Below are positions 1-64,000 of a stretch of 64,000 nucleotides of DNA, one piece after another. Numbering within the stretch: the stretch's first letter is position 1; each line of letters begins with the position of its first letter. The translations under genes were made by a program, and so were the position numbers. The notes beneath the pieces were generated by a model. The model made no database searches and was not told where the DNA came from. It was given only the letters and a program-made list of their open reading frames with translations. Source of the stretch: Opisthocomus hoazin (Eukaryota; Chordata; Aves; Opisthocomiformes; Opisthocomidae); assembly GCF_030867145.1 (NCBI RefSeq), contig NC_134440.1, positions 868,001-932,000 of the forward strand, given 5' to 3'.

Positions 1-369
1 AACTAGTCCAGTTACTAAAGGACTGACTCTTCACTACAGCTTCTCAGTGTAGGCTATTTCAGTGTTTTAAGAAAACATCAATTATCCTACCTACCACTAG
101 CATTCCCTGGACTTCGGCTTTGAGTAGCAGCACATCCTAAGGTGTACACTCTCCGTCCTCTGCCTCTAGGCAAGTCTGACTATTCTTATGTGAAAGTATG
201 TTGACGAGTTCGCATGCCAAGACCAATTCAGATTAAATTCTAGCAACTGGTCAGTAAATCTGGCTTGCTCTTACACTATCACTGGTCTTCTCTGGCATCC
301 TCTATCACTCAGACTGTTCTTCATCTTCCAGGATTGTGTTGTGCAATGAAATGTAAATGTCAGGAGCAG

Positions 370-1090
370 AGTTCATTTCAGACGGTCTTTTAATAGGCTT
401 CGTAAAGCCAAAGAAAACTGTATACAAGAATCCTTTACCACTTCAAATACAATATCAATGGAATATGCATATTTCTTCCAGTAAAAAAGGACAATATAAA
501 TAAACATTTTCAAGAACCTCTTTTATGGTAAGTTTGCAAGTCTATTTCTGGGTAATTTACATCATTACAACAGTAAAAATACCGTTATGCAGGTTGAACA
601 TACAAGCGAGTTTCTCTTTAGATATATCAAGGTGGTTTGCCTTCCAATTTGTACCCAGGCTGCATTCCTACCTTGCTACACTAAAGGAATGTTACAAAAG
701 ACGAAGGTAATGCACTTAAAAAAAAAAAGTCCACAGCTTGTTCAGCTTCCAGTGAACATTGAATTCAAGGTCCTTTCTATCTCAAAAGAAACTGAATTGG
801 GGCCCCAACTTTAAAAAAAACACCTTGGCTCATCATGAAGGACAAAATAAAATCTGAAGTGCTTTCAAAAAAGATTAAAAACACTCAAAAGCAGAGCTTT
901 CTTAAAGAAAAGTCTAATTAGACCATCTTATATCAGAAGCTGTCAGGCTGTGTTTGACAAGATTAGAACTGATAATACTACAAAAGTGAAAATACAAGTA
1001 GATGTACTACACAATAACGATTTCAGCGAAGCTCCAAAAATCTTTATAAATACAGCCATTGGAAGGACGATCTTGAGTCAGGAAGGATTT
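370..1090 (-). other. CIRBP: CIRBP 3' UTR (approximate)
   Basis: This AT-rich stretch follows the CIRBP stop codon on the minus strand and has no other coding signal. No AATAAA lies on the minus strand here. The best poly(A) candidate is ATTAAA at 394-389, which would put cleavage near 370, but the transcript could run past the window edge. Positions 1-369 are similar AT-rich sequence in which I see no gene. Confidence 0.55.
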
Positions 1091-2728
1091 TTACTCGTTG
1101 TGTGTAGCTGAGGACAAGAAGCAGGCACAATTGTAAAGGCACTGAAGCATAGACAAGTTCCAGCATTTTACTCCCTTGCATTATTTCAGAAGCTAGTGCT
1201 AGTTCGCTACACCGTAAGAGAACTCCCCCACCCTTGATTAAAGTTTGTTAGGGCATCCGAGTTTTGTCTTAGTCTCAAGCTCGAGGAACGTATTTTAAAA
1301 ACTTGCTTTGCCTTAGATCCAAGCAACTCCTACACATGCATTACAAATTAGAAATTTAAACGGCACAACCACGTCCAAAGCCTGACAGATTGGTTCTTAC
1401 GGGCAAGAACAGAATAGCGGTACGGTCCAACCGAGCCTTACAGTACTTCCAGACTCGAGCGCAAGGTCAGAAGGTTTAGAGAGTTCCTACAGCATACGTA
1501 CTCATCACTCCCGTTTGAACCAGGACTTACCGTAACTGTCATAGCTGTCTCTGTAGGATCCTCCTGAAGACCTGTCGCCATAGCCACCTTGACTCCTGCT
1601 GTGAGAAACATTCACAAGCTTTGTATTTGCTCAACTGCTCCTGGAGCCTCTTAACACTTCTGTCCAACAGGCAGTGGGCTTCACGAGCCCGCCAACAACC
1701 CGCCAGCGGCCACGATGACTTTACCTGCTATTATAGTAGTCTCTGGAGCCATTATATCCTCCACTTCTGGAATCAAATCTGCTTCCGCCGTAGCCTCTGT
1801 CTCCACCTCCTTGAACAGACACAGGATTGTGGGGGTTTTTCAAGTGTTCTGACAAACGCCATCGCCGCTTCAGGCACCGCAGGTCAGTCATGCACACTCA
1901 CCTCTCGAGAAGCCACGGCCCCGACCTCTGCCGCCACGGAAAAAGCCTCTGCCCCCTGAAGCCCCCCCTCTGTATCCACGAGATCTGTTCTCTGATGATT
2001 TTCCAGCCTGATCAACTCTGATCTGACGTCCGTCTACAGACTAACAGAAAAAGATAAACCACCTTGAGATGTGAACTTTTAAATGGCAAAGCATACACAC
2101 AACGAGTTACACACCTTCACTGTCAGCTAAGCAGCACCAGAACTTACTAGCTCTTACAAAGTTTATTTACTGTCGCAGCTAAGCAAACTGCACGAGCAAC
2201 CTGATGTTCAAACAGTATGTACCGACATTCCTATAAAGTATCACTACTTCTCAGTCACACAGATTAAGTCATGGAACTTTAGCAATTTATATTCATTGCA
2301 TAATTTCATTGCTTTAACACAGCAGTATTCATCTGTTGCTCTACATGGCGCTGAACAGAAACGCATCTTTCAAACTTCTCTTATTACATTTTAGGAAAAT
2401 AAAGAAGCTTACTCCAAAGCCTCCTTACCTTTCCATTCATGGCCATCATCGCATCTTTCGCATCATCTATGTTTTCAAAAGTAACAAAGCCAAAACCTCT
2501 GGATCTCTGAGTCTCTCTGTCTTTCACCACAACAACTATAAAAAGGAGGAAAAAAAACAAGCATTGGTACCTGGGGAACCTAACACATTCGTGGAACTCA
2601 CCGCAGCTCGGCACTGCGATCTTACCTTCAGAAATCTGTCCGTATTTTGAGAAGACTTGTTCCAACGACTGCTCGTTGGTGTCAAAACTCAGGCCACCGA
2701 CAAAGAGCTTTCCCTCATCTGAGGCCAT
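1091..2728 (-). CDS. CIRBP: Cold-inducible RNA-binding protein
   Basis: Six coding exons at 2728-2626, 2535-2429, 2040-1902, 1809-1725, 1598-1531 and 1107-1091 give 172 residues, the length of mammalian CIRBP. The ATG is at 2728-2726, six bases into exon 2 (acceptor at 2735), and the stop is at 1093-1091. Residues 1 to about 90 are one RRM, with RNP2 reading KLFVGGLSF and RNP1 reading RGFGFVTF. The rest is an RGG/RG- and YGG-rich low-complexity tail ending in DSYATHNE. The protein binds mRNAs and shuttles from nucleus to cytoplasm under cold or stress; the tail drives condensation and arginine methylation. All introns are GT-AG. Not clearly a paralogue such as RBM3, because the tail and length match CIRBP. 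A second C-terminus is possible by reading through the exon 6 donor (see findings). Confidence 0.98.
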
Positions 2729-2734
2729 TCTGCC

Positions 2735-3394
2735 CTGCAGAGTCAACGTACCCCAAGTCAGCACCTCAAAAAACACCCCCATGGCGCCCGAGAAATTACA
2801 CCGGCTACACCACCACCGGCCACCCCGTCCGCACACGGCGGGAACCCGCCAACCGCCGTGACGCAGCGCTCTGTGGCACCGGAGCGCGCTCCAGGCCGCC
2901 TCCGGCCTGGCGCCTTCCCCCGGGAAGCGGAGCCGCCGCCGGGATGGAGGCCGCAGCCGCGAGCCGCGCCGGGCACAGCGGGGTCGGCCCGCCGGAACCC
3001 TCCCCCCCCCTCCAGGGACATAGCGCGCATGCGCGCCCCGACCCCCGCCGGGGGCACCACCCCCGCCCCTCCCTCACGGCCCGCCCCCTTGGCGCAGGCG
3101 CACTCCAGCGCGCCGCCTCCCGCGCGCCGCCATTTTGCACGGTCGAGGCCCGTCGCCATTTTGTTTCCGAGAGCGCACTTCAGCCGTCCCCCAGCCCCTT
3201 CCCCCTCACGGCAGCCGGCCGGGACAGCTCCGCCGGGCTCCCCGCAGCCACGGCGGGGACCCGTGCCACGGCACAGGCGCCCCGCTCCAGATTCCCGCAG
3301 GCAGCAAGCCCCGCGGCTCCTAGGACACATTTCCTTGAGCTCTGACGCTCGGAGCCTCCCCGGCCCAGCCCGCCCAGCGCGGCGGGCGCCTTAC
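2735..3394 (-). other. CIRBP: CIRBP intron 1 with two YY1-type motifs
   Basis: The intron lies between the donor GTAAGG (3394-3389) and the acceptor CTCTGCAG (2742-2735). It is CpG-rich and holds two copies of the YY1-like core GCCATTTTG, at about 3128-3137 and 3155-3163. Downstream promoter placement of YY1 sites is common at housekeeping genes. The long open frames here are by-products of GC content. Confidence 0.6.
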
Positions 3395-3780
3395 CGGTGC
3401 CCTGGAGGTGCGGGGATCCACACAGCACTTCAAAGCTTCGGCGCGATGTACGCTAAGGCTGGCGGGGCGGCGCCTTATAAACGCCCGCGCTGTGTCCCAC
3501 CCATCTCATGAATATGCAGATTAATCCCTCTGCGAGGCGGAGCCACTGACGCCACCAAAGCGCTGCCGCCGCCGCCCCGCCTGATTGGGCTGGATTTTAT
3601 TAATATTCATGAGCCCCGCCGGGGGGCGGGGGGAGGAGGGAGCGAACACAAAACCGCGGCGTTCCCGCTCCTCCCGCGTGGGGCGGGACGCCGAGGGCGG
3701 CGCGGATTGGCCGGGAGCGCGGAGACCGTTGGCCGGGAGAGCCCCTGTGAGAGGAAACGAAGTGGAGGCAGCTGATTGGT
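3395..3780 (-). promoter_or_regulatory. CIRBP: CIRBP promoter and noncoding exon 1
   Basis: On the minus strand a TATA box, TTTATAAG, lies at 3481-3474, so transcription should start near 3448. Exon 1 then runs to the donor CACCG|GTAAGG at 3395. Upstream are three CCAAT boxes in minus orientation (ATTGG on the plus strand at 3584-3588, 3706-3710 and 3775-3779), typical of NF-Y sites, and GC boxes. A perfect 11-bp inverted repeat, CTCATGAATAT at 3505-3515 and its complement at 3603-3613, flanks the first CCAAT box. A TATA box inside a CpG island fits a gene that is both constitutive and inducible. The start site is inferred from spacing only. Confidence 0.75.
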
Positions 3781-5229
3781 CGGCGGCCGCCCCCGCCCCG
3801 CCCTCCCTGGGGGCGTGGCCGCGCTGCCCCAGTTTCGCGCCGTTCTCGGCAATGCGGCGGCGACTGCAGACAAAGGCGCCGCCGGGGGGGGCCGCCGCCA
3901 TCTTGGGCAGCGAGCGCTGCCGGCCGCGGCCGCCCCGTTCCTCCCGCCGTGCGCCCCCCCGCCCCCCGGTGCCGCCTCCCCGCCCCTCAGGACCTCACCG
4001 CCTCCGCTCTGAGGGAGACGGTGAGGGGCGGCCTGTCCCCGCGCCTGCCCGGGCCCCGGCGCTCGCTACCGGAGCGCGGCTCCGTGATGTGGCCGTAGGT
4101 CCCCTCGGCCCTGCCAGGCCCGGGGGCGCGTCTGCGTCACCCCCCGGCGCCCCGCGAACCCGCTGCCGGTGGAGCCTCCCGGGGAGGCCGCCCCAGGCTC
4201 AGGCAGCCGCCGGCGCTGGGGCCCCGGTGCCGGGCCCGAGGCCTGAGGGAGAGCCCGGCCCAAGGCACGGAGAGAGCGGCCCCGGGGCCAAAGCGTGAAG
4301 GGTTGTGTGAAAAATAGTAACGAAAGGAGCTTGCTCAGCCCATTTTCCACTGAAACTAAAAGCCCGCTGTGGGGTTTTTCTGAGGTGAGAATGTCTTCAG
4401 CATTAAAAACGTCCTCACTGAAGGAGAAAACTCTTTGGCAGAGATGGACGCGTGCCTCTGCGAGGGACTACGCTGGTTAAAAAGCCTTGAAGTTTCCCAG
4501 TTTCCCCCACAGCAACTACCGTTCCGTCTAGGAACTGTAGAACAGGATTCCAAACGCCCGAGAGGAGGAGACGCGCAGGAGGCAAACGGCGGCACAACGA
4601 GGGCTGGAGGCAGCCAGGGCGAGGAGGGGTCCCTGGGGGTCCCCCCGCCGCGGAGGGGAGCCCACGCTGTGCAGGGACGCGGTCATTCCCTCTCTGTCCC
4701 TCCGGCCTGCAGCCCGCCGTGCCCCGAGCAGGGCAGGGAATGGTGACACAGGAGTTACTGCAATCAGGGCTGCTCGTTCCCAGAGAACGCGACTGGCTTC
4801 CAAACCGAGCGCCGCAGCAGTGAAAAGAAACCGCAGTGCCATGCAAGGAAGCCTTCTGCCCGCTATTGTTCTGCAAAAGCAGCGAGCGCCGGTTCTCTGC
4901 CTCGCAGAGTGAGGAAATCGGGCTTTTCCTCCCCGATTTGCTGTGACACCTTTTGGGATCTGCAGGAAAAGGGTTGTTTTCTACACGAGCATGTATGGTA
5001 ATTATGAGACACAGAGGAGGCTCGGGATTGCCCTCTGCCCGCACCGCAGCTGTTGTGCACGCAGGAAGCGGTGTCGCGTTCCCCCAGCGCGGCTCTCCGG
5101 CGGCACGCGCTCGGCGGGCTCTGTGCTACCGCACGGCGGTTCGGCCGCGCGCTGGGGGCCGCGGGGCCGGCACGCTGCAGCCTCGCGCTGCCAGAGCACG
5201 TAAAAAGCTCCGTATCGAGGAGGCACCCA
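3781..5229. other. CpG-rich intergenic DNA upstream of CIRBP
   Basis: No protein gene is recognisable. A YY1-like GCCATCTTG lies at about 3897-3905, pointing away from CIRBP, so a divergent noncoding transcript is possible. GC content falls from about 4290 on. Confidence 0.4.
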
Positions 5230-5590
5230 TCTAGCACTAATATTTTCTTACTGGCAAAACTATGAGCAAAGCTAGTTAACTTTCCAGTCCCGAGAGCAAA
5301 TTAACAACACTGAATAACCAGAATAATAACAGCATCCATTATGCGTACAAGCTACTGGTAGTTAAGGTATCCGATATGCTTGCAGTAAAAGGAGAAGAAA
5401 AGGTTCAGCGTTCAAGCAATAATTCAAAACAGGATGAATAAAAACGGAACGGTAGGATAAAGTAGTACAATATTTTATGCAAATGAAAAAAATAATTCCT
5501 GATTTGAGGAGGGTATTTTAATACTAAACTCTGGGTTTGAATTACTGAATAAGCCTGGGTTATTTTTTAATTCTACCTAATTTTGCGTGG
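5230..5590. other. AT-rich island in GC-rich DNA
   Basis: About 360 bases drop sharply in GC compared with both flanks. It has no tandem structure and no reading frame of note. It contains a perfect octamer ATGCAAAT at 5477-5484 (POU-factor motif) and several TTAAT/AATTAC homeodomain-like cores. Such islands in otherwise GC-saturated microchromosomal DNA are often conserved noncoding elements, but conservation cannot be judged here. Confidence 0.4.
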
Positions 5591-8500
5591 GGCTGCGTGG
5601 TCCCGCAGTGCACCGGTCGTGGCCCGGCCGAGGGAGGAGGCTCGGCTGCCGTGACAGACTGCAGATCGATATCTGCCCTTCGAGGGGGGAAAACCGAGCG
5701 CAGCCCTGAGCTCACGTCCCCGGTGTTTTGATTAAATTAGAGCCACGTTAACGTGCGCGTTTCTGGCCCGTGATGAGGGCGGATCAAGTGACCTTGACGC
5801 ACGGAGCCATTTTCCGAGCGGCTCGAGCGGCAGCAAGGTCGGCCGGCTGCCCCGCGGTGCCGGAGCGGAGGAGCAGTCCCGCGCCGCCGGCCCGTTCCCG
5901 AGGCATCGCTGCTGCAAACCTTCGGGGACAAACTCCGCTTTTCTTAGTCCCTCCTTTCCCTCGTGCAAAGCCGGCGCAGGGCGGGCGTTGCGCAAATAGC
6001 ACTGCTGACCTTGCTCTGCTGCCTGAGGGGGTTGCGGTCCCGGCGGGATGCAAGGCTTGCGGGAGCAGCGCAGCTCCTGTGACAGCCAGTGCCCGGATTT
6101 GTCCCCAAAAGTGTGATTTCGGTCTCCCCTGGCTGCGTGTCGATGCCTCTCGCTGCGCACCGACGGAGTCACCCTGGGAAACAAGGCGAGAGCCGGGCCG
6201 AATCGAGATCGCCCGGGCTGCCGCCGCTCCCGTCCCACTTCCGCCGCTCCCGGGAGGTTTCAGTGCTCCAGATCTGCTGGTTCGTCCCGGCCTGGGCCCG
6301 GGCGTCGGGCGCAGCGCCCGTCTCTTCAGCCTGCAGGCAGCAGCCGCAGCCGCCCCGTTCCCCCGGCCCTGCCCGAGGGCTCTGGCACCGACTCGGCACG
6401 GGGCATCTCGGCGCGAGCCGCAGGGCTGACCGGTGCTGGGGAGCAGCGCGGCAGGTACCTGGCCCGGCAGATTTCGCTGGTTGTTAGGGCGGTTAATTGA
6501 GCCATGGAACATAACGTGTGTGATTGATGTCCCCAGAGCAAGCCGTCCGGCGGCAGCGGCCGGCACCGCCAGAGCCCCTGCCCGAGGGTCCCAAAGCACG
6601 CGGCGCCCAGCAGAGAGCAGAGTTAACGTCACCCGTTCCTCTCGGTGGGCCGGGCGCCCACATACCCCGGTGTGAGGTCCGGAGCCGAGCGCCAGCGTCT
6701 GTTTTCCCTGGCCAAAGCCCATTTTCAGTCACCTGCAGCTGGCGGTGAGCAGGGGCCGCGCCTGCGGGGACCGAATGCGGTGAAAGCAGCGGCGCTTTGG
6801 CAGGGGCCGCAGACAGCCGGCGCGAACCGCACGCTCCTCAGGGCAGAGCCGTGGCTTCGTACGTCGGCTGCCGTGTGCGGTCGTCGTTGTATCGTAAATC
6901 ACACGAGGCTGGAGGGATCTCAGGGAGCTGCAGGATCAGGCAGCCCCGCGCCTGGCAGACGCTTCTCTCACCCGTTTTTTAAAACTCCCCATGATAGAGA
7001 GGATGGTGCCAAACGTCACAGAAATGAAAACCGTCATTTCGGAGAGGGTCCCCCTTCCAGCAGCACGTCAGCGGTCAGTGCCACGTCGAAACACGTTCGG
7101 GGAGCACCGGTACGACGAGATGCGCTGAACGCCTGCCCTCCTGCCCGCGCCTCCGTCGCGGCTCCCGGAGCTGTGCCAGCTCTCACCGCCGAGGGGGCTT
7201 TGCCCCGGGTGCACCCCGCGCCGAGCAGCCCTTCCCGCAGCACTGCGGGGCTCTGGGGCATCCCCACTGAGCAGCGCTCGCTGCCCGCGTCGGTGGGGAC
7301 CCTTCTCCAGCCCCCTGCGCTCACGGCCCTCTGCACCGCGCATGGCGGCTTGGCGTCCGCCCAGAGCCCCGCGGCAGCCCAGTCCCGACCCGCTCGGCAG
7401 CCCCGGCCGCTGCTGGGGAGACCGAGCAGGGAGCCGAGGGCAGGGCAGAGCCACCCGCCCCGGGCTCCGCTCCGATGAGGCTTCCAAACCCCAGAGCAGC
7501 TCCGCGCCTCGGGCGAGGGAGAGGAGCTCCAGGGAGGGACGGAGGAAGAGCGGGGTGGGTCGGATCATGGGGCAGCGGGCAGGGACGGACGGGCACCCCA
7601 GGGCCTGGCCACCTCGTGGGCTGCTCCCCCAGCAGATCCACCGAGCGGACGCTGCCACGCAGCCCGCGTTCGCTCCGGACCCCGGCACCGCGTCCCTCCC
7701 CCCGAGCCAAAGCGAAGCACCCGGGACCACCCTTCCCGCCGAGCCCCCCGGCACGAACCGCGCCGGCGAGGAGCCGCCGCCTCTCGCTTTGCTTTTGCTG
7801 GGGTTGCGGGGGAAGAGGGACCACGAGGCTGGGCTGCAGCCGGGCTCCCGCGGGCGCCCACCGCGTCCCTCGCCAGAGCTCTGCGGCGTCCCGCTCTCCC
7901 GGCAAGGTCAGCCCACGCTGCAAGGCGCAGCCTGGCACGGCCGGCAAAGCACGCAGAGCCGCCTCCGGCACAGGAGGGTCCCTCCCGACCCTTTCCGTCC
8001 CTGGCGAGCCCGCCCTGCGTGACCACGCGTGGTCTCGTCGCCAGCCTCGGGCCCCGGAGCAAGGCGTGAAGCACCGAGCTGGGTCTGGGTTCCCAAAGCC
8101 CACCGGAAAAAAAATATTCCCTTCTCTCTCACTGCTCTCCCGGAGGGAGCTGCTTATCCAGCTTTGCAGTTCGGAAAAAAAAAAAAGGCCCTGACGCAAT
8201 CATGCCGTTGCCATGGCACGAAGCGCGGCCGCCGCGTTTTCCTCCGCGAGCTGCTGCGAGCAGGAGCTGCCGAGCTGCAGGACAAAGCCACGGCGAGCGG
8301 AGGGATCGGCGCCGCAGCGCGGCGTGCGGAAATCTGCGCGACAGCCGGGTGGGCACGTCCTGCCGGGAGGGTCGCAGCAGCGTGGGCGATGCCCAGAGCC
8401 GAGCGTTAGGAGTTGAGTTCGCTTCCCCATCCGCCCCGGCGAGAGCTCAGCCTCCGCCCTGCCCGGCTGTGTCTCCATCTTGTGCATCCTCCCGCCGGCT

Positions 8501-11262
8501 TCCCACCGCCGTGCAGGGAAGGGCCGCTGTCCCCCGGCTCCTCGCCCGCCATCGCTGTCGCTTACACCGGCGGAGAACGAACACGGAGCTGCGTGCGGAG
8601 CGGTCTCGCCCCGTCGCGGAGCAGCGTCACGCGGGTGCCCGCACGCGGTCGGGGAGCGGTGGTCGCCGGCGGCGGGGAGGGCAGAGCCCACGGCGAGGGG
8701 CGACGGGGATAGGCCTGCACGAGCTGCCAGGGCGGAACGCGCCCAGCTCGGAGCGCCCAGCCCCGGGCAGCTCCTGCAGAAAGGTCTCCCGGCGGGCAGA
8801 GCCCGTTGCCGCTGCGCTGGGGTGTCCGGGTGTCCCGGGAGGAGGGAGGGACGCACGCCGGACCCCGGCCAGCTCGGGGCAGCAGGGCCGGGAGACCCAT
8901 CCCAGGCAAGGACCAGCACCCAGCAGGCAGCACCCCTGGACCACGAAAACCCAGCCGTGGGACAGAGCCCGGCACGGTGCTGCTGCCTGCGGGGAGGGGA
9001 CGCGGGGCTGGCGATGCCGTGCCCCAGGCTGAGGTTGGGAAGATGGGGAAAACAGCACGAGGTAACCAAGGCAACAGCGCTGATGGCTCGGCTGGAAGAG
9101 GCGGCTTGATCAGGGACTGACGCTGCGCTGCTCCGCCAGCTCACGGAGAACGAAATCCTCTGTGGGCACCGCCGACAGCTGCCAAACCGGGACGAAACGT
9201 AAAAACCACCGGGCACAGGCGCTGCTGTCACACCCCAAACGCTGCGGGACCTCTTTCGGGGCAGCGAGCAGCAAGGGCTGTGCGCCGCCTCCCCGAGCCG
9301 CGCTGCCGATCGCCCGTGCCGAGGAGCCGCGCGGAGCACAGCCGGCGCGGTGCCCACGGACCCCGGCCGCGACGCGTCGCGGCCCGCAGAGCACACCGGC
9401 CCCGGGGTCTGCGGCAGGGATGCGAGCGGCGGTTTCTGCCGGGAGGGCAGATCGAACCTCGCGCTGGCGGCAGCCCCCGGCTCCGCCAGCGTCCCGGGGG
9501 CCCGCAAAGCGCCAGCTCGGCCCCCCGTATGGCGTCCCCGGGCTGTCGGAGGGCGGGAGCGCGCCAGCTCTCCTCGTTTGCTCCCGCAGTGGCTCTCGGG
9601 GACATCCGGACGAGGCCAGGCTCGCTGCAGCGCCCGCACCGCTCCGTGCCGCGGCCGTGCCCCGCTCCCCGTCACCGGCTGCGCCGCGGCACGCAGCCAC
9701 CCCACGCAGCCGCCCCAGCAAGAGCCTCCTCCACCCGCGTGGGCCGCGGGCTGGCGTTCGCCGTGGGATTTGTACCCTTCCCTTCCGGCGTTACCGGCTC
9801 GCGGGCATCAGCGCTGACGCCGCAGCCGCTGCTGACGTCGCGATGCTTCCCCGGCACAAAACCTTTCACCCCCGGGCTCTGCTGCGCCGCGGAGCCCGGC
9901 TGCGCCGTGGGCGGCTCGGCTGGGTGCGGCAGCACCCGGTGCCCCGTCCAGCAGAGCCGCGCCGGGCTCCGTAGGTGGGCTCTCCCCCCGGCCCTGCGTC
10001 TGCCGGGGTCTCCCCATGCAACACGCGGCTACTGCTGGCATGGAAAAGGCAGCAGCAGCAGCAGCGACGCGCGTTTGTCTCCCGCCTGCCCTCCCGGCAG
10101 CCCCCGGCCGCGCCGAGGACTCATCTCGCTTACATCAGCTCTCATTAATCACCACCCAAGAGCATCTGCAGCACAGGAGCGCTCAAGGTCAGGAGATGCT
10201 ACCCAAGGACACAACAAACTTCCACCGCGCGACCGTGCAGCGCAGAGAGGGCTGGGGATGCGGGAAGGATCCGATCCGCAGTCTGCGAGGGAAAACGCTG
10301 CTGGGAACGCCATCTCCCTCCCCAGCACGGGACAAGACGCGCGCCGAGGTGAGCCGCAGGGACCCGGAGCTTCTCCGCGCCCCTCGGCCGCCTCCGCGCG
10401 CTCACCCACGCCGCAGGGACCGGGCGGCTCTGCCGGCGTTCGCTGCCACGAGCTGCAGCGGGGCCGGTGGTCTCGCACCCCCCCGGCCGTGCAGCGCGGC
10501 CGTTGGCCCAGCTCCCTGCGCCAGGACCCCCGTCCCCCCCCGTCCCCCCCCTCGTCGCCCGGCAGCGAGTCGCCGCGCGCTGCCATTCCTCAAGGCAGCC
10601 GTTCCCGGGGGGCTGCATCGCGCCCGGCACAAGGAGCGGCGCGGCAGAGCGAGCCGGGACGCGGCCAGAGCGGCCACGGCTGCAGCAGCCCCCGCGCTGC
10701 GGCATCGCTGTTGCTGCCTGTCCAGAAGGTTCCGCGCCCTCGCCTGAGCCCACCCTGCCCCGGCCCCCTCCGGTGCCCCCCGCTCCGCGGCTGCCGCCCG
10801 ACTGAGCCCCCCCGAGACGCGGCAGCGGAGCGGGTTCTTGGCTGTCTGGGTTACTTTCTCCCCACGCGGCCGCGCGTGCAGCTCCACGCCACGCGACTCC
10901 TTCTCCTTTTTTGTTGAATTTTTCCCCGTTAAGGCAGGGAGACGCGTTGGGAACGCTCCCCCGCTCGGCTCCCCCCCCGAGCTGACCCCAGCCAGGCAGG
11001 CGGGGGCCACATCGCTGCCCCCCGCAGCCCCGGGGACCGGGGGTCCGCGGGGAGCGGACAAACCTTGGCACGGCGCAGCCCGGTGCGGCCCCGGGCGGGG
11101 GGAGCTGGGGGAAATTTGGGGGAGCTCAGCAGCCCCCCCGCATCCATCATCCCCGCGGTTGTCACCCCATCCTGCTCCACCCCAGACCCGTGCCATCGGA
11201 TGACCCCAGCGCTGGGGGCTGCCGGCCCACCCTGGGGCAGGAGGGAACCCCTCCCCTCCCCG
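5591..11262. other. GC-rich intergenic DNA, no gene recognised
   Basis: Long open frames occur on both strands, but none resembles a known protein. None shows consistent exon signals, and they overlap one another, as expected from stop-codon depletion in GC-rich DNA. The one feature I can name is a full RFX X-box match, GTAACCAAGGCAAC, at 9062-9075. A partial one (GTTGCCATGGCA) lies near 8205. Confidence 0.5.
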
Positions 11263-11605
11263 CAGCAGGGCAGGGGGCTGCTCCCCCCCAGGCACAACGG
11301 AGGGGTCTGCGGGAGCCCCCTCCTCCCCACAGCAGGGCAGGGGGCTGCCCCCCACCAGGCGCAACGGAGGGGTCTGCGGGAGCCCCCTCCTCCCCACAGC
11401 AGGGCAGGGGGCTGCCCCCCACCAGGCGTGACGGAGGGGTCTGCAGGAGCCCCCTTCTCCCCACAGCAGGGCAGGGGGCTGCCCCCCACCAGGCGCAACG
11501 GAGGGGTCTGCGGGAGCCCCCTCCTCCCCACAGCAGGGCAGGGGGCTGCCCCCCACGAGGCGCGACGGAGGGGTCTGCGGGAGCCCCCTCCTCCCCACAT
11601 CACCG
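11263..11605. repeat. 67-bp minisatellite, five copies
   Basis: The core CAGCAGGGCAGGGGGCTG starts at 11263, 11330, 11397, 11464 and 11531, so the period is exactly 67 bp. A sixth copy decays after 11598. Copies differ by a few substitutions. Because 67 is not a multiple of three and the unit lacks stops on the minus strand, a long false open frame results that repeats its peptide every 67 residues. Confidence 0.95.
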
Positions 11606-12130
11606 CCGGGCAGGAGACGGGGGCTGTCTGCACCCCCACACCGAGCTCCCCGCTGTCACATCCCAGGGTGGCACCAGCATGAAGCCCCCCTCGGCGCTGG
11701 GACCCCCCCCAGCCCGCAGCAGGCTGCCAGCTCTGTGGAAAGCTCCAGAACACCAAGCTCTGCCCCGGCAGCACTGGAGCCTCCCAACACCACCCAGCCC
11801 AGCACCCCCAGAGCAGCAGGGACCACCCAAGCCCCCTCCCCAGGCCACAGCCCCCTCCCCACTGCTTATAAAGCCGGGCAGACGAGCCCGTTCCCTCCAG
11901 CTGCGGGGTCATCTCCTGCAGCTGTGCGGGGGGGGGGGGGGGGGGGGGATGTTTCATTTTTCACAGCATTCCTGCAGCCCCCTCCCCTGCCTTCGCCCAC
12001 CCCCGCACAGCCCCTGGTCCCTGCGGGGCCGGCACTGGGGGGGACGTGGGGGGCTTCTCCACCAGCCCCCCCGGAATTCAGCCCTCCGCGGGATGGGGCA
12101 GATCCCAAGGGCCCAGGGCTGTGGTCGGGG

Positions 12131-12668
12131 GGGGTACAGCTGGGATGAGGGGGTACAGCTGGGATGGGAGGTACAGCTGGGACAGGGGGGTACGGCTGGG
12201 ATGGGGGGGTACGGCTGGGATGGGGGGTACGGCTGGGATGGGGGGGTACGGCTGGGATGGGGGGTACGGCTGGGATGGGGGGGTATAGCTGGGATGGGGG
12301 GGTACGGCTGGGATGGGGGGGGGTACGGCTGGGATGGGGGGGTATAGCTGGGACAGGGGGTACAGCTGGGATGGGGGGGTACGGCTGGGATGGGGGGGGT
12401 ACGGCTGGGATGGGGGGGTACAGCTGGGATGGGGGTTACGGCTGGGATGGGGGGGTATAGCTGGGACAGGGGGTACAGCTGGGATGGGGGGGTACGGCTG
12501 GGATGGGGGGGGTATGGCTGGGATGGGGGTTACGGCTGGGATGGGGGTTACGGCTGGGATGGGGGGGTACAGCTGGGACAGGGGGTACAGCTGGGATGGG
12601 GGGGTACGGCTGGGATGGGGGGGTACAGCTGGGACAGGGGGTACAGCTGGGATGGGGGGGTACGGCTG
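12131..12668. repeat. About 19-bp G-rich minisatellite (TACGGCTGGGATG plus G-run)
   Basis: Roughly 28 tandem copies of a unit reading TAC(A/G)GCTGGGA(T/C) followed by a G-run of variable length. Unit length varies from 18 to 21 with the G-run. Each unit has a run of five or more G, so the plus strand could form serial G-quadruplexes. The apparent proline-rich protein on the minus strand is a translation of the array. Confidence 0.95.
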
Positions 12669-13014
12669 CCCCCGACCCAGTGGAAAAAACACAGAGCAGC
12701 GAAAGCACTGGTGTGATGAGTGGCGCTGGGCCTCAGCACCCACCCGGCCATGGGGGGGGAGCTGCGGCGGGGGGGGGGCTCAGTGCGTGTGGGGGCTGCG
12801 GCCGGGCCCCCCGCCCGCTGCGGGCTGTGCCCCTGCCTGGGGGCAGCCCTGGGGGCGCGGGGACGGCCACTGCCCCCCCACCCCCACCCCCCGCACCCTT
12901 CATGTTTTGGAAAAAAAAAAAGGCAGCGAGATCCGGGAAGCGGGGGCTGCGGTTCCTGTTCCGACGCCCACGGCTCTCGCACACGGCCCCCCGGGGGGGG
13001 CTGGCGAGGGGGGG
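12669..13014. other. Spacer between two minisatellites
   Basis: Unique GC-rich DNA with short homopolymer runs. I see no gene or clear regulatory site. Confidence 0.4.
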
Positions 13015-13420
13015 TGGCAGCAGCTGGGGGGACCTCTGGCAGCAGCGGGGGGAGAGGCAGCAGCTGGGGGTGTGGCAGCAGCGGGGGGGCTGGCAGCGGG
13101 GGGGGGCTGGCAGCAGCTTGGGGGGGGTCTGACAGCAGCGGGAGGGTTTGGCAGCAGCGGGGGGGGTTGGCAGCAGCTGGGGGGGCCTCTGACAGCAGCG
13201 GGGGGAGTTTGGCAGCAGCGGGGGGGGCTGGCAGCAGCTGATGGGGGGGCTCTGGCAGCAGCGGGGGGCTGGCAGCAGCTGGGGGGGGCTGGCAGCAGCT
13301 GGGGGGGGCTCTGACAGCAGCGGGGGGGGGGCTGGCAGCAGCTGGGGGGGGCTGGCAGCAGCGGGGGGGGGGCTGGCAGCAGCTGGGGGGGGGGTCTGGC
13401 AGCAGCGGGGGTGCAGGCCC
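13015..13420. repeat. GGCAGCAGC-plus-G-run minisatellite
   Basis: About 20 imperfect copies of GGCAGCAG(C/T) followed by GGGG to GGGGGGGGG and an optional TCTGG or GCT. Unit length is 17-24 bp. G-run length is the main variable, so the array is probably unstable and G-quadruplex prone. Confidence 0.9.
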
Positions 13421-14907
13421 GGGCTCTGCAGAGCTCCCGGGGCCCCGCCGAGCCCCCCCCCCAGGGCAGCCGCAGGGTGGGGTGCAGGGGGGCGGCGGGG
13501 GGGGGCCGTTTGCCTGCCCCCCCGCCGCGCACAGCCCGCTGCAGCCTCGCCGTGCAGCTGCCGGATGGCACCCACGGCTGCACCCTGCCCTGCCCCACAG
13601 CCCCCACCCTGCCCCAGGGCCCTGCCCCATGGCACCCTGCCCTGCCCCAGAGCCCCCCACCCTGCCCTGCCCCACGGCCCCCCCCACGCCCGTGGGTGCG
13701 GAGCGCGGCCGTGGCGGCAGAGGGCAGCCCCGCCACGCGCACGGCACCTATCCTGCCCCCCCGCACCCCCAGCCCCGCACCCCCCAGCCCCGCACCCCCC
13801 CCAGCCCAGGGTCCCACCCGCCTGCGTGGGAGGGAAAGTGGCGCGGGGACCCCCAGGGCGGCGATGTCACGGGCCCGGGCACCCTCACGCAGCTCCCGCC
13901 AGCCCCAGGGCTCGGGGCCACGCACGACGCCAGCCCCGCGGCGCGGTCCCCAGGGCCGCGGCCACGCGGTGTCACGGGCAGAGCCACGGCTCGGCCCTGA
14001 CCCGGCATCCGCAGGCCTTGGGGACGGCGACCGGTGCCAGCGGGCGCGATGGCATCACGCGGCGCAGGACGGGTCACAGGAAGGGGGCAAAGAGCAGAGC
14101 CGGGGGCAGCGGCACCTCGCTGCTCACGGGCTGGCGCTGGGACACGGCTGGGGACGCGGCCCAGGAGGGGGGGCCGGGGCGGCGGGGTGGGCACGGCGGC
14201 AGCAGGAGGGTCCTGGACCCCCCCACGGGGCAGCCCCGGCCGACGCGCCCGGTTTGGCCCCGAAGCAGCGGCGAGGCGCGAGCTGCCGGCTGGGCGCGGG
14301 GTGCCCCGGGGGGCTGGGTGCGGGGAGGGCGAGCTGCCCCGGGGCGGTGGCCCTGGCAGGTCCCATCCCGTCCCCCCTGCCCGCGGAGCATCGCCCGGCC
14401 GGCGACCCCACGCCTCCCTGCCTCAGTTTCCCTCTTGCCCCGTCTCCGCTGAGACCGAAGGGTGCCCCGGCGCAGGGCCCCGTCGGGGGGACGCTGACAG
14501 CGCCCGTGGGCACCCGAATCCCCCCCCGCAGCGGCCGGGCCAGCCCCCGCCGGAGCCACGCTCCCTCCGCACCGGAACGACGCCAGCGCCTGCTCCCTGC
14601 CCGAAGGCCCCGGCCGGTCATGCGTGAGCGTGCTCCTCGCACACGCGTGAGCACACGCTCTGGCCACGCACGAGCACGCGGTTAGCCCACCGCCGAGAGC
14701 CCGCCGGCACACACGCGTGACTGCACACGCGGTCTGCAGCCAAGCGCCCAATTAACCCCCGCGTGAACACGCAACGGGCTCACACACGACACGCGTGAGC
14801 ACCCGGGTTCTACCCGCAGCACCCGGTTAACGCGACGCATGGCGGAGCCGGTACGGCCGCCTGCCGGCCCGCGGGGGAAAGCCAGCCGGGAGCCAGCCCG
14901 CAGCCGG
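13421..14907. other. GC-rich intergenic DNA with CACGCG-rich end
   Basis: No gene recognised. From about 14625 to 14830 the sequence carries repeated CACACGCGTGA-type alternating purine/pyrimidine words. Confidence 0.4.
14417..14434 (+). repeat. MIR-like SINE relic (core motif)
   Basis: CTGCCTCAGTTTCCCTC matches the CCTCAGTTTCC segment of the amniote MIR/CORE-SINE consensus. Only this short segment is visible, so the call rests on its recurrence at six other places in the window. Confidence 0.4.
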
Positions 14908-15477
14908 CACCCACCACCCGTCCCCGTCACCCACCGCCCGTCCCCGGCACCCACCGCCCGTCCCCGGCGCCCACCGCCCGTCCCCATCCCCCACCGCCCG
15001 TCCCCGGCACCCACCACCCGTCCCCATCACCCACCGCCCGTCCCCGTCACCCACCGCCCATCCCCAGCACCCACCGCCCGTCCCCATCACCCACCGCCCG
15101 TCCCCGTCACCCACCGCCCGTCCCCGTCACCCACTGCCCGTCCCCGGGAACCCACTGCCCGTCCCCATCACCCACCGCCCGTCCCCGTCACCCACCGCCC
15201 ATCCCCATCACCCACCGCCCGTCCCCGGCACCCACTGCCCGTCGCCATCACCCACCGCCCGTCCCCATCACCCACCGCCCGTCCCCGGCACCCACCGCCC
15301 GTCCCCAGCACCCACTGCCCGTCCCCAGCACCCACCGCCCGTCCCCATCACCCACCGCCCGTCCCCGGCACCCACCGCCCGTCCCCATCACCCACCGCCC
15401 GTCCCCGGCACCCACTGCCCGTCCCCAGCACCCACCGCCCGTCCCCATCACCCACCGCCCGTCCCCGGCACCCACCG
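14908..15477. repeat. 20-bp minisatellite (CCCACCGCCCGTCCCCRKCA)
   Basis: About 28 copies of a 20-bp unit, CCCACCGCCCGTCCCC followed by GGCA, ATCA, GTCA or AGCA. The four-base suffix alternates between copies and could trace array history. Three units equal 60 bases, which explains the 20-residue periodic false peptide. Confidence 0.95.
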
Positions 15478-15584
15478 CAGGAGCCGGCACGCATGAGCAC
15501 AGCCCCAGCGAGAACACGAGGGGGTCCGGGGGGCTCAGCCAAAGCTTGGGGGGGGGGGAAGGTGCTTCTGCAGCGCGTGGTGAA

Positions 15585-15680
15585 GCGTTTACAATTTCCT
15601 CTCCCCCCATACCCAAATCAGTGATGAGAAACTGGAGTTAATTGGCAATAAATTAAATTAGGCAAAAAAATTCCTGAGGC
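15585..15680. other. Short AT-rich island with homeodomain-like cores
   Basis: About 95 AT-rich bases include GTTAATTGGCAATAAATTAAAT, split here as GTTAATTGG (15635-15643) and AATAAATTAAATTAGG. They stand out against flanks of far higher GC. It could be a small regulatory element; the AATAAA is not backed by a gene on that strand. Confidence 0.35.
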
Positions 15681-17679
15681 GAGACGGCTTTGCCAACAAC
15701 CCCTGGTGCCCTCGCGCCCCGGTGCCGGCCCCTCGCCGGGGCACGGCTGGGCTGGGGACCCTCGCGGGGATGCGTCAGCCGTGCCAGGGCCGCGTCGGCA
15801 CAGCCCGCGCTGCCGCAGAGACCGGTGCCTCTGGCGGAGCCTCGCGCGCCGGTCGCTGCCCCCGCACGGTGGACGGGCGCCCGCCATCGGCGTGGGCCCT
15901 GGCACGGGGAGCGCGGCTGGGAACCGCCCCGTCCCCCGCCGCGAGGCACCAGCACCCGGGGCACCTGCCCTGAGCCCCCCACCCCGGCACCTCCCGCCCC
16001 TGCTTCAGCCCTCGGCGCGGGCAGAGCCCGGGCTCGAAGAGCCAGACGCCGCGGGGACGGGCACGGCTGCCCGCGTCCCGCGCCCGGCAGGGACGGTCCC
16101 CCGCGGCCGCTTCCAGGAAGGGCTTGGGGGGGGGAGCAGGGGTTCCCACCAGCTCAGCGCTTTCGCAGCCCTCGCCAGCCCTGTCACAGCCGGCTCAGCA
16201 CACGCCTGCTCGCCCGCGCCCCGCGCCCGCGCCCGCCGCCGGCCCCCAGCCAAACCCACAACACAGCGAAAAAGAGAGCAAAAAGGAGGGGAAGGAAAAA
16301 AAAAAATCTCTCCAGTAAGTGAGTGACCCCTCTTCCAGCCTCGCCACAACACGTTCCTGACAGTTTGGGCTGCGCCGGCGCGTGTGCACGGGGCCCCGGG
16401 TCACGCCGGGACTCGCTGGTGGTGACAGTGACAGCACGGCCGCCCCCCACGAGGGCTGGGGCGATGGACCCCGAGCCCGGGTGCAGCGTCGCCGCGGCGT
16501 TTGCAGCCCCCACCCGACGCCGGCCGACGCGCTGGCTCTGTCCCGGCGGCAGCAGGGCCCGGAGGAGGTGCCTTTGGGCTGAGGACAGACAGAACTCGGA
16601 GCAGCGATGGGACCTGCAGGGCAGGGGCTCAGGGAGCCTCTCGGGGGGTGCAGGACCGCCAGCAGCCAGAGGCAGGCAGCTCGGCAGCCCCCTGGGATGG
16701 CCTGGCCGCCCCCCAGCTCGCTCTCAGCCCTGGGGGGACGCAGCTGGGCCATGGGGTGCCCGGGCAGGCCGGCCGCGGCGTGGGCAGGGCGGTTGGGTTC
16801 ACACCCGGTCGGCCGAGGGAGCAGCCGCGCGGCCCCGGCCCAGGTGAGCCCGGACCCGGGAAATCCCCGGCAGCGGGGGCCAAGCGCCCGCCCGGCACCG
16901 GCCACCGCGGCTCCCGCCAAGGCGCCTGCGCCCCTGGGCGAGAAGCGGGGGATTGGGGATCCCCAGCCCCGCCAGCGCCCAGCCACCCCCCCCCCCAGCA
17001 CCCAAACCCCCCGGGAGCGTCCTGCCGGCTGCGGGCAGGGCACGGTGCCCGCCGGGACCCCTCGCAGCGGAAGGCAGGACGCCCGGCCACCGGCCCAGGA
17101 AAGCTCTCCTCGCGCGCCCGGAAACTTGCTGACTTGCGAAAAACGGGTTTTGGAAAGAAAACCTCACCCGAGGTCCCGGGGCTGCGGTGAGCGCGGGTGC
17201 CAGCCGTGCCGCTGCGCTCCGGTGTTAACCACGGCCTGGATCGGCTCGTCCATGGTTTTGCCGGGCTCGGTGCTGGGCTGGCAGCGCCGTCGTTGGCAAC
17301 TCAGCCTCGTCACCCTCGCCAGCCCCCGGGCCTGGCCCTGCTGCTTCCCTGCCCTGGAAGGCCCCGGCGCTGCGGCCAGCGCTGCTGTGGCCATCGCTGC
17401 TGCGGGGCCCGCCGGTGCCCCCCGCCCCGGCCCCCCCAGCATCGCCCCTGGGGACCCCCCCCCCGCCCCACGACCGGCTCCGGTAGCGGCAGCAGGGGCA
17501 CAGCCGACCCCCAGCCCCGGGGTGGGGGGGTCCCCGCTTCCCACGGCCTCGCCTGTTTGTGCGTTTCACGGCTGAGTCAGCCCCGGAGCGCGCCCCGTGC
17601 CTCCCCGCTGTGACTCACCCGGGCCTGGGGGCCGAGACCCCCCCCGGCCCCTGCCTGGGCCCGGGCACTGCACCCCCGC
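15681..17679. other. GC-rich intergenic DNA, no gene recognised
   Basis: No recognisable protein. A purine-rich tract lies at about 16262-16312, and an AP-1 type TGAGTCA at 17573-17579. Confidence 0.4.
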
Positions 17680-17826
17680 ACAGCCCCGCATCCCCGGCAC
17701 CACACAGCCCTGGGCACCGCACAGCCCTGCACCCCGGGTACCGCACCCCGCACAGCCCCGCACCCCGGGTACCGCACCCCGCACAGCCCTGCACCCCCGG
17801 GTACCGCACCCCGCACAGCCCCTCCG
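17680..17826. repeat. About 31-bp minisatellite (GGGTACCGCACCCCGCACAG)
   Basis: The core GGGTACCGCACC recurs at about 17736, 17767 and 17799, following two more degenerate units upstream. The period is 31-32 bp. Confidence 0.8.
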
Positions 17827-18424
17827 GCACCCCCCACCACCGCGCTCCCACCGGCACCCCCCAGCCCGGGGCGGGACCCCCCGCACGGCCACGTGCCCGC
17901 AGGGCTCTCCTACGGGGGGGGGACGGGGGAGGGTTGGGGGGCTCCGTGCCCCCCCTCCGCAGCCACAGAGCCGGGGTTGGGGCTGCGCCAAGCCCAGGCC
18001 GTGGCTGCAAGCGCCGGGGGAGGGGCTGCGAGCGCAGGGGAGCGCTCCCGCCGCAGCCCTTTTGGAGGGGGGGGCCGCCCCGGGGGGCGGTCAGCACGGG
18101 AACGGGGGTGGCTGAGCCAGAAGGAGCCTCGGGAGGGCCCCTGGCCCCCACAGCAAACGAGGAGACCCCCCCGGCACAGCCCCCCTCCGGCACAGCCCCC
18201 CCCCCCCGGCACAGCCCCCCCGGCGCCCTCCCGCCAGGCCGCCCCCCCCCCCGCAGCCACAGGGCCCCCCCCCGCCCCGGGCCCTGCAGCCGGGCACGGG
18301 GGGGGGTCCCCCAGCCCCGCAGCTCTGCTCACGGGGGGGCACTGGGAGCCCCCCCCGCCCCCCGCCCGCTCGGCGCTGCAGCCGCACCGGGTGCGGGGCT
18401 GCCCGGGCGGCGGGAGCCGGGGCG

Positions 18425-18640
18425 GTTGCCACGGTAACGGGGCCTCCCGCGCGCCGCCGTGAATGAATGGGCCGGGAGCGCGCGGGGCGATCCATGAATG
18501 AAGGAGCGCGCGGGGCCGAGCGGGGCGGGGGCGGCGCGGAAAGCCCGGAGCGGGGATCGGAGCGGGGACCGGAGCGGAGTCTGGAGCGGAGCCTGGAGTC
18601 CCGCTCCGCCGCCCGCGTGTCCCCGCGCAGACCCCTGGCC
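18425..18640. promoter_or_regulatory. Promoter-like CpG block with a perfect RFX X-box
   Basis: GTTGCCACGGTAAC at 18425-18438 fits both halves of the RFX consensus GTNRCC-N2-RGYAAC. It is followed by a dense CpG stretch, two TGAATGAA words and a short GGAGCGG direct repeat (about 18545-18600). A minus-strand donor-like CCG|GTGAGC lies near 18686. This resembles a start region for an unannotated transcript, but I find no coding exon on either side. AP-1-like TGAGTCA also occurs at 19325-19331. Confidence 0.35.
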
Positions 18641-19331
18641 GCCCCGAGCCCCCCCGAGCCCCCCCGGCCGCAGTGCCTCGCTCACCGGGAGCTGGAGAGG
18701 CGGGGGGGGGGGGTGGGTGCGGTGCCCTCCCGCTCCGCCGCCGGGATCCGCGCCGGGCTTTGCCGCCGCACCGGGGGGAAGACCCGGCCTGGATCCGGCG
18801 GGCGGGGGGGAGCGGGGGTGCGAGGCCGCGGCAGGACCCGAGCTGCGCCCCCCCGGCCCGGCCCCCCCCCCCCCCCCGCTCCGGGACACCCCCCGGCAGC
18901 TGCGGGCGAGGGTCCCGCTCCGGCTGCGGCCCCCCCGCGCGGCCCGGCGGGGAGCCCCCCAGCCCTGCCCCCCACCCCGTACTGCCTGGCTGCCGGGAGG
19001 GTCCACAGCTGGAGCCCCCCCTTGTGCCCCCCTGGCCTGGCCCCCCACAGTGGGGGCTGCTGGGGGTCCCGGGGCAGCCCCTCCCCAGGTGTGGGGTGCC
19101 CTGCTCAGAGCGGGGGGCTCTCCGGGGGAGCCTGGGCCCCTGGGGGCCCCCCTCCCCGCGCAGCCCTGCCCGGGCCCCCCCCTGCCGCCCCCGCCCGGTT
19201 CCCCGAAGGGGGGGGGGGGGCACCGCCTGGGCTTCCCAGCAGGGCCGGGGTCACCCCCGCTGTCCCCCGCCCCGGCCCTGCCCGTTCCCGGGCGGGGAGG
19301 GGGCATTCCGGGCTGCCTGGGGGCTGAGTCA

Positions 19332-19745
19332 CCCCCGCCACCACGCACACGCGAGGCCACACACGCAGAGTGTGTTCGTGTGCAGCAAAACACGCAGGGA
19401 CACGCGGAGGCACACGCAACGTGGCCACGCGTGTGGGGAGACGCACACGCAACGACACGCGCACGCGGAGCCGCGCGGCACGGCCGTGGCCCTGCACGCG
19501 GGAACACACACGCACGGCGACGTGTGCGGGGGACACGCGCAGCACGGGCACGGCCACGGCCACGCGTGTGGGGACACGCACGCGTGCAGCAGCACACGCC
19601 GAGACAGCGGCGGCACCGCCGCAGCCGCGCAGCCGTGGACAGACGTGTGGACACGCAGAGCGACACGCGCAGCCCTGAACACGCAGGGACGCACCACGTG
19701 CACACATGCATGCGCACATACGTGCACACGCACACGCACACGGGG
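19332..19745. repeat. CACACGCG-rich alternating purine/pyrimidine tract
   Basis: More than 400 bases are dominated by CACACGCG, CACGCGTGTGGGGA and GCACACGC words without a fixed period. Alternating pyrimidine-purine sequence of this length is a candidate Z-DNA region. It has no coding potential. Confidence 0.75.
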
Positions 19746-20008
19746 GGGTGCAGGCACGTGCCCCCCCCGGCAAATGCCACCCCGCAGCGTGGCCGAGGGC
19801 TGAGCATCCCCCCGCCGTGACCAGACCCCACCGGAACCCCCCCCCCCCCCGCAGGCTGTATGTCCCCAGCTCCCCGTGTGTGGAGGATGGGGGTCGGGGG
19901 GGGCCACCGTGCCCCCCCCCGGGGAGCCGGCTGCGGGGGCGTGCGGCCGAGCGTCGCCGCGGCTGCGTCACCCGCGCGCTGACGCATCGCTACCTGTGGG
20001 TCCCGCCG

Positions 20009-20027
20009 CTATTTATAGCCCCATCTG
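20009..20027. promoter_or_regulatory. MEF2 consensus site next to an E-box
   Basis: CTATTTATAG at 20009-20018 is a perfect MEF2 site and CATCTG at 20022-20027 is an E-box. They sit in a local AT-rich dip inside GC-rich DNA. Confidence 0.45.
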
Positions 20028-21959
20028 CTCGCTCGGCAGCGGGGGGGGGACACCCGGCCCCGAACCCCCCACCCCACCGCGGCCCAGGGGCCAGGTGGCC
20101 CCACGCCAGCCCCCGGAAAGCTCCGCGGTGGCACGGTGCCACCCTGGCAGGGCCTCGGCTGGCAGGGCCAGCGCCGACGTCACGCGGGCCCGCGAGGTCC
20201 TCGTAAACACGGTGACGCACCCGCCGCTGCCCTCCGGCCCCCGTGTCCCCAGCGGCCCCCGCCACGCTGCCCGGGGCCACGGCGTGCAGGGTGGGGGGGG
20301 GGACGCGGGGAGACACCCCGCACCCACCCCGGTGTCACCGCGGCCACGCGAGCAGCGTCCCCCGTGGAACCCGACTGGGGGGACCCCCCAGCCTGTGCCC
20401 CCTCCCGCAGCACCTCCAGCTGGGATACCATGGGGGGGTCCCCGTGGGGTGGGAGGGGGGGATTTGGGGTCTTTGCCGCTGGCAAGGGCGAGCAGCCAGA
20501 CTGGGACCCCCAGTGTCACCAGTGCCGGTTCCCAGCGCGGCACCGTGGGGGTGGGCAGCGGGACGAGGGGCTCCTGCCGTGGCGCTGACCCCGGCCCAGC
20601 CCCGGGGGGGTCCCTGGGGAGCGCGCTGGGCCCCGTGCCCCCCGGCCCCGCCGCCCCGTGATCTCACCGCCGCGGCACGCCGCGCTGCCGCCGGCCGGGG
20701 GCCAGGCTGGGGGGGGCCGGCAGCGCCAGGGGGGACCCTGTGCACCCCCGGCAGGGCTGGGAGGGAGCCGGGGGACGCGGGGTGGTGGGGGGCTGGCGTG
20801 CACATGCAGCACCCATGCGTGCACAGCCGTGTCCACACGCGTGTGCATGCGCGCGCTTGCACACCGGCTGCAGGCGTGCCCCCCCCAGCCCGCGCTGGGG
20901 ACCCCCAGCTCCCCCCCCCACCCCAGCCTGGGCATGCTGAGGCCCAGGGGCTGCAGGCCCTGCGCCAACACGCGTGCACACGCGTGTGCAAGGGGTGGGG
21001 GCCGGCGTGGGGCGGCTCGGGGCGCGGCGTGGGGTGGGGGTGGGGTGAGGCATTCCTCGCGGCCTGGTTATTTTATCTGGTTCAGAGTCAGTTCCTGGAA
21101 TGTTTTTAATTCCAGGATCCGGCAGCTCCCGCCCCAGCCCCCCCCCCCCCCCCGCAGCCCCAGCCCTGCGGCACCCCGGGGCCCTCCGGGGGGTCTCTGC
21201 CCCCCACAGCCATGCCCAGGCTGCACCCACGGGTGCCTCGGCCCTGGGGGTACCCCTGGAGCGGGGGGGGCGTCTGCAGCGCACGCGTGGGGGCCGGGGC
21301 TCGCCCCCCACCGCCGCCAGACGCCGCGTTCCCGGCTCACGCCAAGGACATGCCAGCAGCTCGTCGCCCACCCCGGCACCGGGGGGCTGCGGGCTGGGGG
21401 TCCCTCCCCGGCCGTGGTCACCCCGGGAAAAGTCCGGCGAGGCGGAGGCGACCGTGGGGGGTCCCGGTGCCGTGGGGGTGGGCACGCTGAGCGGGGTGCA
21501 TGCGTGTGCACACGCGTGTTGGTGGGTGGGGGGGGGTTTGCAGAAGCCGTGGTGAGGCTGGAGGAGCAGGGGGGATTGCAGTGGGTGGGTGTGCAAGGAT
21601 CCGAGCGTGCAAGGCGCTGGTGTGCAGCCCCCCCCCCCCACCCCCGGCGTGCCCGGGCCGTGTGCCGTGGCCGTGGGTGTGCGCCGGGGGCCCACGGGCG
21701 TGCCGGGAGGGCCGTGGGAGCCGCCAGCTGCTCGCCCGCCGTGGGTGTTTCCCGGCGCACCCTCCGCTGCCGGGGCTGGGCGAGGAGTTGGGGTTGGGGG
21801 GGGGGGGTGTGTGCACCCACTCCCAACCACCCACACCCGCTGGCCACGTATGGGTGGGGGTCTCCCAGCCTTCTCCTGGCGGCACCCACAGGGTCGCACC
21901 GCTGGGGGCAAATATTTGCCCCAGCCCCGTGGCTGAAGCCCTGTTTGCCCCGCTCACCG
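20028..21959. other. Intergenic DNA with a short AT-rich hairpin element
   Basis: Mostly GC-rich with no gene. At 21045-21120 a block of low GC includes GCATTCCT (TEAD/MCAT-like), TTATCT (GATA-like) and a 9-bp inverted repeat TCCTGGAAT (21093-21101) / ATTCCAGGA (21109-21117) with a 7-base loop. Palindromic CACACGCGTGTG words recur near 20835, 20968 and 21508. Confidence 0.45.
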
Positions 21960-22053
21960 GGCCATGGGCTGCACCCCGGGGCCGAGCCCGGGGCACTGGG
22001 GGGGCATCCCCCCCCAGTGCCCCGGGCTCGGCCCCGGGGTGCAGCCCATGGCC
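21960..22053. repeat. 94-bp near-perfect palindrome
   Basis: Two 47-base arms meet with no spacer. I paired every position: all match except 22005/22008, where C faces C. The outer ends read GGCCATGGGCTGC and GCAGCCCATGGCC. The next flanking bases do not pair, so the ends are sharp. The palindrome is GC-rich and could extrude as a cruciform or fold as RNA from either strand. Confidence 0.95.
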
Positions 22054-22559
22054 AGGGTTTGGGGGTCGAAACATGGTGGGGGGGGCTGCTGGGAGCGTGC
22101 ACTGGCTCACACGCAGCCCCCCCGCCCCGTGCAAGCACGCACACGCGTGCACGGACGCACACCCGCACGGTGACACGCATGCTGGCCCCCCCTTACCCCC
22201 CCCCCCCCCCCCAGCGGGCACCACACCAAAGGTGCGACGGATTGCTCCATACTGGGAGGACTGGGATGAGAGCATGGGCAGGGCGGCGGGGGGCCGGGGC
22301 GCTGGGGGCAGCGAGGAGGAGGAGGAGGAAGGACGGGGTGCGGGAGGGGTGCGAAGCACCCGGGTGCCCGGGCTCTGCCCGGCCTCGCCCCGCTGCCGGC
22401 GACCCCCCCACTTTATCAGCAGCGTCTGCCGGCCCCGGGCGTGGTGATGTCACTGCGGTGGCGCGGCGCGATGCGGCACCCCATGTCCCAGCTTGCCTCC
22501 CGCCGCGCGGCAGACACCTCCCGCGGGCACCCGCGCTGCGGCACGCTGCGTGAGCCCGC
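22054..22559. other. Intergenic DNA between palindrome and TGCCATGCCG array
   Basis: GC-rich, with a poly-C run at about 22196-22212 and a (GAG)n stretch at 22313-22330. No gene seen. Confidence 0.4.
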
Positions 22560-23040
22560 CTGGGCCGTGCCGGGCCATGCCAAGCTGGCCTCTGCCATGC
22601 CGTGCCATGCCGTGCCATGCCACGCGTTGCTGTGCCGAGCCAGCCTCTGCCACGCCGTGCCATGCCGTGCCATGCTGTGCCGTGCCAAGCTGGCCTCTGC
22701 CATGCCGTGCTGTGCCATGCCACGCTGTGCCGAGCCAGATTCTGCCATGCCGTGCCATGCTGTGCCATGCTATGTGGTGCTGTGCCGTGCCATGCTTTGC
22801 CGAGCCAGCCTGTGCCATGCCCTGCCAGGCCATGCTGTGCCAGGCCAGCTTCTGCCATGCCGTGTCGTGCCGTTCTCTGCCGTGCTGTGCCATGCTGTGC
22901 CGTTCTGTGCCCAGCCAGCCTGTGCCATGCCGTGCCACGCCGTGTTGTGCCATGTTGTGCCGTGCTGTGCCATGTTGTGCTGTGCCATTCTGTGCCCAGC
23001 CAGCCTGTGCCATGCCGTGCCGTGCCGTGCCGTGCTGCAG
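22560..23040. repeat. TGCCATGCCG pentamer/decamer satellite-like array
   Basis: About 480 bases built on TGCCR pentamers, mostly as TGCCATGCCG or TGCCATGCTG. An interrupting GAGCCAGCCTCTGCC-type block recurs about every 50-60 bases, giving a higher-order unit. A pentamer cannot hold frame, and several frames stay open on both strands with Met/Pro/Cys/His/Ala/Val peptides, which are artefacts of the repeat. Confidence 0.92.
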
Positions 23041-23328
23041 GGCCAGGCCCCGTCCCAGGCACCGCTCGTGCCCCCGGCCGCCGACGCTGCAGCACCCCTG
23101 GCCCCACCGCTGCCCCCCGCTCCCTCGGGCCCCCCCCGACCCCCGCGCTGAGGCTGCGGGATGGGAGCAGACGTCGGGACCCCCCCAGCGCGGCTCTGTG
23201 TCCCCCCCGCGCCCAGCCGCCTGCGTGCGTCCTTCTGCGCACACGCGTGTGCCCACGTGCAGCCAGGCAGGCGTGAGCGTGCACACGCGTGTGCGTGACC
23301 CCGCGCGTGCCCGGCCGGGCAGCCATTG

Positions 23329-23470
23329 CCTTAAAAGGCCTCGGCCGCCTGCTCCCGGCGCGGCCAGCGGCTCCGCTTCCCTTTGCCAAATTTGGCGCGA
23401 GCGGGCGCGGGCCGGGGGTGTCGGGGGGGGGGGGGGCGGCCCGGGGCTCGCGCTCCCCGAAATGACGTCA
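23329..23470. promoter_or_regulatory. SRF / E2F / CREB motif cluster
   Basis: Within 142 bases there are two perfect CArG boxes, CCTTAAAAGG (23329-23338) and CCAAATTTGG (23386-23395). An E2F site, TTTGGCGC (23391-23398), overlaps the second CArG box. A perfect palindromic CRE, TGACGTCA, lies at 23463-23470. The cluster lies about 1.6 kb beyond the MIDN poly(A) site. It could be an enhancer for MIDN or CIRBP, or an unannotated promoter. Confidence 0.6.
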
Positions 23471-24540
23471 AAGCGGGGCGCTGGCAGCGGGGCGCCCGGT
23501 GCGGCACATGTCACCGCAGGAACCCGAGCCGCTTCCGCTCCCGGCCCCCGGCTTCCCTCCGCCGCTCGGCTGTCCTGGGGGGTCGGGGTCCGGCCAGGCC
23601 CCCCCAGCCCCACGGCCGGACCCCCGCGTGCTGCTGCGTGGGCGCAGCCTCCGGCCCCAGATGGGTGGCCCCGTCCTGGCCGTGGGTGCTGGGACCCTGG
23701 GGGGGGCTCCACATCCCCCCCCCCCCCAGCTTCCTCCTCCGAGTCCCTGGGGTGCGGGGACAGGGCTGGGGACACGGGTGGCCGCCAAGGGCTGCGGGGT
23801 GGGGGACAGTCCTGCCCCCCTCCCCAGGTAACAGCCCCACAGCTCAGCCCCCCACTCCCCAGGGCCAGGCTTTGCCCGCCCCCCCCCAAGCTGTGCCCGG
23901 GACCTGGGGGTGCCAATGCCCACCGTGTCACCGCGTCCCTGCGCCAGGCACAGTGGGGGGGCTGCGCCGGGTCACGGTGTCCCCAGCCACGGCACCACGC
24001 AGCCCCCGACACCCCGAGCCCCGCCGGCCCCCCGCGGTTTCCTCCCGGGGACCCCAGGAGCCGGGGAAGGGGCCCCGCGGGGGGGATGGCGCTGACGCAC
24101 GTCCCCAGGGCCGTCCCCACCCCAGCTCCCGAACGCTGCGGGGAAACGAACCCACAGCTGCGGGTGGGGAAACTGAGGCACGGCCATGAGGACTGAACCA
24201 GGGCGTCGGGGCAGCAGCGGGTTCGTGGCCACCAAGCCCTCCGCCCGGGCCCGCGGCCGCCCCGCCGTGACGCAGCGTGGCCGGTGAGGCCGGCGCGGGC
24301 GGGAGGGTGCTGGCACCCGCGGCCGGCCCGGCTGGTGGAACCAGCCCCGCTCCCCGGGGCGGCGGCACCGGGCCGGGTTCCCCCAGTCGGGCGAGCGCCG
24401 CGGGTCGGGGTCCGGTGAGGGCTGCGAACGCCGGCCACCGCACGTCCCCGCAGCCGGGCGCTGAGCCCAGGGCTGGGGACCACGGTCCCCGCTCCCCATC
24501 CCCCATCGCCTCCCTCCGCGCCTTCGGGTTTCCCTTCTCC
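23471..24540. other. GC-rich intergenic DNA downstream of MIDN
   Basis: No gene recognised on either strand. Confidence 0.4.
24166..24203 (-). repeat. MIR-like SINE relic
   Basis: GGGGAAACTGAGGCA followed by CGGCCATGAGGACTGAACCAGG resembles the minus orientation of the MIR core (AAACTGAGGCACAGAGAGG and what follows). Confidence 0.45.
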
Positions 24541-24965
24541 CGCAGAGCCGGGCACGCACACGCGTGTGCACAGCTGGGCACACACGTGTGCATGGCGGGG
24601 GTGGGGGATGCCCACAGCCGTGTGCGCTGGGGCTGCACGTAGGGATGTGCAGAGCTGAGCATGGGCACGGCCACGCGTGCACAGGGGGCATGCATGGCCA
24701 CACGTGTGCACACATGTACATGCAGTGCTGAGCATGGGCATGGCCACACGCATGCACAGGGGGCATGCATGGCCACGTGTGCATACATGTACATGCAGTG
24801 GAACATGGTCATGGCCACATGCGTGCACGGGGGCACACACAGCCATGCGTGTGCACAGTGGGCACACATGGCCACGCGTGTGCACACATGTACAAGCAGT
24901 GCTGAGCCCGTGCACGGCTGCACACACGGCCACGCGTGTGCACACATGTACATGCAGTGCCGAGC
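24541..24965. repeat. CACGCGTGTGCACACATGTACATG minisatellite-like region
   Basis: The palindromic core ACATGTACA recurs at about 24712, 24785, 24886 and 24944. Each copy sits in a longer unit containing GGCCACGCGTGTGCACAC and CAGTGCTGAGC or a variant. Spacing is 58-101 bases, so the array is degenerate. It is rich in alternating purine/pyrimidine. Confidence 0.8.
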
Positions 24966-25049
24966 ACACGGCTGCGCGCCCGCCCTGCGCTCAGGGGGTC
25001 CCTGCGCTGCCCTGCCCCCCACCCCGACACGGACGGCACCGGCAGGCAC

Positions 25050-26131
25050 GGTTGCATCCAGACTGCCCAAATTTATTTCAAAAATAAAAAATAAAATATT
25101 AAAGACCGAAAGCCTCGCTCTCCCCCCCGCCCCCCCCCCCCCCCCGAAACACACAAAAAAAGACTTTTACAGACAAAAAACACGGCACGTGGGGTCTCTA
25201 CTCGCACGGGGCTCCGACGAGGGGCAGAGGTGGACAGGGGGACGGGATTTCTATGCCTACGCACACCGGGGCGGGACGGGCTCAGTCGCGTCACTCAGCG
25301 CGAGAAACATTCGCCCCGCGGCTCGCGGGCGCCCAGGACCGAGCACGGCGCTGGCTTTTTTTTTTTGTCTTAATTTTTTCTTTTTTCTCCTCGTTTTTTA
25401 AGTTACAGCCGCCGCCGCGACCCACCGCGGGGCGGGCAGGAAGGGGTCCGGCGACTCGGGACGTCGGGCTCAGCCGCGGAGGGAAGGCGCCGTTTCTTTT
25501 CCCTCCGAAAACAGAATTAAAACCCACCCCAGAAGAAAGCCCCCCCACCCCCCACCCCGGCTGCGGCCGCGGGGCCGGCGGTGCCCGGGCACCCGCGTGG
25601 CCCCCCCGGCGCCCGGGGGTCCCAGCCCCGCAGCCGAGCAATGCTACATATAGAAGGGAAGGAAAACAAACGGCCCCCGAACCCGGGGGGGCCCCAGCAC
25701 CTCCGAAAGAGACTTCATCTCCTCCTGCCCACGGGGGGGGGGGACACACGACGCTGGGGGGCTGGAGCCCCCCCCAACCCGCGCCCCTCTTCACAGCAAA
25801 GCAGCAGCTTCGATATCCCCCAGGGACCCCGCGGGTGCTGGACCCCCCGCTGCCGGCCGGGGGGGTGCGGGAGGGGGCTGTGGCTCCTGCCTGCTCCCCA
25901 AACGCAACCGAGCCGGGAGGGGAGGGGGCGGCTGCCCCAGCCCCCCCAAAACGCTTCCCCGGCGCGGGCAGGGCTGCCCCGAGGCGTCCGCTCGCGGGAG
26001 ACGGCAAATCTCGAGGAGATGCGGCCCAGGACAACAGAAACGGCCCCGCCGCCAGCCGGGGCGGTGGGCGCGGGGACCCCCACCCACCCCCCCCCTCCCC
26101 GACAGAGTCCGCGACCCCCCCGGGCCCGGCT
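25050..26131 (-). other. MIDN: MIDN 3' UTR
   Basis: The segment follows the MIDN stop codon on the minus strand. It contains U-rich tracts (plus-strand A/T runs at 25352-25402 and 25072-25103) and ends with a minus-strand AATAAA at 25077-25072, giving cleavage near 25050. A further AATAAA-rich cluster lies at 25080-25100. The low-GC end contrasts with the gene body. Confidence 0.75.
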
Positions 26132-36731
<10,600 letters not shown>

Positions 36732-36739
36732 CCGCCGAG

Positions 36740-37440
36740 CTGCGGGGGGAGCGGCGGTCGGTGCGGGCTCGGTGCCGGAACGCGGGGGGGGGGGAGCGGA
36801 CAAAGGGAGCGGGGCCCGCTCCGCCGGTACCCGCGGGAACTCCGGCTCCCAGTCCTCAGCGCGGGGTCCGGGAGAAGCGGGGGGGGGCGATCCCCGGGCC
36901 GGGGGCACCGAGCGGGCCCTCCGCGGCCCACAGAAATATTTTAAAGAAATAAACCCCCCGCGATGCCCCGTTCCGCTGGCGGCGAAGCGGCGGGGGGGGC
37001 GCGGTGGAAGCGGCGCTGCCCGCGGCCCCCTCGCTCTGCGCTCTGCTCGGGGCGGGCTGCGGGGGCGGGCGCGGGCCCGGGAGGGGCGGGGAGGCCGCTG
37101 CGCTCCCCCCGCGTTGGGGCCGGACCCGCCGAACCGGCCGCCGCGCGCGCGCTGCCGTGGAAGGACCGGGCGGGGGGGGGAGGGGAGGGAAGTTACAATG
37201 TAGCAACGTCCCGCGGGCGGGGCCTCGCCCTCATTCACTCCAGCTCCTCCGGCGGCTTCGGCCAATGGGACCGCACCCAGCGCCCAGACATCCGCGGCGG
37301 CAGCCAATGGGAAGGGGGCGCAGTGTCCCCACGTGGCCCGGCGGGAGGGCGGCTCGGCCGGATTCCTCCCGCCCACGCGGCCGCGCGGCCCCGCCCCCTC
37401 CACCGCCCCCCGCGCGCCCTCGCGCCTGGAGCCATTCATA
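36740..37440 (-). promoter_or_regulatory. MIDN: MIDN promoter region and unresolved 5' exon
   Basis: The coding exon begins at a clear acceptor (CCGCAG ending at 36740), so a noncoding exon lies upstream. Two CCAAT boxes in plus orientation lie at 37261-37266 and 37304-37309 (GCCAATGGG), with a CACGTG E-box near 37331 and many GC boxes. An AT-rich pocket at 36927-36955 is probably intronic. I could not place exon 1 or its donor. The open frame upstream of the ATG is not evidence for a longer protein, because the acceptor separates it. Confidence 0.55.
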
Positions 37441-40400
37441 ATCCCGGGCCGCGCAACAAAGGGGCCCCGGCAGCGGCGGGGGTCGGGCCCGCGGCCGGGC
37501 GGCAGCGCCGAGCACCCGGCGGGGCTGCCCCGGGAGCGGCCGGGCCGGGGGGGGGGGCAGGGCCCGGTGCCGCGGAGGGGTGAGCGCGGGACACGGGCAG
37601 GCGGCGGCCCGCAGCGCTGCGGCGGGGGCGGTGAGCGGCCCCCGCACCGGAGGAGGCCGCGGCGGGAGAGGAACTGCCCGCGGGGCCGGGCGGGAGCCGG
37701 AGCCCCCGGAGCCGAGTGACGCGGGGACGCCGAGGCGGAAAGGGCGGGGGGGGACGGACACGCACAGTCACCCGCGGCCGGTCACACCCGCCCGGTCACA
37801 CGCACCCGCCCGGTCACTCTCCCGGTGACGCCGTTACAGCTGCGGGGAACTGCCCCGACGCGGCGCCGAGCCCCGCCCCCCCCAGTCCATCAGCGGGGAC
37901 CCCGACCCAGCGGCGCCGGCCCGGGGGGGTGGGACGGGCACGCCGCAGCCCCGGGGCCCGGCCCCGCACCCCGAGGGGCCCGGGGGGGGGGAAGGGGGGG
38001 GCTATGAGTCAGCAAAGCGCGGGCGCCCTCTGCCGGCCCCGCCGCGCCTCCCGCGCCCGGGGGGGGCCCCCGGAGGGGGGTCCGGGGAGCCCTTGCCGAG
38101 ACCCCGGGGAGCCCGGCCGCGATGCGCCCCGGAGCCGCTGCCAGCCCGGGCAGGCCCCCCCCACCCCCCGGCACGGCGAGGCTGGGGGCGAGGGGCCGCT
38201 CCCCGGGACGCGGCGGGGGCTGAGCAGGGCGCGCCCCCCCCCCCCCCCAAACCCCCCGGGAGGCCACGGCCGGGCCCACCCGGCAGCCGGAGCGAGGGGA
38301 GTCCGTGCCCCGAGGGCGGGCAGAGCCCCGAGGGACCGGGGACGCGCGGGGGCCCGGCGGGTGGGAAGCGCTCCCGGCCCCCCCCGAGCCGGTGGGCTCT
38401 GTCGTGAACCCACCCCGCCGGCTGCGGGCACAGCGGCGAGCGCAGCCCCGCTCCGCCACCCCCCCTGCCCCCCAGCCCGGCCCGGCCCCCCCCCAGCCCC
38501 GGCCCCACTCACCGAGCCCGGAGCGGGGCCCCGCGGTTCCCCGGCGCGGCTGGAGCTCCGCTGCCCCGGCGGCAGGAACGGGGGGGGGCGAGGAGACCCC
38601 AAAAACTTGCCGGACGAGGTGGCGGGGGGTCGCGGAGCGGTGCCCCCTCCCGAGCGCTGGAGCCGGCCCGAGCGCAGTCCTGACGCGGAGCTGCCGGGGA
38701 GGTGCCCCAAGTTTTATCCCGCACCGCCCGGGGTGGAGCCTGGCGGGGGCAGGGACCGGCCTGGCCCCGGCTCCGGCCCCGTTCCCAGCACCGGCCCCGT
38801 TCCCGGCCCCGTTGGGACCCGCAGGTGACGCGGCCGCACCTGCTCCCGGGGGGGGTCCCGGCCTTTGCCCCCCGGTCCAGGCCCTGGGGGTGCCGGCCCC
38901 TGCCCCCCGCCCTGGGTCCCGCTCCCCAGGTCCCGGCGCCCACCTGCTCCCGGTCTCGGGCCCTCCGGGGGGGAGTCTAGGGCTCTCCCGGGGTCCCGGC
39001 TCTGCCCCTCCGGGGGTCCCGGTCCCGCCGCTGCCCTCAGCAAAGCCCAGCGGGGGGGCGGGGGGAGTGTCCCCGCCTCCCGAGGGGGGAGGAGGGGACA
39101 GGCCGGACACCTCTCCCCGTCCGGGTGCCCCCGCACCGAGGTCAGAGCCGGTGCGAGCGCAGGGAACCGGCGGGCTGAGGTCCCCCGGGGAGCCGAGCTC
39201 CCAAGGGGCTCCCGGCGGAGATTCTCTGATGTCTAACGGCGAGGCTGGGCCGCCCCCCCTGGGGGTTCCCTCTGCCCAGCCGCCCGCTTCGCAGCCAGGA
39301 CAAGGGCTCAGCCCCAGAACCGGGCTGGCGTGCGCTGGTGCTGGGGTGATGCCCCGGTCCCCAGAGCGGGAGCCACGGGCCGGTTTCCCCCCAGGACGGG
39401 GGGGCCGCGGCGGGCTGCTGGGGGGCCGCTGGGTGACTGCAGGCTGCTGCCACCGGCCTCTCCCCTGCAGACAATGCCCTGGCACACCGAGACACAAAGA
39501 GCTGGAGGGGGGTCTGGCGGCCGCTCCGCAGCGAGGAGGGGGCCGCGCATCCCCGACCCACGGGGCAGCAGCGAAGGGGTCCAGGGGGAGCCGGGGGGGG
39601 GGGGGGGGGGGAGCTCTCTGTAGCCCCAAAATGGATCTCGTGGCTGCTTGGCTCCCGAAGGCCTCCCCGGGGCTTGGCGCAGGTCGCTGCCGCAGCCGCA
39701 CCGCGGTGGGAGCGAGGCCCCTCCGTGTGCGAGGAGCAGAGCGGGGCTGGCGGGGGGGAGGAGGCAGGGAGGGAGCCTTTGTGGCGCAGCCCGCGGCCCC
39801 CCGCGCGCCCCGGCCCCCTCCGGGCTCTCGGGGGGAGATGAGCTCAGGCGGCTCCGGCTCCAGCTCCAGCTCCCGCCATTGTTGTCCCCGGGAGAGGGGC
39901 CGGGACGGGGATGCGCCATTGTTCTCCCCCGGAGCTGCGGAGCCCGGGGCCTGCGAAGCCGCCGCTCGGGGGGCCGCGTCCCCAGCTTGCTGCGTGGGGC
40001 GAGGAGAGGGGGCAGCCGGGCCCCCGCAGGTTTGGGGTTGTGCAGCGGGAGGGGCCGTGGTGGGGACACGGCGTCACCCCAGAGCCACCTCCGCGGGGAG
40101 CAGGGCCCGGGCGCCAGCCCCCCGCTCGCAGCCCCGCAGCCCGGATCTGTGGGGACGGCGCGGCCGTGGGGCAGCTGCTCCGGCGCTGGGCGAGAGCGTG
40201 GCCCGCTCAGGTCTGCTGGCACCGCGCGCCATGCCCCGAGGGCAGGGCAGCTCCCGGCGCCCCGGCAGCCCCGAGGAGCCCCGCTCCCTCCCCGCGCGGC
40301 TCCGGCTCCTTCCTGGGAGGAAGCTCAGCTCCTCGGCGCCCCGTGACCCCGGGAGCTGGCGCTTTCGGAAGGATGGGCAGATTTCAGCGCGGTTGAAGGT

Positions 40401-40930
40401 ACCCGGAGCCTCCAGAGACCGGAGCTGGGAGATCCCAGGATTCCCAGCAGCCCAGATTTTGTGTGTTTATTTTATTGTGTTGCCCTGGGAATAAATCGCT
40501 GAAGATTGCAGTCAGATTTGGGCATAATCGCTGTGCGGCATCAGAGGCTCCCGCCGTCTCCGGAGGGAGCGTTCCCCAGACCCCGCGCGGCTGAGCAGCT
40601 TGGGGAGCGACGATCCGACGAGCAGCCCCCCCAGCGAGCCCGCTGCAGGCCGCACGCCGCTCCCGCCATCGGCGTCGCCCGCCCGGCCCGCGGCTCGGCC
40701 CCCGCCGCGGCTCGCACGCGCCAGGGCCGAGGAGGGGGCTCACTGGGGGTCCCGTGGGGACGCTCCCCATGGCGCCCGCCCGGTGTGTGCGTCCCGGTGT
40801 AAGGGCGGACTTGGGCACAACCTCGGCGTCGGCTCCTCTGCCCTCAGTGCTGCCCTGTCCCACCGGCCCCGGCTGCAGCGGGGAGCCCAGAACCTTCCGG
40901 GGGCCGACCGGTGCTTGGAAGTCCTGAACC
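37441..40930. other. GC-rich DNA upstream of MIDN, no gene recognised
   Basis: A MARE/AP-1 match, TGAGTCAGCA, lies at 38005-38014. A small AT-rich pocket at 40455-40530 has AATAAA-like words on both strands but no associated gene. Very long open frames here have no family resemblance. Confidence 0.4.
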
Positions 40931-40939
40931 TCGAAGGAA

Positions 40940-40975
40940 GGGAATTCCCAGTGCTCCTTCTCCGGGGAAATCCCC
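40940..40975. promoter_or_regulatory. Paired NF-kappa-B motifs
   Basis: GGGAATTCCC (40940-40949) and GGGGAAATCCCC (40964-40975) are both strong kappa-B consensus palindromes, with 14 bases between them. The flanks are locally less GC-rich. Confidence 0.5.
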
Positions 40976-43622
40976 CACCAGCCCCGGGGGAAGCAGCTTT
41001 TCTCTTTCCTCTCGTTTTTTCCCCTCCTTTTGGACTGAATTCCTGGCTGACTTCGCAGCTCTGGCAAACGGGGATTTTATCGCCAGGCTCCGCGTTCCCC
41101 TCGCAGGCGCCGGGGTCACGGGCTTAGGGCAGAGCCGACGCCAGGGTCGGGAACGGGGAGAGGGGGGCAGAGGGAAGGGGGGGGTTCTCGCTCCCGTGGC
41201 TGCAGAGGACACGGGGGCTGCAGCCCGAGGTGCCCGGGGTGGGGACAGGGACCCTTCTCCTCCACAGCTTCCAGCCCGGGGAGGGGAGTGGAGCTGGCGC
41301 AGCTGCGGGGGCCGATGCCGGGGGCACGGTGCTGGGCGCAGCTGCGCGGTGCACGGCCGGGGCCTCGCCGCGGAGCTGCCGGCAGTGAGTGGGAGCGTTC
41401 CCACGGGCGTGGGGCCAGCGGCAGGGCTCACCGGGGCACACCCCGCAGCAGGGCGCAGCCGAACCGCTTCACCCCCGCCTGCCTGGGCCGGCCTGCCAGG
41501 CACCGCCGGGAGCGGGGGGGGCTGCGGGGCTGCTGGCGGGGGGGTCCCGGCTCCCCCTCCCTGTCCCCGAGCCCCGCGGGCCCGAGTGGCTCAGCCTTAG
41601 TCACGGTGGCGAGCGGTGACTCAAGTCGCTCAGGTGAGCCATCGCTCGCTGCCGTGAGTAAGGAGCCGGCAATCCCCACCTTCCCGGCACGGAGCCGGGC
41701 GCGAAGCCCCGCGGCCGCAGCCCCCCGTCCCGCCGGGCTGGGGGCTGCCCGGGCGGCCGGCGGCGGGTGCGGGGTGTCCTTGGGCAGGCCGGCGGTGCTG
41801 CGCTGGTGACGCTGGCGGGGCTGTAAACACCCAGGCGTGTCCTTCGGAACACACGATCGGCTCCGCGCCTTTCCCGGCTCGGGGGGCCGCGTCCTGGTGG
41901 CCCTTGGCAACGCGTCCGGGCTTCCCAGCCCGGGGACACCCCGGCTGCCGGAGCCGGTGGCCCAACTGGCGCTTGCTGGCCGTGCCCTGGCTCCGGGGCA
42001 CCCCACATCGCCCGCGGGCTCTGCCCATCACCCCGGCCTCGGGCCCGGCTGAGGCCAGGGGAGCCCCAGCGACGGAGTGACCCTGGAGCGGCTCAGGCAG
42101 CCCTGCGGGGTCTGGGCACCCCGAGACGCCCCACGGGCAGGGGGACCCCAGCACAGCACGGGGCTGGCGGGCTCCCGCTGGACCCCGGGGCAAGGCAGCG
42201 CCCGGTGTGACGTGCGGGACTGGGGCGGGGGGAGTCCCCGCAGAGACCCCCCGCGCCGCCTGGCCCCAGCCCCGGGCAGGATGGCGAATCCCCCCCGATA
42301 TAGCCCCCAGGCGCGGGGCCGCGGCCAGGCCAGGGCTATTCTCGGCTCCCTGAGCTCATGGCGCCCTTTGGGACGCTGCGCTCAGCCCTGCTGCCACGGC
42401 CCCCCCCGTCACCCCGAAGCCCCCCCTGCCCTCGCCAGGCCCCCGGGTGCGGGGGCAGGGGCTGCCCCACCGGCATCGCCCGGGCAGGGTCTCGGGGGGA
42501 GCCACGCAGAGGCAGCGGTGCCACCGCCGCAGACCCCGGGACCCGATCCTGACCCGGGTGGCCCCACAGCCCGGCTGCCCCCGGGATGACCTGCCCCCCC
42601 CCAGGCACTGAGGGCACCCCCGTGGGTGGGGACCGTGTCCCGCGGGGCACTGGGGGGCTGCAGCCTGGCTCCCCACTTCAGGGCACAGCATCTTCAGCCC
42701 CCCCATCCCTCAGCCCCGCCCCGTGGCCGGGGAGAGCTCGGTGCCCCCCCCGGGGGGTCCCATGGGGCACGGCTGGCTGGTGGGGGGGTCCGGAGCAGCG
42801 AGCCCACCCACGGGGCCTGACCCCGCTGCCCATGGGGTGTCTGCTGTGTGGGACGGATCCTGCGCGCCCAAGGCTCTGCCCAGGGGCAGGGCCGGTGCCG
42901 GCGTGGGGTCCCGGGGCCCGGCGTGGGGCAGCTGGCAGGAGGGGGGGTCGTGGGGCGGCGTGTCCCACCAGGCTGCCCCACGCGCTGCCCCACGGGCACA
43001 CACTCAGCGTGGCAGCACCCCCACCCTGCACCAGCCCACGGCTCCGCTGGGAGCTGCGTTGGGTATGCGGGACCCTCACCCAGGCGGGGGGCCAGGGCCA
43101 CAGGCACCCCCCAGCCCCCCCATCGCCATCTCGGGGGCACGGGGCTGCTGCCAGAGGGGCTGGGGGGCAGCAGGAGCCCCGTGGGCAGGTTTGGCCACGG
43201 GAGACCCCAGCCCCAGCTCCCCCGCCGCTGTCCCGGGCTGGGCGGTGGGCAGCCCCGCAGGGAGGCGAACTGGGACCTGCGTGCCCCCGGCACCGGCATC
43301 ACGGCGGGCGCACGCGAAGAAGCCGTGCGTGGGGTGGGGGTGCCCCTGACCCGCACCCCATGCTGCGTCGGGACGTCTCAGCACCACTCGGCACCCGGCT
43401 CCAGCCCCCCTCCCACCCAAATCCCTGCCCGCAGCGGGGCCGCCCGGTGCCCCTTCCCCAGCCGGGGGCACGGAGGGAGGTGCCGGACCGGGGTCGGGGT
43501 GAGCCGGAGCGGAGAGCGGCCGGAGGAGCCCAGCCCTGGGCCGGGCCCACTGCGCCGCATTCCCCGGCGCCGAGACACGCTGCGGGGAGACGGGCTCAGC
43601 GCAGCCCCGGCGCGCTGCCCGT

Positions 43623-43660
43623 GGGGAAACTGAGGCACCGGCCGGGGAAGTGACTCACCC
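43623..43660 (-). repeat. MIR-like SINE relic carrying an AP-1 motif
   Basis: GGGGAAACTGAGGCACCGG followed by CCGGGGAAGTGACTCACCC matches the minus orientation of the MIR core, AAACTGAGGCACAGAGAGG then TTAAGTGACTTGCCC. The AP-1 word TGACTCA at 43651-43657 falls at the same SINE position as in the copy at 34843-34873. Confidence 0.65.
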
Positions 43661-46600
43661 TGCGCCGTGGACTTTAAAGTGCCCTGCTCTGATTAGATAA
43701 TGGGCGGAAGGATCAGAGCGAGCCCAACAACCCCTCATTAAACCCTCGTCTCCCCACAGCGCCTTCAGCTCCCAACGGAGACCTTGGCTGCGCTGGGCCG
43801 GCGCTGGCCGGGCGCGGAGGCAGCCCTGCCCCGAAACACGCCTGCTCGCAGCCGCCGCGAGGCCGTGGGCGCCGGGCGGTTGGCGGCCGCGCGGGCTGGC
43901 GCACGCCCCGGCATCGTCCCGGCCAGCAGCGGGGCCGCGGGGCTGTGCCTGAGCCCTGCCGGACCCCGCTGCCCGCAGAGCCCAGACCCCGCTGCCCGCA
44001 GAGCCCGGAGCCGAGGCCGGGGGCTTCTCCACCCCCTCGCTGGGCGACGCGGGGAGCATCCCACGGTGCTGCCGGGCGGGCAGCCGTGCTGGCATGCGTG
44101 GACCACGGGGCTCCGGTGCCTGCCGGGCTGTCGGGGGCCGGTGGGCAGGAACCGGAGCTCCCCGATTGCGTTGGCCACGGTGACGAGTGAGGTGCCTGCG
44201 ATGGCGGAGCTTCAGCTGCTGGGGCTGGGGAAGGAAGCGCTGCACCGGGGCTCTCCTCCTGCCGTTCTCTCTTCCTTCTCCTCTCAGTGCTCGGAACTGG
44301 GCCCCGTGGCTGGGTCGCGGCGGTGGGGTTGGCACCCAGGCTGCGGCAGTTGGCCAGCCACGGCCGGCACCTCGGGGCGGTCAGCACCGAGCGGCTCCCG
44401 GGCCGCCCTCCCGCGCCGGGGCTCAGCGCCGCGTGGGTCAGCGAGCAGCGAGGGCTCTGCCGGCAGCGGTGCCAGCCCCGGAGCCACCCGGGCTGAGGAA
44501 GCCCTCCCGAGGGGGGAGGTGGTCCCGCTGCCCCAGCGCCCGGGGTCCCGGTCCCGCCGCCGGCTCCCCGGGCGCTGCCGGTGCGGCCGCGTGGTCGCGT
44601 GGGGCTGTGCGTGGCGGCAAGGCCGGGCCGGCGGCGGGCGCGCTCCGCAGGACGGGGTTTCGAGGGGAAATGCGATAGGGCAGGCTGCAGGAGATTAGAT
44701 CGACCGTGGTTCGGGGAGCAGCAGCAGAGCGGGGCTCCTGGGTACCCTCGGCAGCACCTGCGTCCCGCCGCGCCACGCAGCCCCCCGCCAGCTGGACACG
44801 CAGCGACCGCGCCGCCGCTGCGGTGCCACCCGCCGGACTCGGGCCCCGGCGCGGATGCTCGGCCAAACGAGAGCCAGAGAAAAGCAAAAGCGAAACTGGG
44901 CTCGCAGCAGCCCCCGCGCCGCCCGCAGCGAAGCGCGTCGGTCGCCTTCCACGGGAGACGCGCTCCCAACGCAAGACGCTGCGGTGAAGCCCCCAGCCCC
45001 GCAACTTCCCCCGTCCTCCAGCCACAGCCGCTCGCTGAGCCCGAGGCGAATCCCGAAGGCCACGGCCGGCACGGCCGGCTCTGCTCCGCTGGCGGGAGAC
45101 CCCCGGCGCCAGCCCCCGGCCTCGTGCAGGACCTGCAGCCCACCCGGGGCTGCCAACCGCGGCCGGGGCGGGGGTGGGGGGGGATGTGGGGTGCACACCC
45201 CACTGCGCGCCCACACCCGTCCCCGCCGGAGACGCCGGCTTTTCCCACGCCCCGCCAGGAGCCAGCATGGCCGCCCCGCAGCCCGTCCCAGCGCCCTCGG
45301 GGTGCCCCGGCGGGGCTCAGCCGGGACCGGGGCCCATCCGCCGGGACGGGACGTGGGGCCGGACGGGTGACAGAACGCGGGGAAGCGGCGAGGGGCGAGC
45401 AGGGATGGGGCCATCCCGCAGCGGCACAGCCAGGCTGGCCCCGGAGGGAGCCGGGTCGCAGCCCCCCAGCCCCCAGCTCTCCCGGGCACGTCGGGGGAAC
45501 CGGCAGCGGCCATGCCCCGATGCGCAGAGCGGGGACGGAGGCAGCTCCGGCTCCTCCCGGCCCCCCGCGTCCCCCCCGCCACGCCGGGACCCTGCAGCTG
45601 CCTGGCCCGGGGGGCCCTGCCTGCAGCAGCCTGTCCGCGGGCGGCCAGCACGCCAGGGAGCTGGTGGGGCCGGGTGTCGGGGTGGGTGCGGGGTCCAGCA
45701 GCCCACGCAGGTGCGGCCGCGCCGGGGCACGCAGGGGAGCCCCGCGCCCGGCCGGCCCCGTCCTGCTGGGTGGCAGCGGGCTCGCTCGCCGCCGCGGGGC
45801 ACGCAGCCGGCACACCCCGCCATCGCGCCCCGCCGCCGGCGCTGCCCGGGCAGGGACATGGCGGCAGGGCCATCGCCTGCCCGCTGCGTGGCCCGGGCCT
45901 GCCGGGGGACGGAGCGGGGGGACACGCATCTCTCCTCATGTGGGGGACCCACAGGGGCACCCCGAGCCCCGCGGCGGCCCCGGCACGCGGGGAGGGGGGA
46001 GCAGCCGGGGTCAGGCTCAGCAGCTGCTGGGGACGCACAGTGACCCCATTGAGGTCCTGTGGGGTGGCGGGGGGGGCACCCAAGGTGGCGGTGGCCGCAG
46101 CGGCTCCCGTGTCACGCCAGGCCTCAATCCCGGCAATTCATACGCGGCGGAGCGGCGGCCGCGCGCACACAGGCGGCCTTTGAGGCAGCGGGGACGAAAG
46201 CGCTGCTGTGCCCCCCTCCCCGCCGCGCGCCGGGGCATCCGGCCCCGGACCCCCGGCTGCCCCCCCCCAACCCCGCACCCCAGCCCAGCGCCAGCCCCCC
46301 AGGGAAGACCCCCCCCCCAGCGCCCAGCTCCACGCCCGACGGAGCTCCCACCGCCCCGCACCGGGGTCCCGTGCCGGCACACCCGGGTCGGGGCTGCGTC
46401 CCCCCCCCCCGCGGCGTGGCACCCAGCCCATCGCTGTGGCAACTGCCACCAGCTCCGGGTGTATTTTCTGCACCGGGGCCGCCGTGGGAACCTGGCCCGG
46501 TGCCACCTCGCTGCGCCCGGGCTCTCTGGGCCGCCTTTGTAGCCGGCGTCCAGCCCAGCTGGCAGCGGCTTCCTCCCCGGCCCCCCCGCTGCCCCATGCG

Positions 46601-46933
46601 GGTCGTGGCCCTGGCTGGGGGAGGGGGGCTTCGCTGGGACCCCCAGCACGGGGCCGCGCACCCCCCTCCACGCACCCCGCGGCTTTGGGCCGGCTCCGGC
46701 GAAGCCAAGCGCGAGCGAGGGTCGTGCCCGCAGACCCCCGGGGCTGCCAAGCCCCTGCCAAGGCACCTGGGACCCCAGGGCAACCAACAGCCCCTCGCCC
46801 GACCCCGGGGGTCCCTGGGGTGGGGGGACACACCGAGGGGTGGCATCCCCGAGCAGCACAGTGCGGCGTCAGCATCTGGGATTCCCGCATCCCGTCCCCG
46901 CTCTCCCCAGCCTGCGAGTGGCTTTCCCCATCC

Positions 46934-46950
46934 GTGCCTCAGTTTCCCCA
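46934..46950 (+). repeat. MIR-like SINE relic
   Basis: GTGCCTCAGTTTCCCCA matches the MIR core. It ends 14 bases before a 76-bp palindrome. Confidence 0.45.
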
Positions 46951-46963
46951 GGAGAGAGCCTGC

Positions 46964-47039
46964 CCCGGGCCAAGGGTTTGCCGCGCTCGCCAGCGCCGCG
47001 CACGCGGCGCTGGCGAGCGCGGCAAACCCTTGGCCCGGG
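46964..47039. repeat. Perfect 37-bp inverted repeat with 2-base loop
   Basis: Arms 46964-47000 and 47003-47039 are exact reverse complements, separated by CA. The outer ends are CCCGGGCCAAGGG and CCCTTGGCCCGGG, and the inner part is GCGC-rich. The adjacent bases (C at 46963, A at 47040) do not pair. It could form a very stable cruciform or hairpin RNA. Confidence 0.95.
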
Positions 47040-47816
47040 AGCTGCGCGGCAAGAACCGTCGTGCTGCCCGCACCACCCGTCGGCACTCGCTCCCGCGCCC
47101 GGATTTTGGGGGTGAGGGTGGCGTGGCGACAGCTCCCCACGGCTCCACCGCCATCTCCCAGCAAAGCACCCCGAAACGGGCCGGGACCGAGGAGCCACGG
47201 CCGGGGCCGGATCCTGCCCGCGGGGATTCACCCCGAGCTCTGCCCGGCGGCCGCGCGGGCGGGAGATCGGCGGCGGAGGAGCGTTTTCCGGCGCTGGAAA
47301 CGGGGAGGAAAACGGCTGCGGGATGGAACGCGGGTTAATGATTACCGGAGAAGGAAGCCGCCCGGGTACGGCCTTCGAGCCACCCAAGGGCAACGTGGCC
47401 CAAGGACACGGCCGGGCTCGGGCTGGCAGCGCGCGGAGCCTCTGCTGACCTTCCCACGCCGCGGCCGGCAGCGGCCCATGGCCAGGGGGGCTGGGGAGGG
47501 GTCCTGCCCGGAGCCAGCCCCGCACCCGGGTGCTGCAAAGCCGTGGCAGGGCGAGGCAGGGTGCTGCCCGGCACCGAGAGACTTCCCCGAGCTGCCGGGG
47601 GGCTGTGAGCGGGGCTGCCTCCGCCTCCCGCAGCCCCCCCGGGCAGGGACGAGGGGTGGGGGGCAGCCCCTGCACCCCTCCTCCGATGTCGCAGCGTGGC
47701 CACGGAGGACGTGGGGCAATGGGAAAGGGGGGGCTCTGCCCCATGGGTCAGCCCGGCCGGGGGTCCTGAGGCTGCCGGGGGGCTCGGGGGCTTTCCTGCA
47801 GGGAGACGAGAGCTTG
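47040..47816. other. Intergenic DNA between palindrome and CR1
   Basis: GC-rich, no gene seen. Confidence 0.4.
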
Positions 47817-48612
47817 AATCACAGAATGGTGGGGGCTGGCAGGGCCCTCTGGGGTCCCCCAGCCCAACCCCCTGCCCAAGCAGGGTCACCCAGAGCAGGG
47901 GGCACAGCACCGCGGCCAGGGGGGCTGGAATATCTCCAGAGAAGGAGACTCCACAGCCTCCCTGGGCAGCCTGGGCCAGGGCTCCGTCACCCTCAGAGGG
48001 AAGAAGTTCTTCCTCAGGTTCAGCTGGAGCTTCCTCTGCTCCAGTTTGTGCCCAGTGCCCCTTGTCCTGGCGCTGGGCACCACTGAACAGAGTCTGGCCC
48101 CATCCTCCTGACCCCCACCCTGCAGATATTTAGAGGCATTTCCAAGGTCCCCTCTCAGCCTTCTCTTCTCCAGGCTGAACAAGCCCAGCTCCCTCAGCCT
48201 CTCCTCGTAGCAGAGATGCTCCAGTCCCCTCCTCATCCTCGTAGCCCTGCTCTGGGCTCTCTCCAGTAGCTCCTCATCTTTCTGGAACTGGGGAGCCCAG
48301 CACTGGACCCAGCACTGCAGATGGGGCCTCCCCAGGGCAGAGCGGAGAGGGAGGAGAACCTCCCTCGCCCTGCTGCCCACACTCCTCCTCATGCACCCCA
48401 GGATCCCATTGGCTTTCTTGGCACCCAGGGCACGCTGCTGGCTCATGGTCACCCTGTCGTCCCCCAGCACTCCCAGTCCCTCTCCACAGAGCTGCTCTCC
48501 AGCAGGGCCGCCCCAGCCTGTCCTGGTGCCTGGGGTTGCTCCTCCCCAGGTGCAGGACCCTGCCCTTGCCCTGGCTGAACCTCATCAGGTTCCTCTCTGC
48601 CCAACTTGAACC
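47817..48612 (-). mobile_element. CR1 LINE, 5'-truncated 3' fragment
   Basis: On the minus strand the translated sequence shows the conserved CR1 ORF2 C-terminus: RNLMRFSQGKGRVLHLGR, then VTMSQQRALGAKKANGILG, and ERLRELGLFSLEKRRLRGDL. These lie in more than one frame, so the copy has at least two frameshifts in its upstream third. From about 48470 down it is open for nearly 200 codons. The 3' end carries the CR1-type terminal ATTCTGTG repeat (complement of CACAGAAT at 47820-47827). At about 795 bp it is truncated at its 5' end, as most avian copies are. It is not mobile. Confidence 0.95.
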
Positions 48613-49689
48613 CTTCCCCTGCACTCGGGATCGGGGTGGGACGGTGGAAACGCCCTGTGGCCAAGCATGGGGGGGACCCCACCACTGGCAGATTCAGCTC
48701 AGCGCCCCTTGGAAATGATCCCCCAAGAGCAGAGGCGCCGGCCGTTGACGCTTCCCTGTCTGGGTGCTCCCAGCCAGCTCCCCACCCTGCGTCCGGCCGC
48801 GGCAGACACGGCCACAGGCGAAAGCCCTCGGTGGAGAGGACGGAGGAGGGCGACGCGCCAGCCCCCCGCCCGCTCACACCATTTTCCAGGCGGCTCTGCC
48901 CACCGGACACCAGCGTTTCCCTCGCACGCCCACCCCACCCCGCTCGAAAGCGGGGACACACAGACCCCGGCTCCCGGTCACAGCTCCGACGCTCCCGGCC
49001 GCACAGCCCCGCGTCCCCTGCCCGGAGCAGGACCGGAGCACCCCAGCGCCCGCTGCCCCAAACAGCGTTGGGACGGGCCGTGAGCCCGGCCGTGGTCCCC
49101 GAGGGCACGTGCCAGCTCCGGGGACAGCCGAGCCGGTGCTGCCGCGGCCAGGACGGCCCCGAGCCAGGCGGGTTCGGGGAGCAGGGAGGATTCACCCGCT
49201 GACTGCAGGGTCCCCACCGGGGCCTGACCCCCACCGCCCCGGCAGCGCCGACGCCGAGCCGGGAGCGGGGAAGGGCTTCGCCCCCGGTCCAGCCGCGCGT
49301 CTCTGCGCCAGGCAGGGAGTCAGGGACCGTGTTCGTGGCACCCAGCGGGACGTGACTGATGGCGGCTCCGGCGTGGGCAGCGGGAGCCGGGAGCGAGCGC
49401 GGTGAGCCGGGGGAGGAGGAGAAGGCTGCTCCCGGCAGAACCGGGTAACGAGCGGCGATGGGAAACGAGAGAGGCAGGTGAGGGGCTCCGAGCCGAGGCT
49501 GCAGCAGGGGGACCCTGCGGGGACTGGGCCGCAGCGGGGAGCAGTGAGAGCCTGGGAACGCCCCCCCCACCGCCCCGCGTCCCCAAACCGCGGGGCAGGG
49601 CGAGGGGGGCTGCAGTGCCAGCGTCCCCCCCGGAGCTGGCAGCAGGCAGTGGGAAGAGCTGGCGGGAGGACGCTGACGGAGACACTTTT
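48613..49689. other. GC-rich intergenic DNA, no gene recognised
   Basis: Unique DNA beyond the CR1 5' break. No coding or RNA gene seen. Confidence 0.4.
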
Positions 49690-50225
49690 TTCCCATCCTA
49701 AAAATAGCAGCTGGCCGTTTCCCCAGCTTCCCGGCCTCGCCAACGCTCTTCCATTAGACGGAAAAAAACGCAGCCACCTTCCGTCGGAAAGCGCGCGGCG
49801 GCTGAGTGGAGAGAGGCGCACGCACGCCGCAAATGGGAACCGGGCACGGAGCAGAGCGAGAGCGGGCGGAAGAGGGAGCGAAGCCGGCCGTCCCCAGCTA
49901 TTCCCCGAGACGTTTTAATTAGCACTCGCTCTGACTTTGAGGCTTCGCTTTCTGCGCCGCGCAACGCCTGACCTTTAGCGAAAAAAAAAAAGGGAATAGA
50001 GGGGAAGGGAAGAAAAAGGCACTGGAGCAGCTCGGAAACTGGGAAGTTGGCTGAGCTTCAAATAGGCTCAGCGTCAGGCACTCAGTGGCTTTTAATAAGC
50101 TACAGAGTGAGAAATATAACACCACAGGCACTATTTTTGATCACTTGTGGAGGGGGGGAGAGAAAGACAGAGCGAGCAAGAGGAGGGGGAGGAGGTGGTG
50201 GTGAGAAGAAGAGGAGGCAGCCAAG
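49690..50225. promoter_or_regulatory. AT-rich block with MEF2/E-box composite and polypurine tract
   Basis: CTAAAAATAG (MEF2) at 49698-49707 directly abuts the E-box CAGCTG at 49708-49713. A homeodomain-like TTAATTAG lies at about 49915-49922 and CACTTGTGG near 50141. A polypurine tract of about 75 bases fills 50150-50225. GC content is well below that of the flanks. It may be a distal enhancer; no exon is apparent. Confidence 0.45.
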
Positions 50226-52230
50226 ATTAGATCCCGGGTGGCAGTGCCGAAAATAGCCGTGCCCCGCTCCGGGGAGCCGAGCTCGCGGCCCGCAGGGAGG
50301 GCAGGCAGGAGGCCGAGCCCGCTGCCCACGCAGGCAAGCCAACGTGCGTTCCCAGGCTGGAGACGCAGGGAAAAGGGGACTGGGGGAAGGCAGAGGGCCT
50401 GCAGCCCCCTGCGAGCCCGCGCCGGGGGGGCTGCGCCGCAGAGGGAACCCGAAATCCCTCTGGGGAGGCCGGCACCGAGCGCAGAGCCCGGCAGCAGACG
50501 GTGCCGCTGGCGAGACACGCGTCCTCGGGTGTCTGGCACAGGCAGAACCGACCCCTCGCCGAACCCCCTCCGTCCCCGCGGTGCTGCTGCTGCCGCCCGA
50601 GGCGTGTGGGGACCGGCGAGCTCGCCGCAGACCGGCCAGCGGCTCCCGCTTCGTCCCGGCTGCGAGGAGCCCGGGCAGCCGCCTCGGACGGGGCCGCGGA
50701 GCAGCGAGCCCCAGGCAAGCGGCAGCTTCAGAGCAGCATCGTCCGCCGCCGCAGCACACGGGTTCGGGAAAGGCTCCCACCGCGGGCGGCATCGGCCTCC
50801 CGCTCCGCACCGAGCCCGTCTCCAGGAGCAGGGGGAGGTTTCCCGGCTCTGTGCGGATGAAACGCAGCGGCAGGGGCACGGCCCAAAGCCCGGGCGGCCG
50901 CTGCCCGGCTGCGGGGAGCACCGGGAAGGAGCAGCCCAGCCGACCTGAATTCCTGCGGCCGCGGGGCTGGGGGCTGAGCGAAGGCCAGCGCCGGCCGGGG
51001 CGGGGGAGCCGGGACAGGAAGCCTCTGGTACCGACCTGCGCTGCCCGCAGACGCCGCCTCCCGCGCTGCCGCAATCCTGCTGTCCAGGCGGATTATTCGA
51101 GGCGGAGGCGGCTGACAGCACAGGCGGAGGGTTATAAAACGCACCCGATAAGCCTCCCGTAGGTGAATCTCCCACGGGAATCCCCGGCCGAACCCCAGGG
51201 CAGTGCCGGAGGTACGCCCTCCCGAGCGCTGCGCCCCGCAGACCCCGGGCACCCAGCCACCGGCGCGGCACAGGCTGCGATTTGCTGCCTCCGGAGAAGG
51301 TGACAGGCTACGAGATGGGATTACGTTTCCTTTTAATTGATCGGAGCGTTTTCTCCGCCTCCGTTTGCCCCGCGCCATCTGTACAACCGGGGAAGCCAGG
51401 ACACGCAGGACAGCCCGGGGTTTCTCTGCAGCGCGGCGGGATTCCTGCAACACACCGAAGCGGAACCGGTGTCAGCGCGGGGTGGGCTCTGCAGAGCGGC
51501 GGATTCCGACCCGAGGGCTTGGCCCCGGCGCAGGCTGTTAAACGGCGGCAACAACGAGAGCCACCGGCTCTCTGGGACCTGACCTCACGGGCCAAAGGGC
51601 GCGGGGAGGCAGCGGGGGGGCCGCTGCCCTGCTGTGCCTGCTCCAGGCAGAGCCCTGCGGGGACTCGCCGGCCCGGCACCGCGCGCACGCTGCGGCAGAG
51701 CGAGCCTCCCGCCGCCGGCGTGCAGGAAGCAGGGGCACGAGGCAGAGCCTCAGCAGGGTAAAGGGGCCCCAGGTACGCAGCCCGGCCTCGCCCCCCCGAG
51801 ACAGACACTGTTTGGTTTCAGTGGAAGGGAGCGCACTCGGAGCAGAGGCCACGCACCGCCCTCCTGCCGGGGCACCCAGCCCGCTCCCGAGCTGCCCGCC
51901 GGCGTGGCCTGGCCCGCGGGGACCCACCAGCGACCGCAGGCTCCCAGCCTGTCCCGGCGTCTGGCTGAGCCCCGCGGCACGGCGCGGCACCGGGCCCTGC
52001 TGCCATCTAGAGGCTCCGGGCAGGGGCCCCCCACGAACCCCCCCGAGCTGACGCCTGGCCACAGAAAGGGACATCTCTCGTGTCACCGCTCCCCGAAACC
52101 CGGGCACAAACGCGTGCCCACCCCCGGGCAGCCCGGCAGGCCCGGCTGCTGCGAGAGGAGGCTCCCGACGGGCAGCACGGAGCAGGGACTCGTCTCCGGG
52201 TCTGGAAGTCGCGGCCAGGAGACAGGCGAC
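50226..52230. other. Intergenic DNA 3' of ATP5F1D
   Basis: No coding exon recognised. A minus-strand ATTAAA at 51337-51332 could end an ATP5F1D transcript if the gene has a noncoding last exon. Confidence 0.4.
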
Positions 52231-52241
52231 GCTCACCTTCA

Positions 52242-54080
52242 TTACTCCAGGGCTTTTACCAGGGCTTCGTTAGCTTCCACCTTAATCTGAGCTTCTGCTT
52301 TCGCTGCTTCATCGGATGCTGCGGCCATCTCGGAAACAGCCTTCTCCAGGTTTGATTTTGCAGTCTGAACACCAGAGCACAAGGAATGTGTCATCGAGAG
52401 ACCTCCGCAGGACAGGTGACTTGTCCTACAGCCCTCGAGCCACCCCTCCCTGCCCCCTCCCCGCACCACGGTCCTGAGCCCCGCACACAGGCCCCACAGC
52501 CCTGCTCCCACGGCTGCACCGGCAGCAGCCGCCGCACCAACAGGCGCTGCCGGGGAAAAGCTGTTCCCGAGACCGGGAGGGGCGGGAAGGGGGAGATCAG
52601 CAGGGAGAGAAGCGGCCTGGAGAAGGGTTAACGGCTGCGCGGCTTCCTCTCCCCGCCGCCGGCGGAGGGTTCACCCAGCTCCGAGCCTTTGACCCCATCG
52701 GTGGGCGACGGGGAAGCTCGGGGCGAAGGCCCGGCCCCTGGTCCGGGCACGCTGCGGCTCCCGGGACAGCCCCCCGCCACGAGAGGAGAGCGAGCAAAGC
52801 CCGCTGCGGAGGGAGCGCGGCTCCCGGCCGGCCCGCGGGGACCGGGGTGCTCACCGCCAGGTCCAGCATGTCCATCGTCACCGCCTCCTCCGCCAGCACC
52901 TGCACGGTGGAGTCCGCGTGCACCGTGACGGAGCCGCTGCTCACTGCCAAGGGACAACAGCGGGGCCGCGTCAGCAGCGCAGGCAGCGCCTCGCCCGCGG
53001 CCCCAGGCACGGGACGGCGCTGCCGAGCTGAACCCCGGACCCTCCACGGCCCCGTCGCCGAAACAAAACCTCGACGCCCTCCCGGACCACTTCCCAGGCC
53101 CCCCAGGGACTCGTTTCCTGCCAGAAGGGAGGCAAAAGCAGGGGATGCTCCCAGAGGGCCTGAGCAGGACCAAGACCACCCGGCCCTCACACAGGGCCCC
53201 ATCTTCCCGCGCAGCCCCCGGCCCCGCAGCGCAGCCGCCCCCCGGGAGAGCAGAAATCCCCGGGAGCACCGCGCTCGGCAGAGCCTCCCTTGTGCGAGCC
53301 CTGAGGAGGTCCCCCAAGCCCCCTCCTCCCCCCCCCCAGCTCCGTCCCCTCTACTCACCGAAGTACTTGGTGGCCGTCCCGTCCTCAGCGTGCACCGTCA
53401 CCACCCCCGGCTTGAGGACCTGCAGGGTGGGGACGTGCGAGGCCAGGATGCCGAAGGAGCCGGTCAGCGTGGGCACGTCCACCTGCTTCACGCTGGCACC
53501 GTTGTAGAACACCTGCGCGGAGGGGAGGGGGCCGTCAGCGGGGGGCTGGGGAGGGGGGCGGCGGGCGCGGGGAGCGGGAGCAGGCGTCGAGCCCCCAGAG
53601 CGGTGCCGCGTGCCGTGGCGGGGAGGCGGCACACCAAGGCACGAAGCCGGGCGCGGGGCAGCGGGCGCGGGGCGGTGGGTGGTGGGCTCCGCCAGGAGAC
53701 CCCGTCGGGAGACCCCGCCGCCAGCCCCAGCCGGGCCCGCATCCCGCCCCGGGCCGTGCCCCGCAGCCACCTCCCTCCGCCCCGCTCCCGGCTGCGGGGC
53801 AGACCCGCACTCCCGCAGAGGGGCCGGGCCCGGCGAGGGATGGCGGGGGGGGGGCGGCGGGCTCGGGGCCGCGGTCGGGGCCAAGGTCAGGCAGCGCACC
53901 CCCGCCACCCCCCCCCCGCCCCTCCCGGCCCCGCACCGCCCCGGGGCCTACCTGCGTGGGCGAGGCGAAGGTGAAGGCCATGGCGGGCGGGCCGGCGGCG
54001 GGCTCGGCATAGCGGCGGGCGGGGGGCGGCGGCAGCGGCGGGCGGGCGAGGCGGAGGAGGAGGCGGCGGGCGCGGAACAT
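52242..54080 (-). CDS. ATP5F1D: Mitochondrial ATP synthase subunit delta
   Basis: Four coding exons at 54080-53952, 53512-53359, 52943-52855 and 52364-52242 total 495 bases, or 164 residues (human 168). The arginine-rich start MFRARRLLLRLARP is the mitochondrial targeting peptide, with cleavage probably near RRYAEP. The mature part starts at about MAFTFASPTQ. The N-terminal beta-sandwich includes VDVPTLTGSFGILASHVPT and VTVHAEDGTATKYF. The C-terminal two-helix hairpin begins TAKSNLEKA and ends EANEALVKALE. The subunit is part of the F1 central stalk with gamma and epsilon, at the c-ring interface in the matrix. No in-frame ATG lies close upstream of the chosen start. A donor sequence lies four bases past the TAA (see findings). 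Confidence 0.98.
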
Positions 54081-54544
54081 GGCGGCGGGCGGCGGCAAGG
54101 GCGAGCGGGCGGCGCGGGGGAGGGCGGGACGGCGCCGGGACTACAACTCCCAGCCTGCCCCGCGCAGCGCGACTACAGGACCCGTGGGGCGCCGGGCGGC
54201 GGGCCGGAAGTGGCGCGCTGGGGCGGAGCCGCGGGGGCGCATGGGAGTTGTAGTTCCAGCAGCCCCGCCCGCCGTTCGTCCTGCGGGGGAGTGGGGGGGG
54301 GCACACAGGGACGCGGCCCTGTACCCCCGGCCTGGGGGTCCGGTCCCGCCCCGCGCCCGGCTGCGGGGTCCGGGGGAGGCTCAAGCAGCGGCCGGGGGCG
54401 GGGGCGGTGGGGCGGGACGCGCTGCGGGATGCGCTGCTCGGGGCGGGGAGGGCTCGCGGCAGCCCCTGGCCCCACGTGACGCCCGCGCCGCGCGCGGGGG
54501 CGGCTCCGGTTCATTCATAAATCCCGGGGCCGCCCCGCCGCACC
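54081..54544. promoter_or_regulatory. Divergent CpG-island promoter, ATP5F1D/CBARP
   Basis: About 460 bases separate the ATP5F1D ATG from the predicted CBARP first exon. Two opposed copies of ACTACAACTCCCA lie at 54140-54152 (plus) and 54254-54242 (minus), the motif type bound by ZNF143/THAP11. A CACGTGAC E-box lies at 54473-54480, and a TATA-like CATAAAT at 54516-54522 suits CBARP. No TATA is seen for ATP5F1D. Confidence 0.65.
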
Positions 54545-54584
54545 GAGCGCAGCGGCGGCGATGGAGCCCCGGCCCCGGCTGTAG
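54545..54584 (+). other. CBARP: CBARP noncoding exon 1 with a minimal uORF
   Basis: A strong donor GTAG|GTGAGT ends the exon at 54584. The start is estimated from the TATA-like word. ATG at 54561-54563 opens a seven-residue frame, MEPRPRL, whose TAG at 54582-54584 is the last codon of the exon. The next exon begins at 56320, after a pyrimidine-rich acceptor. Confidence 0.55.
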
Positions 54585-55460
54585 GTGAGTGCCCGGCCCC
54601 GCCGCCTGGCGACAGCGCCTATCGCGACAGCCGGGGCCGGCTCGGCCGAGGGGAGCCCACCGCGCCCCGACGCGCGCGGGGGTCCCGGGGGCTCCCGCAT
54701 CCCTCCCCGCACCGGCCCGGGGGGGGCAGCCGCGGGGAGCGGAGCGGGTCCCCCCGCCCCAGGGGCCACACGCCCGCCTGGGGCGCAGACCCGCACCGGG
54801 ACCCCAGAGCCCCCCGGCCCGTGCCCCCACCCGCGGGGACCGGTTCCCACCCCCCCCGGCAATGGCCGTGCTGTTCCCGCCGGGTCGCCATGGAGACGGG
54901 GTTCCTCCATGATGGGGAGCGGGAGGGACCCGCTTCACCCCGGCCCCCCGCCTCGGGCCGGGGGTGCCCCGCAGGGACCCCACCCGCGGGGGGCCCGTCC
55001 CGCGCGGAGCCGCAACCCCAGCCCGCTCCCCGGGCCTGGGGACCCCAGAGGGGCCCCCCCCTGCTCCCGCCCCGGGGCTGCGTCACCCCGCTCGCCCCAG
55101 CAGCGTGGAGGTGCCCGAGGGGGGCTCTGGCCGGGGGGTCCCCAGGACCCCGCTGCCCCCGTCCCGCGGCCGCCCCCGCGCTGGCCCCCCCCGCCGGCTC
55201 CATTCACGTTTTTCGCTGACCCGATTCTGAGCAGTTTCTGAGCACCCCGGCCAGCGCAGCCCCCACCCCTGCCCCCCACCCCGGGGGTCCCCCGACCCCG
55301 CCGTCGCCCACCCCAGCTCAGCCCCAGCCCCCCCGGCAGCCCGGGACAGACGGACGGGGACAGACGGACGCGCAGCGGGAGCCGGAGCCCGGCAGCCCCC
55401 CAGGGCCGCGCTGGGTGGCTCGGGAGGGACAAGGAGGTCTCGGCCGGGGGGCCGCAGGGG

Positions 55461-55512
55461 TGTCCGTCCGTCTGTCCGTCCATCTGTCTGTCTGTCCGTC
55501 CGTCTGTCTGTG
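55461..55512. repeat. TGTC/CGTC tetranucleotide microsatellite
   Basis: About 13 units of TGTC, CGTC or CATC in tandem. Confidence 0.85.
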
Positions 55513-56019
55513 GCTCTCGCTCCTCGGGAGCTCGGCCCTGCTCCGTCACCCCGGGCCCCTCAGCAGCCGGCCGAGGCCCTGTCCCCTCCCGCGTGGGGAC
55601 AGCTGGGGACGGGGCTCGGGGCGTCACCGGCCACGCTCCGGTGACCCCCACGCCCGTGCCGATCCCACGCGGCGTGGGGCCGCCATCTCCCCCCCCTCCC
55701 TGCCGGGGGTCCCGGGCCCTGCTCCCCGCAGCGGGGGCTGCGTTTTGGCCCCGTGCCCCCCGGGGATGGCAGCGCGATGTCACCTCCTCCCCCGCGCCCC
55801 CCCCCCCTGCGTGGGACCCCGGGGCAGGCTCAGCCCCCCCGGACCCCACCCCCCCCCGGGAGCTCCGGCCCCCAGCCCGGCGCGGGGTCCCGCGGGGTCT
55901 GTGCCCCCCCCCCAGCCCCGGGGCTGGGCGCAGGGGGGTGGCAGCGCCCGTCCCACCCCCGGGGCCGTGACCGGCGGGGGCGAGGGGGGGTCCCTGGGGG
56001 TGGGGGGCAGCGATCCTGG

Positions 56020-56200
56020 CCTCCCCATCCCTGCATCCATCCCTGCATCCCTCCCTCCGGAGCCGCCTTCCCTCCATCCCTCCCGACCGCACCCGCCGCC
56101 CCTCCCTTCCCCCCCCCCCCGTCCTCCCCCCTCCCTCCTGACCACACCCACCCTCCATCCCGGCCCCTCCCCCCCTCCATCCCTCCCTCCCGGTCCCTCC
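56020..56200. repeat. CCATCCCT/CCCTCC degenerate repeat
   Basis: Short CATCCCTGCATCCATCCCT and CCTCCCTCC words recur without a strict period. The tract is polypyrimidine-rich. Confidence 0.7.
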
Positions 56201-56343
56201 CGGTACCCCCGGCAGCTCCGCACCGCGGTGCCGGGCAGGGCCCGGGGCCGGGCCGGCCCCGCCGCCCCCCCCCCCGCCCGGCCCCGGCGCCTCCCGCTGC
56301 CCCCCCCGTCCCCCCCCAGGACGCGCTCGGGCCGCGCCGGACC

Positions 56344-59300
56344 ATGAGCGATGCCCCGACGCCCTGGGACAACGCGACGGCGAGCACGGCGGTGAGGGGG
56401 CCGCGCCGGGGGTCCCGGGGGGGGGGGGGGGATGCCGTGGGGCTGGGGGCCGCGCCGGGGGTCCCGGGGGGGGGATGCCGTGGGGCTGGGGGTGGGGGCC
56501 ACCCCTCGGTGCCCTGCGCAGCCCCCCCGGGGTGCTGGGGGTCCAGCGGGGCCGGGGTGCTGCCGGGGGGTGCGAGCACGGCCCCCCACGCGTGGGTAGG
56601 GCTGGGGTCCCAGCGCGGGGGCCGCTGTCTCTGCCCCCCCCTCCCCCCCCCGCACCCCCCCGCCGTTGCCGTGGTGCGGGTGGCTCCCGCAGCAGGCCCG
56701 GGGGCGGCCGGGGAGCAGCGCTGGACGCGGGGGGGGGGGCCCGGGGGGGCTGCACGGCTGCGGGGGGGCTGGGTCAGGGACTGGGTCAGGGGCTGGGGCT
56801 GGGTCCCCCCCCCGGCTCAGCCCCCCCCCGGCTCAGCCCCCCGCCCCGCGCAGGCACCCGGCGAGGGGCCCCCCCCGGGATGGCTACGTCCTGCTCCTGG
56901 CCCTGCTCTCCCTCTTCATCGGGGGCACCCTGGTCCTGCTCGCCGGCACCCTGATCCTCTGCCGCCGGTGCTGCCAGGCCGGCCGCCGGCGCTCCAGGTG
57001 GGCACGGGGTGCCTTGGGGGGGGCTGGGGGGGGGGCACGGGGCACCACTGACCGCCCTCCCCCCGCAGAGCCAGCGATGACCCCGAGAAAACCAACACCA
57101 CGTACCTGGACGACTCGCAGCCAGCCCAGGGTGAGCGCCATGGGGGCTGCCCCCCTGCCAGGACCCCCGCCGGGACCCCCAGCTGCACCCCCAGCTCCCG
57201 GGGGGGAAGGCAGCTCCTGGGCCCTCCCCTCCCCCGGCTTCAGCCCCCAGCCCTGGGGCAGCGATGGCCGAGCCCCCCCTGCACCCCCTGCCATCCACCC
57301 CGGCGGTGCCTGGCTCCGAGCGGGAGCGGGGCTGGCGTCGAGGCCCCGGGTGCAGCGAGTTTGCCAGGGCTCAGCGTTGAAGCTGGCACGCACCGCGGGG
57401 GGGGGACGACTGCTGACCCCCCCCCCCCCCTTCTCCACAGACATCACCATCAAAGTGGAGGACCCCGACTGCCTGTCGTCCTCCAGCTACCGGGATGCGG
57501 AGAGCGAGCGGTTCCTGTCCTCCAGCTCCTCCGCCGCCCGCCGCGTCTCCTTCAACGAGGCCGCGCTCTTCGAGCAGAGCAAGAAGACCCAGGAGAAGGG
57601 GAGGAGGTGACGCTCCGGGCCGGGGGGGGGCCGGGGGGGCCGGAGCTGCTCCCCCTAACCCGGCGTGCCCGGCAGGTACACGCTGACGGAGGGGGACTTC
57701 CACCACCTGAAGAACGCCCGCCTGACCCACCTGCACCTCCCGCCGCCCGCCCTCAAGATCGTCACCATCCACGAGTGCGAGTCCAGCGAGAACAGCCTGG
57801 CCATGACCCCCCGCCTGCCCCCGCCCAAGCCCGGCCTCGCCATCTTCCAGGTGAGCCCCCAGCACCCGGGGGGACGGCAGGGACTGGGGGACAGGGGGGC
57901 CCTGCAGCACCCCAGGGGGGGACGAGGGGTCCTGCAGCACCCCGGGGAGGCACCGCTGGACCGGGGCTGGGGGTCTCGGGGCACTGCTAGATGCGGGGAT
58001 GGGCGTTCCCGGGGCGTGGGGGTCCCCAACCCTCGTGAAAGCCCCCTGAGCGCGCTCTGCCCTGCAGCCCCCCGCGGGGGCCCTGCCCCGGCCGGCGCTC
58101 CCCAGCCACGCCGTCTGCCCCAGCTCGGCCCTGCCCGGGGACACCTTCAACTCCTCCGCCGACACCAGCTTCGCCGCGGGGAGCCCCTCCGCCTCCTCCG
58201 ACTCCGGCGAGGGCCCCTCGGTGAGTGCCGGGGCGGGGGGCAGCGGAAGGGGGGCTCCAGCCCGATCTCCCGCTCCCCCAGTGCAGGGATGGCCCCGCAC
58301 CCCGGGGGGGCTGCCCGTGCCCCCCGCCCCGTGCAGGGCTCGGGGGGGGGGATGGGGGCACCCAGCTAGAAACGGGCTCTGCCCCCCGCCCCGTCCCCTG
58401 CCCCCGGGGACATTCATGCATCTGCTGCAGCCGCGTGTGGCGGGAGCCGGACAAAGCAGTGGAGCTGGGGCTGGGGGGGTCATGCCTGGGGCCGAGCGGG
58501 CACTCACGGCCCCCCCGTCCCCCCCAGTTCGCAGCAGCGCCCAGGAGCGGGAGGGCGGCTGGGGCGGGCGGTGCCGGGCCTGGGGACCCCCCCCCGGCCC
58601 CCACGCAGGGCCCGGTGCTGCAGTTCCTGACCCGGCTGCGCCGGCACGCCAGCCTGGACGGGGCCAGCCCCTACTTCAGGATCAAGAAGTGGAAGCTGGA
58701 GAGCACCCAGCGGGCGTCCAGCCTGGACACGCGAGGTGGGGGCCGCCGCAGGGCTGCGCGGCGTGGGTGGGCACATGTGGGTGGGGGTCTCGCCGCGTCC
58801 CGTGGGCTGGTGGTCCCCCAGCCCTGCCCTGTGGCCCCCCCAGGGTCCCCCAAGCGGCGGCAGTTCCAGCGGCAGCGAGCGGCCAGCGAGAGCATGGACC
58901 AGGAGGACCGGGACCCTCACCAGACCGACATCATCCAGTACATCGCCCGCACGGACGACGTGGCCTTCCACCCCGCCGGCGGCCCCCTCCTGCCCCCCCC
59001 CGCCAGCCCCCCCCCCTCTCTCGGCAGGTATTTTTCAGTAGATAGCGGGGACAGGGTGGGCACCGGGAAGGCACCGAGGGACCCCACGCTGCCCCGGGCA
59101 TGGGAGCTCCCGCCTTCCCGTGGCTGTGCTGGGGCGAGGGGGTCTGGGGGGAGCCGGTGACGGTGGGTCGGGGCACGGGCAGGGCGGTGGGGACAGCGCG
59201 GGGGGAGCGGGTGGCACCGCGGCAGCCGCTGCAAAGCCCCCGGGGCCGGGCTGGCGCTCCCCCTGCTGGCCGGGCGCGTCCCCGTCCCGCCGTGACCCCC

Positions 59301-60495
59301 GCGCGGTGCCCGCAGGGTAGAGCCGGGCGAGGGGGGCGCGGGCAGCCCCGGCGAGGCCGGCGTGGCGGAGCAGCCCAGCGCCTACCGCGACATCTGGAGC
59401 CTGCGCGCCTCGCTGGAGCTCTGCGCCTCCGAGCGCAGCAACGACCAGGACTCGGTGCGCAGCGACGGCGGTGACAGCGGCTCCTCGGCCGGCGGCGCGC
59501 CCCTCTGCCCCTCCTCCTCCCTGGACGAGGCCGAAGGCCCCGAGGAGAAGCTCTGGGGTCGGCCCAAGGCGGAGGAGTCGGAGCCCGGCACGCGCAAGCT
59601 GCTGCAGATGGACAGCGGCTACGCCTCCATCGAGGCGCCCAGCCGGGGGGGCGAGGAGGGGCCCCCCCAGGACCAGACGGCCTCTGAGAAGCGCATTTGC
59701 TTCACCAGCGCCGGGCGGAAAGGCACCATCTTTGAGAGCTTCGAGGGCCGGGAGCCGGAGGAGGAAGAGGAGGAAGAGGAGGAGGAGGAGGAGGAGGAGG
59801 AGGGGAGCACGGCCCAGGGTGCAGCAGGGGGGGGACCCCCCCGTCCCCACAGCCCCCTGGCCTGGTCCCCGTACGGGCAGATGTTCCCGGGGCGCGACGC
59901 GCTGCCCCGGCGGGACTACAGCATCGACGAGAAGACGGACGCCCTGTTCAACGCCTTCGTGCGCCACGACCCCCAGTTCGACGAGTCGCCGCTGCGGGGG
60001 AAGCACCGCTCCCGCGCCCACCTGCGCAAGCAGTGGCAGCACGCCAAGCAGTACAGCGACCCGGGCGTGCGCTACCCCGCGCTGGAGCGGCACCGCACGC
60101 CCCTGCGCCGCGGCGACAGCGCCAACTCGCCCTTGGACGCCCGCTTCCACGGCCCCCTGCCCCGCATCGTCAGCGCCGGCGACGAGGAGGCGGCCGAGGC
60201 GGCCGATGGGGTCCCTGCCGCCCCGGCGCTGCCCGACCCCGAGATCCAGGTGATCGTGGAGGAGCCCGGGGAAGCGGCCCCCGAGGCCAGGGTGGGCTTC
60301 GAGCCCCCCGGGGATGCCACCTGCCCCGGCCCTGGCAGGTGCCTGGCGCTGGGCTCCGGCTCGGAGCTGCTGGACAAGATCGCCGGCGGCCTCGAGGAGC
60401 GGCTCTATGGGCACCTGCGGCAGGCGGGCGAGCCCCCCGAGCGCGCGGTGGCCGTGGCGGCCAGCGATGCCCCCCCCGACCACAGCCCGGTGTAG
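56344..60495 (+). CDS. CBARP: Voltage-gated calcium channel beta-anchoring and regulatory protein
   Basis: Nine coding exons at 56344-56391, 56837-56997, 57069-57130, 57441-57606, 57676-57850, 58068-58220, 58528-58735, 58844-59027 and 59316-60495 give 778 residues; human is about 705. The N-terminus has the conserved WDNAT sequon. One membrane segment (residues about 33-58, GYVLLLALLSLFIGGTLVLL onward) is followed by CRRCC. Family blocks follow: RRVSFNEAALFEQSKKTQ, YTLTEGDFHHLKNARLTHL, VLQFLTRLRRHASLDGASPY, RDYSIDEKTDALF and the end PDHSPV. The protein binds the channel beta subunit and lowers calcium current and exocytosis in neurons and endocrine cells. A run of 15 glutamates lies at 59758-59802. 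Two further AG acceptors lie near the second exon, but only 56837 keeps the membrane frame. Confidence 0.96.
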
Positions 60496-61430
60496 GCCCA
60501 GCGCGGGGGGCAGCGACCCCAGCGCGGGGGTTCGGGGCTCCGTCCCCTCCTGCCGCCAGCGCGGGGCCGGCCGGTGCCCGGGGTGCCGTGGGCAGGGTGG
60601 CCCCAGCACGGGGAGGCCAGGAGGGCGCGTGGGGGCCCCTGGCTGAGTCCCCCCCACCGTGGGGGTCCGGCAGCGTGGGGTGGCCGAGCCCCCTCACTCC
60701 CGGGAGCGAGGTGCCAGGTGGCGGCAGAGGGCCCGGGCCAGGGGTGCCCGGGGGGATCGGGGCACAGAGGCGGAGGGGAGCGTTGGCGGGGGGGGGGGGG
60801 TCAGCGCTGAGGGACGTGGCTGACAAACCCCCCCGGCCCGACCCCGCGGCAGAGCTGCGTCGCGCGTTCCGCTCTCCCCGGGTGTTCACAAGCAATAATG
60901 GCTCCGGTCCGGCCGGGGCAGGGGGGCAGTGAGCTGGGGAGGGGGCAGTTATCTGGGGAGGGGGCAGCCGCCTCCTGGTGCCTGCGACCCCCCCAGCTCT
61001 GCGGGGAGCCCGGGGTCGCCCTGCGAGCAGGGGTCGGGGGCTGCCATGCTGGGGTGGGAGGATGCTCGAGGGGCTCAGATGAGCCATGGCCCCCGTAGCA
61101 GGGTCCGGGGGGGGCTGCAAAGGCACGACCGGCCCCAGGACCCCCCCCGCAAACCCTCCCGATGGGGTGGGGGCTGCCCAGTGCCTGCCCCCGGGCATTG
61201 GGGGGGCGAGAGCAGAGCACGGGGCTGGGCCAGCTCGTGCCGTGGGTGACCCCCAAGTGGTCCCCCCACCCTGCAGCCCACCATCTGGGGGGGTCACCGG
61301 TTGATCTTGCAGAGGTGGACGCTGCTGCTCCGGGGGGGCACTGGCTCTGTGTTGGGGTTTTAGTTGTGTTTCGAAGGATGGGTGAAAAAAGGGGACAAAA
61401 AAAAAAAAAAAAAAGATCCTAAGACGTCTT
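60496..61430 (+). other. CBARP: CBARP 3' UTR (end uncertain)
   Basis: Noncoding sequence after the TAG. No plus-strand AATAAA is present before the convergent STK11 end. An 18-base A-run near 61398-61416 is internal DNA. The UTR may extend further and overlap STK11. Confidence 0.45.
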
Positions 61431-61814
61431 ACGTGGGCGACTCGGCAGAGGGGCGGGCGGGGGGCAGGCAGGGCCCAGCCGGGGGTCCCCGTGCCCCCCA
61501 CCCCCCAATTGCATGCGCGTACCGAGGCCGGGTCGCCCCCTCCCCTGCCAGGCTCCGGCCGAAGCAACCTGGCGCCGGGGTTTTTAAATCTATAAACAAC
61601 GAGAAAAAACCCAACTGTGACTCCTCTGCGCCTGCTTCTTCCCTCCCGCCCCGGGACCGCGGCCCCCCCCGTCCCGTCCTGTCCCCCCCGATCGCCCCGC
61701 GGCCGCTCCCGGAGCAGCAGGGCTTGCCGGGGGTCCGCAGCCCCCGGGACAGGGGCTACGAGAGCCGGCCCCGCGCCCCCCGCCCCGCTCGCTGCACCAG
61801 GAAGGACACGAAAC

Positions 61815-62160
61815 CCACCGCGCTGTTTGCACTTTATTTTTTTTTCTTTAAAAAAAAAAAGAAAAGAAAAGAAAAAAGACGACGAACGCCCCCTTCCCTT
61901 TTCCGAGCCCTTTTACAGCATGCAGGTTTATAGAGTTTCGCTTTGTCGTAATACCTGGTTTTTTTCCTCATCTGGTTTATTTAAACACATCACGATGTGT
62001 AGGAATCTCTAAATATACCGCAAATATAAACAAAACAAAAAAAAAAAAAGAGGAAAATATATAATATATAACAGTAGTCTAAAACATAAAGTGCACGGCA
62101 ATGGCTTTGCACGACTTCTACAGCGCCCGGGCCGGGGCTCCCGCCGCCCCCCGGCCCCGC
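61815..62160 (-). other. STK11: Probable STK11 3' UTR end, AT-rich
   Basis: A sharply AT-rich block carries two minus-strand AATAAA signals, at 61981-61976 and 61838-61833, and none on the plus strand. That fits the end of a minus-strand gene, and STK11 is the gene upstream. It would lie in a noncoding last exon. A conserved CBARP end on the plus strand is the alternative. Confidence 0.5.
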
Positions 62161-63372
62161 TCAGCCCCCCCCTCCCCATCGCAAAATTAAAACCCGAATC
62201 AGTGTCTTGATTGGCAAAGAGTGACTGGGGGCAGGGGCAGCATCTCCGCGGCGGCCGTCACCGCGTCCCCGGCGGCGAGCGGGGTCCGGCCGCCAGCTCC
62301 CGGGTCCCGGCGCTGCCCGGAGCGGGGGTCGCGGGGGTCGGCTCCTGGGGTGCGGGTGGGATCGCAAGCACGGGGCGCTCCCGGGAGAGAGGCAGAGCCG
62401 GGGCGAGGACGGGGGCCGCTGTTTGCGGGAGACGAGAGAAGGGAGTCAGGGAGGGCAGGGTGGGTGCCACACCGGGGGCGCAAGCCCCTGCGCAGCCCCC
62501 GGCCCCCGCCGCGGCCACGGGGAGGTCGCACCCCGCTCCCACCCTCCCTGCCCCGGAGCGGGAGGGCCGGGGTCCCGCTCCGTCCCGGGGAGGGGGGGCT
62601 TGCGCAGCCACCGAGCAGGCGATTTCCCACCCGGGGGTCCCTCGCAGGAGGGGAGCAGGGGCAGCCCCCAGGGACCTTCCCCATCGCGGTCCCGCGGACC
62701 CCCGCGCCGACACCCCGAGCCCCCAGCAGCCCCCCGCTCCCCGCCGTGGCTCCCAGATGGGAGCTGGCACCGAGCGGGGCCGGCGGCTGCGGGGGGAGGA
62801 AGGCGCTGTCATTCCCGGCCTCCTTCGCCCCAGAAGCTGGGGGTGCTCCAGGCCGGCAGCGCAGCGCGAGCCCCCCCGGCGCGGGGACGAGCCGAGGCCG
62901 GGGGCGGCCGAGCAGCGAGCGTGAGTCACTGCTGGCTCACTGCTGAATGGGGGGGAAGCAGGGGGGGCACCGAGCTTCCCCCCGGAGAGGAAGGGGCTCG
63001 GGCACGGTGGTGGTCCGGCCATGGGTGACATGGCCACATCCCGGGGTGGGGGACAGCGCTGGGAGCCCCCCCGGTGCTCAGCCCCCCGGTGCAGGCCCCC
63101 CCAGCTGGGAGCAGGGCAGGGGAGCAAGCAGGGGGCTGCGGTGCCGGGGGGGGGCTGTCCCAACAGGCAGCAGGGAGCACTGGGGGGGTCCCCACCGGGC
63201 TCCGCACCCCCCAACCATCACAGAGGGGGCTCTGGGGGCCAGGGCCAGGCGCAGAGGGATGCTGAGCCCACTCCCCTCCGCCCACCCAGGACTGCAGAAC
63301 GCCCTTCCCAGCTCCCCCCCGCTGCCCGGGGCGGGGGCAGGCTCCGATGCCCCCCCGGCAGCGACCGGGCTG
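62161..63372 (-). other. STK11: STK11 noncoding 3' region, unresolved
   Basis: GC-rich DNA between the AT-rich end and the minisatellite. It probably includes the acceptor for a noncoding last exon, but I could not choose one. An AP-1 motif, TGAGTCA, lies at 62922-62928. Confidence 0.35.
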
Positions 63373-63845
63373 TCAGTACCTGTGCGGGTGGGGGGCTGCA
63401 GTACCTGTGTGGGCGGGGGGCTGCGGTACCTGTGCGGGCAGGGGGCTGCGGTACCTTGGGGGGGGGCTGCGGTACCCATGCAGGTGGGGGGCTGCGGTAC
63501 CCGTGCAGGGGGGCTGCGGTACCCGTGTGTGGGGGGCTGCGGTACCCATGCGGGGGGGGCTGCGGTACCTGGGGGGAGGGGGTGGGGGGCTGCGGTACCC
63601 GTGTGGGGGGGCTGCGGTACCCGTGCAGGTGGGGGGCTGCGGTACCTGGAGGGGGGGGTGGGGGGGCTGCGGTACCTGGGGGAGGGGGTGGGGGGGGCTG
63701 CGGTACCTGTGCGGGTGGGGGGCTGCGGTACCTGGGGGAGGGGGTGGGGGGGCTGCGGTACCTGTGGGGGGGGGCTGCAGTACCCGTGCAGGGGGGGGCT
63801 GCGGTACCTGGGGGAGGGGGTGGGGGGGCTGCGGTACCTGTGCGG
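63373..63845. repeat. About 25-bp minisatellite with splice-like units beside STK11
   Basis: About 19 copies of GGGGGGCTGCGGTACC followed by TGTGCGGGTG, CGTGCAGGTG, CATGCGG or TGGGGGAGGGGGT. Spacing is 21-30 bases. On the minus strand many units read CACAGGTACCGCAG or CCCAGGTACCGCAG. Confidence 0.93.
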
Positions 63846-63857
63846 GCGGGGGGCTCC

Positions 63858-64000
63858 TCACTGCTGCTTGCAGGTGGAGAGCTTGCGGATCTTGCTGCTG
63901 GCCGAGCAGGCCTTGCGGGAGGGGTTGGACGAGGCGCTCGCCCGCCGCTCCCCCCTGGCCCTGGCGCCCAGCTGCCCGCTCTCGGTCCCGTTCATGCAGA
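63858..64000 (-). CDS. STK11: Serine/threonine kinase STK11 (LKB1), C-terminal end only
   Basis: The last coding exon runs off the window edge. Its 46 or so residues end [19 protein letters not shown], with the stop at 63860-63858. CKQQ is the farnesylation box. RKLS holds the serine matching the site phosphorylated by PKA and RSK in mammals (Ser428 in human). The stretch [19 protein letters not shown] corresponds to the variable linker before it. The kinase domain lies outside the window. LKB1 is the master kinase for AMPK and related kinases, working with STRAD and MO25. After the TGA, GAGGAGCCCCC leads to a CACAG|GTACCG donor at about 63836, so the 3' UTR is probably split by an intron, as I recall for mammals. 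Confidence 0.95.

Follow-up and report, generated by a model that had tools for sequence, protein, structure and literature searches.

In the 64,000-nucleotide stretch of Opisthocomus hoazin DNA analysed here (the window, C27:868001-932000), a GC-rich palindrome of 94 bp (palindrome 1) was identified that is far beyond chance, and we favor, with moderate confidence, the interpretation that it is a young, selectively neutral inverted duplication generated by one nascent-strand snap-back (an intrastrand template switch) and that it is probably without function. Palindrome 1 is formed by a 45-bp perfect stem with a CATC centre. Since this centre provides one A-T pair and one C/C mismatch, the element can also be read as two 47-base arms without a spacer and with a single C/C mismatch, which is how an earlier note on this DNA had described it; an equal alternative reading of the centre places a CAT loop and one extra C within a G7...C8 run. 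The outer edges are sharp, as that note had also stated, with the first outer pair being a mismatch that is followed by two more pairs. Given the base composition, about 1e-17 perfect stems of at least 45 bp with a spacer of at most 60 are expected in the window. In 40 order-4 Markov simulations of the window no stem scored above 17, and the longest stem printed from 10 order-3 simulations was 17 with one mismatch, so that chance is excluded, as had been claimed. When 100 nt of a single DNA strand were folded, palindrome 1 formed one long hairpin of -76.2 kcal/mol, compared to -33 for shuffled sequences (z -14.7). The coordinates of this and the other features are compiled in Table 1.

Table 1. 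Palindromes and neighboring features (window positions unless a contig is named)
Feature	Position	Strand	Description
Palindrome 1, left arm	21960..22004	+	45 bp; exact reverse complement of 22009-22053
Palindrome 1, apical loop CATC	22005..22008		4-nt loop in DNA fold
Palindrome 1, right arm	22009..22053	-	45 bp; exact reverse complement of 21960-22004
Palindrome 2, left arm	46964..47000	+	37 bp, perfect; between ATP5F1D and MIDN exon matches
Palindrome 2, CA centre	47001..47002		folds as 4-nt GCAC loop
Palindrome 2, right arm	47003..47039	-	37 bp, perfect
Palindrome 3	C30:993297-993404 (piece L030, 3297-3404)		arms about 52 bp, GA centre
MIDN coding exons	26132..36731	-	tblastn; stop placed just past last aligned residue at 26135
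200-N assembly gap	26762..26961		inside MIDN, between exon matches ending 28554 and starting 26395

The window belongs to a contig of 10.36 Mb (C27) in a genome of 1.48 Gb and 415 contigs. Genes were placed by tblastn with protein queries (human for MIDN), and CIRBP, MIDN and ATP5F1D were all located on the minus strand, with the CIRBP start at 2728. A minus-strand AATAAA at 25072-25077 lies past the MIDN end near 26132, and palindrome 1 is found about 3 kb beyond this signal, within the stretch of approximately 23 kb that separates the stop of MIDN from the start of CIRBP. As far as tested, palindrome 1 is intergenic and outside the exons identified here, and none of 16 long ORFs (stop to stop) selected by length from the region flanked by the MIDN and CIRBP matches yielded a Pfam family. 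The placement between CIRBP and MIDN at 1.3 kb from an SRF/CRE cluster, as proposed earlier, was thus confirmed, with CArG boxes at 23329 and 23386 and a CRE at 23463 being 1.3-1.4 kb from palindrome 1; no link between these sites and palindrome 1 was found. The two CArG boxes and the full CRE (23329-23470) lie beyond the 3' end of MIDN, with the CIRBP start over 20 kb away, and may represent either an enhancer or an unrecognised promoter. A degenerate tandem array of TGCCATGCCG-like units (22564-23037), starting 0.5 kb from palindrome 1, is possibly akin to the direct repeat expansion of avian dot chromosomes. At the other side of MIDN, two opposed ACTACAACTCCCAG-like sites form an inverted repeat (54134-54260) adjoining the first ATP5F1D exon match, and we take them to resemble the ZNF143/Staf-type promoter motif.

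Palindromes of the same shape were also found elsewhere. The window itself contains palindrome 2, and among 28 extra 10-kb pieces (280 kb; 20 neighbors on C27, four contiguous pieces of C30, and four on C1, C27, C29 and C32) one carried palindrome 3; this sample is non-random, as the window was picked for palindrome 1 and three of the C30 pieces were picked since the first was GC-rich. In palindrome 3 the arms differ at a single point, by two bases within a G/C run, leaving a perfect stem of 35 bp (52 with the indel). The sequence around each of the three palindromes is GC-rich, their contigs measure 7-10 Mb, and all three DNA folds have a 4-nt apical loop (CATC, GCAC and CGAG, respectively), which is about the tightest stable turn that a DNA strand can make. 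In sequence with a GC content of at least 0.65, this amounts to one long palindrome per approximately 65 kb including the window, and one per 130 kb without it. The recurrence of long perfect palindromes with 4-nt loops in GC-rich small-chromosome sequence is the unexpected part of these results.

In order to find related hairpins, the earlier note had proposed a search of the genome with one arm. This search brought up no sequence relatives of palindrome 1, whose relatives are of shape only: across the 1.48 Gb, each of the three palindromes matched only itself and none matched another, and thus no element family was seen (the search skips very common words and scores only the best candidates, such that its negatives are strong rather than absolute). 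Nor did the genome contain a second copy of the left flank of palindrome 1 (631 bases), for example in an alternate haplotig lacking the palindrome. The tip pattern TGGGGGGG-N4-CCCCCCCA occurred at two places genome-wide, palindrome 1 and C27:126055; the latter was rejected as a further long palindrome, having a stem of only 9 bp that did not extend. A second tip pattern gave 386 places per strand and its control 161, a comparison that is uninformative because the control is itself an inverted repeat. These searches also bear on whether palindrome 1 could be a mobile or viral terminal element, such as a MITE, a fold-back transposon or a parvovirus-type terminal hairpin. It resembles these elements in being short, GC-rich, hairpin-forming and sharp-ended, but such elements are multi-copy, whereas each of the three palindromes was found once in the genome. 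Moreover, no flanking direct repeat (target-site duplication) was seen by eye in the printed flanks of the three palindromes, and viral contigs contained no exact match to arm patterns of 24 and 22 nt taken from palindromes 1 and 2 (one pattern per palindrome), although such a test is weak. We therefore regard an origin from such an element as extremely unlikely.

The stability of the fold (for RNA with flanks, -146.2 kcal/mol and z -11.5; for DNA, z -13.7 to -14.7) raises the question of whether palindrome 1 is maintained by selection, either as a microRNA-like or double-stranded RNA source or as a DNA cruciform that acts close to MIDN; the CArG and CRE sites are also nearby. Processed hairpins carry mismatches or bulges, and palindrome 1 has none of this kind. 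Some Rfam microRNA models did score at palindrome 1, the best being mir-1266 (37.3 bits, E 1.8e-4; gathering score 70), but in neither the window nor L030 did any Rfam family match at its gathering score, and weak scores to several different microRNA models would be expected of any long perfect hairpin. Template switching has been proposed as a seed of microRNA genes (PMC8794818). Palindrome 1 lies outside the exons identified, and the two other unrelated palindromes indicate that the shape needs no selection. No support for a microRNA, a transposon or selection was found at palindrome 1, and a maintained hairpin appears very improbable. If transcribed, a 45-bp perfect RNA hairpin could nevertheless be cut into small RNAs. 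The earlier statement that both strands would give the same hairpin RNA holds for the arms and fails for the loop, which is CATC on one strand but GATG on its complement.

To place the three palindromes in the spectrum of inverted repeats, stems were counted in a GC-rich sample of 194 kb (GC of at least 0.65; the window and 13 pieces) and in a lower-GC sample of 150 kb (15 pieces). With a spacer of at most 12, the GC-rich sample contained 56, 15, 4, 2 and 1 perfect stems of 9, 10, 11, 12 and 13 bp, closely paralleled by the means of four simulations (55, 15.25, 6.5, 1.75 and 1.0, respectively). No stems of 14-34 bp were present, followed by the stems of 35, 37 and 45 bp. The lower-GC sample had no stem longer than 13 bp, giving three long stems in 194 kb of GC-rich sequence versus none in 150 kb of lower-GC sequence. 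In the latter, stems of 11, 12 and 13 bp numbered 3, 2 and 1 versus 0.75, 0.25 and 0.25 in four simulations (6 versus 1.25), and this excess could be due to short template-switch hairpins or to repeats. The sole sign of a short class thus falls where the long class is absent, which is unhelpful to the snap-back reading. As a separate observation over the 344 kb, mirror repeats of 14-25 bases (spacer of at most 12) outnumbered inverted repeats by 32 to 0 in the GC-rich sample and by 14 to 0 in the lower-GC sample, presumably owing to homopurine/homopyrimidine and simple runs.

Older, eroded copies were sought with wider settings. Scans allowing a spacer of up to 60 detected, besides the three palindromes, a 20-bp stem with one mismatch and a spacer of 39 in G/C-run sequence (53842-53920), a 16-bp stem with a spacer of 53 in piece L018, and 14- and 15-bp stems in L025, L031 and the window; apart from the first two, no other stem exceeded 15 bp. 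A gapped search (pairs of at least 25 nt, at least 88% identity, within 300 bases) added only pairs in L003 (28 nt, 93%, self-overlapping), L025 (42 nt, 88%, 240 bases apart) and L030 (25 nt, 96%, 116 apart). In sets of 200 trials at 3, 6 and 10% divergence, the ungapped scan recovered, respectively, 197, 169 and 89 of the arm pairs of 45 bp, 177, 119 and 65 of those of 30 bp, and 125, 53 and 24 of those of 20 bp. A clear tail of older, decayed long palindromes is thus absent from the 344 kb, while short old ones could be missed. The spectrum consists of only three long events, and below about 14 bp any short events are hidden in the chance background. The missing short excess together with the missing eroded copies indicates one of three things: the palindromes are lost fast, the sample is too small, or the palindromes are not in the animal. 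As for the view that palindrome 1 is either recent or maintained, the alternative as posed was borne out, as were the high fidelity of the arms and the missing spacer, and "recent" is favored over "maintained" because there are two unrelated palindromes of the same shape, because clearly eroded ones are missing, and because no RNA family matched at the gathering score.

An adjacent reverse-complement copy, a short loop and perfect arms, as expected of a snap-back, were all present in palindrome 1, and this origin fits because of the perfect arms, the 4-nt tip, the sharp ends, the single copy at the sensitivity of the genome search, and the two unrelated examples of the same shape in GC-rich DNA. 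During synthesis through very GC-rich DNA, the 3' end of the new strand would fold back with a 4-nt tip and copy its own preceding approximately 45 nt (about 40-50 nt); the nascent strand would then unfold and resume on the original template, leaving a sequence directly followed by its own reverse complement. Switching between strands, in turn, should allow larger spacers. For palindrome 1, we infer that the event took place in the animal rather than in the tube, that the return to the template was exact, that one of the arms is a copy of the other, and that function is absent. A length spectrum dominated by short events, as is characteristic of template switching, was not found in the GC-rich sample; this lowers the standing of palindrome 1 as an ordinary template-switch mutation, and not that of a snap-back as the way it works. 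The missing short and eroded classes fit the snap-back reading poorly unless palindromes are lost quickly. Such quick loss of new palindromes is plausible, since those whose long arms are similar and barely spaced, if at all, have been described as the greatest hazard to genome stability (PMC7999016). The junctions of palindromes 1 and 2 had a microhomology of at most 5 bases (25 seed lengths in two directions), which in our judgement is probably no more than chance. The similarity of the right arm to the right flank was reached by 2.2% of random 60-mers (n = 500) for palindrome 2 and by 97.4% for palindrome 1.

An identical anatomy, including the 4-nt tip and the sharp outer ends, would also be produced by break repair, in which a broken end forms a snap-back hairpin that is cut to one side of its centre and ligated to the opposite end to yield a long palindromic (P-nucleotide-like) insertion. 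Nothing in these data separates this route from template switching, but P additions usually comprise a few bases, and this small size counts against break repair, which we consider very improbable.

The main competitor of the snap-back reading is an artefact, an alternative that the earlier note had named as well, whereby the palindromes arose by fold-back in library end repair, amplification or sequencing, or because the folded end of a read was misjoined to the neighboring contig where GC-rich sequence had low coverage. The arms are perfect, apart from one homopolymer difference in palindrome 3, and clearly eroded examples are absent, both as would be expected of an artefact. This reading may gain some strength from the nearby assembly gaps: the 344 kb contain only two gaps (200 N each), one 4.7 kb from palindrome 1 and the other 2.8 kb from palindrome 3. 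Two of the three palindromes therefore lie less than 5 kb from a gap, with a probability by chance of about 2%, such bases making up about 8% of the GC-rich sample (with the threshold set post hoc and n = 3). This association is confounded, however, in that gaps and real fold-backs would both favor hard GC-rich DNA. Palindrome 2 lies 20 kb away from the gap inside MIDN. Palindromic and inverted-repeat chimeras have been documented in whole-genome amplification, short-read and nanopore libraries (PMC6218980, PMC10908179, PMC13141652), but the chimeras described there differ from what we observed, being long-read fold-backs (sometimes several per read), soft-clipped short reads at existing inverted repeats or palindromes, or nanopore pieces of more than 500 bp each; none of those described is a 45-nt insert with normal sequence on both sides. 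In addition, an error would have to outcompete the other reads at the site in order to enter the assembly. Overall, we consider an artefact unlikely, albeit a serious possibility.

The palindromes represent either a class of assembly error or a hot spot of mutation whose products turn over fast. If they are in the animals' DNA, they would allow replication difficulties in GC-rich small chromosomes to be counted, and they would be a source of ready-made hairpins. A broader proposal, which we put forward tentatively and with more doubt than belief, is that GC-rich avian small chromosomes are hot spots of snap-back duplication (approximately 35-50 nt with a 4-nt tip), where palindromes would be made often and lost before eroding. 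This would mirror "sequence stuttering" in inverted orientation and would keep supplying new hairpins. If the palindromes are artefacts, they would constitute a specific and easily screened class of error in assemblies of GC-rich small-chromosome regions. Such chromosomes are hard to sequence and are tied to the "missing gene" problem.

Among titles and abstract openings, no report of long GC-rich palindromes on avian microchromosomes was found, although two bird papers (PMC11580473, PMC7787181) contain the words "palindromes" or "cruciform"; the terms MIDN, CIRBP, ATP5D, hairpin, inverted and any word beginning with "palindrom" had no occurrences in PMC8449477. Palindrome 1 is similar to PATRRs and other genomic palindromes in being near-perfect and able to extrude cruciforms, but it measures 94 bp and is GC-rich, while PATRRs are described as several hundred bp long and more than 90% AT (PMC7999016). 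Its length alone would not be rare in human DNA, since a human catalogue allowing up to four mismatches reports 69,888 palindromes longer than 50 bp; only 2% of the palindromes in that catalogue are more than 80% CG (PMC7680136). The sequence stuttering described in chicken dot chromosomes (PMC12954441) likewise reflects recent local instability in GC-rich avian small chromosomes; however, stuttering is direct, tandem and intronic, whereas the copy in palindrome 1 is inverted and intergenic, and words beginning with "palindrom" and the terms inverted, hairpin and template switch are absent from the main text of that paper. Library fold-back chimeras, as reported in PMC6218980, PMC10908179 and PMC13141652, resemble palindrome 1 as palindromes or inverted repeats formed in the tube by self-priming, strand pairing or joining, but are read-scale or soft-clipped, in contrast to a 45-nt copy between normal flanks. 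The closest known counterpart of palindrome 1 is the template-switch hairpin. Template switching is reported to generate a perfect hairpin in a single event, and some microRNA loci show patterns that would fit an origin by this route (Monttinen & Loytynoja 2022, PMC8794818); likewise, the events reported in great apes are often perfect inverted repeats, with a median copied length of 12 and a maximum of 128, clustering near 12 nt in AT-richer surroundings (PMC7954356). Our palindromes, by comparison, are not accompanied by a surplus of short stems in the GC-rich sample, and they differ from the great-ape events in having arms of 37-52 bp instead of a median of 12 and in lying in GC-rich instead of AT-richer DNA (PMC7954356). 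What they share with the hairpins of both studies (PMC8794818, PMC7954356) is the adjacent reverse-complement copy, the short loop and the perfect pairing.
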